From Candidatus Macondimonas diazotrophica (GTDB lineage Bacteria; Pseudomonadota; Gammaproteobacteria; UBA5335): 64,000 nt of DNA. How positions within the stretch are numbered: the first letter of the stretch is position 1; the number at the start of each line of letters is the position of its first letter. Both the position numbers and the translations under genes were made by a program. Below are positions 1 through 64,000 of this stretch, piece by piece. The notes beneath the pieces are model-generated. The model had not been told where the DNA came from and ran no database searches. It saw nothing but the letters and a program-made list of their open reading frames with translations. The stretch covers positions 124,001-188,000 of the forward strand of contig NZ_SRIO01000002.1 in assembly GCF_004684205.1 (NCBI RefSeq), given 5' to 3'.

Positions 1-504
1 CACGACCCGTGCCGGAATGCCGACTACGGTCGCATCCGGCGGCACGTCGCGAACGACCACGGCATTGGAGCCCACGCGGGCGTTCGCACCGATCCGGATC
101 GGCCCCAGGATCTTGGCGCCGGCACCCACGACGACGCCCTGTTCCAGGCTGGGGTGTCGCTTCCCGCCCGCCCAGCTGGTGCCGCCCAGGGTCACCCCGT
201 GATAGAGCGTGCAGTCATCGGCGACTTCGGCGGTTTCGCCGATCACGACGCCCATGCCGTGATCGATGAAAAAGCGTCGCCCCAATCGGGCGCCCGGATG
301 GATCTCGATGCCGGTCAGCCAGCGCCCCACGTGCGACAACAGTCGTGCCGGCCAGAGCAGGCCGCGCCGCCACAGGGCATGGCTCGCTCGATGCAGCCAG
401 ATGGCGTGGAGTCCGGGGTAGGCGGTCAGCACCTCGCGGATACTGCGCGCTGCCGGATCGCGCTCGAAGACGCATTGAATGTCTTCCCGCAGGCGTTCCC
501 ACAT
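1..504 (-). CDS. cysE: Serine O-acetyltransferase, 3' end cut by the window edge
   Basis: Transfers acetyl from acetyl-CoA to L-serine, the first step of cysteine synthesis, in the cytoplasm. The 168 visible codons begin [20 protein letters not shown] and contain the N-terminal helical SATase region followed by left-handed beta-helix hexapeptide repeats. Landmarks are [23 protein letters not shown] and [20 protein letters not shown], with the catalytic His/Asp region and the late VGIPARVV turn just before the edge. The start at 504 was chosen because it gives the usual N-terminus. It lies downstream of trmJ in the same orientation, with a 49-bp gap that includes a hairpin. In many gammaproteobacteria trmJ-cysE is followed by iscR, which may lie just outside. 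The product O-acetylserine is the substrate for CysM encoded at 14.3 kb. Confidence 0.96.
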
Positions 505-525
505 GATTCGGTTCCGATTACTGGC

Positions 526-542
526 GGAGGCGCAACGCCTCC
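526..542 (-). promoter_or_regulatory. Hairpin in the trmJ-cysE gap (cysE 5' leader)
   Basis: A perfect 7-bp stem (GGAGGCG/CGCCTCC) closed by a 3-nt loop lies 22 bases before the cysE start. No U-run follows, so it is not a simple terminator. One arm carries a GGAGG Shine-Dalgarno-like string in the cysE sense. A TATAAT string overlaps the trmJ stop codon (558-553 on the minus strand), but I see no convincing -35 box, so a separate cysE promoter is only possible. The role is unknown. Confidence 0.4.
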
Positions 543-553
543 TGTGCGGATCA

Positions 554-1312
554 TTATACGTTGCGGTCCGATGCGCCACCGGGGCGGCGGGTGCGGCCGC
601 CCTGGATAGCGCTCAGAATCCCGCGCAGGATATTGATTTCCTCGACTTCCGGTTGCGCCCGGTTGGACAGCCGCCGAAGTCGCCGCATCAACTGGCGGGG
701 ATTGCCCCGGTCGAGAAAACCGATCTCGGCCAGTACCTCTTCCAGATGCGCGTGGAAGTTTTCCAAGGCTGCGCTGCTGGCCGGTGTGCCTGGTGTATCG
801 GGTGCTTCGACCGGGCTGGCCGGGCCGTCAAGCATCGCCATGCGCCATTCATAGGCCACGACCTGAACTGCTGCGGCAAGGTTGAGCGAGCCGTATTCCG
901 GATTGGATGGGATGTTCACCCGCACATGGCACAGGTCCAATTCTTCATTGGTCAACCCGGTCCGTTCGCGTCCGAACACCAGTGCCGCGTTGGTCTGTTC
1001 GCCGAGATGCGTCAGATGCTGCGCCGCTTGGCGCGCTGTCAGAGACGGACCCGAGAGCGAGCGGGGTCGCGCACTGAGTCCGGCCACCCAGTGACAGCCG
1101 GCGAGCGCCGCTGGCAGTGTCGGGTGGATGCAGGCCTGTTCGAGCAGGTCTTCGGCCCCGGCGGCCATGGCGACCGCCTGGGGGTCGGGAAAACGCTCCG
1201 GAGCCACCAGATGCAGTTCGCTGAGCCCCATGGTTTTCATGGCTCGAGCCGTGGCGCCGATGTTGCCCGGATGGGAGGTGCCCACCAGCACGATGCGTGG
1301 TGCACGACTCAT
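554..1312 (-). CDS. trmJ: tRNA (cytidine/uridine-32-2'-O)-methyltransferase TrmJ
   Basis: SPOUT-class enzyme that 2'-O-methylates position 32 of tRNA anticodon loops using S-adenosylmethionine. The 252-aa protein matches the family length. The N-terminus [20 protein letters not shown] is typical. Later come the trefoil-knot SAM-site motifs [16 protein letters not shown] and [22 protein letters not shown]. Residues after about 165 are a variable tail that includes a Pro/Ala-rich linker and a C-terminal helical segment. Its ATG overlaps the stop codon of the upstream amidase gene (ATGA), which implies translational coupling, and cysE follows. The assignment rests on motifs and length; the closely related TrmL is shorter and lacks this tail. 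Confidence 0.95.
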
Positions 1313-2760
1313 GGACTCAGTGCCGGATCGCCCGCCAGTGACAGCTCGGATTCCTGGGCCTGGGCCATGCTGGCGAAACGGGTATCCGGCATGCGCTCCA
1401 GGGCATATGCCCGCAGCCCGCTAAAAATCGCCGATGCGATGCGCCGCTGATGGGAAGGATCTTTCAGGCGGCGCTCTTCATGTGGATTGGTGATGAACGC
1501 GGTTTCCACGAGGATCGACGGAATGTCCGGCGACTTGAGTACCAGAAACCCCGCCTGCTGGACAGCTTCCTTGTGCAGTGGGCCGAGACGACCGAGTTCG
1601 CCCAGAACCCGGTCGGCGAGCAGGAAACTGGCGTCGATGGTGGCCGTCTGGGACAGATCCAAAAGCACTTGAGCGAGCACATCGTCCTTGTCATGCAGCT
1701 TGACCCCGCCGACCAGATCTGCAGCGTTTTCCCGTTCGGCCAGCCAGCGTGCGGCTTCGCTCGTGGCGCCGCGTTGGGACAGGACATACACCGACGAACC
1801 CCGGCTGGAGGTGTTCTTGAACGCGTCGGCATGCACCGAGACGAATAAATCAGCCTGGTGCTTGCGAGCTTTCTGAATGCGTTGTCGCAAGGTGAGAAAA
1901 TAATCCCCATCCCGGATGAGCACCGCTTTCATGCCCGGTTCCCGATCGATGCGCCGCGCCAGCTCTCGGGCGATTCCAAGCGTGACGTCCTTTTCGCGTG
2001 TACCGCTGCCGCCTACCGCACCCGGATCCTTGCCCCCGTGTCCGGCATCGACGGCAATGATGATCGGTCCTGGCTTGACGGTGCGTTTCAGTACCGTCGC
2101 CGGGGCTGGGTTCGCTGGAACGGGGGGCTGGGTCGTGACCGGCTCGGCGCGCGCTGTGGGCGTGGCGGGCTTGACGGTCGGGGTTGCGCCTGGTGGGCGC
2201 TCGGCTTCTGCTTTCGCGACAGTGATGGGGGGATCGGTCTTGACCGTAACGGGCGGTTTGGATGGGACCGCGATCTTCTCGGGTGAACGGCTCTGGGTTT
2301 CCTGCGTCACGACGGGCGTTGGCGACGCAGCCGTGTTGACTGCGCGGACCGGTGCGGTGGCGATCATGCGCGGTGCATGACGCAGCTCCACGGCCAAGCG
2401 GTATTCGCCACGCTGGTTTTTCTCCAGTTGGGCACGCGAATCCCGTGGCTTTTCGGTCAGATCGAGCACGACCCGGAGCGCGCCGCGTTCGCGTGAACCA
2501 CTGCGGACCAGCGTAACGATACTCCCCGGTGCCTGCAGACCGAGCATGCGCGAAGGGACGCCGGACCCATTCAGATCGATCACCAGGCGCGGGGGGTTGT
2601 CCAAGGTCAGCAGCGTGTGCTGAGCGGGGCCGCTCAAGGGCAGGAAAACACGTGTGACTGCGCGTTCGGTCTCGATCTGGGCGATCTGAGTCGTTCCGGA
2701 GGCGGCCCATAGCGGGAGGGCGGTGCAGCACAGCAGCATCAGCGCGATCCAGCGTTTCAT
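1309..2760 (-). CDS. amiC: Periplasmic N-acetylmuramoyl-L-alanine amidase (AMIN + Amidase_3)
   Basis: Cleaves the amide bond between N-acetylmuramic acid and the stem peptide during septum splitting. The 483-aa product starts with a Sec signal peptide (MKRWIALMLLCCTALPLWA), then an AMIN domain (about 25-130), a Pro/Thr-rich linker (about 135-235) and a zinc amidase domain. The zinc ligands are visible in DAGHGGKDPGA, GTREKDVT, SVHADAF and the catalytic ILVETAFI. An in-frame extension to 2817 exists, but the start at 2760 has an AGGGGG Shine-Dalgarno and yields a proper signal peptide. There is no LysM domain, so it is AmiC/AmiA-like rather than AmiB-like. The stop overlaps the trmJ start. The choice of symbol among amiA/B/C is by domain layout only. 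Confidence 0.93.
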   Translation of the reverse strand: MKRWIALMLLCCTALPLWAASGTTQIAQIETERAVTRVFLPLSGPAQHTLLTLDNPPRLVIDLNGSGVPSRMLGLQAPGSIVTLVRSGSRERGALRVVLDLTEKPRDSRAQLEKNQRGEYRLAVELRHAPRMIATAPVRAVNTAASPTPVVTQETQSRSPEKIAVPSKPPVTVKTDPPITVAKAEAERPPGATPTVKPATPTARAEPVTTQPPVPANPAPATVLKRTVKPGPIIIAVDAGHGGKDPGAVGGSGTREKDVTLGIARELARRIDREPGMKAVLIRDGDYFLTLRQRIQKARKHQADLFVSVHADAFKNTSSRGSSVYVLSQRGATSEAARWLAERENAADLVGGVKLHDKDDVLAQVLLDLSQTATIDASFLLADRVLGELGRLGPLHKEAVQQAGFLVLKSPDIPSILVETAFITNPHEERRLKDPSHQRRIASAIFSGLRAYALERMPDTRFASMAQAQESELSLAGDPALSP

Positions 2761-2788
2761 GATGATCCCCCTAGCGAGTCGAAACAAA

Positions 2789-2817
2789 ATGTTAGAGCCG
2801 ACGCCTGGAAGAATCAA
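2789..2817 (-). promoter_or_regulatory. Candidate sigma70 promoter for amiC-trmJ(-cysE)
   Basis: On the minus strand TTGATT (2817-2812) is followed by 17 nt and TAACAT (2794-2789). Each box matches consensus at 4 of 6 positions, with ideal spacing. The implied start of transcription near 2782 leaves a leader of about 22 nt carrying the AGGGGG ribosome site of amiC. It sits in the 102-bp gap after tsaE, the only real break in this operon. Confidence 0.45.
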
Positions 2818-2862
2818 GAAGATTCATTTGGATAGGTCGCTTTCCTAAACCTCTTGCGAGAT

Positions 2863-3360
2863 TCATGGTGCAGTATGTTGTTGAATAAAGGTGACCCACG
2901 CATCGAGTAGCGCCGCTCCGGCGCTGCTGAGGGCACTGATGCGAACCTGGCGACCGGGTGGGCAGTGTTTCCACTCCAGCCGAATATCGGCCGGTGGTAA
3001 GTGTCCTTTACCGTTGCTCGGCCATTCGATGAACCAGACGGCGGGGATGGACCAGAGGTCTGCCAGTCCGAGTTCGTCCAGTTCGTCTGGAGCCCCGAGC
3101 CGGTACAGGTCCAGATGGTGCACCGGCCAGCCGGTGGGAGTGTCGTAGGTCTCGTGCAGGGTATAGGTCGGGCTGCGTACGGTACCGCTCCATCCCCAGG
3201 AGCGCAGAACGGAACGAACCCAACTGGTCTTGCCCGCGCCAAGATCCCCATCGAGCAGCACGACGAGCGGTGGACTGGCACAGCGGGCAAAGGCGTGCGC
3301 CAGGGCATCGGTGGCCTCGGGCGTGGGGAGATTGGTCCGATAGTGGTCGGCCAGCTTCAC
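2863..3360 (-). CDS. tsaE: tRNA threonylcarbamoyladenosine biosynthesis ATPase TsaE
   Basis: P-loop ATPase that works with TsaB/TsaD to make the t6A modification at position 37 of ANN-decoding tRNAs. The 165-aa protein has Walker A GDLGAGKTSWVRS at about residue 40, then RSPTYTLHETY and HHLDLYRL, which are the family hallmarks, and the WFIEWPSNG segment near the end. The start is GTG at 3360; it overlaps the stop of the upstream nnrDE gene (GTGA), so the pair is translationally coupled. The C-terminal 40 residues are more variable. The nnr-tsaE-amidase order matches the E. coli yjeF-yjeE-amiB region. Confidence 0.95.
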   Translation of the reverse strand: MKLADHYRTNLPTPEATDALAHAFARCASPPLVVLLDGDLGAGKTSWVRSVLRSWGWSGTVRSPTYTLHETYDTPTGWPVHHLDLYRLGAPDELDELGLADLWSIPAVWFIEWPSNGKGHLPPADIRLEWKHCPPGRQVRISALSSAGAALLDAWVTFIQQHTAP

Positions 3361-4880
3361 GGCCGGATCTCCGGAAGCGCCAGAAGCGGCGCGATGCGAT
3401 CCAGCACATCGCTGGCGAGCATGCCAGCATGACCCAGTGTCTGCGCCGCATGGGCGCCGGCGTGCAGCTGCAGGCGGACGGCGCCCCGCGCGGCTGCTAC
3501 CGGCGCAAGGCCCTGGGCGAGCAGGCCGGCAGCGAGTCCGGTCAGCACATCGCCCATCCCGCCGCTGGCAAGTCCCGGATTCGCGCCGGCACACAGAGCG
3601 ATTTGCTGCCCGTCGTCGATGAGCGTCCCGGCGCCCTTGAGCAGTGCGACGCCGCCATAGCGATCGGTCAGTGCCCGCACGGCGGCCAGGCGGTCGGCCT
3701 GGATTTCGGCCGTCGTTACGCCCAGCAGCCGCGCGGCCTCGGCCGGGTGCGGGGTGAGAATCCAGTTCTCGCGCCAGCAAGGGCACTCGGCCAGTAGGTT
3801 CAGCCCATCAGCATCCACCACCAGCGGGCCGGGCGCTGCGAGAGTGGCTGAAAACAGCTGCTCGGACCACGAACTTCGGCCCAGTCCGGGTCCCAGCGCA
3901 CGCACCGTACTGCGCGCTAGCAGCGGCGCGAGGTCCTCGGCGGTCTGGATCCCGGCTACCATCAGCTCCGGCCGTCCGATGCCGGCCGCGGCTGCGTGCT
4001 CGGGGGCCGTTGCGACGCTGACCAGACCCGCACCCACCCGCAATGCCGCTTCGGCCGCCATTCTGGCCGCGCCGGCCATGCCCACGCCGCCTCCGACGAC
4101 GAGCACGTGACCGAACTGGCCTTTGTGCGCGGTCGGTGAGCGGGGCGGTAGCAGCATCTCCGGTGGCGTGTCAGCGGGCCACAGCCGACAGGCGCCGGGT
4201 AGTCCGGCGCCGAGATCGTCTGGCGCACCGAGCCGGTCGAGAATGAGCGTGCCGCAGCAGTCCGGGCCGGCGCCGGTGTAAAGCCCTGGTTTGGGCGCAA
4301 TGAAGCTCACGGTCATGGCTGCCTGCACGGCGATGCCCCGCATCACTCCGGTGTCGGTGCACAGCCCCGACGGTGTGTCGATGGCCAGTACCGGGGCCGG
4401 GTGCGCATTCAGGGTTGAGATCACGTCATGCGCCACGCCGCTTGCGGGGCGTGCCAACCCGGTTCCGAAAAGCGCATCCACCCAGGCGTCCACATCTGCC
4501 GTGCGCAGGCTGCCAGCGTCCAGCGGCTCGATCTGTCCGTCTGAGGCGAGAAAATCCTGCGCCGCGCGCCGCGCCGCGCCGCGCAGGGATTCCACCGGCG
4601 CCATGGCCCAGAGCCGAACGGAGAGACCCCATGCCCGGGCGAGGGCGGCGATCACATATCCGTCGCCGCCGTTGTTCCCCGGTCCGCAAATCACGCCCAG
4701 CCGCCGCCGTTGGGGCCAATGCCGGCGCAACCGGAAAAACGCGGCGCGGCCGGCCCGGCGCATCAAGGTGTAATCGTCGATATGCTCGCGGGCCATGAGG
4801 CGCGCATCCAGCTGACGCATTTCGCTGGCCCGGTAGGCCCACAGCGGAGCCGCGTCGCTTGGCTCGCCGACAGAAGGCAT
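3357..4880 (-). CDS. nnr: Bifunctional NAD(P)H-hydrate epimerase / ADP-dependent dehydratase
   Basis: Repairs damaged NADHX and NADPHX. The N-terminal YjeF_N epimerase domain (about 1-215) shows VICGPGNNGGDGYVIA. The C-terminal ribokinase-fold dehydratase domain (about 225-500) shows HKGQFGHVLVVGGG, ALGPGLGRSSW, DADGLNLLA, LTPHPAEAARLLG and NPGLASGGMGDVLTGLAAGL. Total length of 507 aa is normal. An ORF extension runs to 5006, but the ATG at 4880 has an AGAGGA ribosome site, gives the usual MPSVGEPS...WAYRASEMR start and avoids overlapping the divergent queG. It is the first gene of the minus-strand operon and is translationally coupled to tsaE. Confidence 0.95.
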   Translation of the reverse strand: MPSVGEPSDAAPLWAYRASEMRQLDARLMAREHIDDYTLMRRAGRAAFFRLRRHWPQRRRLGVICGPGNNGGDGYVIAALARAWGLSVRLWAMAPVESLRGAARRAAQDFLASDGQIEPLDAGSLRTADVDAWVDALFGTGLARPASGVAHDVISTLNAHPAPVLAIDTPSGLCTDTGVMRGIAVQAAMTVSFIAPKPGLYTGAGPDCCGTLILDRLGAPDDLGAGLPGACRLWPADTPPEMLLPPRSPTAHKGQFGHVLVVGGGVGMAGAARMAAEAALRVGAGLVSVATAPEHAAAAGIGRPELMVAGIQTAEDLAPLLARSTVRALGPGLGRSSWSEQLFSATLAAPGPLVVDADGLNLLAECPCWRENWILTPHPAEAARLLGVTTAEIQADRLAAVRALTDRYGGVALLKGAGTLIDDGQQIALCAGANPGLASGGMGDVLTGLAAGLLAQGLAPVAAARGAVRLQLHAGAHAAQTLGHAGMLASDVLDRIAPLLALPEIRP

Positions 4881-4919
4881 AAGGTGGTGTCCTCTTGGGA
4901 ATGACCGCGGTGAGGAAGC

Positions 4920-4925
4920 TAGAAT
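4920..4925 (+). promoter_or_regulatory. -10 element placed for a leaderless queG transcript
   Basis: TAGAAT lies exactly 7 nt before the queG ATG, so transcription would start at or next to the start codon. No Shine-Dalgarno sequence is visible between them. A weak -35 (TTGGGA) sits 19 nt upstream. The cysM gene at 14.27 kb has the same geometry. Prediction only. Confidence 0.35.
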
Positions 4926-4932
4926 ACGAGCC

Positions 4933-6036
4933 ATGACCGTGCTCGCCAATGCGTCCAGCTCTTCATCCGGGATGCGCGATCCTGTTGCACTCGCGCGGGA
5001 GATCAAGCGCTGGGGGGTTGAGCTGGGCTTTCAGCAGGTCGGCATCAGCGCGTTCGATCTCGACGACGATGCCGATCGGCTCGACGCGTGGCTTGCCGAT
5101 GGTTTTCATGGCGAAATGGGCTACATGGCGCGCAACACCGGGCTGCGGCGCCATCCCGAGGGTCTGGTGCCGGGCAGCGTGCGCGCCATTTGCGTGCGCA
5201 TGGATTATCGCCCCGTGGCCGAATATCCCGATCACGTTCTGAACGTGCCAGCGCTCGGCTACGTGGCGCGCTACGCCTTGGGCCGGGATTATCACAAGGT
5301 GCTGCGCAAGCGCCTCGAACAGCTGGCCCGGCGCATCGCCGATGCAATCGGCCCGCATGGCTATCGCGTGTTTACCGACAGCGCGCCGATTCTGGAGAAG
5401 GCGCTGGCGCGCCAGGCGGGGCTTGGCTGGATCGGCAAGCACACCAATCTGCTCGACCGGCAGGCCGGCTCATGGTTTTTCCTGGGCGAGATCCTGACCG
5501 ACTTGCCACTGCCGGTCGATCAGCCGCTTGACGCGCATTGCGGCAGTTGCCGGGCCTGCATCGATATCTGCCCGACCGGCGCCATCGTCGGTCCCTACCG
5601 GCTCGATGCGCGGCGTTGCATCAGCTATCTCACCATCGAGCATCACGGGCCGATTCCGGAGTCTTTGCGGCCGTTCATGGGCAACCGCATCTATGGCTGC
5701 GATGACTGCCAGCTGGTCTGCCCGTGGAACCGCTATGCCGCGCTCAGCGGCGAGGAAGCCTTCGCGCCGCGCCACGCACTGGACGCGCCGCGTCTGGTGG
5801 ACCTGTTCGGCTGGGACGAGGCCACGTTCGAAAGCCGGCTGGCCGGTTCCCCCGTGCGCCGCATCGGCCATATCCGCTGGCTGCGCAACCTGGCTGTGGC
5901 GATGGGCAACGCGCCGCCGGATCCGGCTATCGCCGCGGCTTTGGCCGCGCGTCTGGACCATCCTGCCGAACTGGTGCGCGAGCATGTCCATTGGGCGTTG
6001 GCGCGACAGCAGACCACGCGACAAGGGGCGCAGTGA
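4933..6036 (+). CDS. queG: Epoxyqueuosine reductase QueG
   Basis: Cobalamin- and Fe4S4-dependent enzyme that reduces epoxyqueuosine to queuosine at the wobble base of GUN tRNAs; cytoplasmic. The 367-aa protein has the DUF1730 N-terminal domain (for example FHGEMGYMARN) and KHTNLLDRQAGSWFFLGEIL. Two ferredoxin-type clusters follow, CGSCRACIDICPTGAI and CDDCQLVCPWNRY. The C-terminal HEAT-like helices contain RRIGHIRWLRNLAVAMGN. It is transcribed divergently from nnrDE across 52 bp. The start lacks an obvious ribosome site and may be leaderless. Confidence 0.96.
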   Translation: MTVLANASSSSSGMRDPVALAREIKRWGVELGFQQVGISAFDLDDDADRLDAWLADGFHGEMGYMARNTGLRRHPEGLVPGSVRAICVRMDYRPVAEYPDHVLNVPALGYVARYALGRDYHKVLRKRLEQLARRIADAIGPHGYRVFTDSAPILEKALARQAGLGWIGKHTNLLDRQAGSWFFLGEILTDLPLPVDQPLDAHCGSCRACIDICPTGAIVGPYRLDARRCISYLTIEHHGPIPESLRPFMGNRIYGCDDCQLVCPWNRYAALSGEEAFAPRHALDAPRLVDLFGWDEATFESRLAGSPVRRIGHIRWLRNLAVAMGNAPPDPAIAAALAARLDHPAELVREHVHWALARQQTTRQGAQ

Positions 6037-6128
6037 ACGATGTGGGTCGTGCGGATCAGGTCTTGCGGGGCGTGAATTCCCCGGGCATCGCCAGTGTCGG
6101 CGGGTGGGGCAGAATCCGAGGGGGGAAG

Positions 6129-6203
6129 TGGTGGGCGGTACAAGATTCGAACTTGTGACCCCTGCCGTGTGAAGGCAGTGCTCTACCGCTGAGCTAACCG
6201 CCC
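6129..6203 (-). tRNA. tRNA-Val (anticodon CAC)
   Basis: A full cloverleaf reads on the minus strand. The acceptor arms are GGGCGGT and ACCGCCC with discriminator A and an encoded CCA. The D arm is GCTCAGCGGTAGAGC, the anticodon stem is CTGCC/GGCAG with loop TTCACAC (CAC at 34-36), and the T arm has TTCGAAT. It is 75 nt long and reads GUG. This is a single tRNA flanked by queG and pldA. E. coli lacks a CAC valine tRNA, so this is a dedicated extra isoacceptor, as expected of a GC-rich genome that uses GTG heavily. Confidence 0.97.
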
Positions 6204-6216
6204 ACGCAAGCCGCTG

Positions 6217-6246
6217 ACAGTAGCCGATAAGCTGTACTGTCGTCAA
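6217..6246 (-). promoter_or_regulatory. Candidate promoter of tRNA-Val
   Basis: On the minus strand TTGACG (6246-6241) is followed by 18 nt and TACTGT (6222-6217). A GC-rich discriminator (CAGCGGC) leads into the tRNA, which begins 13 nt after the -10 box. The -35 matches consensus at 5 of 6 positions. GC-rich discriminators are typical of stringently controlled stable-RNA promoters. Confidence 0.5.
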
Positions 6247-6334
6247 TATTCGACGCGTCACGTCGGTGATCAAGACTTCACCATCAGCTCCCGCTAAACT
6301 CCGCGGTGGCTGTTGCTCGAGAGAAGCATGAATC

Positions 6335-7420
6335 ATGCGTACGGCGATGTGGGTTTCAGGTCTCTGCGTGATGGGGCTCCATGTGGCATCGGCGGCCGAT
6401 ACGCCGGTGATTCCGGCGTCACTGGGCAGTTGCCGGGTATTGACCGACGATGCGGCGCGGCTCCAGTGCTATGACACGGTCACGGGCCGCACGCCAACCC
6501 AGCGCATCGAGGCTAATCCGGCACCCGCCGCGAAGACGAACGCGCCGCAGGCCGCCCCTGAATCGAGCTTGGATGCGGTGGTAAAAGCCGTGACGCCGCC
6601 CCCGGCCGAGGAGCCACCGTCTCCTCTGGCCAAACGCTGGCAGCTGGTGGCCCAAACCGATCGGGGGCCGTTCGTGATCACGCCCTATCGGCCCACCTAC
6701 ATCCTGCCGCTCTCCTACGCGGGCCGGCGCAACGTGGAGCCGTTTCAGGCAACCTTCGGCGAGGATGAACCGTACGATGCGATCGAAGCGAAGTTTCAGC
6801 TGAGCTTCATGAGCAAGCTGTGGCCGGAGTTTCTGCATCCGCGCGGTGATCTGTGGTTCGCCTATACCCAGCAGTCGTTCTGGCAGTCCTACAACGGTGA
6901 GGCTTCGGCGCCGTTTCGCGAAACCAACTATGAGCCGGAACTGATTTATTCATGGAAGACCAACTTCAAGACGCTGGGACTGAACAGCCGCCTGTTGAAT
7001 GTCAGCCTGGATCATCAGTCCAATGGCCGCGATGATCCGGTCTCACGCAGCTGGAATCGCATCATTGCCAGTGCACTGTTCGATCACGGGGACGATTTCG
7101 CGCTGGGCCTGAAGGGCTGGTGGCGCCTGCCCGAGGATGAATCGGAGGACGACAATCCGGATATCGAGGATTACGTGGGCCGGGCGGAACTGTGGACGTT
7201 CTGGACCGCAGGGCGCAACCACTATGCCGTGATGCTGCGCAACAACCTCGATCTGGGCGATCCGCGCGGCGCGTTGCAGTTGGACTGGAGCATTCCGCTC
7301 GGCCACTCTCCGGTCCGGGGCTATGTGCAGTATTTCTACGGCTACGGCGACGGATTGATTGACTACGACTTCATCGCCAATCGGCTGAGTGTAGGGTTCC
7401 TGCTCACCGACTGGATGTGA
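6335..7420 (+). CDS. pldA: Outer-membrane phospholipase A (OMPLA)
   Basis: Beta-barrel lipase that hydrolyses phospholipids that have flipped into the outer leaflet, preserving outer-membrane asymmetry. The 361-aa product has a signal peptide (MWVSGLCVMGLHVASAA) and a Pro/Ala-rich spacer (about 55-95). A barrel domain follows with FAYTQQSFWQSYN, NYEPELIYSW and the active-site loop SLDHQSNGRDD, where His227 and Ser229 are the catalytic pair. It ends in alternating beta strands closing with SVGFLLTDWM. The long N-terminal spacer, with a conserved-looking Cys pair in SLGSCRVLTDDAARLQCYD, is larger than in E. coli PldA. It lies between tRNA-Val and gltX and appears monocistronic. Confidence 0.93.
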   Translation: MRTAMWVSGLCVMGLHVASAADTPVIPASLGSCRVLTDDAARLQCYDTVTGRTPTQRIEANPAPAAKTNAPQAAPESSLDAVVKAVTPPPAEEPPSPLAKRWQLVAQTDRGPFVITPYRPTYILPLSYAGRRNVEPFQATFGEDEPYDAIEAKFQLSFMSKLWPEFLHPRGDLWFAYTQQSFWQSYNGEASAPFRETNYEPELIYSWKTNFKTLGLNSRLLNVSLDHQSNGRDDPVSRSWNRIIASALFDHGDDFALGLKGWWRLPEDESEDDNPDIEDYVGRAELWTFWTAGRNHYAVMLRNNLDLGDPRGALQLDWSIPLGHSPVRGYVQYFYGYGDGLIDYDFIANRLSVGFLLTDWM

Positions 7421-7498
7421 GGCGCGACCGGGGAGTTTGGTAGAATCGCCGGCCTTGCGCCCGGCTTCTGCCCGCCCGTCCTGGAGTCAGCTCTAGTC

Positions 7499-8899
7499 AT
7501 GACCGTCGTTACCCGTTTCGCTCCCAGTCCCACTGGCCATCTGCATATCGGCGGCGCCCGCACGGCGCTGTTTTCCTGGCTCTACGCGCGCCGCCAAGGC
7601 GGGCGATTCATCCTGCGGGTGGAGGATACCGACCGGGAGCGCTCGACCGACGAATACGTCCAGGCCATCCTCGAGGGCATGGCGTGGCTCGGCCTCGAGC
7701 ACGATGACGGTCCTTATTATCAGACCCAGCGTTTTGATCGTTACAGGCAGATCATTGAACGTATGCTTGCGGAGGGGACGGCCTATCGGTGCTATTGCAG
7801 CCGGGAACGGCTCGATGCGCTGCGGGCCGAGCAGATGGTGGCCAAGGAAAAGCCGCGATATGACGGCTTGTGCCGCGACCGTCAGGATCCACCGCCCGAG
7901 GGCGTTAGCCCGGTGGTGCGCTTCCGCAACCCGACGGACGGGCAGGTGGTGTTCGAGGATCTGGTGCGCGGGCCCATCGCTTTCGACAACGCCGAGCTCG
8001 ACGATCTCATCATCGCCCGTTCCGACGGAACGCCCACCTATAACTTCACGGTGGTGGTCGACGATGCGGACATGGGCGTCACCCATGTCATTCGCGGCGA
8101 CGATCACATCAATAATACTCCCAGGCAGATCAATCTGTTGCGGGCGATCAGTGTAACCCCGCCAGCCTATGCCCATGTCCCGATGATCCTGGGCGCCGAC
8201 GGTCAGCGCCTGTCCAAGCGCCATGGCGCCGTCAGCGTGCTGCAGTATCGCGATGACGGCTACCTGCCCGAGGCGCTGCTGAACTATCTGGTGCGCCTGG
8301 GCTGGTCGCATGGGGACCAGGAAATTTTCAGCCGCCAGGAAATGATCGACTTGTTCGATCTCGCGGCGGTGCACCGGGCGCCGTCCACTTTCAATCCCGA
8401 CAAGCTGTTGTGGCTCAATCAGCACTATCTGAAAACCGAGGATCCCGGGTATGTGGCCGGACATCTGCAGCCTCATCTGGCGGCGCTGGGTGTGGATCCT
8501 GACGCGGGGCCGGATTTGGCCGAAGTCGTGCGGGCGCTGCGCGAGCGCAGCAAGACACTGGTCGAGATGGCCGAAGGCGCGCGATTTTTCTTTGCCGAGC
8601 ATGTCGCCTACGATGAGAAGGCGGTGGCCAAGCATCTGGGCGAGGAGGGGCGTCGCGCGCTGGGTGCAGCGCAGGCGGCCCTTACCGATCTTACCGAATG
8701 GACGATCGAGGCGATTCACGGCGTGATCGAAACCGTTGCCGCCTCGGGAGGCTGGAAGATGGGTCAGGTGGCGCAGCCCTTGCGGGTCGCAGTGAGCGGC
8801 ACGGCGGTGTCGCCACCCATCGACCAGACGCTTCAGTTGCTGGGGCGAACGGTGAGTCTGGCGCGGATCGAGGCCGCGCTGCGGCACGGCCAATCCTAG
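7499..8899 (+). CDS. gltX: Glutamate--tRNA ligase
   Basis: Class I aminoacyl-tRNA synthetase that charges tRNA-Glu; cytoplasmic. The 466-aa protein has the HIGH-type motif HLHIGGART at residues about 15-22, [10 protein letters not shown], the glutamate-binding region and the KMSKS-type RLSKRHG near residue 240. An all-helical anticodon-binding domain makes up the C-terminal third. Its length matches the bacterial GluRS1 family. A TAGAAT box occurs upstream at about 7441, but no clear -35 was found. A hairpin terminator follows directly after the stop. A tRNA-Glu gene lies 5 kb downstream. Confidence 0.97.
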
Positions 8900-8920
8900 C
8901 GCGGCGGCTGGCCGCGTTTT
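8900..8920 (+). terminator. Rho-independent terminator of gltX
   Basis: The stem CGCGGC/GCCGCG with loop GGCTG is followed by TTTT (8917-8920), beginning right after the gltX stop codon. The stem is short (6 bp) but fully GC. nfeD starts only 16 bp beyond it, so it would separate the two transcripts. Confidence 0.5.
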
Positions 8921-8936
8921 CTGCGAGGGAGGACGT

Positions 8937-10346
8937 GTGCGGGCATCAATACGGCGGATATTGCTCCTCGGCTTGCTGGTTCTGTTGGCGACAACGGGCT
9001 GGGCGGCCGAGCAACCATCCCTGTCCGGTCGGGTAGTCGAGCTGGCCCTGACCGGTCCGGTCGGACCCGCGAGCAGCGATTACCTTCTGCGGGCGCTGGA
9101 GCAGGCCGACCACGGCGATGCGGCGCTGGTGGTGCTTCGCATCGATACGCCCGGCGGGCTCGACAGTTCGATGCGCGACATCGTCCAGGCGATCCTGGCC
9201 TCGCGCGTTCCCGTGGTCGGTTTCGTGTCCCCATCGGGCGCCCGTGCCGCCAGCGCCGGAACCTATATTCTCTATGCCTGTCATCTGGCTGCCATGGCGC
9301 CGGGGACGAATCTCGGCGCGGCGACGCCAGTCGCGATCGGGCCGGGCGGCACGCCACCTGGGGAACCGGCGAAGCCCGAGCCGTCCGACGGCGCGACGGC
9401 GGATGGCTCGCGGCCGCCGGCGCCGGCCGATACCCTGGCGCGCAAGTCGCAGAATGACGCCGTGGCCTACCTGCGCGCCTTGGCCGAACTGCGGGGGCGC
9501 AACGCCGACTGGGCAGAGCGGGCGGTGCGCGAAGCCGCCAGTCTGTCCGCCCAGGCGGCCATGACGGCCGGGGTCATCGAGGTGGTGGCTTCCGATCTGC
9601 CGGATCTATTGCGACAGATCGACGGACGGCGCGTGGCAGTGGGCGGTGGTCTCGCGACGGTGGACGTTCAGGGTCGCGAGGTGGTGCCGCTGCTGCCGGA
9701 TTGGCGGACCCGTCTGCTGGCGGTGATCACCAATCCCAACGTGGCCTATCTGCTGATGCTCGTGGGCGTTTACGGTCTGATCCTGGAGTTCTACAACCCG
9801 GGCATCGGCGTGGCGGGTGTGGCCGGTGGCATTTGTCTGTTGCTGGCCTTGTTCGCGTTTCAGGCGCTGCCGGTGAACTACGCCGGCATGGCTTTGCTGG
9901 TGCTCGGCGTGGTGCTGCTGGTTGGCGAAGCGGTCATGCCCAGCTTCGGCGCGCTCGGCATCGGCGGGGTGATTGCCTTTGTGTTGGGTTCCATTTTGCT
10001 GCTCGATCGCGACATCCCGGAATTCCGGATTGCCTGGGGGTTGATCCTTGGGGTCGGGCTGGGCTCGGCCGTTGGCGTTGCGCTGTTGGCCGCGTTTGCC
10101 GTGCGCGCGACGCACCGTGCGGTGACGACGGGTGCCGAAGCGATTCTGACGGATTGCGGCGAGGCGATCGCGGATTTCGTCAACGGCCGAGGGCCGATCC
10201 GGCTGCAGGGCGAAATCTGGCAAGCGCAGTGCGACCGCCCGGTGAGTGCCGGGGATGCGGTGCGTGTAGTGGAGCGCCGGGGTTTGATCGTGAAGGTCGA
10301 GCCCATGGCAAAGGATCTTGGATGGAACCAGGGAGTAAAACCATGA
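8937..10346 (+). CDS. NfeD-family membrane-bound ClpP-class serine protease
   Basis: Long-form NfeD (1b type) protein of 469 aa: a signal peptide, a periplasmic ClpP-like protease domain (about 25-225), four to five membrane helices (about 255-375) and a C-terminal OB-fold NfeD domain. The Ser/Lys dyad is visible in the [14 protein letters not shown] segment and in the [20 protein letters not shown] segment. Between them lies an extra Pro/Gly-rich insert (about 140-165). The start is GTG at 8937 behind GGGAGGAC. The stop overlaps the next gene's ATG (ATGA), giving the classic nfeD-slipin pair. In the related archaeal system the protease cleaves the C-terminus of its stomatin partner, so a membrane quality-control role is inferred. 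Confidence 0.9.
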
Positions 10347-11137
10347 ATATCACGGCGTTGGGAGTAATGATCGGGATCCTGTTGGCGATCGTGCTGTCGG
10401 GATTGAAGGTACTGCGCGAGTATGAGCGTGCAGTGGTGTTCACGCTGGGCCGCTTCTGGCGAGTCAAGGGTCCGGGACTGGTCATCATCGTGCCGATCGT
10501 GCAGCAGATGGTGCGTGTTGATGTGCGTACGGTGGTGATGGACGTGCCATCCCAGGATGTGATCTCGCGGGACAATGTCTCCGTGAAGGTCAACGCCGTT
10601 CTGTACTTCCGGGTGGTGGATCCGGAGCGTGCCATCAACCAGGTCGAGAACTATCTGGAGGCCACCAGTCAACTGGCCCAGACCACGCTGCGCTCGGTTC
10701 TGGGGCAGCACGAGCTGGATGAGATGCTCGCTGAGCGCGACAAGATGAATGCCGATGTGCAGCGGATTCTCGACGTACAGACCGATACCTGGGGGGTGAA
10801 GGTGGCCAATGTCGAGATCAAGCATATCGATCTCGACGAGAGCATGATCCGCGCGATTGCGCAGCAGGCCGAGGCCGAACGCAGCCGACGTGCCAAGGTC
10901 ATCCATGCTGCCGGCGAGCTGCAGGCCTCGCGCAAGCTGCAGGAAGCTGCCCAGGTGCTGGCCGAGTCCCCGATGGCCATGCAGCTGCGCTATCTGCAGA
11001 CGCTCACCCAGATTGCCGGCGACAAGAGCTCAACCCTGGTGTTTCCCTTGCCGATAGACCTTCTGAAACCGCTGCTGGAATCCCGTCCCCTTGGAGACGG
11101 AGGTAGTCGCCGGCCATCCGGAGATGCCCCCGACTGA
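10343..11137 (+). CDS. SPFH/stomatin-like (slipin) membrane protein
   Basis: A 264-aa protein with one N-terminal membrane helix (residues about 5-22) and an SPFH/Band-7 domain. Landmarks are [42 protein letters not shown] and [21 protein letters not shown] coiled-coil helix rich in Ala/Glu ([20 protein letters not shown]) follows. It belongs to the prokaryotic stomatin (slipin) group that partners with NfeD proteases in membrane microdomains, and it is translationally coupled to the upstream nfeD gene. The C-terminal [12 protein letters not shown] is the hydrophobic tail that the protease recognises in related systems. Distinct from HflK/HflC and FtsH-linked proteins by context. Confidence 0.92.
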
Positions 11138-11227
11138 GGGACTGCTAGGCCCCGCCATGAAATGCGTGGGGCTGTGTGATTCCTGCAGCGATCTGGATGC
11201 GGGACATCAAGGCAGCTCGGAAACATC

Positions 11228-13774
11228 ATGCATTCCTTCAGGGACTGGCTGGCGGGGCAATGGATATGGCAGATCGCTGCCGTGCTGGGCACCGTGGTCG
11301 CGGTATTGCTGCAGGTGCCTGCGCTGCAGCAGCTGGAGCGGACGCTCTATGACCACGGGCTGCGCTGGGCGCCCGCCACCGGCGATGAGATCAGTCTGGC
11401 GCTGGTCGAGATCGATGCCCGGAGTTTGGGCGGGCAGCGGGAAGATCTGCAGACCCAGCTGGCGCGACTGATTCACTTGCTCCATGCCGACGGCGCGCAA
11501 GGTGTCGCGGTGCTGCTTCCACTGGAGCATGATCCTGGCCTGCCGGCATGGTTCACGGCGCTGGGGAGCGTCATCGAGGACAGCGCGCTGAGCGCGGCCG
11601 ATCGGGCCAGCGTCAATCGCATGCAACGTCTGCTGGCCGATGGCCAACGGGATCTGGATCGCGTCAGCCTGTTGGCCCAGGTGATGCGTGATAGCCGGAT
11701 GACGTATTTGTCGTTCCAGTTCGGCAGCCAGTTGGTTGCCTTACCGAAATCACCGGCTCTGCCCGACCCGCTGTTGCGTCATGCCATTCCCACGCGACCC
11801 GGGACGTCCGTGCCGAACACGATGCTGTCGTCCTGGGCGGTCGATCCGGAATCGATCAGACGTCCGGTGTTCCCGGCAGCCCGGGTCGCGAGCGCTGCCA
11901 TGGGCATCGGTTATCTGGACGCGCCCGCGGACGCCGACGGCGTGATTCGGGCGCTGCCGCTGGTGATCGGTTACCAGGGGCATTATCACGCTGCTTTGCC
12001 GCTTCTTTTGGCCAGCCGCTGGCTGGAAGGATCGGCGCGGACCTTGCGCGTCGAGCCCGGCAGAGGGATTTATCTGGGCTCACGTTTCATCGCGACCACC
12101 CCGGGGATGCGGATCTATCCCGGCCGGATGAAGCGATCCATGGCGAATTGGAAGCGGGTCCGCCTGGCCGACGTATCGCCGACGCCCGCCGGCATCTTTC
12201 GAGGGCGTCTGGTGCTGGTCGGGCTGGCGCCGGAACTGGAAGTGCGTCCGCGTCCGGCCATTGAAGGCAAGTTGACGGAGCCGGAATGGCTGGGCGGCCT
12301 GACGCAACGGCTGGTCAGTTTCGATTTCTATACCCGCCCCCCCTGGGCGAATCACGGGCGCTGGGCGGCATTGGTCGGCGCAGCGCTGCTGGTGCTGCTG
12401 CTACCGCTGTTCCCCGCCTGGCTGGGCCTGTTGCTGGCTGTGGGATCCGGCATCGGGCTGCTCGCAGCCTTCGAGTATCTGCTGGTCTTTCAGCGCTGGT
12501 GGGTGGCGCTGGGGACTCCTGCCGTGTTGCTCTTCCTGGGGGCGGGTGTGACCGGCGTGCACGGTCTTTTGCATCACCTTCGGGACCTGGCCTATCTGGC
12601 GGATGACGGTGGGGATCTTCCATGGTGGGCCGAACCGCGCCGTCGCATGGCGCGGTGGATGCGGCGAACCTACAGGCGCACGCGGCAACAGCCCGCGGGG
12701 TTCGATCCCGCGATGGTTCTGGCCGGCGGGGCCGAAGTGTCGATCCCCCCACCGATCGCACGTCCGGACGCGCGAGGTCGCACCCGGACCCCGCATCTGC
12801 CAGACAAGCCGCCCGATGGGATCGCGGCGCGGCAGTCGTCGCGGGCGGCGTCCAAGGTAATCGACGTGATGGCGCGCGGGCCCAAGACGGGCGCGCGGGC
12901 GGGTACGCTTGAATCGGTCAGGACCTTGGGGCGCTACACCGTTGAAAATCAGCTCGGCAAGGGCGCGATGGGGGCGGTTTACCGCGGTGTCGATCCGCGT
13001 ATCAATCGGGTCGTGGCGATCAAAACCCTCAATCTGCAGCAGGAATTCGAGGCTGAAGAGCTCACCCAAGTCAAAGAGCGCTTCTTCCATGAAGCGGAAG
13101 TGGCTGGAAGACTCAATCATCCCCATATTGTGACCATCTACGATGTTGGGGAAGATCACGGCCTGGGCTTCATCGCCATGGAGCTCATCGATGGCCATGA
13201 CATGCGTCGATACACCCGCAAGGGCCATCTACTGCCTATCAACCGGATCATGGAGATGGGCGCACAAGTGGCCGAGGCGTTGGACTTCGCGCATCGAAAC
13301 GGGGTGGTGCATCGTGATATCAAGCCCAGCAACATCATGCTGGATAAGGCCGGCCGTCAGGTCAAAGTGGCGGATTTCGGGATCGCTCGCATCGGAACAA
13401 GCGGCAAGACGCGAACCGGGACCGTTCTGGGGACGCCGCCCTACATGTCGCCGGAGCAGCTTTCCGGGCGTCCCGTGGATGGTCGTTCGGATGTGTTTTC
13501 GCTGGGGGTGGTCCTGTTTGAACTGATCGGCGGACGGCGCCCATTCGACGGGGATACGGTGGCCGCACTGATGAGTCGAATCGCCAATGAGCCACATCCC
13601 GATCTGATGGCATTGCGTGGCGGTGTACCCGCATGCTTGCGCAATATCGTCGATAAGGCACTGGAAAAAGACCCCGATAAGCGTTACCCCAATGCAGGTG
13701 CCATGCGCCTGGCCTTGTTGCGCTGTATTGAGAACAATTACACCGGGACCGGATTTGGTGGTCGGGGGGCTTGA
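11228..13774 (+). CDS. Transmembrane Ser/Thr protein kinase with CHASE2 sensor
   Basis: An 848-aa receptor kinase. It has one N-terminal membrane helix (about 12-30), a CHASE2 extracytoplasmic sensor domain (about 35-340) and three membrane helices (about 380-450). A basic, disordered juxtamembrane linker (about 460-565) precedes a Hanks-type kinase domain (about 568-840). Kinase landmarks are GKGAMGAVYRG, the lysine of VVAIKTL, VVHRDIKPSN (about 692-701), ADFGIAR, GTPPYMSPEQL and SDVFSLGVVLFEL, so every catalytic residue is present. There is no PASTA domain. The ligand is unknown. It stands alone between the SPFH gene and tRNA-Ala; a matching FHA protein and PP2C phosphatase are encoded at 58.3-59.9 kb and are plausible partners (inference). 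Confidence 0.93.
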   Translation: MHSFRDWLAGQWIWQIAAVLGTVVAVLLQVPALQQLERTLYDHGLRWAPATGDEISLALVEIDARSLGGQREDLQTQLARLIHLLHADGAQGVAVLLPLEHDPGLPAWFTALGSVIEDSALSAADRASVNRMQRLLADGQRDLDRVSLLAQVMRDSRMTYLSFQFGSQLVALPKSPALPDPLLRHAIPTRPGTSVPNTMLSSWAVDPESIRRPVFPAARVASAAMGIGYLDAPADADGVIRALPLVIGYQGHYHAALPLLLASRWLEGSARTLRVEPGRGIYLGSRFIATTPGMRIYPGRMKRSMANWKRVRLADVSPTPAGIFRGRLVLVGLAPELEVRPRPAIEGKLTEPEWLGGLTQRLVSFDFYTRPPWANHGRWAALVGAALLVLLLPLFPAWLGLLLAVGSGIGLLAAFEYLLVFQRWWVALGTPAVLLFLGAGVTGVHGLLHHLRDLAYLADDGGDLPWWAEPRRRMARWMRRTYRRTRQQPAGFDPAMVLAGGAEVSIPPPIARPDARGRTRTPHLPDKPPDGIAARQSSRAASKVIDVMARGPKTGARAGTLESVRTLGRYTVENQLGKGAMGAVYRGVDPRINRVVAIKTLNLQQEFEAEELTQVKERFFHEAEVAGRLNHPHIVTIYDVGEDHGLGFIAMELIDGHDMRRYTRKGHLLPINRIMEMGAQVAEALDFAHRNGVVHRDIKPSNIMLDKAGRQVKVADFGIARIGTSGKTRTGTVLGTPPYMSPEQLSGRPVDGRSDVFSLGVVLFELIGGRRPFDGDTVAALMSRIANEPHPDLMALRGGVPACLRNIVDKALEKDPDKRYPNAGAMRLALLRCIENNYTGTGFGGRGA

Positions 13775-13799
13775 CGGGTACCGCGCCGGACAGTAAAGT
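13771..13799 (+). promoter_or_regulatory. Candidate promoter of the tRNA-Ala/tRNA-Glu pair
   Basis: TTGACG (13771-13776), a 17-nt spacer and TAAAGT (13794-13799) lie upstream of tRNA-Ala at 13818. The -35 box contains the kinase gene's TGA stop. A GC-rich stretch (GCGGC) follows the -10, as is common for stable-RNA promoters. The 42-nt gap between the two tRNAs holds no second promoter that I can see, so they are probably cotranscribed. Confidence 0.5.
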
Positions 13800-13817
13800 T
13801 TGCGGCTTCCCGAGTGC

Positions 13818-13893
<76 letters not shown>

Positions 13894-13935
13894 AGTTTTA
13901 TGCTTGCTCACGGGATCGTAGTTGATATGTGTCAC

Positions 13936-14011
13936 GTCCCCATCGTCTAGAGGCCAAGGACACCGCCCTTTCACGGCGGCGACCGGGGTTCGAATCCCCG
14001 TGGGGACGCCA
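13936..14011 (+). tRNA. tRNA-Glu (anticodon TTC)
   Basis: A 76-nt cloverleaf: acceptor GTCCCCA/TGGGGAC, D arm with CGTCTAGAGGCCAAGGA, anticodon stem CCGCC/GGCGG with loop CTTTCAC (TTC at 34-36), T loop TTCGAAT and a 3' GCCA end. It is probably cotranscribed with tRNA-Ala. The 257 bp from here to cysM hold only the cysM -10-like box and a weak GGCAGC/GCTGCC hairpin without a U-run. Confidence 0.98.
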
Positions 14012-14255
14012 CTCATCTGAAGCGCTCGACAGACGGGCAGCAGCACTGAAAAGCACGGGCTGCCATGCCGGTGGCTACAGCCCCTTCTTCCGCTGCAAAC
14101 CAATCCGCATTCCGTTTCGGTTCGGCACGTCCGGCGAGCTTGGCCATTGCCCGCATCGCCCGGTACAGGGCTGCCAGGCAACGGCCGGATGGATGCCCCG
14201 CGAGCTTCCGCATTTTCGTTCGATCACGATCGTTTCGCGGTCGCGCCCCATGGCT

Positions 14256-14261
14256 TACAAT
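14256..14261 (+). promoter_or_regulatory. -10 element placed for a leaderless cysM transcript
   Basis: TACAAT ends 7 nt before the cysM ATG at 14269, the same distance as at queG, and no Shine-Dalgarno sequence is present in CCACGCC. The -35 region is weak. A leaderless or very short-leader mRNA is inferred. Confidence 0.35.
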
Positions 14262-14268
14262 CCACGCC

Positions 14269-15159
14269 ATGACATACCCCACCATCGAAGCCTTCGTTGG
14301 CAACACACCGCTGGTGCGCCTGCAACGGCTGGGACAGGCGACCGATAACACTTTGCTGGTCAAGCTGGAAGGCAACAATCCAGCGGGATCGGTCAAGGAT
14401 CGTCCGGCCCTGTCCATGATCCGTCACGCCGAGGAGCGCCAGCAGATCCGGCCGGGCGACACGCTGATCGAGGCCACCAGCGGAAATACCGGCATTGCCT
14501 TGGCCATGGCGGCTGCGATTCGCGGTTATCGTATGGTGCTCATCATGCCCGAAACCGCCAGCAGCGAACGGGTGGCGACGATGAAGGCGTTCGGGGCCGA
14601 GGTGGTTCTGGTGTCGGCCGAGGCAGGCATGGAGGGCGCGCGCGACCTGGCCGAGCGCATGGTTGCCGAGGGGCGCGGCAAGATCCTCGATCAGTTCGCC
14701 AATCCGGACAATCCCCTGGCGCACTATGAAACAACCGGTCCCGAGATCTGGCGTGACACCCAGGGGCGAGTAACCCATTTCGTCAGCTCCATGGGCACGA
14801 CGGGGACCATCATGGGTGTGTCGCGCTATCTGAAAGAACAGAATCCGCGCATTCGTGTGGTCGGCGTCCAGCCCGCGGCGGGCGCCCAGATTCCTGGCAT
14901 TCGGCGTTGGCCGACCGAGTATCTCCCGCGAATCTTCGATCCCGACGCGGTTGATCGCATCCTCGATGTGGACCAGCACAAGGCGGAAATCACCACCCGC
15001 GCGCTGGCCGCCCAGGAAGGCATATTCGCCGGCATTTCCTCCGGGGGATGCGTCGCCGCCATGCTGACCCTGGCGCAGGAGCTGCGCGGTTCGACGATCG
15101 TCGGCATCGTTTGCGACCGCGGCGACCGCTATCTATCCACCGGCGTATTTCCCGCCTGA
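14269..15159 (+). CDS. cysM: Cysteine synthase B (O-acetylserine sulfhydrylase)
   Basis: PLP enzyme that makes cysteine from O-acetylserine and sulfide or thiosulfate; cytoplasmic. The 296-aa product starts MTYPTIEAFVGNTPLVRLQR. The PLP lysine is in NPAGSVKDRPALSM, the substrate loop is EATSGNTGIALA, the phosphate loop is SSMGTTGTIMG, and the C-terminal ISSGGCVAA is present. RRWPTEYLPRIF is characteristic of the CysM rather than the CysK branch, and the 296-aa length also fits CysM. An ORF extension upstream to 14065 is not supported, because the family N-terminus falls at 14269. It complements cysE at the left edge of the window. Confidence 0.95.
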   Translation: MTYPTIEAFVGNTPLVRLQRLGQATDNTLLVKLEGNNPAGSVKDRPALSMIRHAEERQQIRPGDTLIEATSGNTGIALAMAAAIRGYRMVLIMPETASSERVATMKAFGAEVVLVSAEAGMEGARDLAERMVAEGRGKILDQFANPDNPLAHYETTGPEIWRDTQGRVTHFVSSMGTTGTIMGVSRYLKEQNPRIRVVGVQPAAGAQIPGIRRWPTEYLPRIFDPDAVDRILDVDQHKAEITTRALAAQEGIFAGISSGGCVAAMLTLAQELRGSTIVGIVCDRGDRYLSTGVFPA

Positions 15160-15182
15160 GTTTCATTCGGCAAGGACTGGCT

Positions 15183-15956
15183 TTGAATCTGCTCGTTTTC
15201 GACATCGAGACCGTTCCGGATACCGACGGCGGACGGCGGCTGTATGACACCGAAGGCCTGTCCGACGAGGATGTGGCCCGGATCATGTTCCATCAGCGCC
15301 GCCAGAAGACCGGCGGCGATGAGTTCCTGCCGCATTATTTGCACCGCATCGTGGCCATCTCGGTGTGCCTGCGCCGGGGGGATCAGCTCAAATTGTGGTC
15401 GCTGGGGGATCCGGAATCCTCCGAGGCCGAGCTCATCGAGCGGTTCTTCGAAGGCCTGGAGCGCTTCGCGCCCACGCTGGTGAGCTGGAACGGCGGGGGC
15501 TTCGATCTGCCGGTGCTGCACTATCGCGCGCTGATCCACGGGATCGCCGCCCCGCGTTACTGGGATGTCGGCGAGCAGGACAACAGCTTTCGCTGGAACA
15601 ACTACCTGTCCCGCTTTCACTGGCGTCACATCGACCTGATGGATGTCCTTTCGGGCTTTCAGGGCCGGGCCGTCGCACCGCTGCAGGATATTGCCCTGCT
15701 GCTCGGTCAGCCGGGCAAGATGGGCATGGCCGGCAGCCTGGTGTGGGACGCCTATCTTGCCGGCGAGCGGGGACGCATCCGCGACTATTGCGAGACCGAC
15801 GTACTCAATACCTATCTCGTCTATCTGCGCTTCCAGCTCATGCGCGGCCAGCTCGATCGCGCGGACTACGACGCGGAGCAGGCGCGTGTCCGTACCCTGC
15901 TCGAAGACGACAGCCGCGCGCATCTGCAGTCCTTCCGCGCGGCCTGGGCGGGCTGA
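15183..15956 (+). CDS. Predicted PolB-type 3'-5' exonuclease
   Basis: A 257-aa DEDDy-superfamily protein related to the exonuclease domain of family-B DNA polymerases (COG3298 group), without any polymerase domain. LLVFDIETVPD gives the Exo I Asp-Glu pair, VSWNGGGFDLPVLHYRAL gives Exo II, and the IRDYCETDVLNTYLVYLRF segment gives the Exo III Tyr/Asp. The start is the TTG at 15183, behind AAGGA. It begins immediately after cysM and ends 5 bp before rlmD, so it is probably in one transcript with the next genes. The biological substrate is unknown; a DNA repair or nucleic-acid trimming role is inferred from the fold. Confidence 0.88.
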   Translation: MNLLVFDIETVPDTDGGRRLYDTEGLSDEDVARIMFHQRRQKTGGDEFLPHYLHRIVAISVCLRRGDQLKLWSLGDPESSEAELIERFFEGLERFAPTLVSWNGGGFDLPVLHYRALIHGIAAPRYWDVGEQDNSFRWNNYLSRFHWRHIDLMDVLSGFQGRAVAPLQDIALLLGQPGKMGMAGSLVWDAYLAGERGRIRDYCETDVLNTYLVYLRFQLMRGQLDRADYDAEQARVRTLLEDDSRAHLQSFRAAWAG

Positions 15957-15961
15957 TCGTC

Positions 15962-17326
15962 ATGGGTGGACGTCGCGCCGTACGGCGGGTTGCGCCGGTC
16001 GTTTCCGATCCCATCGAGGTCACCGCCATGGCCCATGACGGCCGCGGGATCGCCAGCCTGGACGGCAAGCGGGTGTTCATCCAGGGCGCCTTGCCGGGCG
16101 AGACGGTGAGTTTCCAGGTCAACCGCCGCACCCGTGACTACGATGAGGCCGAAGTGGTCGACGTGTTGACGCCCGCACCGGAACGGGTGGTGCCACGCTG
16201 CGCCGCCTACGCCCGTTGTGGCGGCTGCAGTCTGCAACACATGGACCCGGCCGCACAGATCCTCGCCAAGCAACAGGTCCTGCTCGACAACCTGCGGCAT
16301 ATCGGTCAGGTCAGCCCGGAGCGGGTGCTGCCGCCACTGACCGGACCGGTGTGGGGCTATCGCCGCAAGGCCCGGCTGGGTGTGCGCTGGGTGCGCGCCA
16401 AGGACCGCGTGTTGGTCGGCTTTCGTGAGCGGCGCTCGTCCTTCATTGCCGAAGCCGCGCGCTGCGAAGTCCTGGACGAAACGGTGGGTGGGCAACTGGA
16501 ACCGCTGGCGGCGCTCATCGGCGGACTCAGCATCGCCGACCGGTTGCCTCAGATCGAGGTCGCGGTCACCGATACCCTGACCGTGCTCGTGCTGCGCGTG
16601 CTGGATGCGCCCAACGCGGCGGATCTCGAGGCATTGCGTGCATTCGGTATCGCGCATCAAGTCCAGTTCTGGCTGCAGCCCAAAGGTCCGGACAGCGCGG
16701 CGCCCATTCCCGGCGCGTGGGCGCCGGAGCACGTGCTGGGCTACCGTTTGCCCCAGGACGTGCTGGAAATGCGCTTCCGGCCCCATGACTTCACGCAGGT
16801 CAACGAGGCCATGAACCGGGCCATGGTGGCGCAGGCCATGGCGTTGCTCGATCCGGCGCCAAATCACCGACTACTGGATCTGTTCTGCGGCTTGGGCAAT
16901 TTCACGTTGCCGATGGCGCGCCGTACGCGTGAGGTCGTGGGGGTGGAAGGCGATGCCGACCTGGTGGCTCAGGCGCGGAGCAATGCCGAACGCCATGGGC
17001 TCACACATGCCCGCTTCCTGATGGCCAATCTGTACGATACCGCGGCGCTCGATCCGGCGCCCTGGGGCGCTGATGCCTTCGATGGCGTGCTGCTCGATCC
17101 GCCGCGCTCGGGCGCGCGCGAGGTGCTGGCCGCCGTGGCGGCCACCGGGGCGCGGCGGGTGGTCTATGTGTCCTGTCATCCGGCCACTCTGGCACGTGAT
17201 GCCGGCGATCTGGTCCGTCTGCACGGGTTTCAGCTCGAGGCGGCGGGGGTGATGGACATGTTCCCGCACACTGGCCATGTCGAGTCGGTGGCGCTGTTCG
17301 TGCGGGAGGGCGGCCGTGGCACTTGA
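15962..17326 (+). CDS. rlmD: 23S rRNA (uracil-1939-C5)-methyltransferase RlmD
   Basis: SAM-dependent Fe-S methyltransferase of 454 aa. It has an N-terminal TRAM domain (about 15-75), an Fe4S4 site with CAAYARCGGC plus a further Cys in EAARCEVLD, and the methyltransferase domain. The latter shows LLDLFCGLGNFTLPMARR, the VLLDPPRSGAREV loop and the nucleophilic Cys in YVSCHPATLARD. Length and order match RlmD/RumA. It overlaps the downstream CYTH gene by 11 bp, so the two are coupled. RlmC and TrmA are alternatives within the family, but the Fe-S plus TRAM layout with this length favours RlmD. Confidence 0.93.
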   Translation: MGGRRAVRRVAPVVSDPIEVTAMAHDGRGIASLDGKRVFIQGALPGETVSFQVNRRTRDYDEAEVVDVLTPAPERVVPRCAAYARCGGCSLQHMDPAAQILAKQQVLLDNLRHIGQVSPERVLPPLTGPVWGYRRKARLGVRWVRAKDRVLVGFRERRSSFIAEAARCEVLDETVGGQLEPLAALIGGLSIADRLPQIEVAVTDTLTVLVLRVLDAPNAADLEALRAFGIAHQVQFWLQPKGPDSAAPIPGAWAPEHVLGYRLPQDVLEMRFRPHDFTQVNEAMNRAMVAQAMALLDPAPNHRLLDLFCGLGNFTLPMARRTREVVGVEGDADLVAQARSNAERHGLTHARFLMANLYDTAALDPAPWGADAFDGVLLDPPRSGAREVLAAVAATGARRVVYVSCHPATLARDAGDLVRLHGFQLEAAGVMDMFPHTGHVESVALFVREGGRGT

Positions 17327-17801
17327 GATCGAACGCAAGTTCCGGGTGACCGGCGATGCCTGGCGTGCGGCGGCCGAGCACGTGGAAGAACTGATCCAGG
17401 GCTATCTCAACCTCGAAGGCGGCGCGATCACCCGGGTGCGCATCGCCGGCGATCGCGCCTGGCTCAACCTGAAGGGGGCAACGCTGGACATCGTGCGCCA
17501 CGAGTTCGAGTATCCCATCCCGCTGACCGATGCCCGCGAGATGCTTGCACATCTGTGCGTTGGACCGCCGGTGGAGAAGCGCCGACATCATGTGCGTCAT
17601 GCCGGCCGACTCTGGGAGGTGGATGAGTTTTCCGGCGCCAATGCGGGCCTGGTAGTGGCCGAAATCGAACTCGAGCATCCCGATGCCCCGATCGAGCTGC
17701 CGCCCTGGGTGGGGCGGGAAGTGAGCCATGAACCGCGCTTTCTGAACATTTCCCTGGTGCACCATCCCTATCGCGACTGGACCGTGGTGGAACGGCAATG
17801 A
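17316..17801 (+). CDS. CYTH-domain protein (triphosphate-binding, inorganic triphosphatase-like)
   Basis: A 161-aa single-domain CYTH protein. The ExExK signature is LEIERKF at the very N-terminus. Charged beta strands of the triphosphate tunnel follow, for example RVRIAGDRAWLNLKG, EFEYPIPL, KRRHHV, WEVDEFSGANAGLVVAEIEL and EPRFLNISLVHHPY. Members of this size in proteobacteria (YgiF/NeuTTM-like) often hydrolyse tripolyphosphate rather than making cAMP; adenylate cyclase (CyaB type) is the alternative. The start is the GTG at 17316 with GGGAGG upstream, inside the rlmD 3' end. The stop overlaps the next gene's ATG. Confidence 0.88.
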   Translation: MALEIERKFRVTGDAWRAAAEHVEELIQGYLNLEGGAITRVRIAGDRAWLNLKGATLDIVRHEFEYPIPLTDAREMLAHLCVGPPVEKRRHHVRHAGRLWEVDEFSGANAGLVVAEIELEHPDAPIELPPWVGREVSHEPRFLNISLVHHPYRDWTVVERQ

Positions 17802-18304
17802 GTGAGCGGCCCACGTCGGCCTGGCTGCATATCGCGCTGGCGAACCAGAGCCTGACCCTCATGACCGGCGATGCGGCCGTGCGGCGGTGGTCGGTATCGA
17901 CGGCGGCCCGAGGCGCTGGCGAGCAGATGGGCAGTTACCAGACGCCGCGCGGCTGGCACCGAATTCGCGCGCTGATCGGCGGGATGGCTCCGGTGGGGGC
18001 CGTCTTTGTCGGCCGGCGCTGGACCGGGGAGCGCTATACGGCCGCACTGGGCCAACGCCATCCGGAGCGGGACTGGATCCTGAGCCGCATCCTGTGGCTG
18101 TGCGGCAGCGAGGTCGGCACCAACCGACTGGGCGCAGTCGATACGCAGCGCCGCTACATCTACATCCACGGGACGCCCGATGAGGTGCCGCTGGGGATTC
18201 CCGGTTCCAAGGGTTGCGTGCGCATGCATAACGCGGATGTCATCGAATTGTTCGATCATTGCCATCCCGGCATGCCGGTATGGATTACAGAGGAAGCGGG
18301 ATGA
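17798..18304 (+). CDS. YkuD (L,D-transpeptidase-fold) enzyme without an export signal
   Basis: A 168-aa YkuD-domain protein. The catalytic His and Cys lie in IYIHGTPDE and SKGCVRM, the standard HX..S-GC-R signature. No signal peptide or membrane anchor is present: the N-terminus MSERPTSAWLHIALANQSL goes straight into the first strand. YkuD proteins that build peptidoglycan crosslinks are exported. A cytoplasmic member that lacks a signal and acts as an L,D-carboxypeptidase in recycling is known from Acinetobacter (ElsL/LdtK). Its stop overlaps the start of nagZ, a cytoplasmic recycling enzyme, so a recycling role is inferred rather than crosslinking. It starts inside the CYTH stop (ATGA). Confidence 0.9.
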   Translation: MSERPTSAWLHIALANQSLTLMTGDAAVRRWSVSTAARGAGEQMGSYQTPRGWHRIRALIGGMAPVGAVFVGRRWTGERYTAALGQRHPERDWILSRILWLCGSEVGTNRLGAVDTQRRYIYIHGTPDEVPLGIPGSKGCVRMHNADVIELFDHCHPGMPVWITEEAG

Positions 18305-19332
18305 ACACACCGCCCGGTCCGTTGGTGGTGGGCCTGTCAGGACCGGTACTCACCCCGGAAGAACGAGAGATGCTGATTCACCCGCTGATCGGCGGGGTGA
18401 TTCTGTTCGATCGCAACCATGAGACGCCCGAGCAGCTTCGGATGTTGATCGCGGCCGTGCGCACCGTGCGCTCGCCGCTCGTGGTGAGCGTGGATCAGGA
18501 AGGCGGGCGGGTGCAGCGGCTGCGCGCGGGCTTTACCCGCCTGCCGCCCCTGGGTTGGCTGGGCGGTCTGTACGAACGCATGCCGGCCGAGGCGCTCGCG
18601 GCGGCGCGCGAACTGGGCTGGCTGATGGCGGCCGAACTGCGGGGTGTGGACATCGACGCCAGCTTCGCGCCGGTGCTGGATGTGGCGGGCAATACCGAAA
18701 TCATCGGCTCGCGGGCATTTCATGAAGATCCGGGGGTGGTCGCTGCGCTGGCCAAGACCTATGTTGCGGGCATGCACGAGGCGGGCATGGGTGCCACCGG
18801 CAAGCATTTCCCGGGTCATGGTTCGGTGCGGGGGGATTCCCATCTGGAGCTGCCCTGCGACGCGCGTCCGCTCGAGGCGATCGTGGCCCATGATCTGCAG
18901 CCGTTCGTCGCGCTCGCGCCGGATCTGGCGGCGGTCATGACCGCCCATGTCGTCTATCCGGAGGCCTGCACCCTGCCGGCGAGTTTCTCCATTTACTGGA
19001 TCGAGACCGTGCTGCGCCGTCAGCTGGGCTTTGACGGCGCGGTGGTAAGTGACGATCTGGAAATGGCCGGCGCGCTGGTCATGGGCGATGTGCTCGCGCG
19101 CGCGGAACAGGCGCTCGCCGCGGGCTGTGACCTGCTGCCGGTCTGCAACGACCCCGCGGCGGTCGTCCGGCTGCTGGACCAGCTGCGCTGGACCCGGTCC
19201 GCCGGATTTGACCAGCGGTATGCTCGGCTGCTGGGAGAGGCGAGCGTTCAGGCCGATCCGGAACGGCTGCGCCGGGCACGGGCCCTGGCCGGGCAGGCGA
19301 TGGATCATGTGGAAGGAGCAAACGATGGGTGA
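18301..19332 (+). CDS. nagZ: Beta-N-acetylhexosaminidase NagZ
   Basis: Cytoplasmic family-3 glycoside hydrolase that removes GlcNAc from 1,6-anhydro-muropeptides during wall recycling. The 343-aa protein shows VVGLSGPVLTPEE, VSVDQEGGRVQRL, FAPVLDVAG, TGKHFPGHGSVRGDSHLELP (with the His/Asp dyad on the mobile loop) and the nucleophile in VVSDDLEMAGA. Length and motifs match NagZ. It is translationally coupled to the YkuD gene before it, and the downstream hpt gene starts 8 bp inside its 3' end. AmpG at 31.5 kb would deliver its substrate. Confidence 0.96.
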   Translation: MNTPPGPLVVGLSGPVLTPEEREMLIHPLIGGVILFDRNHETPEQLRMLIAAVRTVRSPLVVSVDQEGGRVQRLRAGFTRLPPLGWLGGLYERMPAEALAAARELGWLMAAELRGVDIDASFAPVLDVAGNTEIIGSRAFHEDPGVVAALAKTYVAGMHEAGMGATGKHFPGHGSVRGDSHLELPCDARPLEAIVAHDLQPFVALAPDLAAVMTAHVVYPEACTLPASFSIYWIETVLRRQLGFDGAVVSDDLEMAGALVMGDVLARAEQALAAGCDLLPVCNDPAAVVRLLDQLRWTRSAGFDQRYARLLGEASVQADPERLRRARALAGQAMDHVEGANDG

Positions 19333-19882
19333 GTCGCGACTCGAGGAAGTCCGGCAGGTCAGAACCGAGGCGGATTGCCTGTGCCCGGCGGAGGCTGTTT
19401 CGGCTGCAATTGCACAGATGGCCGAGGCGATTACCGATGATCTGGCCGACCGCAATCCCTTGGTACTGTGCGTGATGACCGGTGCAGTGGTTCCCACCGC
19501 GTGGTTGCTCGAGCTTCTCGCGTTTCCGCTGGAGCTCGATTACCTGCACGCCACGCGCTACGACGGCGCGATTCAGGGCGCCGAGTTGCGCTGGATCCAT
19601 CAGCCGCGCATGGCGCTGGCCGATCGCACCGTCTTGCTCGTCGACGATATTCTCGATGAGGGGGTGACGCTCGATGCCCTGCAATCCTGGTGTCGTGCCC
19701 AAGGCGCTGCCGAGGTGCGTACTGCAGTCCTGGCCCGGAAGCTCCATGATCGCAACCATCTGGGCACGAGCGCCGATTACATCGGCCTGGACGTGCCGGA
19801 CCGCTACGTCTTTGGCGCCGGGATGGACTACAAGGGCTATTGGCGCAACCTGCCTGCGATCTACGCAGTGCGCGGGACATGA
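19325..19882 (+). CDS. hpt: Hypoxanthine-guanine phosphoribosyltransferase
   Basis: Type I phosphoribosyltransferase of 185 aa that converts hypoxanthine (or guanine) and PRPP to IMP (GMP). The PRPP loop is VLLVDDILDEGVTLDAL. VLCVMTGAVVPTAWLLELL supplies the pyrophosphate loop and the YIGLDVPDRYVFGAGMDY segment the purine-binding region. The start ATG at 19325 lies inside the nagZ 3' end with GGAGCAAACG upstream. The stop overlaps the next gene, a phosphorylase that releases hypoxanthine, which strongly suggests a salvage couple. Preference between hypoxanthine and guanine cannot be told from sequence alone. Confidence 0.92.
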   Translation: MGESRLEEVRQVRTEADCLCPAEAVSAAIAQMAEAITDDLADRNPLVLCVMTGAVVPTAWLLELLAFPLELDYLHATRYDGAIQGAELRWIHQPRMALADRTVLLVDDILDEGVTLDALQSWCRAQGAAEVRTAVLARKLHDRNHLGTSADYIGLDVPDRYVFGAGMDYKGYWRNLPAIYAVRGT

Positions 19883-20640
19883 GCGAGGCAACGATGCAGA
19901 ACCAGACTGTCACCGCTGTCATCGGCGGCACCGGGCTCACCCGATTGGAAGGCCTGGTCCTCGATGAAGACCGGGTCATCGAGACACCCTATGGGGCGCC
20001 GTCCTCGCCGCTCCATCTGGGCCATTATGCCGGCCATCCGGTGGTCTTCCTGGCCCGCCATGGGCAGGATCATCGCTTCGCGCCGCATCAGGTGAACTAT
20101 CGCGCCAACATCTGGGCACTGCATCACCTGGGCATCCGGCGGGTCGTCGCCGTTGCCGCGGTCGGCGGGATCCACCCCGCGTTGGGACCGGCGCAGTTGG
20201 CGGTTCCGGACCAGATCATCGACTACACCTGGGGGCGTGCGCACACCTTTTCCGAGGAAGGCCGCGTGCTGCATGCCGATTGCACGGAACCCTACGACGG
20301 CGCCCTGCGTGCAGCGCTCATCCGCGCCACAGCCGCAGCCGGGGTGGAGGCGTTGTCACAGGGGGTCTATGCAGTGACTCAGGGGCCGCGCCTGGAAACC
20401 GCTGCCGAGGTGCGCAAGCTGCGCGCGGAGGGTTGCGACATGGTCGGGATGACGGCCATGCCGGAGGCGGCGCTGGCCCGCGAACTGGATCTGGCCTATG
20501 CCACCTTGGCGGTTTCGGTCAATTGGGCGGCCGGGCTCGGACCCGAGGGCAGCGACATCCATGGCGATATCGTGGCCAGCCTGGAGCGCGGCATGGACAA
20601 GGTGCGCCGTGTGCTGCGGGTAGTGCTCGGCGAGGCCTGA
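19879..20640 (+). CDS. S-methyl-5'-thioinosine phosphorylase (MTAP/PNP family)
   Basis: A 253-aa member of the MTAP/PNP type-2 family. It has VIGGTGLTRL near the N-terminus, FLARHGQDHRFAPHQVNYRA (phosphate site), VTQGPRLETAAEV and GMTAMPEAALARELDLAYAT. Adenine-specific MTAPs have Asp residues after this last motif (VTDYD), but here the segment reads SVNWAAG with Asn. That change is what distinguishes the Pseudomonas PA3004-type enzyme, which acts on 6-oxopurine methylthioinosine. Coupling to hpt (ATGA overlap) supports a hypoxanthine product. Substrate assignment is therefore inferred from motif plus context; MTA cleavage is the alternative. Confidence 0.85.
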   Translation: MSEATMQNQTVTAVIGGTGLTRLEGLVLDEDRVIETPYGAPSSPLHLGHYAGHPVVFLARHGQDHRFAPHQVNYRANIWALHHLGIRRVVAVAAVGGIHPALGPAQLAVPDQIIDYTWGRAHTFSEEGRVLHADCTEPYDGALRAALIRATAAAGVEALSQGVYAVTQGPRLETAAEVRKLRAEGCDMVGMTAMPEAALARELDLAYATLAVSVNWAAGLGPEGSDIHGDIVASLERGMDKVRRVLRVVLGEA

Positions 20641-20674
20641 TCCGGTCGGCATCGGAACCGAAAGCAGCTTGATC

Positions 20675-20702
20675 AAAAAAGCCCCGGGGGTTGCCCGGGG
20701 CT
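20675..20702 (-). terminator. Rho-independent terminator of the ETF-QO gene
   Basis: A 9-bp GC-rich stem (AGCCCCGGG/CCCGGGGCT) with a 5-nt loop is followed on the minus strand by six T residues. It lies 31 bp beyond the ETF-QO stop, between two convergent genes. There is no T-run on the plus-strand side, so it acts mainly for the minus strand. Confidence 0.85.
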
Positions 20703-20732
20703 CTGATCGAACGGATGAGGATCCGTCGCTGA

Positions 20733-22388
20733 TTACATGATCATGTAGTTGGGACCGCCGCCGCCTTCGGGTGTGACCCAGTTGATGTTCTGGGCGGGAT
20801 CCTTGATGTCGCAGGTCTTGCAATGAACGCAGTTCTGCGCGTTGATCTGGAAGCGCGGCTTGCCATCGTCGTCCTTGACCACCTCATAAACACCGGCCGG
20901 GCAATAGCGCTGCGCGGGTTCGTCGTAGACCGGCAGGTTCTGCCCAATGGGCACTTCCGGGTCCTTCAACGTCAGATGGACGGGCTGGTCTTCCTCGTGG
21001 TTGGTTCCGGAGAGGTAGACCGATGACGGCAGGTCGAAACTGATCACGCCGTCGGGCTTGGGATAGTCGATGGGTTTGCTGTCGCTCGCCATCTTGAGCT
21101 CGGCATAATCGGCGGTATTGGCGTGCAGGGTAAACGGCAGCTTGCCGCCGGCGATGTTCTGGTCGATGAACTGGAACGGTGCGCCCATGAGAACGCCGAA
21201 CTTGTGCAGTGCCGGGGTCCAGTTGCGGGATTTGTACAGTTCCTCCCACACCCAGGAATTCTTGACCTTCTCTTCGTAGCTCACCAGATCCTGGCCGCCG
21301 GTGTCGCCGGCGGTGAGCGCTTCCACGATGGCTTCGCCGGCCAGCATGCCGGTCTTCATGGCGGTATGGTTGCCCTTGATCTTGGCAGGATTGAGGAAGC
21401 CGGCCTCGCATCCGACCATCATGCCGCCGGGGAAGGTCAGCTTGGGCAGGGAGTTCAGCCCCCCCTTGTTCACCGCCCGGGCGCCATAGGAAATGCGCTT
21501 GCCGCCTTCCAGGGTTTCGCGGATCGCGGGATGGGTCTTCCAGCGCTGGAATTCCTTGAACGGAAAGAGGTAGGGATTCTTGTAGTCGAGCGCAATGATG
21601 TAGCCGCACAGAACCTTGTTGTCTTCCCAGTGATAGAGAAAGCCGCCGCCTTCGGTCCGGGTGTCCATGGGCCAGCCCGCGGTATGAACCACCAGTCCGG
21701 GTTTGTGCTTGGCGGGATCGATTTCCCAGATTTCCTTGAGCCCGATGCCGTAATGCTGGACATCGCAGTCGCTGCGCAGGTCGAACTGTTGCATCAGGCG
21801 CTTGCCCAGATGCCCGCGGCAGCCTTCGGCGAACACCGTGTACTTGGCGCGCAGTTCCACGCCCGGGGTATAGCTGTCCTTGGGTTCGCCTTTCTTGGAC
21901 ACGCCCATGTCGCCCGTGACGACACCGCAGACCGTCCCCTTGTCGTCGTAGATCACATCGGCGGCGGCGTAGCCGGGGAAGATGTTGGCACCCATGGCTT
22001 CGGCCTGATCGCCCAGCCAGCGCACCAGCTGGCCCAGGCTGATGACGTAGTTGCCTTCGTTGTGCATGGGCTTGGGCAGGAGTGCATTGGGGGTCAGTAC
22101 CGAGCGCTGTTCGCTCAGCAGGAAGTACATCTCGTCATGGCTGACCGGCACATTCAGGGGCGCGCCGCGCTCCTTCCAATCGGGGAACAGCTCGTTGAGT
22201 GCGGTCGGCTCGAAGATCGCTCCGGACAGGCTGTGCGCGCCGAGTTCCGAGCCTTTCTCGACCACGCAGACCTCGATCTCTTGGCCAGCTTGTTCAGCCA
22301 TCTGGAGAATACGGCAGGCGCAGGACAATCCGGCCGGGCCCGCGCCGACGATGACGACATCGAACTCCATTACTTCCCGTTCCACCAT
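20733..22388 (-). CDS. Electron transfer flavoprotein-ubiquinone oxidoreductase
   Basis: Inner-membrane-associated FAD/Fe4S4 enzyme that passes electrons from ETF (fatty-acid and amino-acid oxidation) to ubiquinone. The 551-aa product has an N-terminal FAD dinucleotide fold (FDVVIVGAGPAGLSCACRI), GAHSLSGAIFEP, and the FAD-binding FPGGMMVGCEAGFLNPAKIK. The C-terminal ferredoxin-type cluster is formed by RYCPAGVYEV and NAQNCVHCKTCDIKDPAQNI, ending GGGGPNYMIM. The start at 22388 was picked over an upstream in-frame ATG (22451) because it follows AAGGAG by 6 nt and gives family length. etfA/etfB are not in the window. Confidence 0.96.
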   Translation of the reverse strand: MVEREVMEFDVVIVGAGPAGLSCACRILQMAEQAGQEIEVCVVEKGSELGAHSLSGAIFEPTALNELFPDWKERGAPLNVPVSHDEMYFLLSEQRSVLTPNALLPKPMHNEGNYVISLGQLVRWLGDQAEAMGANIFPGYAAADVIYDDKGTVCGVVTGDMGVSKKGEPKDSYTPGVELRAKYTVFAEGCRGHLGKRLMQQFDLRSDCDVQHYGIGLKEIWEIDPAKHKPGLVVHTAGWPMDTRTEGGGFLYHWEDNKVLCGYIIALDYKNPYLFPFKEFQRWKTHPAIRETLEGGKRISYGARAVNKGGLNSLPKLTFPGGMMVGCEAGFLNPAKIKGNHTAMKTGMLAGEAIVEALTAGDTGGQDLVSYEEKVKNSWVWEELYKSRNWTPALHKFGVLMGAPFQFIDQNIAGGKLPFTLHANTADYAELKMASDSKPIDYPKPDGVISFDLPSSVYLSGTNHEEDQPVHLTLKDPEVPIGQNLPVYDEPAQRYCPAGVYEVVKDDDGKPRFQINAQNCVHCKTCDIKDPAQNINWVTPEGGGGPNYMIM

Positions 22389-22511
22389 TACACTCCTTAC
22401 TTTGATCAACTTGGGGACGCTTGTCCTTGTCGAATCGGGCATATTACCCAATGGGATGGGTGAAAAAAAGTTTTGGCGCCACGGGCCGGGACCCCTGCGG
22501 AGCGTTCGGGT

Positions 22512-23105
22512 ATGCGCGATTCCACCATCACACGGGCCGAACGTGACGGCCGCAGGCGATTGTTTTTCGGCTTGAGGCCGTCGGCCGACTGTGCCTCATC
22601 GTGGCTTCAAGGTGCACGTCTGGCATTGGGCGAGCCGGACTGGCTGCGCTGGCAGGCCCCTGCGGATGTGCATCTGACAATCCACTTTCTGGGCATGGTG
22701 GAAACGGCTGCGCAGGCGAGGCTGATTGGGACGGTCACTGCGGAAATCGCCGGGCAGCGGCCTTTCGCCATCCACGCTGAGCGGGGCCTGTGGTTCCCGG
22801 ATGCGCTTCGGCCGGTCGTGCTGGCGATGTCGGTAACGCGGGGCGTGTCCTTGACCCATCTCGCTGCGCGGGTGGCGAATGCGGTCCGCGACGCGAGTCT
22901 GTCGAGCGATCCCCGTCCGTTCCAGCCCCACATCACGCTGGCGCGGTTGCGTCGGCGTCATCCTGCGCTGCCGGTCGCGCCGTCCTTATCGGCGGGGCGA
23001 TTTTCCGCCTCCGAGTTGATTCTTTTCGAAAGTGCTGGGGCAGGCGGCCCGGTTCGCTATCATCCATGCCACGTCTTTCGATTCACAGGATCGGTCAGCG
23101 CCTAA
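22512..23105 (+). CDS. thpR: RNA 2',3'-cyclic phosphodiesterase ThpR (LigT family)
   Basis: A 2H-superfamily phosphoesterase of 197 aa that opens 2',3'-cyclic phosphate ends of RNA. The two catalytic HxTx motifs are HLTIHFLG and HITLARLR, spaced as usual. FFGLRPSADCASSW is the typical N-terminal strand, and the C-terminus carries FSASELILFESAGAGGPVRY. The ATG at 22512 is preferred over the upstream in-frame 22473. It is divergent from ETF-QO. The 182 bp that follow it hold the transketolase leader and no other gene I can support. Confidence 0.9.
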   Translation: MRDSTITRAERDGRRRLFFGLRPSADCASSWLQGARLALGEPDWLRWQAPADVHLTIHFLGMVETAAQARLIGTVTAEIAGQRPFAIHAERGLWFPDALRPVVLAMSVTRGVSLTHLAARVANAVRDASLSSDPRPFQPHITLARLRRRHPALPVAPSLSAGRFSASELILFESAGAGGPVRYHPCHVFRFTGSVSA

Positions 23106-23287
23106 AAACAATGGGCATGAGGAGGCGAGTGCCCTGTAGGCCGCGGACTTCTGTTGATGTGGGACAATTCCCGATTGCCGCCGGGGAGGCCGATCAGCGA
23201 CAATGAAAGGCTTTTCAGCCAGGGTGAATGCCGCCGGGTGTCGTCGGCCGGTCCTTTTACTCGATGAAACACTGGAGCGAGGAACTG

Positions 23288-25282
23288 ATGCCGTCACGTC
23301 GAAAGCTCGCCAACGCCATCCGGGCGCTGGCCATGGACGCAGTGCAGGAAGCCAAATCCGGGCATCCGGGCGCGCCGATGGGGATGGCGGACATCGCCGA
23401 AGTGCTGTGGAATGATTTCTTGCGCCATGATCCTGCCGATCCGCGCTGGCCGGACCGGGACCGCTTCGTGCTGTCGAATGGCCATGGCTCCATGCTGCTC
23501 TATGCCCTGCTGCATCTGTCCGGTTACGCGCTGAGCCGCGATGATCTGCAGCAGTTCCGGCAGTTGCACAGCAAGACGCCGGGACACCCCGAGTATGGCA
23601 TGACGCCCGGCGTGGAAACCACGACCGGACCGCTTGGGCAGGGTCTGGCCAACGCGGTGGGCATGGCGCTGGCGGAGCGCCTCCTTGCAGCACGGTTCAA
23701 TCGCCGCGAGTTTTCGATCGTCGATCACTTTACCTATGCTTTTGCCGGTGATGGCTGCCTGATGGAGGGGATTTCCCATGAGGTCTGTTCTCTGGCCGGT
23801 ACTTGGCAGCTTGGCAAGCTGATCGTCTTTTACGATGACAACGGCATCTCGATTGACGGACCGGTACAGGGCTGGTTCACCGATGATACGCCGGCGCGCT
23901 TCGAGGCCTACGGCTGGCAGGTCATCCGCAATGTGGACGGGCACGATGCCGACGCGGTCCGCGAGGCGATCCAGCTGGCTCGAGGTGACGCCAACCGCCC
24001 GAGCCTGATTTGTTGCAAGACCGTGATCGGCTTCGGTGCCCCCAACAAGCAGGGCTCCGAGTCGACGCACGGGGCGCCACTGGGACCCGAGGAAATCGCG
24101 GCCGCGCGCGAGCGGCTCGGCTGGCCGTATGCTCCGTTTGAAATTCCCGAGGAGATCGCGGCAGCCTGGGATGGTCGCGAGCGGGGCGGCCGGTTGTCGG
24201 GCCGCTGGCGCGCCTTGTTCGCGCGCTACCGCGAGGCTCATCCTGAGTTGGCCGCCGAATTCGAGCGCCGCTTGGCCGGTGATTTGCCGGCGGATTGGTC
24301 ACAGACCTGCGCAGGATGGGTCGCGGACGTGGCAGCCCAGGGCGCGAATCTGGCGACCCGTCAGGCTTCACAGAAAGCGCTGGAACGACTTGGGCCCGTC
24401 TTGCCCGAGCTGGTCGGGGGTTCTGCGGACCTCACACATTCCAATCTCACCCACTGGTCAGGTTCGGTGAGTTTCTCGACCGAACGGCCCGATGCCAACA
24501 GCATCGCCTATGGGGTGCGTGAATTCGGCATGGCGGCGATCAACAATGGCCTGGCACTGCACGGCGGCTTCGTTCCCTTCGGCGCCACCTTCCTCGTGTT
24601 CTCCGATTATGCGCGCAACGCCATCCGCATGGCGGCCCTGATGCGCCAGCGCAGCATCTTCGTGCTGACGCATGATTCCATTGGTCTGGGCGAGGATGGC
24701 CCTACGCATCAGCCGGTCGAGCATTTGGCCAGTCTGCGCCTGATTCCGAACCTGCACCTCTGGCGGCCGTGCGACGCGGTCGAGTCCCAGGTCGCCTGGC
24801 AGCAGGCGGTGGCCTATCGTGAGGGGCCTTCGGCGCTGGTGTTTTCGCGCCAGAGCTGTCCCCATCAGGGGCGCGATGCGGCGCAGCTCGAAGCGATTCA
24901 CCGGGGTGGCTATATCCTGCGCGACACGCCGGGCACGCCGGATGCGCTGATCCTGGCGACCGGATCGGAAGTGGCGCTGGCCATGGCGGCTGCCGAGCGT
25001 TTGGCGGACGAGGGCGTGACGGCGCGCGTGATCTCGATGCCGTGCGCGGAGGCTTTTGCGGAGCAGGATGCAGATTATCGGGAACGGGTTCTGCCTTCTG
25101 CGGTGACACGCCGCGTCGCCGTGGAAGCGGCTCACCCCTTGTATTGGCGAGCCTTCGTGGGTCTCCAGGGGCGGGTGATCGGGCTTGATCGCTTCGGCGA
25201 GTCCGCTCCGGCGGCAGCATTGATGACTCATTTCGGGTTTACGGTGGACAACGTGGTTGCGACCGTTCGAGACCTACTCTGA
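23288..25282 (+). CDS. tkt: Transketolase
   Basis: Thiamin-diphosphate enzyme of the pentose phosphate/Calvin cycles, 664 aa (E. coli TktA is 663). It starts [20 protein letters not shown] behind GAGGAA. Motifs include [53 protein letters not shown]...DDNGISIDG (ThDP/metal), SKTPGHPE and, in the pyrimidine domain, [19 protein letters not shown]. The C-terminal domain follows. It precedes gap and pgk in the same orientation (41 bp and 74 bp gaps), an order seen both in heterotrophs and in the cbbTGK clusters of autotrophs. No RuBisCO or phosphoribulokinase gene is present here, so autotrophy is not shown. Confidence 0.97.
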
Positions 25283-25323
25283 CCGGCAGTAGGCCGGCTT
25301 AACCATCATCAGGAGTGATGCGC

Positions 25324-26337
25324 ATGGCAATCAAAGTGGCAATCAATGGATATGGCCGCATCGGCCGCAATGTCTTGCGGGCGCTGTATGAATCCGGGCG
25401 CACCGGGGAAATCCAGATCGTCGCGATCAACGATCTCGGCGATGCCAAGACCAACGCGCACCTGACGCGCCATGACACGACCCATGGCAAGTTTCCCGGC
25501 ACGGTGGCCGTGGAAGGCGACTACATGATCGTCAACGGCGACAAGATCCGCGTGCTGGCCAACCGCAACCCAGCCGAGCTGCCCTGGGGCGAGCTGGGCG
25601 TCGATGTCGTCATGGAATGCACGGGCTTTTTCACCAGCAAGGAAAAGGCTTCCGCACATCTGAAGGGCGGTGCCAAGAAAGTCATCATCTCCGCACCCGG
25701 TGGCAAGGATGTGGATGCCACCATCGTCTACGGCGTCAACCACGGTGTCCTCAAGGCGACCGATACGGTCATCAGCAACGCCAGCTGCACCACCAACTGT
25801 CTGGCGCCGCTGGTCAAGCCGCTGCATGAGAAGCTGGGACTGGTTGAAGGCTTGATGAACACCATCCACGCCTACACCAACGATCAGGTGCTGACCGACG
25901 TCTATCATGAAGATCTGCGCCGGGCTCGCAGTGCCACCCATTCCATGATCCCGACCAAGACCGGGGCGGCGGCGGCGGTGGGCCTCGTGTTGCCCGAGCT
26001 GAACGGCAAGCTGGACGGCTTCGCCATTCGCGTGCCGACCATCAACGTGTCGATGGTCGACCTCACCTTCACCGCTGGGCGCGCAACGACGGTCGATGAA
26101 GTCAACCAGATTCTCAAGGACGCCGCGGCCGGCGAGCTCAAGGGTATCCTGAATGTGAATGAGGATCCGCTGGTGTCGGTGGACTTCAACCATAATCCGG
26201 CCTCTTCCACGGCCGATCTGACCCTCACCAAGGTGATCGACGGCCGTCTGGTGAAGGTCTGCTCGTGGTATGACAACGAATGGGGCTTCTCCAACCGTAT
26301 GCTGGATACCGCTCTGGCGCTAACCAAGGCGCAGTGA
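25324..26337 (+). CDS. gap: Glyceraldehyde-3-phosphate dehydrogenase, type I
   Basis: Interconverts glyceraldehyde-3-phosphate and 1,3-bisphosphoglycerate in glycolysis, gluconeogenesis or the Calvin cycle. The 337-aa protein begins [20 protein letters not shown]. The catalytic Cys at about residue 155 is in [13 protein letters not shown], and the C-terminus has [33 protein letters not shown] shows the Asp that favours NAD, although the sequence resembles GapB/CbbG-like enzymes more than E. coli GapA. An AGGAG ribosome site precedes the ATG at 25324. A strong hairpin separates it from pgk. Confidence 0.96.
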
Positions 26338-26345
26338 CGATCAGC

Positions 26346-26376
26346 CGTGCCGGGGTGTCTCGATAGCCCCGGCACG
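26346..26376 (+). promoter_or_regulatory. Strong intercistronic hairpin between gap and pgk
   Basis: A perfect 10-bp GC-rich stem (CGTGCCGGGG/CCCCGGCACG) with an 11-nt loop starts 9 nt after the gap stop. It is followed by GGTGTTCTTT rather than a tight U-run. It may be a partial terminator or a 3' stabiliser of the upstream tkt-gap mRNA, giving more gap than pgk. Confidence 0.6.
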
Positions 26377-26411
26377 GGTGTTCTTTCCGAACTCGCACTG
26401 CGGAGGCTGTG

Positions 26412-27590
26412 ATGGCAATCCTCAAGATGACCGATCTCGAACTGCGCGGAAAGCGCGTGCTGATCCGTGAAGACCTGAATGTGCCGGTCAAGGACGGGAA
26501 GGTCACCAGCGACGCTCGCATTCGAGCCAGCTTGCCGACCATCCAGGCCGCGCTGGATGCGGGCGCTGCGGTCATGGTGATGTCCCATCTCGGACGCCCC
26601 AAGGAGGGCGAATTCGATCCGGCCTTGTCGTTGGCGCCCGTCGCCGCCGCCCTGAGCGAAGCCCTGGAGCGGGACGTCCCGTTGCAGCGCGACTGGCTCG
26701 ATGAGGTGGTAGTGGCGCCGGGTGAATTGGTGCTGCTCGAAAACGTGCGGTTCAACGTGGGCGAGAAGAAGGACGATGAGGCGCTGGCGCGTCGTATGGC
26801 GGCCTTGTGCGATGTGTATGTGATGGATGCCTTCGGGACGGCGCATCGCGCCGAAGCCTCGACTCACGGCGTCGCCCGTTTCGCAGCGGTGGCTTGCGCG
26901 GGGCCTTTGCTGACCGGGGAACTCGACGCGCTCGGACGGGCGCTGACCGAGCCGGCACGTCCGTTGGTTGCCGTAGTGGCCGGTTCCAAGGTATCGACCA
27001 AACTCACCATTCTCGAGGCCCTGATCGAAAAGGTCGACCGGCTGATCCCCGGGGGCGGCATTGCCAACACCTTCTTGGCCGCAGCCGGTCAGCCCATTGG
27101 CAAGTCGCTCCATGAGCCGGAGCTGATCGATGAAGCGCGTCGCCTGATGACTGCTGCCGAAGCGAAGGGGGTGGCGATCCCGTTGCCCGTCGACGTGGTG
27201 GTGGCGACCGAGTTTTCAGAGCAGGCTAAAGGTGCCGTCAAGGCGGTACAGGCAGTCGGAGCCGATGACATGATTCTGGATATCGGGCCGGAAACGGCGC
27301 GCCAGTACGCGGCGCTGGCCGAGCAGGCCGGCACGATCGTCTGGAACGGCCCGGTGGGGGTATTCGAGTTTCCTGAATTTCGAGACGGAACACGGGCCTT
27401 GGCCGAAGCCATCGCGGACAGCGGGGCATTCTCCATTGCCGGCGGCGGCGACACCCTTGCGGCCATCGATCTGTTCGGCGTCGCGGATCGCATTTCCTAC
27501 GTATCGACCGGTGGCGGTGCATTCCTGGAATTCCTGGAAGGCAAGACCTTGCCGGCCGTGGCGGCGTTGCAGGCACGGGCCATTGCCTGA
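26412..27590 (+). CDS. pgk: Phosphoglycerate kinase
   Basis: ATP-producing (or, in carbon fixation, ATP-consuming) kinase, 392 aa. N-terminal domain: [41 protein letters not shown] and [13 protein letters not shown]. Hinge and C-terminal domain: [38 protein letters not shown] and the nucleotide loop [14 protein letters not shown]. The length is normal. It follows gap after the hairpin described above and precedes the MoxR gene by 59 bp. ATG at 26412, with GGAGG 7-11 nt upstream. Confidence 0.97.
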
Positions 27591-27649
27591 TTTTGTCCCG
27601 CGCCGCCTCCGAGTGGCGCGCGTGACCTCACTGGAAGGATAGTATTCGC

Positions 27650-28498
27650 ATGCGTTTTGAAGGTACCGATTCCTACGTTGCGACCCGCGAACTCACCTTG
27701 GCCGTAAACGCCGCGATCACGCTGGAGCGGCCGCTTCTGGTCAAGGGTGAGCCGGGTACCGGCAAGACTCTATTGGCCGAGGAAGTGGCCCGGGCACTGG
27801 GCCGGCCCTTGTTCCAGTGGCACGTCAAGTCCACCAGCAAGGCTCAACAGGGGCTGTATGAGTACGACGCGGTCTCCCGTTTGCGGGATTCACAGCTCGG
27901 CGACCCCCGCGTGCATGATATTGCGCACTACATCAAGAAGGGCCCGGTCTGGGAATCTTTTCAGAGCACCGAGCGGCCTGTGCTCCTGATCGATGAGATC
28001 GACAAGGCCGATATCGAATTTCCCAACGATCTGCTGCGTGAACTGGATCGCATGGAATTCTATGTCTACGAGACGCAGACGCTGGTTCGCGCGGCGCATC
28101 GCCCTGTCATCATCATCACCAGCAACAACGAGAAGGAATTGCCCGACGCCTTCCTGCGCCGCTGTTTCTTTCACTACATCCGTTTTCCGGACCGGGAGAA
28201 CATGGGGCGGATCGTGGATGTCCATTTTCCGGGTATCAAGCAAGAGCTGGTTCGCGAGGCGATGGAGGTGTTCTTCGACCTGCGCGAGGTGCCCGGCTTG
28301 AAGAAAAAGCCGTCCACCTCCGAGCTGCTGGACTGGCTGAAGCTTCTACTGGCCGAGGACATCCCGGCCGAGTCGATCCGCAGCACCGATCCGAACAACC
28401 TCATTCCGCCGCTCTACGGCGCGTTGCTCAAGAACGAGCAGGATATCCATCTGTTCGAACGGCTCGCGTTCATTGCCCGTCGCCAGGGCAATCTCTGA
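27650..28498 (+). CDS. MoxR-family AAA+ ATPase
   Basis: A 282-aa AAA+ protein. Walker A is VKGEPGTGKTLLAEE (about residue 38), Walker B LLIDEIDKADIE, sensor 1 IIITSNNEKELPDAFLRRC, and a small lid domain follows. MoxR ATPases act as chaperones that load or remodel enzymes together with a VWA-domain partner; the VWA gene follows 29 bp downstream and is very probably that partner. The client is unknown here. CbbQ/NorQ proteins are relatives, but no RuBisCO or nitric oxide reductase genes are adjacent, so those names were not used. AGGAT precedes the ATG. Confidence 0.93.
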   Translation: MRFEGTDSYVATRELTLAVNAAITLERPLLVKGEPGTGKTLLAEEVARALGRPLFQWHVKSTSKAQQGLYEYDAVSRLRDSQLGDPRVHDIAHYIKKGPVWESFQSTERPVLLIDEIDKADIEFPNDLLRELDRMEFYVYETQTLVRAAHRPVIIITSNNEKELPDAFLRRCFFHYIRFPDRENMGRIVDVHFPGIKQELVREAMEVFFDLREVPGLKKKPSTSELLDWLKLLLAEDIPAESIRSTDPNNLIPPLYGALLKNEQDIHLFERLAFIARRQGNL

Positions 28499-28527
28499 GC
28501 GCATCGCCGGTTGGGGAGGAGCCCATC

Positions 28528-29766
28528 ATGCTGGTCGATTTCTTCTTTGCACTGCGCCAGGGCGGGGTTCCGGTCACGATCACGGAATTTCTCAGTCTTC
28601 TGGCCGCGCTCGACAAGCGCGTAGTGGTGGCCAGTCTGGACGACTTCTACTTCCTGGCGCGTACCTGTCTGGTGAAGGATGAACGTCACTACGACCGCTT
28701 CGATCAGGTATTCGGCGCCTACTTCAAGGGTGCCGAGGACCGTATGGAACAGCTCGCTCAGGCGGTGGCGGACGGACGGATTCCACCCGAGTGGCTGGCG
28801 CGGCGCAACGAGCTCAATCTTTCGCCCGAGGAGCAGGCGCTGATCGAGTCGCTGGGCGGTTGGGAAAAGCTGATGGAGGCCTTGCGCGAGCGTCTGGAAA
28901 ACCAGAAGGAGCGCCATGAGGGGGGCAATCGAAACATCGGCACAGCGGGGCGTTCCCCGTTCGGCGCTTACGGCTACAACCCTGAGGGCGTTCGCATCGG
29001 CCAGGGGGGTCCCCGCCATCGCAGCGCGGTAAAGGTCTGGGATCAGCGTGAGTTCCGCAATTACGACGATCAAGTCGAATTGGGCACCCGCAATATCAAG
29101 GTCGCGCTCAAGCGCCTGCGCCAATTCGTGCGCGAGGGCAACGAGCTCGAACTTGATCTCGACGACACCATCCGGGCAACCGCCCGCAATGCCGGCTACC
29201 TGGACCTCAAACTCGTGCCCGAGCGGCGCAATCAGGTCAAGGTGCTGCTGTTCATGGATGTAGGCGGTTCGATGGACGACCATGTTCGGATCGCTCAGGA
29301 GCTGTTTTCGGCAGCGCGCGCCGAGTTCAAGCACCTGGAATATTTCTATTTCCACAACTTCCTCTATGAATGGCTATGGAAAGACAACCGGCGCCGGCGC
29401 ACTGAGCGCATGCCGACGGCGGACGTGCTCGCGACCTTCGGTCCGGACTACAAGGTGATCTTCGTCGGTGATGCCACCATGAGTCCTTATGAAATCCTGC
29501 ATGAGGGCGGCAGCGTGGAGCACCACAATCCGGAAGCGGGCGCGGTCTGGATGCGCCGGATGCAGGCGCATTTCCGACGCATCATCTGGCTCAATCCCGA
29601 GCCCGAGAACCGCTGGGAAGGTACGCCCTCGATCAATATCATCCGCCAGCTCATGGACGGGCAGATGTATCCCCTGACCCTGGATGGCCTGACGCAGGGC
29701 TTGCGCGCGCTCAATACCGGTCGCTCGACGACTGCGAACGTGCGGCCCCACGAGCCGATTCTCTAG
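28528..29766 (+). CDS. VWA-domain protein (CoxE-like), MoxR partner
   Basis: A 412-aa soluble protein. The N-terminal CoxE-like helical region (MLVDFFFALRQGGVPVTITE) precedes a charged linker (about 105-175) and a von Willebrand A domain. Its MIDAS motif DVGGSMDDH lies near residue 248, with further metal-site residues in FVGDATMSPYEI. The Asp-x-Gly-x-Ser form is a normal MIDAS variant. The pair with the MoxR ATPase upstream is the standard two-gene module for metallo-enzyme or complex activation. The linker contains a Gly/Asn/Arg-rich stretch, probably disordered. GGAGGAG precedes the ATG at 28528. Confidence 0.9.
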   Translation: MLVDFFFALRQGGVPVTITEFLSLLAALDKRVVVASLDDFYFLARTCLVKDERHYDRFDQVFGAYFKGAEDRMEQLAQAVADGRIPPEWLARRNELNLSPEEQALIESLGGWEKLMEALRERLENQKERHEGGNRNIGTAGRSPFGAYGYNPEGVRIGQGGPRHRSAVKVWDQREFRNYDDQVELGTRNIKVALKRLRQFVREGNELELDLDDTIRATARNAGYLDLKLVPERRNQVKVLLFMDVGGSMDDHVRIAQELFSAARAEFKHLEYFYFHNFLYEWLWKDNRRRRTERMPTADVLATFGPDYKVIFVGDATMSPYEILHEGGSVEHHNPEAGAVWMRRMQAHFRRIIWLNPEPENRWEGTPSINIIRQLMDGQMYPLTLDGLTQGLRALNTGRSTTANVRPHEPIL

Positions 29767-29767
29767 C

Positions 29768-30622
29768 ATGAGCAAATGGAGCGGGATGGTGCCCCGATGG
29801 ACGGCGCCTTTACGGAACTGGTTTGGTGTGCGGCGGGTTCATACCGCCCGATTCGGGAATGACGCACGCCAGTGTCTGGACGTTTACCGGCCGGCAGGCT
29901 CCTCACCGATGCCGGTCATCGTGTTTTTCTATGGCGGGCGCTGGAAGCAGGGTCACCGGCGTTTGTACAGTCTGCTGGCGCGCCGTCTGGCCGCCCTCGG
30001 CGCAGTGGTGATCGTTCCGGACTATCGGCTCTATCCGGCTGTACGTTTCCCGGTCTTCGTGGAAGACGGGGCGGCAGCGGTCGATTGGGTGTTGCGTCAT
30101 GTCGCGCAGTGGGGCGGGGATCCGGAGCGCGTTCATCTCATGGGTCATTCGGCGGGCGCCCATATCGGTGCGCTGCTCAGCCTTGATCCGCGTTATCTCG
30201 GTGTGCATGGGCATTCGCCGGCGACATTGGCGGGATTCGTGGGCTTGGCCGGACCCTATGACTTCATGCCCTTTCAGACCGATGAGTTGGTCGACACATT
30301 CGGTCCAGCCGAACGGCATGAGGAATCCCAGCCGATCCGCTTCGTCGATGGCCGAAACCCGCCTTTTCTATTGTTGCACGGCTCCAAGGATCGGGTCGTC
30401 GGACCTGGGAACAGCAAGCGGTTGTGGCGCCGAATCGAAGGATGCGGCGGGCGTGCGCGTATGGTGTTTCTGGAACAGGCCAACCATGTCAACATCCTCT
30501 GGGGCTTGGTGGTGCCCTTTTCTGCGGCATTGACCGGCGTTCGACGCGAGGTCGCTGGATTCATCACGGGCGGTGCCGAAGAACTGCCAAATCCTCCCAG
30601 CGACGTTGTTTCATTGAAGTGA
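29768..30622 (+). CDS. Alpha/beta-hydrolase (carboxylesterase-like)
   Basis: A 284-aa hydrolase of the esterase/lipase (BD-FAE-like) group. The nucleophile elbow is LMGHSAGAHIG (Ser near residue 129). The oxyanion segment is IVFFYGGRWKQG, with an FYGG variant of HGGG. The acid/His end is LLHGSKDRVVG and FLEQANHVNILWG. There is no signal peptide or anchor. It begins immediately after the VWA stop codon (1-bp gap), so it belongs to the MoxR-VWA transcript; whether it shares that pathway is unknown. Kynurenine formamidase and carboxylesterase are possible alternatives in this superfamily. Confidence 0.82.
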   Translation: MSKWSGMVPRWTAPLRNWFGVRRVHTARFGNDARQCLDVYRPAGSSPMPVIVFFYGGRWKQGHRRLYSLLARRLAALGAVVIVPDYRLYPAVRFPVFVEDGAAAVDWVLRHVAQWGGDPERVHLMGHSAGAHIGALLSLDPRYLGVHGHSPATLAGFVGLAGPYDFMPFQTDELVDTFGPAERHEESQPIRFVDGRNPPFLLLHGSKDRVVGPGNSKRLWRRIEGCGGRARMVFLEQANHVNILWGLVVPFSAALTGVRREVAGFITGGAEELPNPPSDVVSLK

Positions 30623-30661
30623 TCCATCGGCCGGCGCCCGACGTGAAGGAGCAGCCTGATT

Positions 30662-31483
30662 TTGCGCATCATGACCCTCAACCTCAATGGCATTCGTTCG
30701 GCCGCCCGCAAGGGTTTTTTCGACTGGCTGCCGGCTCAGCAGGCCGATTTGGTGTGTCTCCAGGAGCTCAAGGCCCAGGATGGCGATCTCACGAGTGCGA
30801 TGCGCGATCCGCCCGGCTATCAGGGTTATTTCCATTTTGCGGAAAAAAAAGGCTACAGCGGTGTTGGGTTGTATACCCGCACCCCGCCCGAGGATTGTAT
30901 CGAAGGTCTGGGGATTGCCGAGATCGATGCAGAGGGCCGCTATCTGGAGCTGCGCTTTCCGGGCCTATCGGTGATTTCCGTGTATCTGCCCTCCGGATCG
31001 AGCGGCGAACATCGCCAAGCGGCCAAGTTCCACTTCATGGCCCGGTTTTTCGATCATCTCGCGGCGCTCGCCCAAGCCGGCACACAAGTCTTGTTATGCG
31101 GCGATTGGAACATCGCGCATCAGGCCATCGATCTCAAGAATTGGCGCGGCAACCAGAAGAATTCGGGCTTTCTTCCCGAAGAGCGCGCCTGGCTGAGTCG
31201 GGTCTTCGACGAACTGGGTTGGGTGGACGTCTACCGCCGGCTTCATCCCGAGACTACCGGCGAAGGATACACCTGGTGGAGCAACCGGGGTCAGGCCTGG
31301 GCGCGGAACGTCGGATGGCGGATCGACTATCAGATTGCCACCCCGGGGCTTGCGGCCAGTGCCCGGACCGCCGAGATCTACAAGGATCAGCGCTTCAGTG
31401 ACCATGCCGCACTCACGATCGATTACGATTGGCCATTGCCATGGGATGTGGGCGTGCCGGATCGGCTGATCGAGGTGACATGA
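30662..31483 (+). CDS. xth: Exodeoxyribonuclease III (AP endonuclease)
   Basis: Exonuclease-endonuclease-phosphatase fold repair enzyme that cuts at abasic sites and degrades DNA 3' to 5'. The 273-aa protein starts MRIMTLNLNGIRSAARKGFF. It has the metal-binding Glu in VCLQELKAQD, the catalytic Asp in LLCGDWNIAH and the terminal SDHAALTIDYDW. The start is the TTG at 30662 behind AAGGAG; the alternative ATG at 30671 would cut into the first strand. The stop overlaps the ampG start. Confidence 0.94.
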   Translation: MRIMTLNLNGIRSAARKGFFDWLPAQQADLVCLQELKAQDGDLTSAMRDPPGYQGYFHFAEKKGYSGVGLYTRTPPEDCIEGLGIAEIDAEGRYLELRFPGLSVISVYLPSGSSGEHRQAAKFHFMARFFDHLAALAQAGTQVLLCGDWNIAHQAIDLKNWRGNQKNSGFLPEERAWLSRVFDELGWVDVYRRLHPETTGEGYTWWSNRGQAWARNVGWRIDYQIATPGLAASARTAEIYKDQRFSDHAALTIDYDWPLPWDVGVPDRLIEVT

Positions 31484-32766
31484 AACCGGGCGACGCGGAT
31501 TCCATGCCCCAATCGGCGTGGCAGGCGCTGGGACGCTACCCCGAGTTATGGCGTGTGACGCTGCTGGCCTTCGCCTCCGGTCTGCCGCTGGCCCTCTCCG
31601 GCGGTACGCTCCAGGCCTGGCTGGCCGATGTGCGCATCGACATCCGCACCATCGGGATCTTCAGCCTAGTTGGCTTGCCTTACACGCTGAAGTTTCTTTG
31701 GGCGCCGCTGTTCGACCGCTACACACCCTTGGGGATGGGCCGCCGCCGCGGTGGCCTTGTGCTGACGCAGGTCAGTCTGGTGACGGCGCTCCTGGCGATG
31801 TCGTCGATCGACCCGCATTCGGATATCGCTCTGCTGGGCCTGCTGGCCCTGGGCATCGCATTCGCTTCGGCCTCCCAGGACATTGTGTTCGACGCCTACC
31901 GCACCGAGGTACTGCACCCGCCGATGCGGGGGCTCGGTGCCGGCCTGACCAACACGGGCTACCGTCTGGCCATGCTGACTTCCGGCGCACTGGCGCTGGT
32001 TCTGGCTGGGTCGGTGGGGTGGGTTGCCACCTATCGGGTTATGGCCGTGCTGATGGCGCTAGGCATTCTGGTCACGCTGCTGAGCCCGGAGCCTGAGGCA
32101 CCGGCGGCGACTCCCCACCGCCTGGTGGAAGCCCTGCGCGAACCGATGCGTGCATTTCTGCAGCGCCCGGCAGCGCTGGTGTTTCTATTGTTGATCGTGC
32201 TCTACAAGTTCGGTGACGCGTTTGCCGCGACGCTCAGCACGGCATTCCTGGTCCAGGGGGTGGGCTTCAGCGTCGCCGAAGTCGGCGTCGTCAACAAGGG
32301 CGTCGGCATTGCAGCGGCCTTGGCCGGCGCTCTGGCTGGCGGCGCGTTGATGGTGCGTTGGGGCCTGCTGCGGGCACTGTTGGTCTTCGGCGTCCTGCAA
32401 GCAGTGACCAACCTGCTCTTCGCCGCGCTCGCGGTGGTCGGCAAGAGCCATGGCATGCTGGTCGTCGCCGTGGTGGGTGAGCAGCTGTTCGGCGGGATGG
32501 GGTCTGCCGCGTTCGTAGCCTTGCTGATGGCCTTGTGCGATACCCGCTACACGGCCACGCAGTACGCGCTTTTTTCGGCGCTGGCCGCGCTGGCGCGTGT
32601 GTTCATCGGCCCGCCGGCAGGGTATCTGGTGGCGGATCTGGGCTGGCCGGTCTTTTTCGTTCTGACGTTCTTGGCGTCGCTGCCGGCGCTGGCGTTGGTG
32701 CTGTGGCTGGGCGAGCCGATTCGGCGTCTCGATCAGTCGCCCGTTGTGTCCACGGGAGCGGGGTGA
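31480..32766 (+). CDS. ampG: AmpG-type muropeptide permease (MFS)
   Basis: Inner-membrane major-facilitator transporter that imports GlcNAc-1,6-anhydro-MurNAc peptides. The 428-aa product has about 12 membrane helices. The family motifs LLAFASGLPLALSGGTLQAWL, GIFSLVGLPYTLKFLWAP and FASASQDIVFDAYRTEVL lie in the N-terminal half; DxYR is diagnostic of AmpG. The C-terminal half includes FGGMGSAAFVALLMALCDTRY and TQYALFSALAALARV. The ATG at 31480 overlaps the xth stop. Together with NagZ, AmiC and the YkuD enzyme it makes a recycling set in this window. AmpC/AmpR and AmpD are not present here. Confidence 0.93.
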   Translation: MKPGDADSMPQSAWQALGRYPELWRVTLLAFASGLPLALSGGTLQAWLADVRIDIRTIGIFSLVGLPYTLKFLWAPLFDRYTPLGMGRRRGGLVLTQVSLVTALLAMSSIDPHSDIALLGLLALGIAFASASQDIVFDAYRTEVLHPPMRGLGAGLTNTGYRLAMLTSGALALVLAGSVGWVATYRVMAVLMALGILVTLLSPEPEAPAATPHRLVEALREPMRAFLQRPAALVFLLLIVLYKFGDAFAATLSTAFLVQGVGFSVAEVGVVNKGVGIAAALAGALAGGALMVRWGLLRALLVFGVLQAVTNLLFAALAVVGKSHGMLVVAVVGEQLFGGMGSAAFVALLMALCDTRYTATQYALFSALAALARVFIGPPAGYLVADLGWPVFFVLTFLASLPALALVLWLGEPIRRLDQSPVVSTGAG

Positions 32767-33141
32767 ATGGCCGTTCGGGTCTGTCGGTGGGACGAATTGC
32801 CGGATCCGGGCAGCCGCGGGTTTGAACACGAGCGGAATGGGCAACGGCGCTCCTGTGTGGTGGTTCGGCGCGGCGCGCAGGTCTGGGCATATGAGAATCG
32901 CTGCCCGCACACCGGCGCACCGCTCGATTGGCGGCCGGGGCAGGTGCTCAATCCGGAAGGCACCCATATTCAATGCGCCCTCCATCTGGCGCAGTTTCAG
33001 ATGGACGATGGCTTGTGTATCCACGGCCCATGCCTTGGGCAATCGCTGCAGGCCGTGCCGGTCGAGCGCCGGGGGGCATGGGTCGTACTGGTCGGTAGCG
33101 GGGCCGGCGGGGAAGAAGAGATGTCGGGAGCGAACAGATGA
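32767..33141 (+). CDS. Small Rieske [2Fe-2S] protein
   Basis: A 124-aa soluble Rieske-domain ferredoxin. The cluster ligands are the Cys-x-His of NRCPHTGAPLDW and the Cys-x2-His of CALHLAQFQ. A further CIHGPC follows, common in this small-Rieske group. No signal peptide or membrane anchor is present. It starts directly after the ampG stop and overlaps the glmU start (ATGA), so it is firmly embedded in a cell-wall operon although no oxygenase, reductase or other redox partner is nearby. Its electron partner is unknown. Confidence 0.88.
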   Translation: MAVRVCRWDELPDPGSRGFEHERNGQRRSCVVVRRGAQVWAYENRCPHTGAPLDWRPGQVLNPEGTHIQCALHLAQFQMDDGLCIHGPCLGQSLQAVPVERRGAWVVLVGSGAGGEEEMSGANR

Positions 33142-34508
33142 CCACGAGTGTAATTGTGCTGGCCGCCGGAAAGGGCACCCGCATGAACAGCGCACTTCCC
33201 AAGGTGCTGCAGCCGCTCGGCGGCGAGCCCTTGCTGGCGCACGTGCTTTCGGCAGCACGGGCTTTGTCGCCGGCAGCGATCCATGTGGTCGTCGGCCATG
33301 GCATGGATGCGGTGCGACGCGCCTGTGACGGCGACGACCTGCGTTGGGTCGAGCAGGCCGAGCAGCTGGGGACGGGACATGCTGTCACCCAGGCGCTGCC
33401 TTATCTCGAGGCGGGCACGGCCTTGGTGCTTTACGGTGATGTGCCGCTGGTGCCGGCCGAGACCTTGGCTGCGCTGTGCACGGCCGCCTCCGGGGGGGTG
33501 GCGCTGTTGGTAATGACGGCGCCGGATCCGACCGGTTACGGCCGCATTCTGCGGCAGGACGGCGGTGCAGTTCTCGGCATCGTCGAGGAACGCGACGCGA
33601 CGCCTGCGCAGCGACGCATTGGCGAGGTCAATACCGGGCTGATGGCTATCTCAGTCGCGATGTTGCGGCGCTATCTCCCGGCTATCCAGCCATCCAACGC
33701 CCAAGGGGAATACTATCTGACCGATGTGATAGGTCTGGCGGTTGCCGAGGGTGTGCCGGTTCAGACGGTGTCGGTACAACATGCTGAAGACGCTTTGGGG
33801 GTCAACGACAAGGCTCAGTTGGCCATTGTCGAACGAGTCCTGCAGCGCCGCCGTGCGGAGGCCTTGATGCGCGGCGGGGTGACGGTGGTGGATCCGGCAC
33901 GGCTGGATGTGCGGGGCGAGCTGATTTGTGGACGCGATGTGTTCATCGATGTGAACTGCGTGTTCGAAGGGCGCGTCATCCTGGGCGACGGCGTTCGGAT
34001 CGGCGCACAGTCGGTTGTGCGGGATTGTGAGCTGGCAGCGGGCGTGGACGTGCGACCATTCTCTCACCTGGAGGGCTCGCGGGTTGGTGCGGCTGCCCGC
34101 ATCGGTCCTTACGCTCGCTTGCGTCCCGGTGCCGATCTCGCGCCGGACACGCATGTCGGCAATTTCGTGGAAATCAAGCAGGCAAGGGTCGGCAGGGGAT
34201 CGAAGATCAATCACTTGAGCTACATCGGGGATGCCGAGGTGGGGTGCAACGTGAACGTGGGGGCGGGCACCATCACCTGCAATTACGATGGTGTGAACAA
34301 GCACCGGACCGTGATCGGCGATGGGGCTTTCATCGGCTCGGGCAGCCAACTGGTGGCACCGGTGACGGTGGGCGAGGGCGCGACGGTCGGGGCAGGGACG
34401 ACCTTGCGCAAGGATGCCCCGCCCCGTCAACTGACGGTGGGAGGCGGACGCCAGGTGACGTTGTCCCATTGGCGTCGTCCGCAGTCCAAAGATCGTACTG
34501 ACGGCTGA
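33138..34508 (+). CDS. glmU: Bifunctional GlmU (GlcN-1-P acetyltransferase / GlcNAc-1-P uridyltransferase)
   Basis: Makes UDP-GlcNAc for peptidoglycan and lipopolysaccharide. The 456-aa protein has an N-terminal pyrophosphorylase domain (about 1-230: VLAAGKGTRMNSALPKVLQP, GTGHAVTQALPYL, LYGDVPLV, EVNTGLMA). A left-handed beta-helix acetyltransferase domain follows (about 250-450: GPYARLRPGADLAPDTHVGN, FVEIKQARVGRGSKINHLSY, ITCNYDGVNKHRTVIGDGAF). The order and length are canonical. Its ATG overlaps the Rieske stop. In many genomes glmU neighbours atp genes or glmS; here it closes the MoxR-to-cell-wall gene run. Confidence 0.97.
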   Translation: MTTSVIVLAAGKGTRMNSALPKVLQPLGGEPLLAHVLSAARALSPAAIHVVVGHGMDAVRRACDGDDLRWVEQAEQLGTGHAVTQALPYLEAGTALVLYGDVPLVPAETLAALCTAASGGVALLVMTAPDPTGYGRILRQDGGAVLGIVEERDATPAQRRIGEVNTGLMAISVAMLRRYLPAIQPSNAQGEYYLTDVIGLAVAEGVPVQTVSVQHAEDALGVNDKAQLAIVERVLQRRRAEALMRGGVTVVDPARLDVRGELICGRDVFIDVNCVFEGRVILGDGVRIGAQSVVRDCELAAGVDVRPFSHLEGSRVGAAARIGPYARLRPGADLAPDTHVGNFVEIKQARVGRGSKINHLSYIGDAEVGCNVNVGAGTITCNYDGVNKHRTVIGDGAFIGSGSQLVAPVTVGEGATVGAGTTLRKDAPPRQLTVGGGRQVTLSHWRRPQSKDRTDG

Positions 34509-34518
34509 CTCGAGCCGT
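34501..34518. terminator. Possible bidirectional terminator between glmU and the methyltransferase gene
   Basis: ACGGCT/AGCCGT form a 6-bp stem with a 6-nt loop that includes the glmU stop, and the plus-strand side continues TTTACT. The two genes converge here with a 10-bp gap. The stem is short and the U-run weak, so the call is tentative. Confidence 0.3.
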
Positions 34519-35133
34519 TTACTCGTTGCGAGCGTGAATCATCGACCAATAACCAAAGAGGTTGACCGGTTCGAGATCGAAATGAGAGATCTTCGCATCG
34601 CTCAGAAAGCGATCGAGCGGAAAATCCGAGGTGAAGCCGATCAGGGGCGTGATGACCGCGACGACCTTTTCGAGCCAACGAATCATCGAATGGGAATGAC
34701 TGAAATGGTTGACGATGAACAGGTCTCCACCGGGACGGCAAACGCGCTTCATTTCGGCCACCATCTGTCGCGGATCGGGAACCACCGAGGCGACATACAT
34801 GGCGGTCACCTTGTCGAAGCTGGCGTCGGCGAATTCGAGCTGCTGGGCATCCATGATCCGCAGATCAACATGATTCAGCTGTTGCTTTCTGACTCTGCGT
34901 TGGGCGCGCTCGAGCATTTTCGGTGAGACGTCGATACCGGTGATACGGGTGGTTACGGGATAACAGCTCAGCGACACCCCGGTTCCCACACCCACTTCGA
35001 GAATGCGGTCGCCGGGTTTGCAATTCATCTTGTCGATGATGCGCTGGCGACCGGGCTGGAAAATGGGACTGAAGACCAGATCATAGGCAGCGGCCATGCG
35101 ATCATAGGTCTTGATGACAGCGGTTTGTTCCAC
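34519..35133 (-). CDS. Class I SAM methyltransferase, PmtA-like (phosphatidylethanolamine N-methyltransferase candidate)
   Basis: A 204-aa SAM-dependent methyltransferase. Motif I is ILEVGVGTGVSL (about 42-53), motif II IDVSPKMLERAQRRV, and the post-motif region has MDAQQLEFADASFDKVTAMYVASVVPDP and MKRVCRPGGDLFIVNHFSHS. The N-terminal TYDRMAAAYDLVFSPIFQPGR and the HFSH segment resemble the Rhodobacter-type PmtA enzymes, which methylate phosphatidylethanolamine to phosphatidylcholine. A generic ubiE-like function is the alternative. It is single, convergent with glmU and divergent from ppnN. Confidence 0.75.
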   Translation of the reverse strand: MEQTAVIKTYDRMAAAYDLVFSPIFQPGRQRIIDKMNCKPGDRILEVGVGTGVSLSCYPVTTRITGIDVSPKMLERAQRRVRKQQLNHVDLRIMDAQQLEFADASFDKVTAMYVASVVPDPRQMVAEMKRVCRPGGDLFIVNHFSHSHSMIRWLEKVVAVITPLIGFTSDFPLDRFLSDAKISHFDLEPVNLFGYWSMIHARNE

Positions 35134-35235
35134 AACACGGTCCTTGGTTGGGGGTGGCGGGAGATTGCACCCAGTCGATGCTGGCCATTCTAGCCAAAAA
35201 AGTGGGCAAGCGGGGCACCGCGAATGGCGATCCGG

Positions 35236-35241
35236 TAGGAT
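35236..35241 (+). promoter_or_regulatory. Possible -10 element upstream of ppnN
   Basis: TAGGAT lies 47 nt before the ppnN GTG. No good -35 box was found. An ATG 9 nt downstream (35251) opens a 19-codon reading frame with a different phase that overlaps the ppnN start. Low confidence. Confidence 0.25.
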
Positions 35242-35288
35242 GTCCGCCGCATGCGTTTTCGATCAAAAATCAGAAGGATTCTTGAACA

Positions 35289-36698
35289 GTGCCTACGATC
35301 GATTCATTGAACAGTGCGCTGGTTGTCGACAAGCCTCAGGTGGTCGATGCGCTGATCGCGCCGGAGGGGAGTCTGGAAGTCCTGTCGCAACATGAAGTCG
35401 TGCGTCTGCGGGATACCAGCCTCGGCGGATTGCACGAACTGCTCAGGCGATGTGCCTTGGCGGTACTCAACAGCGGCAGTGTCGAAGACGACAGCCGCCA
35501 GGTCATGGAACGTTACCGCAACTTCGATATCCAGGTGGTGCAGCAGGAACGAGGGATCAAGCTGGAATTGCGCAATGCGCCGGCAGCCGCTTTCGTCGAC
35601 GGACAGATGATTCGGGGAATTCGAGAACATTTGTTCGCCGTGTTGCGAGATCTCGTCTACGTTCACAACGAAATTCGCTTGCATCCGCGATTCGATTTGA
35701 TGGCCCCTGGCGGGATTACCGATGCAGTATTTCATACTTTGCGCAACGCACGTGCATTGTTCCCGGGTCAACCACCCAACTTGGTCGTATGTTGGGGTGG
35801 GCATTCGATCAGCCGTCTGGAATACGAATACGCCAAGCGCGTCGGCTATGAACTCGGATTGCGCGGGATGGATATCTGCACTGGGTGTGGCCCTGGTGCC
35901 ATGAAAGGGCCCATGAAAGGGGCCGCGGTCGGGCACGCCAAGCAGCATCGCAGCAGCGGGCGGTACGTCGGCATTTCCGAACCCGGCATCATTGCGGCCG
36001 AGCCACCCAACCCGATCGTCAACCATCTGGTCATCATGCCGGACATGGAAAAGCGGCTCGAAGCGTTTGTCCGCATCGGCCACGGGTTCGTGGTATTTCC
36101 GGGCGGTGTCGGGACCATGGAGGAACTGCTTTACCTGTTTGCGATCTTGCTTCATGAAGAAAATGCCGAGATTCCTTTTCCGCTGATTTTGACCGGCCCG
36201 GTGGAATCGGCGGATTATTTCCGCCGTCTGGAGGATTTTCTGACCAATACCCTGGGGTCCGCAGTGAGTAGACGTTACCAGGTGATTCTGGATGATCCCG
36301 TTGCCGTTGCGCGCGCCATGCGCCGAGGCATGGAGGAGGTTCGCCGATTCCGGATTGCACGCAGCGATGCGTTCTATTTCAACTGGGTGTTGCGCATTGC
36401 GCCAACGTTGCAAACGCCTTTCGTTCCCACCCACGCCAACATGGCCGGGTTGTCCTTGCATCGCGACCAACCCCTGCATGATCTGGCAGCCAATCTGCGT
36501 GCGGCTTTCTCCGGAATCGTTTCGGGAAATGTGAAGGAGTCCGGAATTCAGGCCATCGAAGCCCACGGCCCGTTTCAAATGCGGGGCGCTGCAGATGTCA
36601 TGCGCAGTCTGGATAATTTGCTGGACAGCTTTGTGCGCGAGCAGCGGATGCGGTTGCCGGGACGCAGTTACACGCCGTGCTATGAAATCGTGGTGTGA
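35289..36698 (+). CDS. ppnN: Pyrimidine/purine nucleotide 5'-monophosphate nucleosidase PpnN (LOG family)
   Basis: Cleaves nucleoside monophosphates to base plus ribose-5-phosphate; in E. coli it is activated by (p)ppGpp. The 469-aa protein has an N-terminal DUF4478 region (EGSLEVLSQHEVVRLRD through AVLNSGSVEDDSRQVMERY). The central Rossmann LOG domain carries the nucleotide loop VFPGGVGTMEELLY and WGGHSISRLEYEYAK, followed by a C-terminal DUF3412 region ending LPGRSYTPCYEIVV. Domain order and size match E. coli YgdH. The start is GTG at 35289 behind AGAAGGA. It converges with msrQ, and the two 3' ends overlap by 19 bp. Confidence 0.93.
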   Translation: MPTIDSLNSALVVDKPQVVDALIAPEGSLEVLSQHEVVRLRDTSLGGLHELLRRCALAVLNSGSVEDDSRQVMERYRNFDIQVVQQERGIKLELRNAPAAAFVDGQMIRGIREHLFAVLRDLVYVHNEIRLHPRFDLMAPGGITDAVFHTLRNARALFPGQPPNLVVCWGGHSISRLEYEYAKRVGYELGLRGMDICTGCGPGAMKGPMKGAAVGHAKQHRSSGRYVGISEPGIIAAEPPNPIVNHLVIMPDMEKRLEAFVRIGHGFVVFPGGVGTMEELLYLFAILLHEENAEIPFPLILTGPVESADYFRRLEDFLTNTLGSAVSRRYQVILDDPVAVARAMRRGMEEVRRFRIARSDAFYFNWVLRIAPTLQTPFVPTHANMAGLSLHRDQPLHDLAANLRAAFSGIVSGNVKESGIQAIEAHGPFQMRGAADVMRSLDNLLDSFVREQRMRLPGRSYTPCYEIVV

Positions 36699-37297
36699 TT
36701 GGGCGTTGGTGTGCCCCGATTGCGGTGAGGCGGTCGAGGCAGGCGCAGGATGAACAGGGCGACGAGCAGGGCAGCATGGATGATCGGTTCGCGCAGGTCG
36801 GATTTGACCTGGAAGGCGAAATGCAGCACGGCAAGAATGGCTGCGGGATAGATCAGTCGATGCAGCCGTTTCCAATGGGCGCCAAGCCGGGTTATCCAGC
36901 CCTGGGTCGAGGTGATCGCCAAGGGCAGCATCAGCATCAGCGCCAACATGCCGAGCCATACCGCCGGATGTTCGATGACTTCACGCCAGGCGGCCTTCAA
37001 CTCGAGATTCTGATCGAAGATGACAAAGACGAGCAGATGGGCGAGTCCATAAGCAAAGGCGCCCAGCCCCAGATCGCGGCGAATCACGATTGGCCAGCGC
37101 CAGTGGGTCCAGCGCTGCAAGGGGGTCATGGCCAGGGTGAGCAGCAGTAACCTCAAGGTCCAGATGCCGCTTGCCAGCATCAGCGCTTCGACGGGATCCG
37201 GGCCAACCGAGCCGCGAGTCAGACCGAAACCGATCTGCAGGGCCGGAAAAGTCATCAATCCGATGACGGCGAGGTGCAGCATCCATCGGGCAGGCAT
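36680..37297 (-). CDS. msrQ: Heme b membrane subunit MsrQ of the methionine sulfoxide reductase system
   Basis: A 205-aa integral membrane protein with about six helices in the ferric-reductase-like fold. It delivers electrons from the quinone pool to periplasmic MsrP. Heme-ligand histidines are visible in GLAHLLVFVIFD and LHRLIYPAAILAVLHFAFQ. RRDLGLGAFAYGLAHLL and WITRLGAHWKRLHRLIYPAA are characteristic of MsrQ/YedZ. It begins 1 bp after the msrP stop, so it is cotranscribed. The 3' end overlaps ppnN by 19 bp on the opposite strand. Confidence 0.93.
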   Translation of the reverse strand: MPARWMLHLAVIGLMTFPALQIGFGLTRGSVGPDPVEALMLASGIWTLRLLLLTLAMTPLQRWTHWRWPIVIRRDLGLGAFAYGLAHLLVFVIFDQNLELKAAWREVIEHPAVWLGMLALMLMLPLAITSTQGWITRLGAHWKRLHRLIYPAAILAVLHFAFQVKSDLREPIIHAALLVALFILRLPRPPHRNRGTPTPNHTTIS

Positions 37298-37298
37298 A

Positions 37299-38243
37299 TC
37301 AGAAGTTCCGTTTCAGATCGAGGTCGCTATATAGATCCGCGACCCATTCGCCATAGCCGTTGAAAAGCAGCGTCTCGCGGCGAAACAGGTCACCGATGCG
37401 CCGCTCCCGGCGCTGACTCCAGCGTGGGTGATCCACGTTGGGATTCACATTGGCGTAAAACCCGTATTCCCGGGGCGCGGACTGATTCCATGTGGTGGCA
37501 GGCTGCTTTTCGACGAAATCGATGCGCACGATGGATTTGATGCTTTTGAATCCGTATTTCCACGGCACAACCAAGCGGAGCGGTGCGCCGTTCTGATTGG
37601 GCAGAACGTGTCCATACAGGCCCACGGCCAGGATCGTCAGCGGGTGCATGGCTTCGTCCATGCGCAACCCTTCCACATAGGGCCAGGGCAATACATTGCG
37701 GCGTTGACCGGGCATCTGCTTCGGATCGTAGAGTGTGGTCAGCATCACGAACTTGGCATTCCCCGTCGGCTCAAACCGACGCAGGAGATCGCTCAAGGGA
37801 AATCCGATCCAAGGAATGACCATGGACCAGCCTTCGACACAGCGGAGCCGATAGACGCGTTCCTCGAGCGTCCGACCTTTCAAGAGATCGTCAAGTTCGT
37901 AAGTGCCTGGTTTTGCGCAGGCGCCTGCAACCGTCACGGACCAGGGGCGGGGTTCCAAGGTATGGGCATTTCGGGCGGGATCGGCCTTTCCGGTTCCGAA
38001 CTCATAGAAGTTGTTGTAATGGGTGACCGCTTCCCGATCGGTCATGGGTTCATCGGTCTTGAACGGGCCGGGCACGGCAGACAGCCGCGCCAGATCCTGT
38101 GTCGCCGCATTTGCATTCCCAAGCGGGAGCATGGGGGCGAGCAGCGCCGCGGTTCCAAGGCGCATGAAGTGCCGCCTTTGCTGGTAAATGGACTCCGGCG
38201 TGATTTGTTCACTGGGAATCGTGGGCAGACGGAACTTGGCCAT
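37299..38243 (-). CDS. msrP: Periplasmic methionine sulfoxide reductase MsrP (molybdopterin)
   Basis: Moco enzyme that repairs oxidised methionines of envelope proteins. The 314-aa precursor has a Tat signal: [20 protein letters not shown]. The Moco cysteine is in [15 protein letters not shown]. The sulfite-oxidase-like fold shows [41 protein letters not shown] and the C-terminal [16 protein letters not shown]. An in-frame upstream ATG exists at 38279, but the start at 38243 has AAGAGG upstream and places the Tat motif at the family position. It forms the msrPQ operon with the next gene. Confidence 0.95.
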
Positions 38244-38295
38244 GGGCAACCTCTTCACGAACGTGGCCGTTTTGACCACCGTATTCGGAAAAAGG

Positions 38296-41070
38296 TCATC
38301 GGGGTGTGTTCGGGGCTCCGCCAGCGGTTTCCAGTAGCAAGTGTCCCAGTGCCTGCTCGGAGAGCGGACGGCTCAGCCAGAATCCCTGCAACTCCTGGCA
38401 ACCTCGTTCGGTGAGGAAGGCCCATTGTGCCTCGGTTTCCACGCCCTCGGCGATGACATCAAGCTGCAGGCGTCGGCTCATGCTCAGCATGGCTTCGACA
38501 ATGGCCGCATCCTGCTCCGAGCCGGGGAGTGCGGAAACAAAAGAACGGTCGATCTTGAGGGCGTCGAACGGATATTGCTTGAGGTAACTGAATGACGAAT
38601 AGCCCATCCCGAAATCGTCTATTGCAATCTGAACGCCGATTTCGCGCAGGGCGCGCAGGCTTTCCAATGCTCTGTCCGGATGTGCGATGAGTGCATTCTC
38701 AGTGATTTCCAGCATCAGGGCATCCGGTGTCAGGCGGTTGCGCTGCAGGGCTTCGGCGATCTGACCGGGGAGTTGGGGATTGGCAAACTGGGCTGGCGCC
38801 ACGTTCACCGCCATGCGGAGATTGGGGGAACCGAAACGCTGCCATAAAGCGAGCTGACGCAGTGCCATATCCAGCACTTGCTGACCCAGAACGGGAAGCA
38901 GACCAATGCGTTCGGCCAAGGGAAGAAAGCTATTCGGGCTGAGTATCCCGCGTGTGGGATGTGCCCAGCGAACCAGTGCCTCCACGCTGGAAACTTGACC
39001 GGGCACTTTTCCGAAGATGGGTTGATAGACCAAGAACAGTTCATTCTGGCGCAGAGCTTGTCGCAGCTCATGCGCACCCATGGGTGAGGCATCAATCGGT
39101 TTGCGCGCCCGGCTTGCCAGCCGGTAGCAGTGCCGATGGCGTTTGGCCTGGTACATGGCCGTTTCAGCCTGGCGGATCAGATCGGCGGTATCGTCTTCCT
39201 CATCGCTGGCACCCAATACTGCAATTCCGATGCTGGCCGAAAGACCCAGCATCGTCCCGGCAACCAGTAGTGGACGGTTGAGGGCTTCGAGCAGGGATTG
39301 AGCGAGCGAGGTGGCCAGGGAGGTTGCCGAGGCGCCTTGGACGACAACGGCAAAGGCATCACCACCGACGTGAAAGACTTTCGATCTGGGCTGGTCTTCC
39401 AAGTCTCTAAAACGTTGCGCGACATCTCTCAGGATCTCGTCACCGACGGCCGGATCCAATGATTCATTGATGGATCGGAAATGGTCCAGATCGATCCAGA
39501 GCAACGCCAGCTGGTCAGTTTGACGCGTGGTTACAGTGGCATGATGCACGAGCTCATGCATCAGCGCCTGACGATTGGGCAGCGCGGTTACGGCGTCGAT
39601 GTGAAGAGTTCGTGGGTGTTCCAACTGGAACTGCTCGGCGCTGTTCGAGGTATCGCGGCACACACCCACATAATGGGTGATGCGTCCAATCGAGCCGCGT
39701 ACTGCGCTCAGGCTCAGATGAAACGCCAGAGGAGTCCCATCCAGGCGGCGGCCCTGTACGGGGCCTTGCCAAGTGCCGACCGTTTTCAGGTGCTGCCAGA
39801 GACTGTCGAGTTCCGTCATGGGCTGGCCAATCGCAAGGAGAAACTCGGGCGCGAGATCCTGGATGGCGCTACGCGAGCAGCGCATCAAATGGCAGAATGC
39901 ACCATTCGCCGACAAGACGCGGTGCTTGTCGTCGAGAATGAAGAGGGATTCGCCGATCTGTGACATTGCGTCGCGCATCATATTGAGCTCCTGCTCGACC
40001 TTCCGGTATTTCGACAGGTTTTGCAGCGTGCCTTCGATGCGCAGGGGGCGGCCACTCGAATCCCGGATGACTTCGCCCCGCTCCCGCACCCAATGCACTT
40101 TTCCTTCGGGGGTCACGATTCTAAATTCAACATCAAAAGGGCAAGCGCTTCGCAGCGCATCCCGGTGGTGACAGGTGACTCGCTGCAGATCATCGGAGTG
40201 GATCAGTTTCCGGAAACCAATGTAGTCGTTGGAAAAATCCTTCGGATTGATGCCCAGAAGGGTGAACAGCTCACGTGACCAGTGGGATTTGCGAGTTTTG
40301 AAGTCATAGCGCCAACAGCCCAACTCGGCAATATGACGGGTCTCTTCGAGGCGCGCCTGAGAATCCGCCAATGCCTTCGACCAGGTCCGCTCCGCCGTCA
40401 CATCGCTGGCAACGCCAACGACTCCGATGATCTGATCTTTGGACCATAGGGGGCCGTTGGTAATGGTCAGGTGGTGTTGGTGGCCATTTTTGGTGAAGAC
40501 TCGGATTTCCCCCCGCTGACCGGTGCCGCCCAAGGCCATGAGAAACATTGAGCGTGCGAACAGCCGATCTTCGGGATGGACCAATTGATTGAAGTCACGC
40601 GTTTCCAGTTCCCGACGGGTATATCCAGTAATGTGTGAGAGCGAGGAATTGAGATTGATGAAATGGCCGAGTGGATCGCACATGAACACCACGTGGTTGG
40701 CGCGATCCAGGACATCGGCTAAGGCCATCGGGAGATCATGGGGCGCATGCTTCGGCAGCGCTGTACTGATAACGCACCAGGTTTGATTATTGCCTGCAGG
40801 CGTCAAGACCCATTGTGTGCTGCACGGATCGCCGCTTGCCCGCGTCAGTCGGAACTGGTTCACCCGCGGTCGATCGGATGTGGTGTTCAACAGGCAGCGC
40901 AATGCGGACTGACTGCCGGGCGTGACCAGCTTCAGACATTCGGTCTGCAGTAAATCCTGTGGCGTCCTGCCAAGCAGTGCTTGGGTGTCGCCGCACGCGG
41001 CCTGAATCACGCCATCGGCGCTGAGCCGTAATTGGACAGATTCTCCCCGTGGCGTCAGCTCGCTACTCAT
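38296..41070 (-). CDS. Multi-PAS, degenerate GGDEF and EAL signalling protein
   Basis: A 924-aa cytoplasmic protein with about four PAS-type modules (about 10-500; for example [21 protein letters not shown] and [13 protein letters not shown] followed by PAC-like HWVRERGEV). A GGDEF domain follows (about 505-660), then an EAL phosphodiesterase domain (about 675-915). The GGDEF signature is altered to GGDAF (residues 569-573), replacing the catalytic Glu. The EAL domain looks intact: EAL at 697-699, [34 protein letters not shown] and AEGVET. It is therefore predicted to degrade c-di-GMP rather than make it. No membrane helix was seen. It is transcribed toward msrPQ with a 52-bp gap, and its upstream gap faces the efflux operon. 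Confidence 0.92.
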
Positions 41071-41161
41071 GATATTTGCTTCCCCTTGTGCTGATGCTGG
41101 TTATTATCGTCATGAAAGTGACAGCTATAGGCTCAAATGACGTAAATCGGAGGACGCCCTC

Positions 41162-41272
41162 ATGGGTATTCTTATCAACAAGATGGCGGCATCAATTCAA
41201 GAATCTTTAGAGCTAGAACCGCCTTGTGTCAAGGAAAGCTATCATTTCGGTGTTTCGGATCCGGCTGAATGA
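41162..41272 (+). CDS. Candidate small protein of 36 aa, unrecognised
   Basis: An open frame with ATG at 41162 lies 8 nt after a strong GGAGG Shine-Dalgarno sequence and encodes 36 residues beginning MGILINKMAASIQESLELEP. It is acidic in the middle, has one Cys and no membrane helix. It lies in the 516-bp gap between the divergent PAS-GGDEF-EAL gene and the efflux operon. I do not recognise it. The ribosome site and position are its main support. It could also be a fragment of an older gene, because the DNA that follows up to 41483 contains no convincing coding region. Confidence 0.45.
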   Translation: MGILINKMAASIQESLELEPPCVKESYHFGVSDPAE

Positions 41273-41483
41273 CCGGCCGTATGCAAGATGACGATTCAGC
41301 GGGGGATGGGAGCTGCAGTCTGGCTATATGCCCTTGGCAGTGCAGCGAGAAGACCATCCGCCGGGGCTGGGCCATGGGGCGACGCCGATAACCTGATCTT
41401 TACCGGTGTCGGAGTCCACGGACCGTTGATTTTCATCGGCAGGTTGATACGCAGAACTGTCGGGAAGTGGCCGTCAGAGCGCC
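41273..41483. other. Non-coding stretch, nothing recognised
   Basis: The interval between the 36-aa frame and the efflux-operon control region contains a weak 88-codon frame (41288-41554) that runs through the promoter and the dyad. It has no ribosome site and no recognisable motif, and is treated as chance. Confidence 0.4.
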
Positions 41484-41511
41484 CGCAAGTCGAGCGGATC
41501 ACCGACTTGCG
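41484..41511. promoter_or_regulatory. Candidate operator: 9-bp inverted repeat overlapping the -35 box
   Basis: CGCAAGTCG (41484-41492) and CGACTTGCG (41503-41511) are perfect inverted copies separated by 10 nt, giving a centre-to-centre distance of 19 bp, about two helical turns. The right arm covers most of the -35 hexamer of the promoter below. This is the arrangement of a dimeric repressor site such as a TetR-type regulator. No regulator gene is adjacent. Confidence 0.6.
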
Positions 41512-41535
41512 ACCGTTTGAGGGGGAGCGTATAAC
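41507..41535 (+). promoter_or_regulatory. Sigma70 promoter of the efflux operon
   Basis: TTGCGA (41507-41512), 17 nt and TATAAC (41530-41535): 4 of 6 and 5 of 6 matches to consensus at ideal spacing. Transcription would begin near 41542, leaving a leader of about 45 nt before the TolC-like gene. Confidence 0.65.
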
Positions 41536-41586
41536 GCTAGCTTTTGAGTTCTAATTCAGGCTTTGAGCTGAACAGGGATTGTGTAT

Positions 41587-42948
41587 ATGCGACGCCCCCA
41601 CAGGAAGATGGCCGCGCTGCTCTGCGCGACTGTCTTCACGCCTATCACCGTAGGTGCAGAGACACTCGATCAAGCATGGGAAACGGCACGGGCCAACGAT
41701 TTCGGCCTGAGAGCGGCCCAATTTGAGGTTCAGGCAGCCGAGGCCGGCCGCAGCGCGGCTTCGCGCCAACGCTTCCCTTCGGTATCCGCCAGCGGTTTCA
41801 CTTTGAAGCTGGATGAAGCGCCGACGGTCCAGTCGCCAATCGACGATACGCTGACGATTCCATCTCCCATTCGGTTCCCGTTGGTTCCGTCGAGCTTTTC
41901 CTTCCCTGTGCCGCCCGATCTCCAGCGACTTGAACTCGGTGAAGATCAGTTCACTCAGGTCGCATTGCAAGCAACGCTACCCTTGTATACGGGGGGTCGG
42001 CTGACGAATCTGACGAAGGCGGCTGAGTCTCAGGTCGGGGCGTCGAACTGGCATCTGCGGCGCACTGAGGATGAGCTGAAGATCAATGTGGCCGAAGCTT
42101 ATGTGAACGTCCTGCGCGCTCAGGGCGGGGCGAAGATTTCGGACCGTGAAGTCGAGGCGGTTTCCGGATACGTTCGCGATGTTCAGAACCTGTATGACCA
42201 ACAGATGGTTGCCAAGAGCGATCTGTTATCTGTTCAGGTGTATCTGGCCGATTCGAAACAACGCAACCTGCAGATCAAGAATGCCGTCGAGCTCGCTCAA
42301 TCGTTCTATAACCGCATGCTGGGGCGACCGCTTGATGCGCCGGTGGACTTGGAGGCGCTTGAACCAACGTCCACCGTCGAGCCAGGGTCGTTGGGCGAGC
42401 TGACCAAGCAAGCACTCGAAAATCGCCCGGAACTCAATAACCTGGCCGAGCAGGCTGAAAGCCTGCGCTATGCCGCGAAAGCCATCAAGGGTGGGCTGTT
42501 GCCTCAGGTTGCCTTACTGGGGGGCTTGGTCTATCTGGACCTCGATGCCCTAGAAGACAATACGATCGGATATGCGGGTGTGGGCGCTTCCTGGACCCTA
42601 TTCGATGCGGGGGTGACCCGCAAGCAGGCAGAGGCCTTGTCCAAGCGGCGCATTTCCAGTGAGGAATTGCTTGCCCAGGCGCGCGACTTCATTGCCCTGC
42701 AGGTGCGGCAAACCTGGCTTGCCCGCGAAGAGGCACGGAATCGTCTCGAAGTCGCCAAGACCGCGTTGGAAAGCGCTGAAGAGAATCAACGTGTGACTCG
42801 TGACCGCTATCGGGAAGGCATGGGCACGAATACGGAGGTCCTTGAAGCCGAGACTCGCCGGACTGCTGCCTTTACGAGCTACAACAATGCCAAGTACGAT
42901 GCGGTTTACGCCGATCTGCGGCTCAAATATGTGGTGGGCGGAATCTAA
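41587..42948 (+). CDS. TolC-family outer-membrane efflux protein
   Basis: A 453-aa outer-membrane channel protein. The signal peptide includes KMAALLCATVFTPITVGA. Two related OEP repeats follow, each with long coiled helices; examples are TLDQAWETARANDFGLRAAQ and LGELTKQALENRPELNNLAE for the repeat starts. LPLYTGGRLTNLTKAAE precedes the first hairpin and WTLFDAGVTRKQAEALSKRR the second. The ATG at 41587 lies 9 nt after AGGG; a GTG at 41581 would be too close to it. It is the first gene of an operon with an HlyD adaptor, a fused ABC ATPase and two permeases. Confidence 0.92.
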   Translation: MRRPHRKMAALLCATVFTPITVGAETLDQAWETARANDFGLRAAQFEVQAAEAGRSAASRQRFPSVSASGFTLKLDEAPTVQSPIDDTLTIPSPIRFPLVPSSFSFPVPPDLQRLELGEDQFTQVALQATLPLYTGGRLTNLTKAAESQVGASNWHLRRTEDELKINVAEAYVNVLRAQGGAKISDREVEAVSGYVRDVQNLYDQQMVAKSDLLSVQVYLADSKQRNLQIKNAVELAQSFYNRMLGRPLDAPVDLEALEPTSTVEPGSLGELTKQALENRPELNNLAEQAESLRYAAKAIKGGLLPQVALLGGLVYLDLDALEDNTIGYAGVGASWTLFDAGVTRKQAEALSKRRISSEELLAQARDFIALQVRQTWLAREEARNRLEVAKTALESAEENQRVTRDRYREGMGTNTEVLEAETRRTAAFTSYNNAKYDAVYADLRLKYVVGGI

Positions 42949-42996
42949 GCCCATGCGGATCGCCACCTGTCCTTAGCGCTTTCAGGGAAGAACACT

Positions 42997-44112
42997 ATGG
43001 CTGCGGAGAAAACGCGTCGACCGTTTGCATGGTTGCTTATGGGATTGGGGGCCGCCGCGCTGATTGCGTTAGTCGTCGTTTATCGATTGATGAGTGCGCC
43101 CTTGCCCGAGGGGCTGCTCCAGGTAAACGGGCGTATTGAAGGCGACACGACAACGGTTGCAGCCAAGTATCCGGGCAAGGTCCGCGAAATTCTGGCCAAG
43201 GAAGGTGATCTGGTGGAGCAGGGGCAAGTGCTCAGCCAGCTGGAGGATGAGGAACTTCAGGCTCGCATTCGACAGGCGGATGCAGGCATCACCAGCTTGG
43301 AGGCGCGCCGCAACGCAGCCAACGAAAGCCTCGCTGTGGCCAAGAAAGAATTGCCCTTGGGGATTGCGGCGGCAAAGTCTCAAGTGACCTATATGCGGGC
43401 GACCCTGGACAAGGCCAGAGCTGCCGAGGCGCAGCTTGCTCGAGACCTGCAACGCATCGAATCGTTGGCAGAAGCGGGCACGGTCAACAAGCAACGTCTG
43501 GAGCAAGCACAGCTCCAGTACACCGCGATCCGTAGCGATGTGCGCTCGGCCGAAGCGGGCGTGATCAGCGCGGAGAAGCAGCTGGAGCGAGCCTATCTCG
43601 GCAAGGATCAGATCAGTGCCAAGGAGACGGAACTCGGCGCTCTCGATGCGGAGCTGGAGCGGGTTCGAGCCATGCGCCAGGAAGCGATGATTGCCCTCGA
43701 CAACATGACCGTTCGGGCACCGAGCAAGGGTATCGTGACCGCGCGGCTCGTGGAAGCGGGCGAGGTCGGGGCGGCAGGTCGTCCCATGTATGAGCTCGTC
43801 GATCCGGAGCGGCTTTATCTCAAGGTTTATGTACCGGGTGATGAAATCGGCAAGGTTCGTCGGGGGCTCGAAGCGCAGGTCTACGTGGATGCCTATCCCG
43901 ACCGACCCTTCTCCGCAACGGTAGACTACATTGCTTCGCGCGCCGAATTCACGCCGAAGGAAGTCCAGACGCCTGACGAGCGCGTGAAGCAAGTTTATGC
44001 GGTCAAGCTTTATTTCAAGGAAAATCCCGATTATCTGTTGACCCCTGGCATGCCAGCCGACGCGGTGATCCGCTGGGATGAGAGCGTCGCATGGGAAAAA
44101 CCCAGATGGTAA
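42997..44112 (+). CDS. HlyD/YbhG-type periplasmic adaptor (membrane fusion protein)
   Basis: A 371-aa adaptor with one N-terminal membrane helix (about 12-30, WLLMGLGAAALIALVVVYRL). It has a biotinyl-lipoyl half-motif (TTVAAKYPGKVREILAKEGD and later VRAPSKGIVTARLVEAGEV), a long alpha-hairpin (about 85-225) and a beta-barrel domain (ERLYLKVYVPGDEIGKV). The hairpin carries several heptad-like segments rich in Ala/Glu/Gln. It links the inner-membrane ABC transporter to the TolC-like channel. Its gene lies 48 bp after the channel gene. Confidence 0.92.
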   Translation: MAAEKTRRPFAWLLMGLGAAALIALVVVYRLMSAPLPEGLLQVNGRIEGDTTTVAAKYPGKVREILAKEGDLVEQGQVLSQLEDEELQARIRQADAGITSLEARRNAANESLAVAKKELPLGIAAAKSQVTYMRATLDKARAAEAQLARDLQRIESLAEAGTVNKQRLEQAQLQYTAIRSDVRSAEAGVISAEKQLERAYLGKDQISAKETELGALDAELERVRAMRQEAMIALDNMTVRAPSKGIVTARLVEAGEVGAAGRPMYELVDPERLYLKVYVPGDEIGKVRRGLEAQVYVDAYPDRPFSATVDYIASRAEFTPKEVQTPDERVKQVYAVKLYFKENPDYLLTPGMPADAVIRWDESVAWEKPRW

Positions 44113-44148
44113 TGTGCTGAAAGCCAAGGGGTTGGCGGGAGTATGGAC

Positions 44149-46098
44149 ATGGATGAAGCGCCAGTCGTCCGCATACGCGGGCTGGTAAAGAATTATAAGG
44201 AAGTCCATGCGGTACGGGGTATCGATCTTGATGTTCCCAGAGGCAGCCTGTTTGGGTTGATCGGTTCGGATGGTGCGGGCAAAAGCAGTACCATGAAAAC
44301 CGTCGCGGGCGTGATGAGTTATGAAGCTGGCGCGGTTGAGGTGTTCGGCGAGCACCTTGATTCTGAGGCGGCTGCCGAACGCATCAAGCTTCGGTTGGGC
44401 TTCATGCCCCAAGGGTTGGGGCAAAATCTCTATCCTGATCTGTCGATCGAAGAAAACATCGATTTTTTCGCCCGGTTGCGGTTGGTGAAGCCGGGCGATC
44501 TGGCGGAGCGTAAGGAAAAGCTGCTCCGCATGACGCGACTGGACAAGTTCCGTGACCGTGCCATGAAGAATCTTTCCGGCGGCATGAAGCAAAAACTCGG
44601 TCTGGTCTGCACGCTGATTCACGAACCCGAGCTCATCATTCTCGATGAGCCGACGACCGGGGTCGATCCGGTCTCTCGCCGGGACTTTTGGGCGATTCTG
44701 GCTGAACTGCTGGCGGAGAAGGGGATCTCCGCATTGGTCTCAACGGCCTACATGGACGAAGCCTCTCGTTTTCATCACGCGGCGCTCATGCATCATGGGC
44801 GAATCCTGGCTCATGGGGAAATCGAAGAACTGATCCACTTGCGGCCGGGAGCCGTTGTTTCCGTGGCCGTGCAACCGCAATTGGAAGCCCTGAACCGACT
44901 GCGCACGCAGTTCGACCAGGTGATGGCGCTGGGCAGCTTTCTGCGGATATTCGTACCAAAGGATGCCGGCGATGGTCAGCAAGTCGTTGAGAATGTGCTG
45001 TCCGGGCTGGATGTCGGGGAGATTCAGACCGATACCCCGGAGCTCGAAGATATTTACGTGAGTCTCCTTGAGCTCAACGGCGAAGGACAGGCTGTCCGGG
45101 AACTGCCCGCACCTCCGGAAGGGACTGTCATTCATCTCGATCCGGACAAGCCGGTCATCGAAGCCACGAATCTGGTTCGAGATTTCGGCGCTTTTCGGGC
45201 GGTCGACCATGTCAGCTTTGACGTGCGTCCGGGTGAGATATTCGGTCTGTTGGGTGCCAACGGCGCCGGAAAGACCACGGTGATCAAGATGCTGACCGGG
45301 ATCTTGAGGCCGTCGGAGGGCGCAGGCTCCGTGGCCGGTGCCGACATGCGCCACTCCGGCGCGGTGATCAAGAAACGCATCGGTTACATGTCCCAGGCAT
45401 TCTCCCTCTATCAGGATCTGACGGTCGTCGAAAACATCCGGCTTTATGCCGGTATCTATGCCGTGCCGCCACGCGAGATCGAACCGCGTTTGCGTTGGAT
45501 CGTCGATTTGGCTGGCCTTGAGGGAATGGAAGATGTACTGACCGGATCGCTTCCGATGGGGTTGCGACAGCGTTTGGCGCTGGGTTGCGCCTTGGTGCAT
45601 CGTCCGCCGATTCTGTTTCTGGACGAGCCGACCTCAGGCGTCGATCCCATGGGGCGCCGAGAATTCTGGGACGTGCTGTTCCGGCTCTCGCGGCAGGAGG
45701 AGGTTGGGCTTCTCGTGACCACCCATTACATGGTCGAGGCCGAGTATTGCGATCGGATCGCACTCATGCACGCCGGCAAGGTGGTGGCCTATGATTCGCC
45801 GGCCGGCTTGAAAACGGACGTGGAACGTCGATTCGGGCAATTGCTCGAGATTCGATGCGAACGACCCTATCACGCACAGAATGTGCTGCGCGAAGGCGGG
45901 TTCGAGGACGCAACGTTGCACGGACGCCGGCTTCAGGTGCTCGCAACGGATCCGGATGCCGTCAAGCGTCAGGTCCGGACTCTGCTCGAAGAGGCGGGGA
46001 TTGCGGTGCAGGATACTCGCCGATTGCCGCTCACCATGGAAAATGTGTTCGTGCAGAACGTGCTGGATCTTGAGCACAAGGCAGGAAAAGCAGCATGA
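44149..46098 (+). CDS. Two-domain ABC ATPase (YbhF-like)
   Basis: A 649-aa protein with two fused nucleotide-binding domains. NBD1 has Walker A GSDGAGKSS, signature LSGGMKQK, Walker B LIILDEPTTGVD, and VSTAYMDEA where the switch His should be. NBD2 has Walker A GANGAGKTT, a degenerate signature LPMGLRQR, Walker B ILFLDEPTSGVD and a proper switch His in VTTHYMVEA. If the two pair head to tail, one composite site is consensus and the other degenerate. The ATG at 44149 lies 7 nt after GGGAG; the ATG at 44143 is an alternative. The stop overlaps the first permease gene. The closest known arrangement is E. coli ybhGFSR. Confidence 0.94.
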   Translation: MDEAPVVRIRGLVKNYKEVHAVRGIDLDVPRGSLFGLIGSDGAGKSSTMKTVAGVMSYEAGAVEVFGEHLDSEAAAERIKLRLGFMPQGLGQNLYPDLSIEENIDFFARLRLVKPGDLAERKEKLLRMTRLDKFRDRAMKNLSGGMKQKLGLVCTLIHEPELIILDEPTTGVDPVSRRDFWAILAELLAEKGISALVSTAYMDEASRFHHAALMHHGRILAHGEIEELIHLRPGAVVSVAVQPQLEALNRLRTQFDQVMALGSFLRIFVPKDAGDGQQVVENVLSGLDVGEIQTDTPELEDIYVSLLELNGEGQAVRELPAPPEGTVIHLDPDKPVIEATNLVRDFGAFRAVDHVSFDVRPGEIFGLLGANGAGKTTVIKMLTGILRPSEGAGSVAGADMRHSGAVIKKRIGYMSQAFSLYQDLTVVENIRLYAGIYAVPPREIEPRLRWIVDLAGLEGMEDVLTGSLPMGLRQRLALGCALVHRPPILFLDEPTSGVDPMGRREFWDVLFRLSRQEEVGLLVTTHYMVEAEYCDRIALMHAGKVVAYDSPAGLKTDVERRFGQLLEIRCERPYHAQNVLREGGFEDATLHGRRLQVLATDPDAVKRQVRTLLEEAGIAVQDTRRLPLTMENVFVQNVLDLEHKAGKAA

Positions 46099-47249
46099 AC
46101 TGGGCGCGGCTTGCGGCAGTGATCGCCAAGGAATGGGCCGAAATTACCCGTGACCGCCTGTTTCTCGCATTGGCATTCATCGTGCCACCGATATTGATGG
46201 TGGTATTCGGTCTCGGGATGAATCTCGATGTGGAGAATATCCCGCTGGCCATCATCGACTACGACCATAGCCACCAGAGTCGAGACTATGCCTACCGGAT
46301 GATCGATTCACGGTATTTTGACTTCAAGGGCTATCTGAGCGATGAGAAGGATGTTGCGAAACTGATTGCGCGGGGCGATGTGCGCGCCGTCGTCGTGATC
46401 CCGCCGAAATTCGGTGAGGAATTGCTGGCTGGGCGCGCCGTGGCCGTTCAAACGTTGCTCGATGGCCAGTTTCCGCTGCGGGCCAATATTGCACGCGGCT
46501 ATATCGGTGCAATCAATGCCAACTATTCGCAGGAACTGATTGCAGATTTTCTCAGCCAGGCTGTGGGCCTGACACCCGATCAGGCGCGCCAACAGATGGG
46601 CAATCTGCGTTTGGAAATGCGCATGCTGTACAACCAGAGCGGGAAAAGTATCTGGTCGATGGCGCCCAAGCTCATCATGATGGTTCTGATGATGACACCG
46701 CCCTTGCTAACCGCCGTCAGTGTCGTACGCGAGAAGGAAAGAGGCTCCATTCTGAACATTTACGCCTCGACGGTGAGTCGCGGTGAGTTTCTCCTGGGCA
46801 AGCTGATGCCCTATGCCGGTATCTCGATGGTCAATGGCATCTTTCTGTGGGCCTTGGCGGTTTTCTATTTCCAGGCGCCGTTCAAGGGATCGTTCGGTTT
46901 CTATTTGCTGGCCACGGCGATCTACTCCTTTACGACGACGGGAATCGGCCTGTTGGTGTCCAGCTTCGTGAAGACCCAGATAGCGGCCGTGGTGATCACT
47001 ATGGTCGTGACATTGGTTCCAGCCATCCTGTTTTCTGGCATGCTCTTCCCTTTGAGTTCCATGGGCCCCGAAGCGCAGGCCATTGCCCATCTTGCTCCGG
47101 CGATGCACTACGGCATGATCATTGACGGGACCTTCATGAAGGGCATTGGTCTCGACAAGCTGTGGTCGTCGGTGGTGTCGCTTGTGGTCTATGCCTTGGT
47201 GCTGTTCGTTTTGGCCTATCGCTTTTTCACAAAGCGTCCGCAGGAGTAA
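46095..47249 (+). CDS. ABC-2 type permease (YbhS-like)
   Basis: A 384-aa permease with one N-terminal helix (about 22-42, LFLALAFIVPPILMVVFGLG), a large periplasmic domain (about 45-185) and five C-terminal helices. EKERGSILNIYASTVSRGEFLLGKLMPY is the hallmark coupling segment, and HLAPAMHYGMIIDGTFMKG lies near the end. It overlaps the ATPase stop (ATGA). It pairs with the following permease as a heterodimer that transports drug-like or lipid-like substrates; the substrate is not evident. Confidence 0.92.
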   Translation: MNWARLAAVIAKEWAEITRDRLFLALAFIVPPILMVVFGLGMNLDVENIPLAIIDYDHSHQSRDYAYRMIDSRYFDFKGYLSDEKDVAKLIARGDVRAVVVIPPKFGEELLAGRAVAVQTLLDGQFPLRANIARGYIGAINANYSQELIADFLSQAVGLTPDQARQQMGNLRLEMRMLYNQSGKSIWSMAPKLIMMVLMMTPPLLTAVSVVREKERGSILNIYASTVSRGEFLLGKLMPYAGISMVNGIFLWALAVFYFQAPFKGSFGFYLLATAIYSFTTTGIGLLVSSFVKTQIAAVVITMVVTLVPAILFSGMLFPLSSMGPEAQAIAHLAPAMHYGMIIDGTFMKGIGLDKLWSSVVSLVVYALVLFVLAYRFFTKRPQE

Positions 47250-47255
47250 ATCTCC

Positions 47256-48407
47256 ATGTTTGGCAACTTTGGAGAAGTCCTGCAGCACATGCGGGTCATG
47301 ACCTGGAAAGAGCTACTGCAGTTTCGGCGGGATGTCTTTCTGCTCATCATCGTGGTTTATGCGTTTTCGGCGGATATCTATATCGCGGGCTCGGGAATCG
47401 AGATGGAACTCAAGCGTGCAGCCTTGACCGTGGCCGACTACGACCAGTCTCCGGCATCGCGTGAGCTGATCTACAGTTTTCGCGAGCCTCAGTTCAAATA
47501 TCAGGGCATGGAAATGAGCGGCGATCGCGCCATGGATCTCCTTGATGCCGGCGAGACCATGCTCTATCTCGAAATTCCTGCGGATTTCAATGAGTCATTG
47601 CTGACTGGTCGACCGACTCAGGTGCAATTGTTCGTCGATACCAGCAACTCGGTCCTGGGGTCGCTGGCCACCAGCTATGCCGCACAGATCGTGGCCGGAT
47701 TCGGCATTGAAAAGGCACGCGAGCGCCTGTCCGTGGCGGGAGCCATGGGCGGATCCATGCCGGTAGTGAACAGTGCGCATCGCGTCTGGTTCAACCCCAA
47801 TGGCAAGGACAGCTGGTTTGTCCCGATCAACGAGATGCTCACCATGATCACCATGCTGTCGATCATGCTTCCGGCTGCCGCCATGGTCCGGGAGAAAGAG
47901 CGGGGAACCGTTGAGCAGCTTCTGGTTTCTCCGTTGACGCCGCTCGAGATCATGTTGCCCAAGGTATTGGCGATGACGATGGTCATCCTGGTCGGCGTTA
48001 CGCTCGCGGTTTTCGGTGTGCTCGGTCCTGTGTTCAATATTCCCTTCCGGGGCAGCATGACGCTCTTTTACGTGCTGACGGCGATTTACGTGTTCAGTAC
48101 GGCCGGCTTTGGGCTGGCGATTTCCACCGTGGTCAACAATCTCGCCCAAGTTGGGCTGATGGTGATCATGCTGCTGTCCCCAATGCTGTTGCTGTCCGGC
48201 GCCTTCGTCCCGCCAGAGGCGATGCCAACCGCTTTGAGTTATCTAATTCTGCTCTCTCCGATGCATCACTACATCGAAATCGTCATGGGCATTTTTCTCA
48301 AGGGTGTCGGCCTCGATGTACTGTGGCCTTCGGTTGCCGGTTTGGTGATCGTGGGAACGGCCGTCTTCGCATTCGGAACGTGGCGATTCCGCCGGCAGTT
48401 CGGATGA
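47256..48407 (+). CDS. ABC-2 type permease (YbhR-like)
   Basis: A 383-aa partner of the preceding permease, with the same plan. It has an N-terminal helix (about 20-42), a periplasmic domain with ADYDQSPASRELIYSFREPQ, five C-terminal helices with REKERGTVEQLLVSPLTPLEIMLPKVLAM, and the end segment LILLSPMHHYIEIVMGIFLKG. It lies 6 bp after the first permease. It is the last clear transporter gene; the rhomboid gene follows after 92 bp. Confidence 0.92.
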   Translation: MFGNFGEVLQHMRVMTWKELLQFRRDVFLLIIVVYAFSADIYIAGSGIEMELKRAALTVADYDQSPASRELIYSFREPQFKYQGMEMSGDRAMDLLDAGETMLYLEIPADFNESLLTGRPTQVQLFVDTSNSVLGSLATSYAAQIVAGFGIEKARERLSVAGAMGGSMPVVNSAHRVWFNPNGKDSWFVPINEMLTMITMLSIMLPAAAMVREKERGTVEQLLVSPLTPLEIMLPKVLAMTMVILVGVTLAVFGVLGPVFNIPFRGSMTLFYVLTAIYVFSTAGFGLAISTVVNNLAQVGLMVIMLLSPMLLLSGAFVPPEAMPTALSYLILLSPMHHYIEIVMGIFLKGVGLDVLWPSVAGLVIVGTAVFAFGTWRFRRQFG

Positions 48408-48499
48408 GGAGGGACAGCACTGGATCGGAGAAGCCAGTGATCGCTCACGTTGGGCTCATATCTGACTTATCCACTCATGGATCGCGGGCCTGAGACCAT

Positions 48500-49123
48500 A
48501 TGGTTCGATGGCTGCTGATCGTCAATGTGTTGATCTACGTGTTTCAGGGCATGTCGCCTGGATACTGGATCATCAACTATGCCCTGTGGCCCGCTGGCGA
48601 CCCGGGTCTGCTTCAGACGCCGGAGGGTTTGGCGCGTGCGCCTGCGTTTCACATTTGGCAATTGGTCAGCTACGGCTTCTTGCATGGCGGATTGTCGCAC
48701 CTGTTTCTGAACCTGTTCGCTTTGTGGATGTTCGGGTCGGCGATTGAGCGATTCTGGGGGCCGCTCCGATTTTCGCTGTACTACTTCGTCTGCCTGATTG
48801 GTGCCGGTCTGGTCCAGTTGATTGCCATGGATCTGCATCTGCGCGCCGGCGGAATGCCCTATCCGACGCTGGGCGCTTCCGGGGCGGTATTCGGCCTGCT
48901 GCTCGCGTTCGGCATGATGTTTCCCAATGAGCGGATTTTGCTGCTGTTCCCGCCTGTGCCGATTAAGGCGAAATGGTTTGTCCTCGGGTATGGCGGGCTT
49001 GAACTGTTTTTCGGTGTGGCGGGCATTGCGAGCAACATTGCGCATTTCGCGCATCTGGGCGGCATGTTGTTTGGTTTACTGCTGATCCAGTTCTGGCGCC
49101 GCCGGTTCCCGTTCAGCTTCTAG
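48500..49123 (+). CDS. Rhomboid-family intramembrane serine protease
   Basis: A 207-aa protein with about six membrane helices. The catalytic Ser is in LGASGAVFGLLLAFGMMFP and the His in IAHFAHLGGMLFGLLL. The N-terminal loop has WQLVSYGFLHGGLSHLFLNLFALWMFG, which gives the rhomboid H-x2-x-H-x3-N-like motif. The ribosome site before 48500 is weak. It has the same orientation as the efflux operon, but its separate start region and 92-bp gap leave cotranscription uncertain. The substrate is unknown. Confidence 0.92.
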   Translation: MVRWLLIVNVLIYVFQGMSPGYWIINYALWPAGDPGLLQTPEGLARAPAFHIWQLVSYGFLHGGLSHLFLNLFALWMFGSAIERFWGPLRFSLYYFVCLIGAGLVQLIAMDLHLRAGGMPYPTLGASGAVFGLLLAFGMMFPNERILLLFPPVPIKAKWFVLGYGGLELFFGVAGIASNIAHFAHLGGMLFGLLLIQFWRRRFPFSF

Positions 49124-49436
49124 GGTGGCGATCAAGGCGGGTCAGTCCGCAGCGCGCTGCGTCGTTCTCGACGGTCATGGTTGCTGCCGGCGCTTCATTC
49201 GATGGCGCCGCACTGCCCAGTTTTGGGTCGCCGGCGAGCGTTCCCCTCCCGTATCATGCGCCGTATCCGCACAATATATGGTCATCATGCTCGATTTGAG
49301 GGCAATGAACCCCCGTTTTCCCTCTGGAAGCCTCTTTTGCTCAAATGGTGGGTTTTCATATCCGGTTGAAGTTGAAGTGTTTCACCGGGGCTTGCTTGCC
49401 GTGGCGCATCGTTGTGGGGCGCCCAGTAGCGCCGGC
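49124..49436. other. Non-coding region between the rhomboid gene and nirB
   Basis: It contains a 14-bp perfect palindrome CGCAGCGCGCTGCG (49148-49161) shortly after the rhomboid stop and is otherwise relatively A/T-rich. A 120-codon frame (49125-49487) has no ribosome site, no motif and an unlikely composition, so it is not called. No tRNA, riboswitch or ANTAR-type hairpin pair was recognised. The nirB control elements follow. Confidence 0.5.
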
Positions 49437-49451
49437 GAACTAATATGGTGC
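49437..49451. promoter_or_regulatory. Candidate NtrC-type enhancer site
   Basis: GAAC-TAATATG-GTGC matches the GCAC-N7-GTGC NtrC dyad at 7 of 8 defined positions. It is centred about 106 bp upstream of the predicted nirB transcription start, the usual range for NtrC binding. A single site only; inference. Confidence 0.4.
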
Positions 49452-49523
49452 CGCTCGTGGCCGAGGAGACGGCATCACGGCGCATGATCAGGCCAGAACA
49501 CTGATTAACAGAAGATTTTTTTT

Positions 49524-49539
49524 TGGCATCTATGTTGCT
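49524..49539 (+). promoter_or_regulatory. Sigma54 promoter of nirB-nirD-nasA
   Basis: TGGCAT-CTATG-TTGCT matches the -24/-12 consensus TGGCAC-N5-TTGCW at all positions except one (T for C), with exact spacing; GG and GC lie 12 bp apart. Transcription would start near 49550 and give a 24-nt leader holding the GGGAGG ribosome site of nirB. A T-run precedes the -24 box, as is often seen. Confidence 0.75.
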
Positions 49540-49573
49540 TCCCGGGTAGGTCAAAGCTCGGGAGGCAATTGAG

Positions 49574-52021
49574 ATGAGCAAGCGCAAACTGGTGGTTGTG
49601 GGCAATGGGATGGCAGGGATCCGGACGGTTGAGGAGCTCCTCAAACTGGCGCCGGACTTGTACGAGATCACCGTGTTCGGCGCAGAGCCCCACGTCAATT
49701 ACAACCGCATCTTGCTCTCGCCCGTGTTGTGCGGGGAGAAAACACCGGAGGAAATCGTCCTCAATGATGCTGCGTGGTACGCGGATAACGGAATAACACT
49801 GCTCACCGGAAAGCGGGTGGTCGAAGTGGATCGGCGCAATCGGCGCGTGTGCGCCGAAGATGGCACCGAAGTCGCTTATGATCGACTGCTGCTCGCCACC
49901 GGATCAGATCCATTCATCATTCCCGTCCCTGGAAAAGACTTGCCGGGCGTGGCGACGTTCCGTGATTTCAAGGATGTCGACACGATGCTGGCGGCTGCTC
50001 GATCCGGGAAGCGCCATGCCGTGGTCATCGGCGGTGGACTGCTCGGGCTGGAAGCAGCCAACGGTCTGCTCAAGCAGGGCATGGATGTCACGGTTGTGCA
50101 CATCGTCCAATCCCTCATGGAGCGCCAGCTCGATGGGCCCGCAAGCCGGCTGTTGCAGGAATCGCTGGAGTCGCGCGGTCTCAAGTTCCGGATGGGGGCG
50201 CAGACCGAAGCAATTCTCGGGGATGATCATGTGACAGGCGTGCGGTTCAAGGATGGAACCGAAATCCCTGCGGATCTGGTGGTGATGGCGGTCGGCATCC
50301 GTCCGAATGTCACATTGGCCAAGCACACGGGGTTGCATTGTGAACGCGGCGTGGTGGTCAGCGATACGCTGCAAACCTATGATCCCGCGATCTATGCCGT
50401 CGGGGAGTGCGCCCAGCACCGCGGTATGGCTTATGGTCTGGTTGCCCCGCTGTACGAACAGGCCAAGGTCTGTGCCAACCACTTGGCTGGGCTGGGTTAT
50501 GCACGGTATACGGGATCAGTGACCGCAACCAAGCTCAAAGTGACCGGGATCGACCTGTTTTCGGCAGGAGATTTTTCCGGCGGCGAGGGGACGCACGACA
50601 TCGTCTTCCAGGATCCTGGCCGGGGCGTCTACAAACGGCTGGTTCTCGATGAGCACAATTGCATCAAAGGCAGCGTGCTCTATGGCGACACCGGCGACGG
50701 TGCGTGGTATTTCCAATTGCTGCGCGAACGCACGGATGTGTCGGAAATGCGCGACATGCTCCTGTTCGGTCAGGCGCATCTTGGCGATTCGGGGCACAGC
50801 GGCGGATCCAATGCAGCCAATCTGCCCGATACGGCCGAGATCTGCGGCTGTAACGGCGTCTGCAAGGGCACTATCGTCAACGCGATTGTCGAAAAGAAAC
50901 TCTTTACGCTCGAGGATGTCCGCGCCCATACCAAGGCATCGTCTTCCTGTGGTTCCTGTACCGGCCTCGTGGAACAGATTCTGGCCTCCACGCTGGGGGG
51001 TGACTACAGCACGGCGCCGAGCAAGAAGGCCATGTGCCGCTGCACCGACCATAGCCATGACGAAGTGCGAACCGCGATCCGCGAGCATCACCTGACCACG
51101 GCCGATCAGGTGCGCTCGTTCATGGAATGGCGCAACCCGGACGGGTGTTCCAGCTGCCGTCCCGCGCTCAACTATTACCTGATCGCCACTTGGCCCGCCG
51201 AAGTTGGCGACGATCCGCAGTCGCGCTTCATCAACGAACGGGCGCACGCCAATATCCAGAAGGACGGAACTTACTCGGTGGTCCCCCGCATCTGGGGCGG
51301 CGTCACGACGGCTGCCGAGCTGCATGCGATTGCCGATGTGGCGGAAAAATATGCCGTCCCGACCGTCAAGATCACCGGCGGCCAACGCATCGATCTTTTG
51401 GGTGTGAAGAAGGAGGATCTCCCCGGTATGTGGGCGGACCTCAATCAGGCCGGTTTCGTGTCAGGTCATGCCTACGGCAAGGCGCTGCGTACGGTCAAGA
51501 CCTGTGTGGGCAAGGAGTGGTGCCGCTTCGGTACGCAGGACTCGACGAAGCTCGGGATCGATCTCGAAAAGATGACCTGGGGAACCTGGACCCCGCACAA
51601 GGTCAAGCTCGCGGTATCCGGGTGCCCGCGCAATTGTGCCGAGGCAACCATCAAGGATTTCGGCGTGGTATGCGTCGATTCGGGCTATGAGCTGCATGTG
51701 GGTGGCAACGGCGGTGTCAAGGTGCGCGCGACCGATCTGCTTTGCAACGTCAAGACCGAAGCGGAAGTGGCCGAGTACTGCGCCGCCTTCCTGCAGCTTT
51801 ACCGCGAGGAGGCGCATTACCTCGAGCGCACCGCGCCTTGGATCGAACGAGTCGGCCTTGCCCATGTGAAACGGCATGTCGTCGATGACGCCGAGGGGCG
51901 TCGGAATCTCGCGGCACGGTTTTATGAATCCCAGCGCTATGCCCAGATCGATCCCTGGGCGCAGATGGTTGAACAGGAGCGCGAAGTGCATCGCTTCGAA
52001 CCGCTGGGTGAACTGGCTTGA
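49574..52021 (+). CDS. nirB: Assimilatory nitrite reductase large subunit
   Basis: NAD(P)H-dependent siroheme nitrite reductase, 815 aa, reducing nitrite to ammonium in the cytoplasm. Order: FAD/NAD pyridine-disulfide domains (LVVVGNGMAGIRTVEELLK, VVIGGGLLGLEAANGLLKQG), two BFD-type [2Fe-2S] modules (CGCNGVCKG...CGSC and CRCTDHSHDE...CSSC), then the ferrodoxin-like/siroheme-Fe4S4 domain. The cluster ligands of the latter are in CVGKEWCRFG and CPRNC. GGGAGG precedes the ATG at 49574. It heads a nitrate operon with nirD and nasA behind a sigma54 promoter, implying nitrogen-limitation control. No nitrate transporter or NasTS regulator is in this window. Confidence 0.97.
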   Translation: MSKRKLVVVGNGMAGIRTVEELLKLAPDLYEITVFGAEPHVNYNRILLSPVLCGEKTPEEIVLNDAAWYADNGITLLTGKRVVEVDRRNRRVCAEDGTEVAYDRLLLATGSDPFIIPVPGKDLPGVATFRDFKDVDTMLAAARSGKRHAVVIGGGLLGLEAANGLLKQGMDVTVVHIVQSLMERQLDGPASRLLQESLESRGLKFRMGAQTEAILGDDHVTGVRFKDGTEIPADLVVMAVGIRPNVTLAKHTGLHCERGVVVSDTLQTYDPAIYAVGECAQHRGMAYGLVAPLYEQAKVCANHLAGLGYARYTGSVTATKLKVTGIDLFSAGDFSGGEGTHDIVFQDPGRGVYKRLVLDEHNCIKGSVLYGDTGDGAWYFQLLRERTDVSEMRDMLLFGQAHLGDSGHSGGSNAANLPDTAEICGCNGVCKGTIVNAIVEKKLFTLEDVRAHTKASSSCGSCTGLVEQILASTLGGDYSTAPSKKAMCRCTDHSHDEVRTAIREHHLTTADQVRSFMEWRNPDGCSSCRPALNYYLIATWPAEVGDDPQSRFINERAHANIQKDGTYSVVPRIWGGVTTAAELHAIADVAEKYAVPTVKITGGQRIDLLGVKKEDLPGMWADLNQAGFVSGHAYGKALRTVKTCVGKEWCRFGTQDSTKLGIDLEKMTWGTWTPHKVKLAVSGCPRNCAEATIKDFGVVCVDSGYELHVGGNGGVKVRATDLLCNVKTEAEVAEYCAAFLQLYREEAHYLERTAPWIERVGLAHVKRHVVDDAEGRRNLAARFYESQRYAQIDPWAQMVEQEREVHRFEPLGELA

Positions 52022-52048
52022 ACCCGAACATTGCTGGAGCATGAGCTG

Positions 52049-52408
52049 ATGAGTACGACGCAAACCCCCGCGGCCGATTCGCTCGAATGGGTGCAGATCG
52101 GCGCGCTGGATGCTATCCCTCAGCTGGGGTCCCGTGTGGTCCGCCATCCCGATGGCGATATTGCGGTGTTCCGGAATCGCCAGGACGAGGTCTTTGCATT
52201 GCGTGATCGGTGTCCGCATCGCGGCGGGCCGTTGTCTCAGGGCATCGTCTGTGACCGTAAGGTTTATTGCCCGCTGCACAACATGGGAATTGCGCTGGAT
52301 ACCGGACAGGCGATTGCCCCCGATGAAGGCGAAACGACAGCCTTCCCGACTCGCGTGGATGAGGGAATGGTGTTCATCGGACTTCCGGTTTCGGAGGAAA
52401 CAATTTGA
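52049..52408 (+). CDS. nirD: Nitrite reductase small subunit (Rieske-like)
   Basis: A 119-aa Rieske-fold protein that accompanies NirB. Unlike many NirD proteins it keeps full [2Fe-2S] ligands: RCPHRGGPLSQG and CPLHNMGIALD. The start at 52049 (MSTTQTPAADS) was preferred over an upstream TTG. It lies 27 bp after nirB, and its stop overlaps the TTG start of nasA. Assimilatory NirD subunits with an intact Rieske cluster are known. Confidence 0.93.
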   Translation: MSTTQTPAADSLEWVQIGALDAIPQLGSRVVRHPDGDIAVFRNRQDEVFALRDRCPHRGGPLSQGIVCDRKVYCPLHNMGIALDTGQAIAPDEGETTAFPTRVDEGMVFIGLPVSEETI

Positions 52409-55077
52409 CCCGCTCGCTGCCATCCGCCCGGGCTGTGCGTACGACCTGCCCCTATTGCGGGGTGGGTTGCGGCGTGCTGGCCGCGGTTCAACCGGATGGA
52501 ACGGTTCAGGTCACCGGGGATCCGGCACATCCGGCCAATCAGGGGCGGTTGTGCTCAAAAGGGTTGGCGCTCGGGGAAACCATCGGCCATGAGGGGCGGC
52601 TGACCCGCCCCAGCATTGGTGGCGAACCGGTCGAATGGAACACCGCCTTGACTCATGTCGCGACGGGACTGCGCCAGACCATCGATGAGCATGGTCCGGA
52701 CTCGGTCGCCTTTTATGTGTCCGGCCAGTTGATGACGGAGGACTACTATGTCGCCAATAAGCTGATGAAGGGCTACATCGGCTCGGCCAACATCGACACC
52801 AACTCGCGGCTGTGCATGTCCTCGGCGGTGGCCGGCCACAAGCGCGCTTTCGGCAGTGATACCGTGCCGACCTGTTATGAGGATCTGGAACAGGCCGATG
52901 TGCTGGTGCTGGTCGGATCCAATCTGGCGTGGTGTCATCCGGTTCTTTACCGCCGTATCGAAGCCGCCAAGGCGAGCCGGCCTGAAATGACGATCATTGT
53001 GATCGATCCGCGGCGCACGCCCAGCTGCGATCTTGCGGCCCTGCATCTGCCACTTCACCCCGGCAGTGACGTCCGATTGTTCAATGGGTTGCTCGCCCAT
53101 CTGGCGCGCGAGGGCCGGGCGGATTTTGGATTTCTGGAGCGTCATGCCAGCGGGTATGCCGCAGCGCTGGAGGCGGCGCGCGCCGACGCACCCTCGATCC
53201 CGACAGTCGCTGCGGCCTGCGGCGTTTCCGAGGAGGACCTCGCGCGGTTCTATCACCTGTTCGCGCGCACCGAGCGCGTGGTCACCCTCTTTTCTCAAGG
53301 GGTCAATCAGTCGTCTGCTGGAACCGACAAGGTCAACGCCATCATCAACTGCCACCTGTTCACCGGGCGCATCGGGCGGGCCGGGATGGGGCCTTTTTCC
53401 ATCACCGGACAGCCGAACGCCATGGGCGGTCGCGAGGTGGGCGGCCTGGCGAACATGCTTGCCGCCCATCTGGAGCTCGAATCGCCAGCGCACCGTGATC
53501 TGGTCCAAGGGTTCTGGCGCAGCCCGGTGATCGCTCAACATCCGGGCTTGAAGGCCGTCGATCTGTTCAAGGCGGTCGGTTCCGGTCAAATCAAGGCTAT
53601 CTGGATCATGGCCACCAATCCTGCAGTGAGCCTGCCCGACGGTGACCGGGTGCGTGAAGCCTTGCGCAACTGTCCGCTCGTGATCGTCTCGGACATGTGT
53701 CACACCGATACGACGGCATTGGGGCATGTGATTTTTCCTGCCGCAAGCTGGGGGGAGCGCGAAGGCACGGTGACCAATTCCGAGCGCTGCATTTCCCGCC
53801 AGCGGGCATTTTTGCCCCCGCCGGGAGAGGCGCGGCCGGACTGGTGGATCATGGGCGAAGTGGCGCGTCGCATGGGTTATGAGCACGGGTTCTCCTATAC
53901 CAATCCGGCCGAGATTTTTCAGGAACACGCGCAGTTATCCGCATATAGAAATGAGGGCCAGCGCGACTTCGATCTGACCGGGCTTTCCCAGCTGAAGCCC
54001 GGTGAGTATGAGCGTCTGGAGCCGATTCGTTGGCCGGTTCAAGCCGAATCACGGCAGGGTACTGATCGGATGTTCGTCGATGGCCGCTTCTATACCCCGG
54101 ATGGACGGGCGCGCTTGGTCCCCGTTCGTCATCGACTGCCGGAGAACAGTCCGGATGAGCGCTACCCGCTGGTGCTGAATACCGGTCGTATCCGGGATCA
54201 ATGGCATACCATGACGCGTACCGGCCGCTCACCTCGGCTGTCGACCCATATCACAGAGCCATTCGCGGAGATCCATCCGCTCGATGCCACCCAGCTCGGT
54301 GTGCAGGACAATGGTCTGGCCCGGCTGGAAACGCCTTGGGGGCAGATGTTGGCGCGGGTGCGGATCACGCGGGATCAGCGCCAAGGCAGCATATTCGTTC
54401 CGATGCACTGGAATGATCACTTCGCTGCCAGCGGCCGCGTCGATGCCTTGGTCAATCCGGTCGTCGATCCGGTGTCCGGCGAGCCAGAGTTCAAGCATAC
54501 CCCGGTGCGGGTATTACCACAGCCTTGTGCCTGGGAGGGATTCGCGCTGGTTCGAGAGGATCTCGACACGCAGGCGGTTGACTACTGGGTGCGCTCATTG
54601 GGGCAGCATGGATGCTGGCGTTACCGCTTGGCGGGCGCGGCAGAGCATACCGGGGCATGGTCATCCTGGGCCCGCACCTGTCTGGGCGCGTGCCCGGACG
54701 ACGAATGGCTGGAGTACCAGGATGGCGGTACCGGCCGCTACCGGGCCGCACTCATTCGGCAGGGGCGGCTGGTTTCCTGCCTGTTCATTGACCCAACAGG
54801 CAAACTGCCACCCTGGCAATGGCTGGAGGGCCTGTTCGCGGCTCCCGTGCTCGACGGTGCTTCGCGCATGAGTCTGCTGGCTGGACGTCCGCCGGGCGTG
54901 GTCGAAGACCAAGGTGAGATCGTCTGTTCCTGTTTCCAGGTCGGGCGGAAACGGATCCTGCGGGCCATTCGGGAGGGTGACGCGCTTACCGTCGAAGCCA
55001 TTGGGGGAAAGCTCAATGCCGGCACCGGCTGTGGGTCCTGCGTGCCGGAGCTCAAGCGTCTGTTGGCTTCCGTCTGA
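52405..55077 (+). CDS. nasA: Assimilatory nitrate reductase catalytic subunit
   Basis: Cytoplasmic molybdopterin oxidoreductase of 890 aa that reduces nitrate to nitrite. The N-terminal Fe4S4 site is CPYCGVGCGV with a further Cys in QGRLCSKGLALGET. The Mo-bisMGD domain includes INTNSRLCMSSAVAG-like DTNSRLCMSSAVAGHKRAFG and FTGRIGRAGMGPFSITGQPN. The dinucleotide-binding domain has LVLNTGRIRDQWHTMTRTGR, and a C-terminal BFD-like [2Fe-2S] module ends CSCFQVGRKRI...GTGCGSCVPELKRLL. The start is TTG at 52405 after a strong GGAGGA. No separate electron-transfer subunit (NasB) is adjacent, so the fused C-terminal module probably takes that part. Confidence 0.96.
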   Translation: MTRSLPSARAVRTTCPYCGVGCGVLAAVQPDGTVQVTGDPAHPANQGRLCSKGLALGETIGHEGRLTRPSIGGEPVEWNTALTHVATGLRQTIDEHGPDSVAFYVSGQLMTEDYYVANKLMKGYIGSANIDTNSRLCMSSAVAGHKRAFGSDTVPTCYEDLEQADVLVLVGSNLAWCHPVLYRRIEAAKASRPEMTIIVIDPRRTPSCDLAALHLPLHPGSDVRLFNGLLAHLAREGRADFGFLERHASGYAAALEAARADAPSIPTVAAACGVSEEDLARFYHLFARTERVVTLFSQGVNQSSAGTDKVNAIINCHLFTGRIGRAGMGPFSITGQPNAMGGREVGGLANMLAAHLELESPAHRDLVQGFWRSPVIAQHPGLKAVDLFKAVGSGQIKAIWIMATNPAVSLPDGDRVREALRNCPLVIVSDMCHTDTTALGHVIFPAASWGEREGTVTNSERCISRQRAFLPPPGEARPDWWIMGEVARRMGYEHGFSYTNPAEIFQEHAQLSAYRNEGQRDFDLTGLSQLKPGEYERLEPIRWPVQAESRQGTDRMFVDGRFYTPDGRARLVPVRHRLPENSPDERYPLVLNTGRIRDQWHTMTRTGRSPRLSTHITEPFAEIHPLDATQLGVQDNGLARLETPWGQMLARVRITRDQRQGSIFVPMHWNDHFAASGRVDALVNPVVDPVSGEPEFKHTPVRVLPQPCAWEGFALVREDLDTQAVDYWVRSLGQHGCWRYRLAGAAEHTGAWSSWARTCLGACPDDEWLEYQDGGTGRYRAALIRQGRLVSCLFIDPTGKLPPWQWLEGLFAAPVLDGASRMSLLAGRPPGVVEDQGEIVCSCFQVGRKRILRAIREGDALTVEAIGGKLNAGTGCGSCVPELKRLLASV

Positions 55078-55113
55078 TGGATCGAACCCCGCCGGCTCGA
55101 TATCGGGCCCGGC

Positions 55114-56631
55114 TTAGCCTTCGGTGACCGGGATTTTGCCGATCTTCGCTTGCCACACTTTGGGGGCGGCGGCGTGGATGGATTCCCCGCCGGTATCCAC
55201 TGCGACCGTGACCGGCATGTCCACGACCTCGAATGCGTAGATGGCCTCCATGCCGAGTTCGGGGAAGGCCATGACCTCGGCTTTGCGGATGGCCTTGGAG
55301 ACGAGATAGGCGGCGCCGCCCACGGCCATGAGGTAGACCGAGCGGTTGTCCCGGATTGCCTCGACAGCAGCCGGGCCGCGTTCGGATTTCCCGATCATGC
55401 CAAGCAGGCCGGTCTGTTCCAGGATCGTGCGCGTGAACTTGTCCATGCGCGTGGCCGTCGTCGGGCCGGCAGGACCCACCACCTCGTCCCGTACTGGGTC
55501 GACGGGTCCGACGTAGTAGATGAACTTGCCCGTGAGATCGACCGGCAGCGGCTCGCCGCGCGCCAGCATATCGATCATCTTCTTGTGCGCCGCGTCGCGA
55601 CCGGTGAACATCCGGCCCGACAGCAGCAGGGTTTCGCCGGTGCGCCAAGTCGCGACATCCTCCCGGGTCACCGTGTCGAGATTGACACGTCGAGCACTGC
55701 CGACGTTCCAGGTGATCTGTGGCCAATCCGTTACCCGCGGGGGGGTCAGCTCGGCAGGGCCCGTGCCATCGAGCACGAAGTGCGCATGGCGGGTCGCGGC
55801 GCAATTGGGGATCATTGCAACCGGCAGATTGGCAGCGTGGGTGGGGTAATCCCTGACCTTGACGTCCACGACTGTGGTCAGCCCGCCCAGACCCTGTGCG
55901 CCGATGCCGAGTGCATTGACCTTGTCGTAGATCTCCAGTCGCAGCTCCTCGGCCCGGTTCTGGGGGCCGCGTGCGATCAGGTCCTGGATGTCCACGGGCT
56001 CCATCAGGGATTCCTTGGCTAGCAACATGGCTTTTTCAGCCGTTCCGCCGATTCCGATGCCCAGCATACCGGGTGGACACCAGCCGGCGCCCATGCTGGG
56101 CACCGTCTTGACGACCCAGTCGACGATGGAATCGGACGGATTGAGCATCACGAACTTGGACTTGGCTTCCGAACCGCCACCCTTGGCTGCCACCTGCACA
56201 TCGATGGTAGTGCCGGGAACCAGCTCCATGTGAATCACGGCCGGCGTGTTGTCGCGGGTGTTCTGTCGCTTTCCTGCTGGGTCGGCGAGCACCGAGGCAC
56301 GCAGCACATTGTCCGGATGACCGTAGGCGCAGCGCACGCCCTCGTTGACCATCTCAGCCACGCCCATCGTGGCGCCATCCCAGCGCACGTCCATGCCGAT
56401 CTTCAGGAACACCGTAACGATGCCGGTATCCTGACAGATCGGGCGATGACCCTCCGCGCACATGCGCGAGTTGATGAGGATCTGCGCCATGGCATCCTTC
56501 GCGGCCGGATTCTCCTCCCGTTCGTAGGCGGCGTGCACGGCCTGGATGAAGTCGAGCGGATGATAGTAGGAGATGAATTGAAGGGCGTCGGCGACGCTCT
56601 GGATCAGGTCGTCCTGCTTGATCGCGGTCAT
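55114..56631 (-). CDS. Fumarate hydratase, class I (Fe-S)
   Basis: Oxygen-sensitive Fe4S4 fumarase of the TCA cycle, 505 aa. The three cluster cysteines are in HRPICQDTGIVTVF, GAGWCPPGMLGIGIGG and IPNCAATRHAHFVLDG. The beta-type C-terminal domain has AHKKMIDMLARGEPLPVDL, VGPAGPTTATRMDKFTRTIL and the MAVGGAAYLVSKAI segment. Single-polypeptide FumA/FumB length. The start at 56631 (MTAIKQDDLIQ) is the family-like choice, but an ATG at 56640 is also possible; neither has a good ribosome site. It converges with nasA across 36 bp, where no clear terminator is visible. Confidence 0.94.
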   Translation of the reverse strand: MTAIKQDDLIQSVADALQFISYYHPLDFIQAVHAAYEREENPAAKDAMAQILINSRMCAEGHRPICQDTGIVTVFLKIGMDVRWDGATMGVAEMVNEGVRCAYGHPDNVLRASVLADPAGKRQNTRDNTPAVIHMELVPGTTIDVQVAAKGGGSEAKSKFVMLNPSDSIVDWVVKTVPSMGAGWCPPGMLGIGIGGTAEKAMLLAKESLMEPVDIQDLIARGPQNRAEELRLEIYDKVNALGIGAQGLGGLTTVVDVKVRDYPTHAANLPVAMIPNCAATRHAHFVLDGTGPAELTPPRVTDWPQITWNVGSARRVNLDTVTREDVATWRTGETLLLSGRMFTGRDAAHKKMIDMLARGEPLPVDLTGKFIYYVGPVDPVRDEVVGPAGPTTATRMDKFTRTILEQTGLLGMIGKSERGPAAVEAIRDNRSVYLMAVGGAAYLVSKAIRKAEVMAFPELGMEAIYAFEVVDMPVTVAVDTGGESIHAAAPKVWQAKIGKIPVTEG

Positions 56632-56711
56632 GGGCAACATCCGGCTGGCGAACGAAACGGGCCCATAGTGTAGCCGATCGCCCCGGTTCTTTGGCTCGAC
56701 CGGGCCAGATG

Positions 56712-57525
56712 GCGCCGGTCAGTTCCTCGCCCGTCTGCCACAGACGGCGGGTCAGGATCGGATCGCGACGGGCGGGCGAACTCACTCTTGGCTTACCGGC
56801 GCTGAAATGGCGGCCGGTCACCTGATCCACCTCTGCTGAGCTGGCGAGATACACGACTGTCCGTGCGCTCTTCTCGGGCGTCGCGAGCAGGGGTGCTATT
56901 CAGCGGGGGATCCCTTGATGTTTGAGCCGATGATGCCGGGATGCAGGCAGTTGGCCGGAATTCCCGTACCTGCGAGCCGGTGCGCCAATTGATAGGTAAA
57001 GAGGATCGTCGCCAGCTTGGAGGTGCCGTATTGACGCCAGATGCCATAGTGGTGCTGAGCCTGCAGATCCTCGAAATCCAAGCGGCCTAGACGATGGGCG
57101 ATCGAGGCCACGGCAATCATGCGCGCGTCTCCCGCGGCTGCGAGCGACTCCAACAGACGATGGGTGAGCAGAAAGGACGCCAGAACATGCATTGCAAACC
57201 GCAACTCGTGGCCGTCAGCGGAAACGGCGCGGTGTTTCTTCATCACGCCGGCATGGTGAATCGGGATGTCCAGCTGCGGGTAACGCGCGGCGTATTCCTG
57301 TGCGACGGGGTGCACCTGCGCGAAATCGGCCAAGTCCGCCTGGAGCAGGTCGATCCGGGGATTGCCGCTATTTCCACGGCCCCGAGCCTGGGCGGCGTGG
57401 CGCCGTTCCGGGTCGCGGCACAGCATCACCACCCGGGCCTGCCGATGGGCCAGTTGCGTGGCAGCGGCCAGGCCAATCCCGGGGTTGGCACCGGTGATGA
57501 GGCAAATCTTGCCGGTCATGTCCAT
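56712..57525 (-). pseudogene. Short-chain dehydrogenase gene, frameshifted and decaying
   Basis: The 5' part (57525-56896, 209 codons) encodes an SDR/retinol-dehydrogenase-like enzyme: GKICLITGANPGIGLAAAT cofactor loop, catalytic Ser in IAVASIAHRLG and Tyr-x3-Lys in RQYGTSKLATI, up to NCLHPGIIGSNIKGSPAE followed by a stop. The missing C-terminus continues in another frame as IAPLLATPEKSARTVVYLAS and AEVDQVTGRHFSAGKP. The spacing shows that a short segment has also been lost. The normally conserved NNAG is changed to HHAG and a nearby MNV to MHV, further signs of decay. A frameshift plus small deletion near 56890-56900 is inferred. The end at 56712 is approximate. Confidence 0.8.
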
Positions 57526-57657
57526 GGGATGCAGTCCGTGCTGTGGAGAAAATGAACTCCAACATAGTTCAATGCGCGGGGGGACGCCCGCATGTCTCAA
57601 TCTGGCGCTTTCGTGGCCGATTCATTGAAAGAAATGGGATAGCTCCTGTAAGCGGAT

Positions 57658-58299
57658 ATGAAACTGAATACGTCGACCCAACCCACGGCGCAACATGCGG
57701 CTGGCAGCATGCTGGACACCTTCCGTCGCATGCCGTTCTTTGAGGATGCCTATTTCCATATGCGCGCCAGTCACCTGACCTTGGCCGATGGCTATCTCCG
57801 GGCCCTGGAGGAGGGATATCGTCTGGCCACGGCAATGCCCGAGGACGAGATGCTTCTGGGGCATCTGTCTGAGATGTGGATGATGGGTGTCTTTGATCTG
57901 CTGCATGCCTGGCGCGAACAGGCGCGGGTGGTGTTGACCCATCCCGGACTCAGCGATCAGGTCAGCACGGCATCGGTTTCGGTCGAAATCAGTGAGCAGA
58001 TCGCCGGTTCGGCCAATCTGCGCAAGGTGATTTCCCGGTTGCGGCGAGATGTTCGGTACGCCCGGAAGCTGCGTCGTTACGCAGTTGCCGTCGAACAGAT
58101 CTATAAGGACCTGCGCGAAGTTCGCGAACTGTTGGCCCGCTATGAAGTGCTCCGGGTCCATCAATCCGCTGCTGCGGCACACGTCCGTCTCGATCCCGAG
58201 AACGGTTCGCTGCTCTACGCGTTGCGCACGCGTCATGGCACCGTGCGTCCGATCTCCCGTGTCGAGATCGCTGATCGCCTGATGGGCCTGCGTCCTTGA
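57658..58299 (+). CDS. Unrecognised 213-aa protein
   Basis: No known family is recognised. The protein is mostly helical, with a well-charged central segment (VISRLRRDVRYARKLRRYAV and KDLREVRELLARYEVLRV) that looks coiled-coil-like. The N-terminal half is rich in Met and aromatics (MPFFEDAYFHMRASHLTLAD, HLSEMWMMGVFDLLHAWRE). It has no signal peptide or membrane helix, and ends VRPISRVEIADRLMGLRP. The ribosome site AAGCGG lies just before the ATG. Codon use resembles its neighbours, arguing for a real gene. It faces the FHA gene tail to tail (10-bp gap) and lies divergent from the broken SDR gene. Confidence 0.75.
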   Translation: MKLNTSTQPTAQHAAGSMLDTFRRMPFFEDAYFHMRASHLTLADGYLRALEEGYRLATAMPEDEMLLGHLSEMWMMGVFDLLHAWREQARVVLTHPGLSDQVSTASVSVEISEQIAGSANLRKVISRLRRDVRYARKLRRYAVAVEQIYKDLREVRELLARYEVLRVHQSAAAAHVRLDPENGSLLYALRTRHGTVRPISRVEIADRLMGLRP

Positions 58300-58309
58300 C
58301 GAACGCCGG

Positions 58310-59020
58310 TCAACTTGATGACGACACGGCGAAGAATCCCAGCGTGATGCCCGCCAATTCGATCACATCGTTGTCCTGAAGCAGGTAGGGACCGGGCGCC
58401 ATGGGTTTGCCATTGACCTTGGGCGGCTCGCCCCGGTCGCCGATCGTGGGAACGTAGTGCAGGGTGTAACCGTCATTGGATCGACGGATGGCCGCGACTT
58501 GAACACCGGGACGACCGAGGGTGGTGAGGGGCTTGACCAATTCCACCGTGCGGCCCACCTGGCGGCCGCTGAGTAACTGCAGCCGTGCACGAGGCCCCGG
58601 TTTGAACACCGGCATGGGCCCGGTAGCCATGTCCCGTCGTTCCCGTGCGGCTCGGCGATCAGCGTCGGATGCGGGTCGGGCGGTCGTCGGCTCCCGCTTG
58701 AGCACCACGGTCTTGTCGAGTCCCTCATCGGCCAGATTCTCTTCATAGCGCAGATGGAAGGGGGCGATGGTGACTTCGTCGTGGGTGTGCAGCAGGGCGC
58801 GTTGAATTGGGTCGCCGTTGAGCAGGGTGCCGTTGGTGCTGCCCAGATCCTCGACGAAGGCGGCCCCACCGATCCAGCCGATCACCGCGTGGTGACTGCT
58901 GACCGCGGGATCGTCGAGGTGGATGTCATTACCGCGTGCACGGCCGACCGTCACGCGCTCGCTTTCCAACATCCATTCTCGAATTGCAACCTGATTGGCC
59001 AGAAGGATGATTTTGGCCAT
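58310..59020 (-). CDS. FHA-domain phosphothreonine-binding protein
   Basis: A 236-aa soluble protein. The N-terminal FHA domain (about 15-95) has the conserved VGRARGNDIHLDDPAVSSHHA and LGSTNGTLLNG, giving the Arg, Ser-x2-His and Thr-Asn-Gly residues that bind phosphothreonine. A linker rich in Ala/Arg (about 110-150) follows, then a second compact domain with LLSGRQVGRTVELVKPLTTLGR and LLQDNDVIELAG, which is FHA-like but lacks the strong signature. The ATG at 59020 has GAGGAA upstream. It lies 13 bp after the PP2C gene, and so belongs to the same transcript. It is a likely reader of a Ser/Thr kinase such as the CHASE2 kinase at 11.2 kb. Confidence 0.92.
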   Translation of the reverse strand: MAKIILLANQVAIREWMLESERVTVGRARGNDIHLDDPAVSSHHAVIGWIGGAAFVEDLGSTNGTLLNGDPIQRALLHTHDEVTIAPFHLRYEENLADEGLDKTVVLKREPTTARPASDADRRAARERRDMATGPMPVFKPGPRARLQLLSGRQVGRTVELVKPLTTLGRPGVQVAAIRRSNDGYTLHYVPTIGDRGEPPKVNGKPMAPGPYLLQDNDVIELAGITLGFFAVSSSS

Positions 59021-59033
59021 GGCGGGTTCCTCT

Positions 59034-59885
59034 TTATGGTTTCTTATTGTTCTGAGAGGTCTTGCGCCGCAACAGTCGGCGCCACCACGATGGTTCGGCG
59101 GATGCGACCGAGGCTGCGCGGACGTGACCGAGAATGACCGAAATATTGTCCTTTCCGCCACGGGCATTGGCCGCCTGGATCAGGGCGCGCGTCAGCCGGG
59201 GTAACTCTGGCATGAAGCGCCGGAGATTGGCGAGGATATCGGCCTCGCTCAAGCTGTCGTGAAGCCCGTCGGAGCACAGCAGGAACAGATCATCTGCTTG
59301 CATGTCATGTTGGCCCAAGGTCACATCCACGTTCGGTTCCACGCCCAGGGCGCGGGTCACGACGTTGCTCTTGCCCAGGCGTTTGACTTCGTCGGCGCTG
59401 AACATCCCGCGTGCGATAAGTTCTTCCTGCAGGGAATGGTCGATCGTCAGTCGTTCCAACCGGTCACAGCGGAAGCGATAGAGTCGGGAGTCGCCCACGT
59501 GGGCCACATACACTCGATCCGTGACGAACAGCGCCGCGATCATGGTGGTTCCCATGCCCCGATACTCGGCCCGGGTGCTGGCTGTCTTGAGGATGCGTTG
59601 ATTCGCCAGCTGCACGGCTTGCTGGAGCAGGATGCCTGCGGGGGCCGGTGTGGCAGAGTCCGGGGAAACCGATGGATCGAGGCGGGCGAGGCGTTGGCGC
59701 ACCAGGAAACCAACGCTGCGCACAGCCAATTTACTGGCGACCTCGCCCGCGTTATAGCCGCCCATGCCGTCGGCCAGCACCGCCAGCCCGGATCCGGGAT
59801 CGATCTCGATGCTGTCTTCATTGTGGCTGCGAACGCGACCCGTGTCGCTCTGCCCACAGAATTCGATATTGAAACGTTGGCCCAT
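59034..59885 (-). CDS. PP2C-type Ser/Thr protein phosphatase
   Basis: A 283-aa metal-dependent phosphatase of the bacterial Stp1/PrpC type. Landmarks: GRVRSHNEDSIEI, LAVLADGMGGYNAGEVASK (metal-binding Asp-Gly), GMGTTMIAALF, VAHVGDSRLYRFR, TIDHSLQEELI, LLCSDGLHDSLSEADI and GGKDNISVILG (metal Asp-Asn). The C-terminal tail is basic (WWRRLLRRKTSQNNKKP). The start at 59885 has GGA 7 nt upstream; an ATG at 59897 is possible. It is transcribed with the FHA gene and divergently from radA. Confidence 0.94.
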   Translation of the reverse strand: MGQRFNIEFCGQSDTGRVRSHNEDSIEIDPGSGLAVLADGMGGYNAGEVASKLAVRSVGFLVRQRLARLDPSVSPDSATPAPAGILLQQAVQLANQRILKTASTRAEYRGMGTTMIAALFVTDRVYVAHVGDSRLYRFRCDRLERLTIDHSLQEELIARGMFSADEVKRLGKSNVVTRALGVEPNVDVTLGQHDMQADDLFLLCSDGLHDSLSEADILANLRRFMPELPRLTRALIQAANARGGKDNISVILGHVRAASVASAEPSWWRRLLRRKTSQNNKKP

Positions 59886-59987
59886 GGTGGATTCCATCGG
59901 GAGGCGGAGTTACCGAGTCAGCGGGTCCGCGGTCATCCGGTTTACTCATGTTAAGATCGGCGATCATTGTGCAACATTGAATGTTTC

Positions 59988-61346
59988 ATGAGCAGAACAA
60001 AGCCGGCGTATGTCTGCAGCGCCTGTGGGGCCGTTGCATCGAAGTGGGCCGGGCAGTGTGCCGACTGCGGCGCCTGGAATACGCTGGTGGAGTCGGTTCG
60101 GGCTGCTGCGGGGTCCAGCCGCGGGGGCTACACGGGTCAGCTCTCTGAGGTCCGGCTGCTGTCGGAAGTCGAAGAGGCGCAGGATCCCCGCATGCCCACC
60201 GGGGTGAGCGAGATGGATCGCGTGCTGGGTGGCGGATTGGTGCCCGGTGCGGTGATCCTCATCGGTGGCGATCCAGGTATCGGCAAGTCCACGCTGCTGC
60301 TGCAGCTCGCGGTCGGTTTGCAGGCGCAGCTGCCGGCCTTGTATGTGGCTGGCGAAGAATCGTTGCAGCAGATTGCCCTGCGTGCCCGGCGGCTGGGTTT
60401 GCCGCCGGCACCGTTGGCGCTGGTGTCCGAAACCGCGGTGGAGCGCATCATCGCCTGCGCTCAGGCGCGCCGGCCCGGGCTGATGGTGATCGATTCCATC
60501 CAGACCATGTACACCGAGCAGCTGCCCGGTGCACCGGGATCGGTCGGGCAGGTGCGGGAGTCAACGGCGCAGCTGGTGCGTTTCGCCAAGCAAAGCGGGG
60601 TGATCGTGGTGCTCATCGGCCACGTCACCAAAGACGGTGCCTTGGCCGGGCCACGGGTGCTGGAGCACATGGTCGATACCGTGTTGTCGTTCGAGAGTGA
60701 TCCGGGCGGGCGCTATCGCATGTTGCGGGCTACGAAGAACCGCTTTGGCGCCGTGAATGAACTGGGCGTTTTCGCCATGACCGATGCGGGCCTGAAAGAG
60801 GTGGCGCATCCTTCGGCGATCTTTCTCTCGCGCCAGGACCAGAGCGCTGCCGGCAGCGTGGTCACCTGCGTGCGCGAGGGCAGTCGTCCGCTGTTGCTGG
60901 AGGTGCAGGCACTCGTGGACGACAGTCCGCTGGCCAATCCGCGGCGCCTCACTGTCGGGTTGGAGCACAATCGGTTGGCGCTGCTTCTGGCCGTTCTGCA
61001 TCGCCATGGTGATGTACCCCTGTTCAACCAAGATGTGTTTCTGAACGTGGTGGGCGGCATCCGGGTGAATGAAACCGCCGCGGATCTGCCGGTGGCAGCA
61101 GTCGTGGTCTCCAGTCTGCGCAATCGCCCCATTCCGTCCGAGACAGTAATCTTCGGCGAACTGGGTCTTTCCGGGGAGGTGCGGCCGGTGCCCTATGGCG
61201 AGGAGCGCTTGCGCGAAGCCGCCAAGCACGGATTTACCCGGGCGCTGGTGCCATTGGCGAACCGTCCCCGGCGAGGTGCGGGGATCGGCACGATGGACGT
61301 GCAAGGCGTCCGGCATCTGGCAGATCTGCTCGAGGCGCTGGCATGA
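59988..61346 (+). CDS. radA: DNA repair protein RadA (Sms)
   Basis: RecA-family ATPase that drives branch migration in recombination repair. The 452-aa protein has an N-terminal zinc finger (CSACGAVASKWAGQCADC), Walker A GGDPGIGKSTLLLQLA near residue 100, the RadA-specific ATKNRFGAVNELGVF and a C-terminal Lon-protease-like domain (VNETAADLPVAAVVVSSLRN). The start at 59988 puts the zinc finger at the expected position; the in-frame upstream ATG is not needed. TAAGAT (59952-59957) may be a -10 box. The stop overlaps rluC. Confidence 0.95.
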   Translation: MSRTKPAYVCSACGAVASKWAGQCADCGAWNTLVESVRAAAGSSRGGYTGQLSEVRLLSEVEEAQDPRMPTGVSEMDRVLGGGLVPGAVILIGGDPGIGKSTLLLQLAVGLQAQLPALYVAGEESLQQIALRARRLGLPPAPLALVSETAVERIIACAQARRPGLMVIDSIQTMYTEQLPGAPGSVGQVRESTAQLVRFAKQSGVIVVLIGHVTKDGALAGPRVLEHMVDTVLSFESDPGGRYRMLRATKNRFGAVNELGVFAMTDAGLKEVAHPSAIFLSRQDQSAAGSVVTCVREGSRPLLLEVQALVDDSPLANPRRLTVGLEHNRLALLLAVLHRHGDVPLFNQDVFLNVVGGIRVNETAADLPVAAVVVSSLRNRPIPSETVIFGELGLSGEVRPVPYGEERLREAAKHGFTRALVPLANRPRRGAGIGTMDVQGVRHLADLLEALA

Positions 61347-62299
61347 ATCCCAAGCCGGCCTCGATGGGAACCGGTGTTCAGTACGTCGAGGTGAGCGCCG
61401 AGCGAGCTGGGCAGCGTCTGGACAACTTTCTGATGGGTCAGCTCAAGGAGATTCCGCGGCCGCAGATCTATCGCATCCTGCGCAAGGGCGAAGTGCGGGT
61501 CAATGGCCGGCGTGCCAAGCCCGACCTGCGCATCCAGGCGGGCGACCGGGTGCGCTTGCCACCGCTGCAGCGCGCTCCCGCCGCCGAAGTCGCCATACCG
61601 CCAGCGAGCCTCATCGGGGAGATCGCCGGGCGCATCCTCTACGAAGACGACGGCCTGCTGGTCGTCAACAAGCCAGCGGGTTTGGCGGTGCATGCCGGGA
61701 CCGGGGTCGCCTACGGGCTCATCGATGTACTGCGCGCCCTGCGTCCCCATTGCCCCGAGCTGAATCTGGTGCATCGTCTGGACCGTGGGACCAGTGGTTG
61801 CCTGGTGGCGACCAAGACCCGAAGCGATTTGCTCACCCTCAACCGCGCTTTTGCCGATCGCCGGTGCGAGAAAGTATATCTGGCCCTTACCCAGGGACGC
61901 TGGGGCAGGGGGGAGGTCGTGCGGCGTCAGGCGCTCGACATCGATCATCGCCAAGGGGGTGAGCGGACGGTCCGGGTCGATACGGCACATGGGCAAACGG
62001 CGGTGAGCCGGTTTCGCCAGGTCGAGCGTTTCGACGGAGCGAGCCTGGTGCGGGTGGCCATCGAGACTGGCCGAACGCATCAGATTCGTGTCCACGCGGC
62101 CGATGCGGGCCATCCCTTGGCGGGAGACGATCGCTATGGCGATCGTGTGTTCAACCGCCAGATGGCGCGTCTCGGGCTCAGGCGGTTGTTTCTTCATGCG
62201 GCGGCGCTCTCACTACCGCTCGACGGACGCGAACCGCTGCAGGTGGAGGCGCCGCTGCCTGCGGATCTGTCCGGTGTCCTGAAGGCGCTGCGCGGCTGA
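61343..62299 (+). CDS. rluC: Ribosomal large-subunit pseudouridine synthase RluC-type
   Basis: A 318-aa RluA-family pseudouridine synthase for 23S rRNA. The S4 domain (about 18-75: RAGQRLDNFLMGQLK, RKGEVRVNGRRAKPD) precedes the catalytic domain with LNLVHRLDRGTSGCLVATK, whose Asp is the nucleophile, and ETGRTHQIRVHAADAGHPLAGD. Size and S4 position match RluC; RluD is usually slightly longer. It overlaps the radA stop (ATGA), so the two are translationally coupled. Confidence 0.92.
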   Translation: MNPKPASMGTGVQYVEVSAERAGQRLDNFLMGQLKEIPRPQIYRILRKGEVRVNGRRAKPDLRIQAGDRVRLPPLQRAPAAEVAIPPASLIGEIAGRILYEDDGLLVVNKPAGLAVHAGTGVAYGLIDVLRALRPHCPELNLVHRLDRGTSGCLVATKTRSDLLTLNRAFADRRCEKVYLALTQGRWGRGEVVRRQALDIDHRQGGERTVRVDTAHGQTAVSRFRQVERFDGASLVRVAIETGRTHQIRVHAADAGHPLAGDDRYGDRVFNRQMARLGLRRLFLHAAALSLPLDGREPLQVEAPLPADLSGVLKALRG

Positions 62300-62320
62300 T
62301 TCAGCCTCATGAGTCAACAA

Positions 62321-62911
62321 TCAGGGTAAGGTAAATCCCGCGCGGCGCAGCATCGTCGCCAGGCGGATCAGTGGAAGTCCCATCAGCGCCGTGGGGTCGT
62401 CGCTGTCGATCGCCTCGCACAGGGTGATGCCCAACGCTTCGCTGCGTAGGGCGCCGGCGCAGTCGAGCGGCTGGTCCCGTTCCACATAGCGGCGAATCTC
62501 GCCCGCCTCCAGCGCCCGAAACCGGACGGTGGTGACGACAATGTCCACCTGGCTTCTCCCGCTGGTGGCATCGAGCAGACACAAGCCACTCAGAAAGCGC
62601 ACTGCCTGTCCCGACAGTTGGGCCAGCTGTGCGCAGGCCTGGTCGGCCGTGCCCGGTTTTCCCAGGATGGTTTCCTTCGGACCCACGGCAATCTGGTCCC
62701 CGCCGATGATCACGGCGTCCGGATGCCGCCTGGCCACCGCCTCGGCCTTGGCCAGGGACAGCCGGCGGACCAGCGCATCCGGCGATTCGGCGCCCTGCGG
62801 CGATTCGTCGGTATTTGGGGAGACGTACTGGAAGGGAATCTGCAGCCGTTCCAGCAAGGCGCGGCGATAGATCGATGAAGAGGCGAGGATCAGTGGGGCG
62901 GCTTGGGCCAT
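62321..62911 (-). CDS. Maf-family nucleotide pyrophosphatase (YceF type)
   Basis: A 196-aa Maf/HAM1-like house-cleaning enzyme that hydrolyses modified nucleoside triphosphates. Motifs: LILASSSIYRRALLERL at the N-terminus (Ser-Ser-Arg), TDESPQG, VIIGGDQIAV (catalytic Asp), GKPGTADQACAQLAQLSGQ and MGLPLIRLATMLRRAGF near the end. The GLPLI ending and sequence resemble YceF, the 7-methyl-GTP pyrophosphatase, rather than YhdE. It is convergent with rluC and divergent from the acyl-CoA ligase. Confidence 0.9.
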   Translation of the reverse strand: MAQAAPLILASSSIYRRALLERLQIPFQYVSPNTDESPQGAESPDALVRRLSLAKAEAVARRHPDAVIIGGDQIAVGPKETILGKPGTADQACAQLAQLSGQAVRFLSGLCLLDATSGRSQVDIVVTTVRFRALEAGEIRRYVERDQPLDCAGALRSEALGITLCEAIDSDDPTALMGLPLIRLATMLRRAGFTLP

Positions 62912-63119
62912 GAAACAACAACCTGTCTGCGCGAGAACTGGACGTCCATGTTCCCATGACCACCCGCGGGCGGGTCAAGCCGTCCGGTGATGGGGCGTTG
63001 CTTCGGATGACCGCCGTGCATCCGCCCGGAAGATTTACAAACCGCTTCTATACTTCAGAGAGATCCGACTCGGGTTGTTGTGCGATCCCGATCGGAAAAT
63101 CTCAAGGAAGGAGAGGTGC

Positions 63120-64000
63120 ATGGCAGGCAACTTCATGGAGGAAGCCCTGCGGCGTTGTGTCCGTCACAACCCCGAGGGGATATTTCTGATCTACGGTGAT
63201 CAGCGTGTCACCTGGCGCGAGCTGGATCAGCGCGCCAGCCGGCTGGCCAGCGCTCTAGCCGGCCTGGGGGTGGGGCCGGGAGACCGGGTGATCCTGATGT
63301 TCCATAACTGCCCGGCGTTTTTCGAGTCTAATTACGCGGTGCAGAAACTCGGCGCCATTCCGGTCCCGATGAACTACCGCTTTACGGCGCGTGAAATCGC
63401 CTATCAGACCAATCACTGTCAGGCCAAGGCATTCGTGTTCGAGCGACTGTGGCAAGACGCCGTGGCCGGCGCCCGTGCGCAGATGCCGACCGTGCAGCAC
63501 TATGTCGGCCGGGATACGCCCGAGTTTGCCGGTGCCCACGAATATGAAACGCTCATCACCCGTAGCGCCCCGGCGTTTCCGGTGGGTCCGGCGAACCTCG
63601 AGGACACCTGCGTGCTGTGCTACACCGGTGGCACCACCGGATTGCCGAAAGGCGTCATGTTGACCTACGGGAATCACGTGCGCATGGTGCAATCCATCGT
63701 GCGGACCGTCGTCGGCGCCCTGGGAGGCTTTCAGGTCACGCCGGATCTGGAGGCGATGTTGCGACAGCATCTGCCGGGCCCGGCCGTCGGCGCAGCGAAA
63801 TCCGCACCGGTGCGCTATCTGCTCGGGCGGCGCTGGCTGCAGCGGGGGATCATCAGCCTGGCCGATCGCATGATCGGCAGTGCGTTGGCGGTGCGCCTGG
63901 GATCGCGTCGGCCGATCAAGGCCATGATGCCCTCGTTTCCGATGTTCCACGATGCGGCCTATCAGCTGGCGGTGCTGGCACCGCTGCTTGGCAACATGAC
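63120..64000 (+). CDS. AMP-dependent acyl-CoA synthetase/ligase, cut by the window edge
   Basis: Adenylate-forming enzyme (ANL superfamily). The first 293 residues are visible. AAGGAAGGAGAGG lies just before the ATG at 63120. The N-terminal domain shows TWRELDQRASRLASALAGLG and GPGDRVILMFHNCPAFFES, and the P-loop CYTGGTTGLPKGVMLTYGN falls at about 172-190. The next motif, SFPMFHDAAYQLA, is reached only after about 70 residues that are not usual at this point. A fatty-acid or aromatic-acid CoA ligase is likely; the substrate cannot be told from the visible part. The 208-bp gap before it contains a TATACT box at 63049-63054 but no matching -35. Confidence 0.9.
   Translation, partial: MAGNFMEEALRRCVRHNPEGIFLIYGDQRVTWRELDQRASRLASALAGLGVGPGDRVILMFHNCPAFFESNYAVQKLGAIPVPMNYRFTAREIAYQTNHCQAKAFVFERLWQDAVAGARAQMPTVQHYVGRDTPEFAGAHEYETLITRSAPAFPVGPANLEDTCVLCYTGGTTGLPKGVMLTYGNHVRMVQSIVRTVVGALGGFQVTPDLEAMLRQHLPGPAVGAAKSAPVRYLLGRRWLQRGIISLADRMIGSALAVRLGSRRPIKAMMPSFPMFHDAAYQLAVLAPLLGNM

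What the first reader, a model, noticed from the sequence alone, without database searches (positions are those of the whole stretch)
41484..41535. Perfect 9-bp dyad overlapping the -35 box of the efflux operon
Two 9-bp inverted repeats 10 nt apart cover most of the -35 hexamer of a good sigma70 promoter (TTGCGA-N17-TATAAC). The geometry fits a dimeric repressor acting on two helical turns. Related ybhGFSR transporters are controlled by a TetR-type regulator (CecR), but none is encoded here, so the regulator would be elsewhere.
Basis: partly seen in the sequence, partly recalled or inferred. Interest (0 to 1): 0.5.

Follow-up and report, generated by a model that had tools for sequence, protein, structure and literature searches.

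The report
Conserved efflux-operon promoter, chance-like dyad
The mirror-image DNA sequence is really there in front of an export-pump operon, but related bacteria keep the promoter and its flank rather than the symmetry, so it is a fairly ordinary promoter and not a proven repressor site.

Summary
The dyad CGCAAGTCG-N10-CGACTTGCG is at 41484-41511 as described, overlapping TTGCGA-N17-TATAAC upstream of an OEP-MFP-ABC exporter operon. Such dyads are not rare: 11 in the window against 10.3 +/- 2.8 in shuffles; 4% of shuffles of this intergenic stretch hold one.

Three of three congeners searched carry the operon's first three genes and the promoter, GACTTGC-N16-GCGTATAA. The 19 bp upstream of the right arm are more alike than background columns (0.60 v 0.345, p about 0.001). 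Symmetry is not kept: arms pair at 9, 5, 5 and 3 of 9 positions, with no compensatory change, and the left arm is no more conserved than the loop. The genome has no second copy at up to 2 mismatches, and none lies near its five TetR genes.

So the promoter and a conserved element abutting its -35 box are real; the perfect dyad is seen in this genome only and is probably accidental. A regulator may bind the element; sequence cannot say whether it would repress or activate.

The parts
41484..41492 (+). left arm of the dyad, CGCAAGTCG
   Evidence: the congeners have CGCGCGTCG, CGGAAGTAG and CCGGAGACG here
41493..41502 (+). 10-nt loop between the arms, about as conserved as the left arm
   Evidence: 0.567 v 0.63 mean column identity, p 0.36
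41503..41511 (+). right arm CGACTTGCG; its core GACTTGC is invariant in four species and holds most of the -35 box
41507..41512 (+). -35 hexamer TTGCGA (TTGCAC or TTGCAG in congeners)
41530..41535 (+). -10 hexamer TATAAC, with the invariant GCGTATAA at 41527-41534 and CTAGC conserved one or two bases further on
41581..42948 (+). outer-membrane efflux protein (OEP), first gene; the ATG at 41587 in a conserved CAGGGATTGTG..TATGCGA context may be the true start (inferred)
42997..44112 (+). HlyD-type membrane-fusion protein
44143..46098 (+). ABC ATPase with two nucleotide-binding domains in one chain
46095..47249 (+). ABC-2 permease
47256..48407 (+). ABC-2 permease

Best explanation
This is the sigma70-type promoter of an OEP-MFP-ABC exporter operon. 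The part under selection is the promoter itself (GACTTGC-N16-GCGTATAA, then CTAGC after 1-2 bases) plus about 19 bp directly upstream that are probably contacted by a protein (RNA polymerase's alpha C-terminal domains or one transcription factor; inferred). The right arm of the dyad is simply the conserved -35 segment. The left arm is part of the conserved upstream block but is not kept as its mirror image, so the perfect 9-bp symmetry in this genome is most likely accidental and not the functional unit. Shown: promoter conservation, block conservation, loss of symmetry in three relatives, no other near-copy in the genome. Inferred: selection, protein contact, direction of any regulation.
For: Four orthologous promoters with identical spacing. 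Left arm plus loop 0.596 mean column identity against 0.345 for 58 background columns, permutation p 0.00075. Arms pair 9, 5, 5 and 3 of 9; 0 pairs with changes on both sides. All 8 left-arm differences between the congeners and this genome fall at pairs whose right side never changes, while the two pairs whose right side changed (positions 41503 and 41511) show no answering left-arm change (read). Dyad count in the window equals shuffles. The only own-genome match at up to 2 mismatches is the site itself; counts to 3 mismatches equal the reversed-pattern control, 3 and 3 with the site itself included; with 8-bp arms 52 and 50.
Against: The register of the dyad gives the most pairs of 20 slid registers in this genome and in G001, ties with one other in G002 and with many in G003; with G-T allowed, 75% of cells pair against 25-42% when slid by 1-3, though the structure was taken from one of the four rows and the shuffle control there is uninformative. 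So a degenerate dyad in the ancestor cannot be excluded. In this genome the two right-arm bases that differ from the three congeners both add a pair. Against the spacer alone the block's conservation is only marginal (0.393, p 0.04). Only four species and no binding data.
Confidence: 0.6

Rival explanations
1. The dyad is the operator of a dimeric repressor (TetR or MarR type) encoded elsewhere, which blocks sigma binding to the -35 box.
For: Perfect arms with starts 19 bp apart over the -35 box; the block is conserved; best or joint-best register in slides; five TetR genes in the genome, one with a weak CecR_C match, 28.3 bits against a cut-off of 24, found in 1 of 4 genomes of the genus, this one; E. 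coli ybhGFSR is listed under the TetR-family regulator YbiH/CecR (PMC6790063, passages seen).
Against: Symmetry reduced to 5, 5 and 3 of 9 in 3 of 3 congeners without compensatory change; no second copy at up to 2 mismatches, and no dyad beyond shuffle level within about 1.5 kb of the five TetR genes; the CecR_C gene has what read as flavin-monooxygenase and acyl-CoA-dehydrogenase genes on one side and no pump recognised within about 5 kb (by eye). That three congeners lack it may reflect incomplete genomes (82, 86 and 95%).
Confidence: 0.2
2. The conserved block is an activator site in the class II position: its centre lies about 42 bp upstream of the inferred start, beside a weak -35 (3-4 of 6).
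For: Centre 41497.5 and an assumed start near 41540 give about -42; the -35 boxes of the congeners match consensus at 3 of 6 (read); block conserved.
Against: The transcription start is assumed, not mapped; no known activator motif was tested; the class II geometry is recalled, not from a call (the paper search for it failed).
Confidence: 0.13
3. The inverted repeat works as a hairpin in RNA read through from upstream, or as a terminator.
For: RNA of this stretch folds into the 9-bp stem (z -2.0, 6 of 200 shuffles as good).
Against: No terminator found in 41050-41620; it lies upstream of its own promoter; the minimum-energy folds of G001 and G002, the two congeners folded, do not form this stem.
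Confidence: 0.04

Closest known systems
E. coli CecR (YbiH)-ybhGFSR, TetR-controlled ABC exporter operon
   Same: A membrane-fusion protein and an ABC exporter in one operon (PMC7190983, passages; that YbhS and YbhR are permeases is recalled)
   Different: In E. coli the regulator gene is part of the operon; none was recognised beside this one, which carries an OEP gene as its first gene.
TetR-family operators overlapping promoters (general; PMC6790063 passage)
   Same: A palindrome over a promoter element
   Different: Palindrome not kept among orthologues; no copy found near the five TetR genes
Class II activator sites (CRP, LuxR type; recalled)
   Same: Element centred near an inferred -42, overlapping a weak -35 box
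   Different: Activator and transcription start unknown

Membership tests
Operator of a dimeric TetR-type repressor | Inverted repeat over promoter elements | tested here: met
Operator of a dimeric TetR-type repressor | Two-fold symmetry kept in orthologous promoters | tested here: not met
   5, 5 and 3 of 9 pairs in 3 congeners, no compensatory change
Operator of a dimeric TetR-type repressor | Regulator gene adjacent, or bearing the same site in its own promoter | tested here: not met
   none of 5 TetR loci (about 1.5 kb each side, both strands) holds the dyad beyond shuffle level: best 5-7 mismatches of 18, shuffles about 6; MarR and other families not searched
Operator of a dimeric TetR-type repressor | Specific binding by the regulator | not testable with these tools
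   needs gel shift or footprint
CecR regulon | CecR orthologue in the genome | tested here: inconclusive
   one TetR with a CecR_C match just above cut-off, 1 of 4 genomes; orthology not tested
sigma70 promoter | -35 and -10 hexamers 16-18 nt apart, conserved | tested here: met
   N17 in 4 of 4 orthologues; the strict consensus scan is negative because the -10 ends in C
Class II activator site | Centre near -41.5 from a mapped start | not testable with these tools
   start only assumed

The most novel reading that the evidence does not exclude
A single-target regulator, not encoded beside the operon, binds a conserved 28-bp element abutting the -35 box in this genus, and in this species two right-arm differences make the site perfectly symmetric, perhaps together with the CecR_C-domain TetR that was found in this genome and not in the three congeners.
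Probability: 0.1. Interest if true: 0.3.

Novelty: new member of a known kind. Interest (0 to 1): 0.15.

Why it matters
It gives a conserved promoter for a tripartite ABC exporter in a gammaproteobacterial genus whose three matched public records are metagenome-assembled genomes, and it shows how a perfect palindrome at one promoter loses its standing once orthologues and shuffles are consulted. If a regulator does bind, it would be an unlinked one for an exporter whose E. coli counterpart has a linked TetR.

Tried and rejected
Regulon search: the dyad at up to 3 mismatches in the own genome (3 forward matches, the site itself included, v 3 for the reversed pattern) and an 8-bp-arm version at up to 3 mismatches in four genomes (52 v 50, 23 v 21, 36 v 37 and 9 v 20) gave no excess. 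I fetched the regions of the three 2-mismatch hits in this genome (on C3, C13 and C21) and the 3-mismatch hit on C6. Those on C3, C6 and C13 lie inside long open frames. The one on C21 lies just past the 3' end of a 418-aa reverse frame and inside a 173-aa forward frame that overlaps it (the latter's reality not tested). The other hits, about 48 more in this genome and those of the congeners, were not examined one by one.

A consensus of the four sites found only the four orthologous sites at up to 3 mismatches; it was made from these sites, so only the absence of others is informative. The bare promoter pattern found only the orthologous promoters at zero mismatches; its 2-mismatch hits are about as many as in the reversed control.

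The 88-aa frame 41288-41554 across the dyad was considered as a gene: no Pfam family at E 0.001 and no match in the other 228 of 229 genomes of the class, so rejected.

A sigma54 or ECF promoter reading was considered by eye and dropped. The upstream regions of G004 (same family) and G021 (class) show no recognisable counterpart of the promoter by eye, so they were left out of all counts. Among the best 80 hits kept by the scan of genome contigs, only the three congeners already held are above 51% identity. Papers: passages on CecR/YbiH only (PMC7190983 and PMC6790063) and search listings; the primary CecR paper was not read. A search for BtrH or DUF4872 counted 46 papers; the 6 listed look unrelated.

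Full report
Observation. The dyad CGCAAGTCG-N10-CGACTTGCG is at 41484-41511, with TTGCGA at 41507-41512, a 17-nt spacer and TATAAC at 41530-41535. The operon behind it encodes an outer-membrane efflux protein, a HlyD-type fusion protein, an ATPase with two ABC domains and two ABC-2 permeases. The divergent neighbour is a PAS-GGDEF-EAL protein.

Chance. The window holds 11 perfect dyads with arms of at least 9 and gaps of 3-30; 60 dinucleotide shuffles give 10.3 +/- 2.8, at most 16. Of 4000 shuffles of the 510-bp intergenic stretch, 4.0% hold one. Finding one is unremarkable; its overlap with the -35 box is what makes it mildly notable.

Relatives. The ATPase search over 56 genomes finds close orthologues in G001, G002 and G003 (same genus, 87-89% identity), G004 (same family, 75%) and G021 (class, 57%); the other listed matches are at most 51% identical. 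OEP, MFP and ATPase genes are together in all five; the permeases were not checked there. The three congeners have the same promoter in front of the OEP gene: GACTTGC, 16 nt, GCGTATAA, then CTAGC after one or two bases. G004 and G021 show no counterpart by eye and were left out of the counts.

Symmetry. At the same register the arms pair at 9, 5, 5 and 3 of 9 positions. No pair has a change on both sides. All three congeners have T and A where this genome has C and G at the ends of the right arm, but the facing left-arm bases are the same in all four; each of the 8 left-arm differences faces an unchanged right-arm base. This is the opposite of compensatory change. On the other side, the register is the best of 20 slides in this genome and G001, tied with one other in G002 and with many in G003, and with G-T allowed 75% of cells pair against 25-42% in slid versions. 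That last comparison is biased, since the structure comes from one of the rows, and the shuffle control cannot discriminate here (observed and shuffled values are identical). A weak ancestral dyad is not excluded.

Block conservation. The left arm plus loop (19 columns) has a mean pairwise identity of 0.596, against 0.345 for 44 upstream plus 14 spacer columns (column permutation p 0.00075) and 0.393 for the spacer alone (p 0.04). The left arm (0.63) does not differ from the loop (0.567, p 0.36). These tests treat columns as exchangeable and use an ungapped anchor on four related sequences, so the p-values are rough. A conserved element abutting the -35 box is supported; a dyad within it is not.

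Regulon and regulator. The own genome has no other copy at up to 2 mismatches, and counts to 3 mismatches equal the reversed control; the looser pattern in four genomes shows no excess. The genome has five TetR matches over the cut-off; none has the dyad beyond shuffle level within about 1.5 kb. One carries a CecR_C domain just over its cut-off, seen in this genome and not in three incomplete congeners; the genes on one side of it read as oxidoreductases (by eye, no family search). MarR, LysR and other regulator families were not searched.

Mechanism. Best reading: a vegetative promoter with a conserved upstream-abutting element, in which the perfect symmetry is accidental (0.6). A dimeric repressor (0.2) or an activator in the class II position (0.13; start assumed) remain possible. 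RNA hairpin or terminator readings are weak.

Novelty. An ordinary promoter of a known kind of operon.

Noticed in passing
L034:2898-3866, L035:3245-4204, L037 about 9101-10057 (minus); absent at window 41071-41580: A gene with BtrH_N and DUF4872 domains (family search on the G001 copy) stands between the EAL-type gene and the efflux operon in G001, G002 and G004, but at E 0.001 no match is found in this genome or G003, so the intergenic stretch here may be the scar of a lost gene.
   Followed up: partly
41204-41232 (minus strand): A likely divergent promoter of the PAS-GGDEF-EAL gene, TTGACA-N17-TAAAGA, is present with the same spacing in G001 and G002; G003 keeps TTGACA but has TAGACC at the -10 place.
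   Followed up: partly
L161 (G000:C14 near 41041): A TetR gene with a weak CecR_C match, found in 1 of 4 genomes of the genus, beside what read as a flavin-monooxygenase and an acyl-CoA-dehydrogenase gene (by eye).
   Followed up: partly
26345-26377 and 20680-20702: Other GC-rich inverted repeats in the window (11-bp arms with 11-nt loop; 9-bp arms with 5-nt loop).
   Followed up: no
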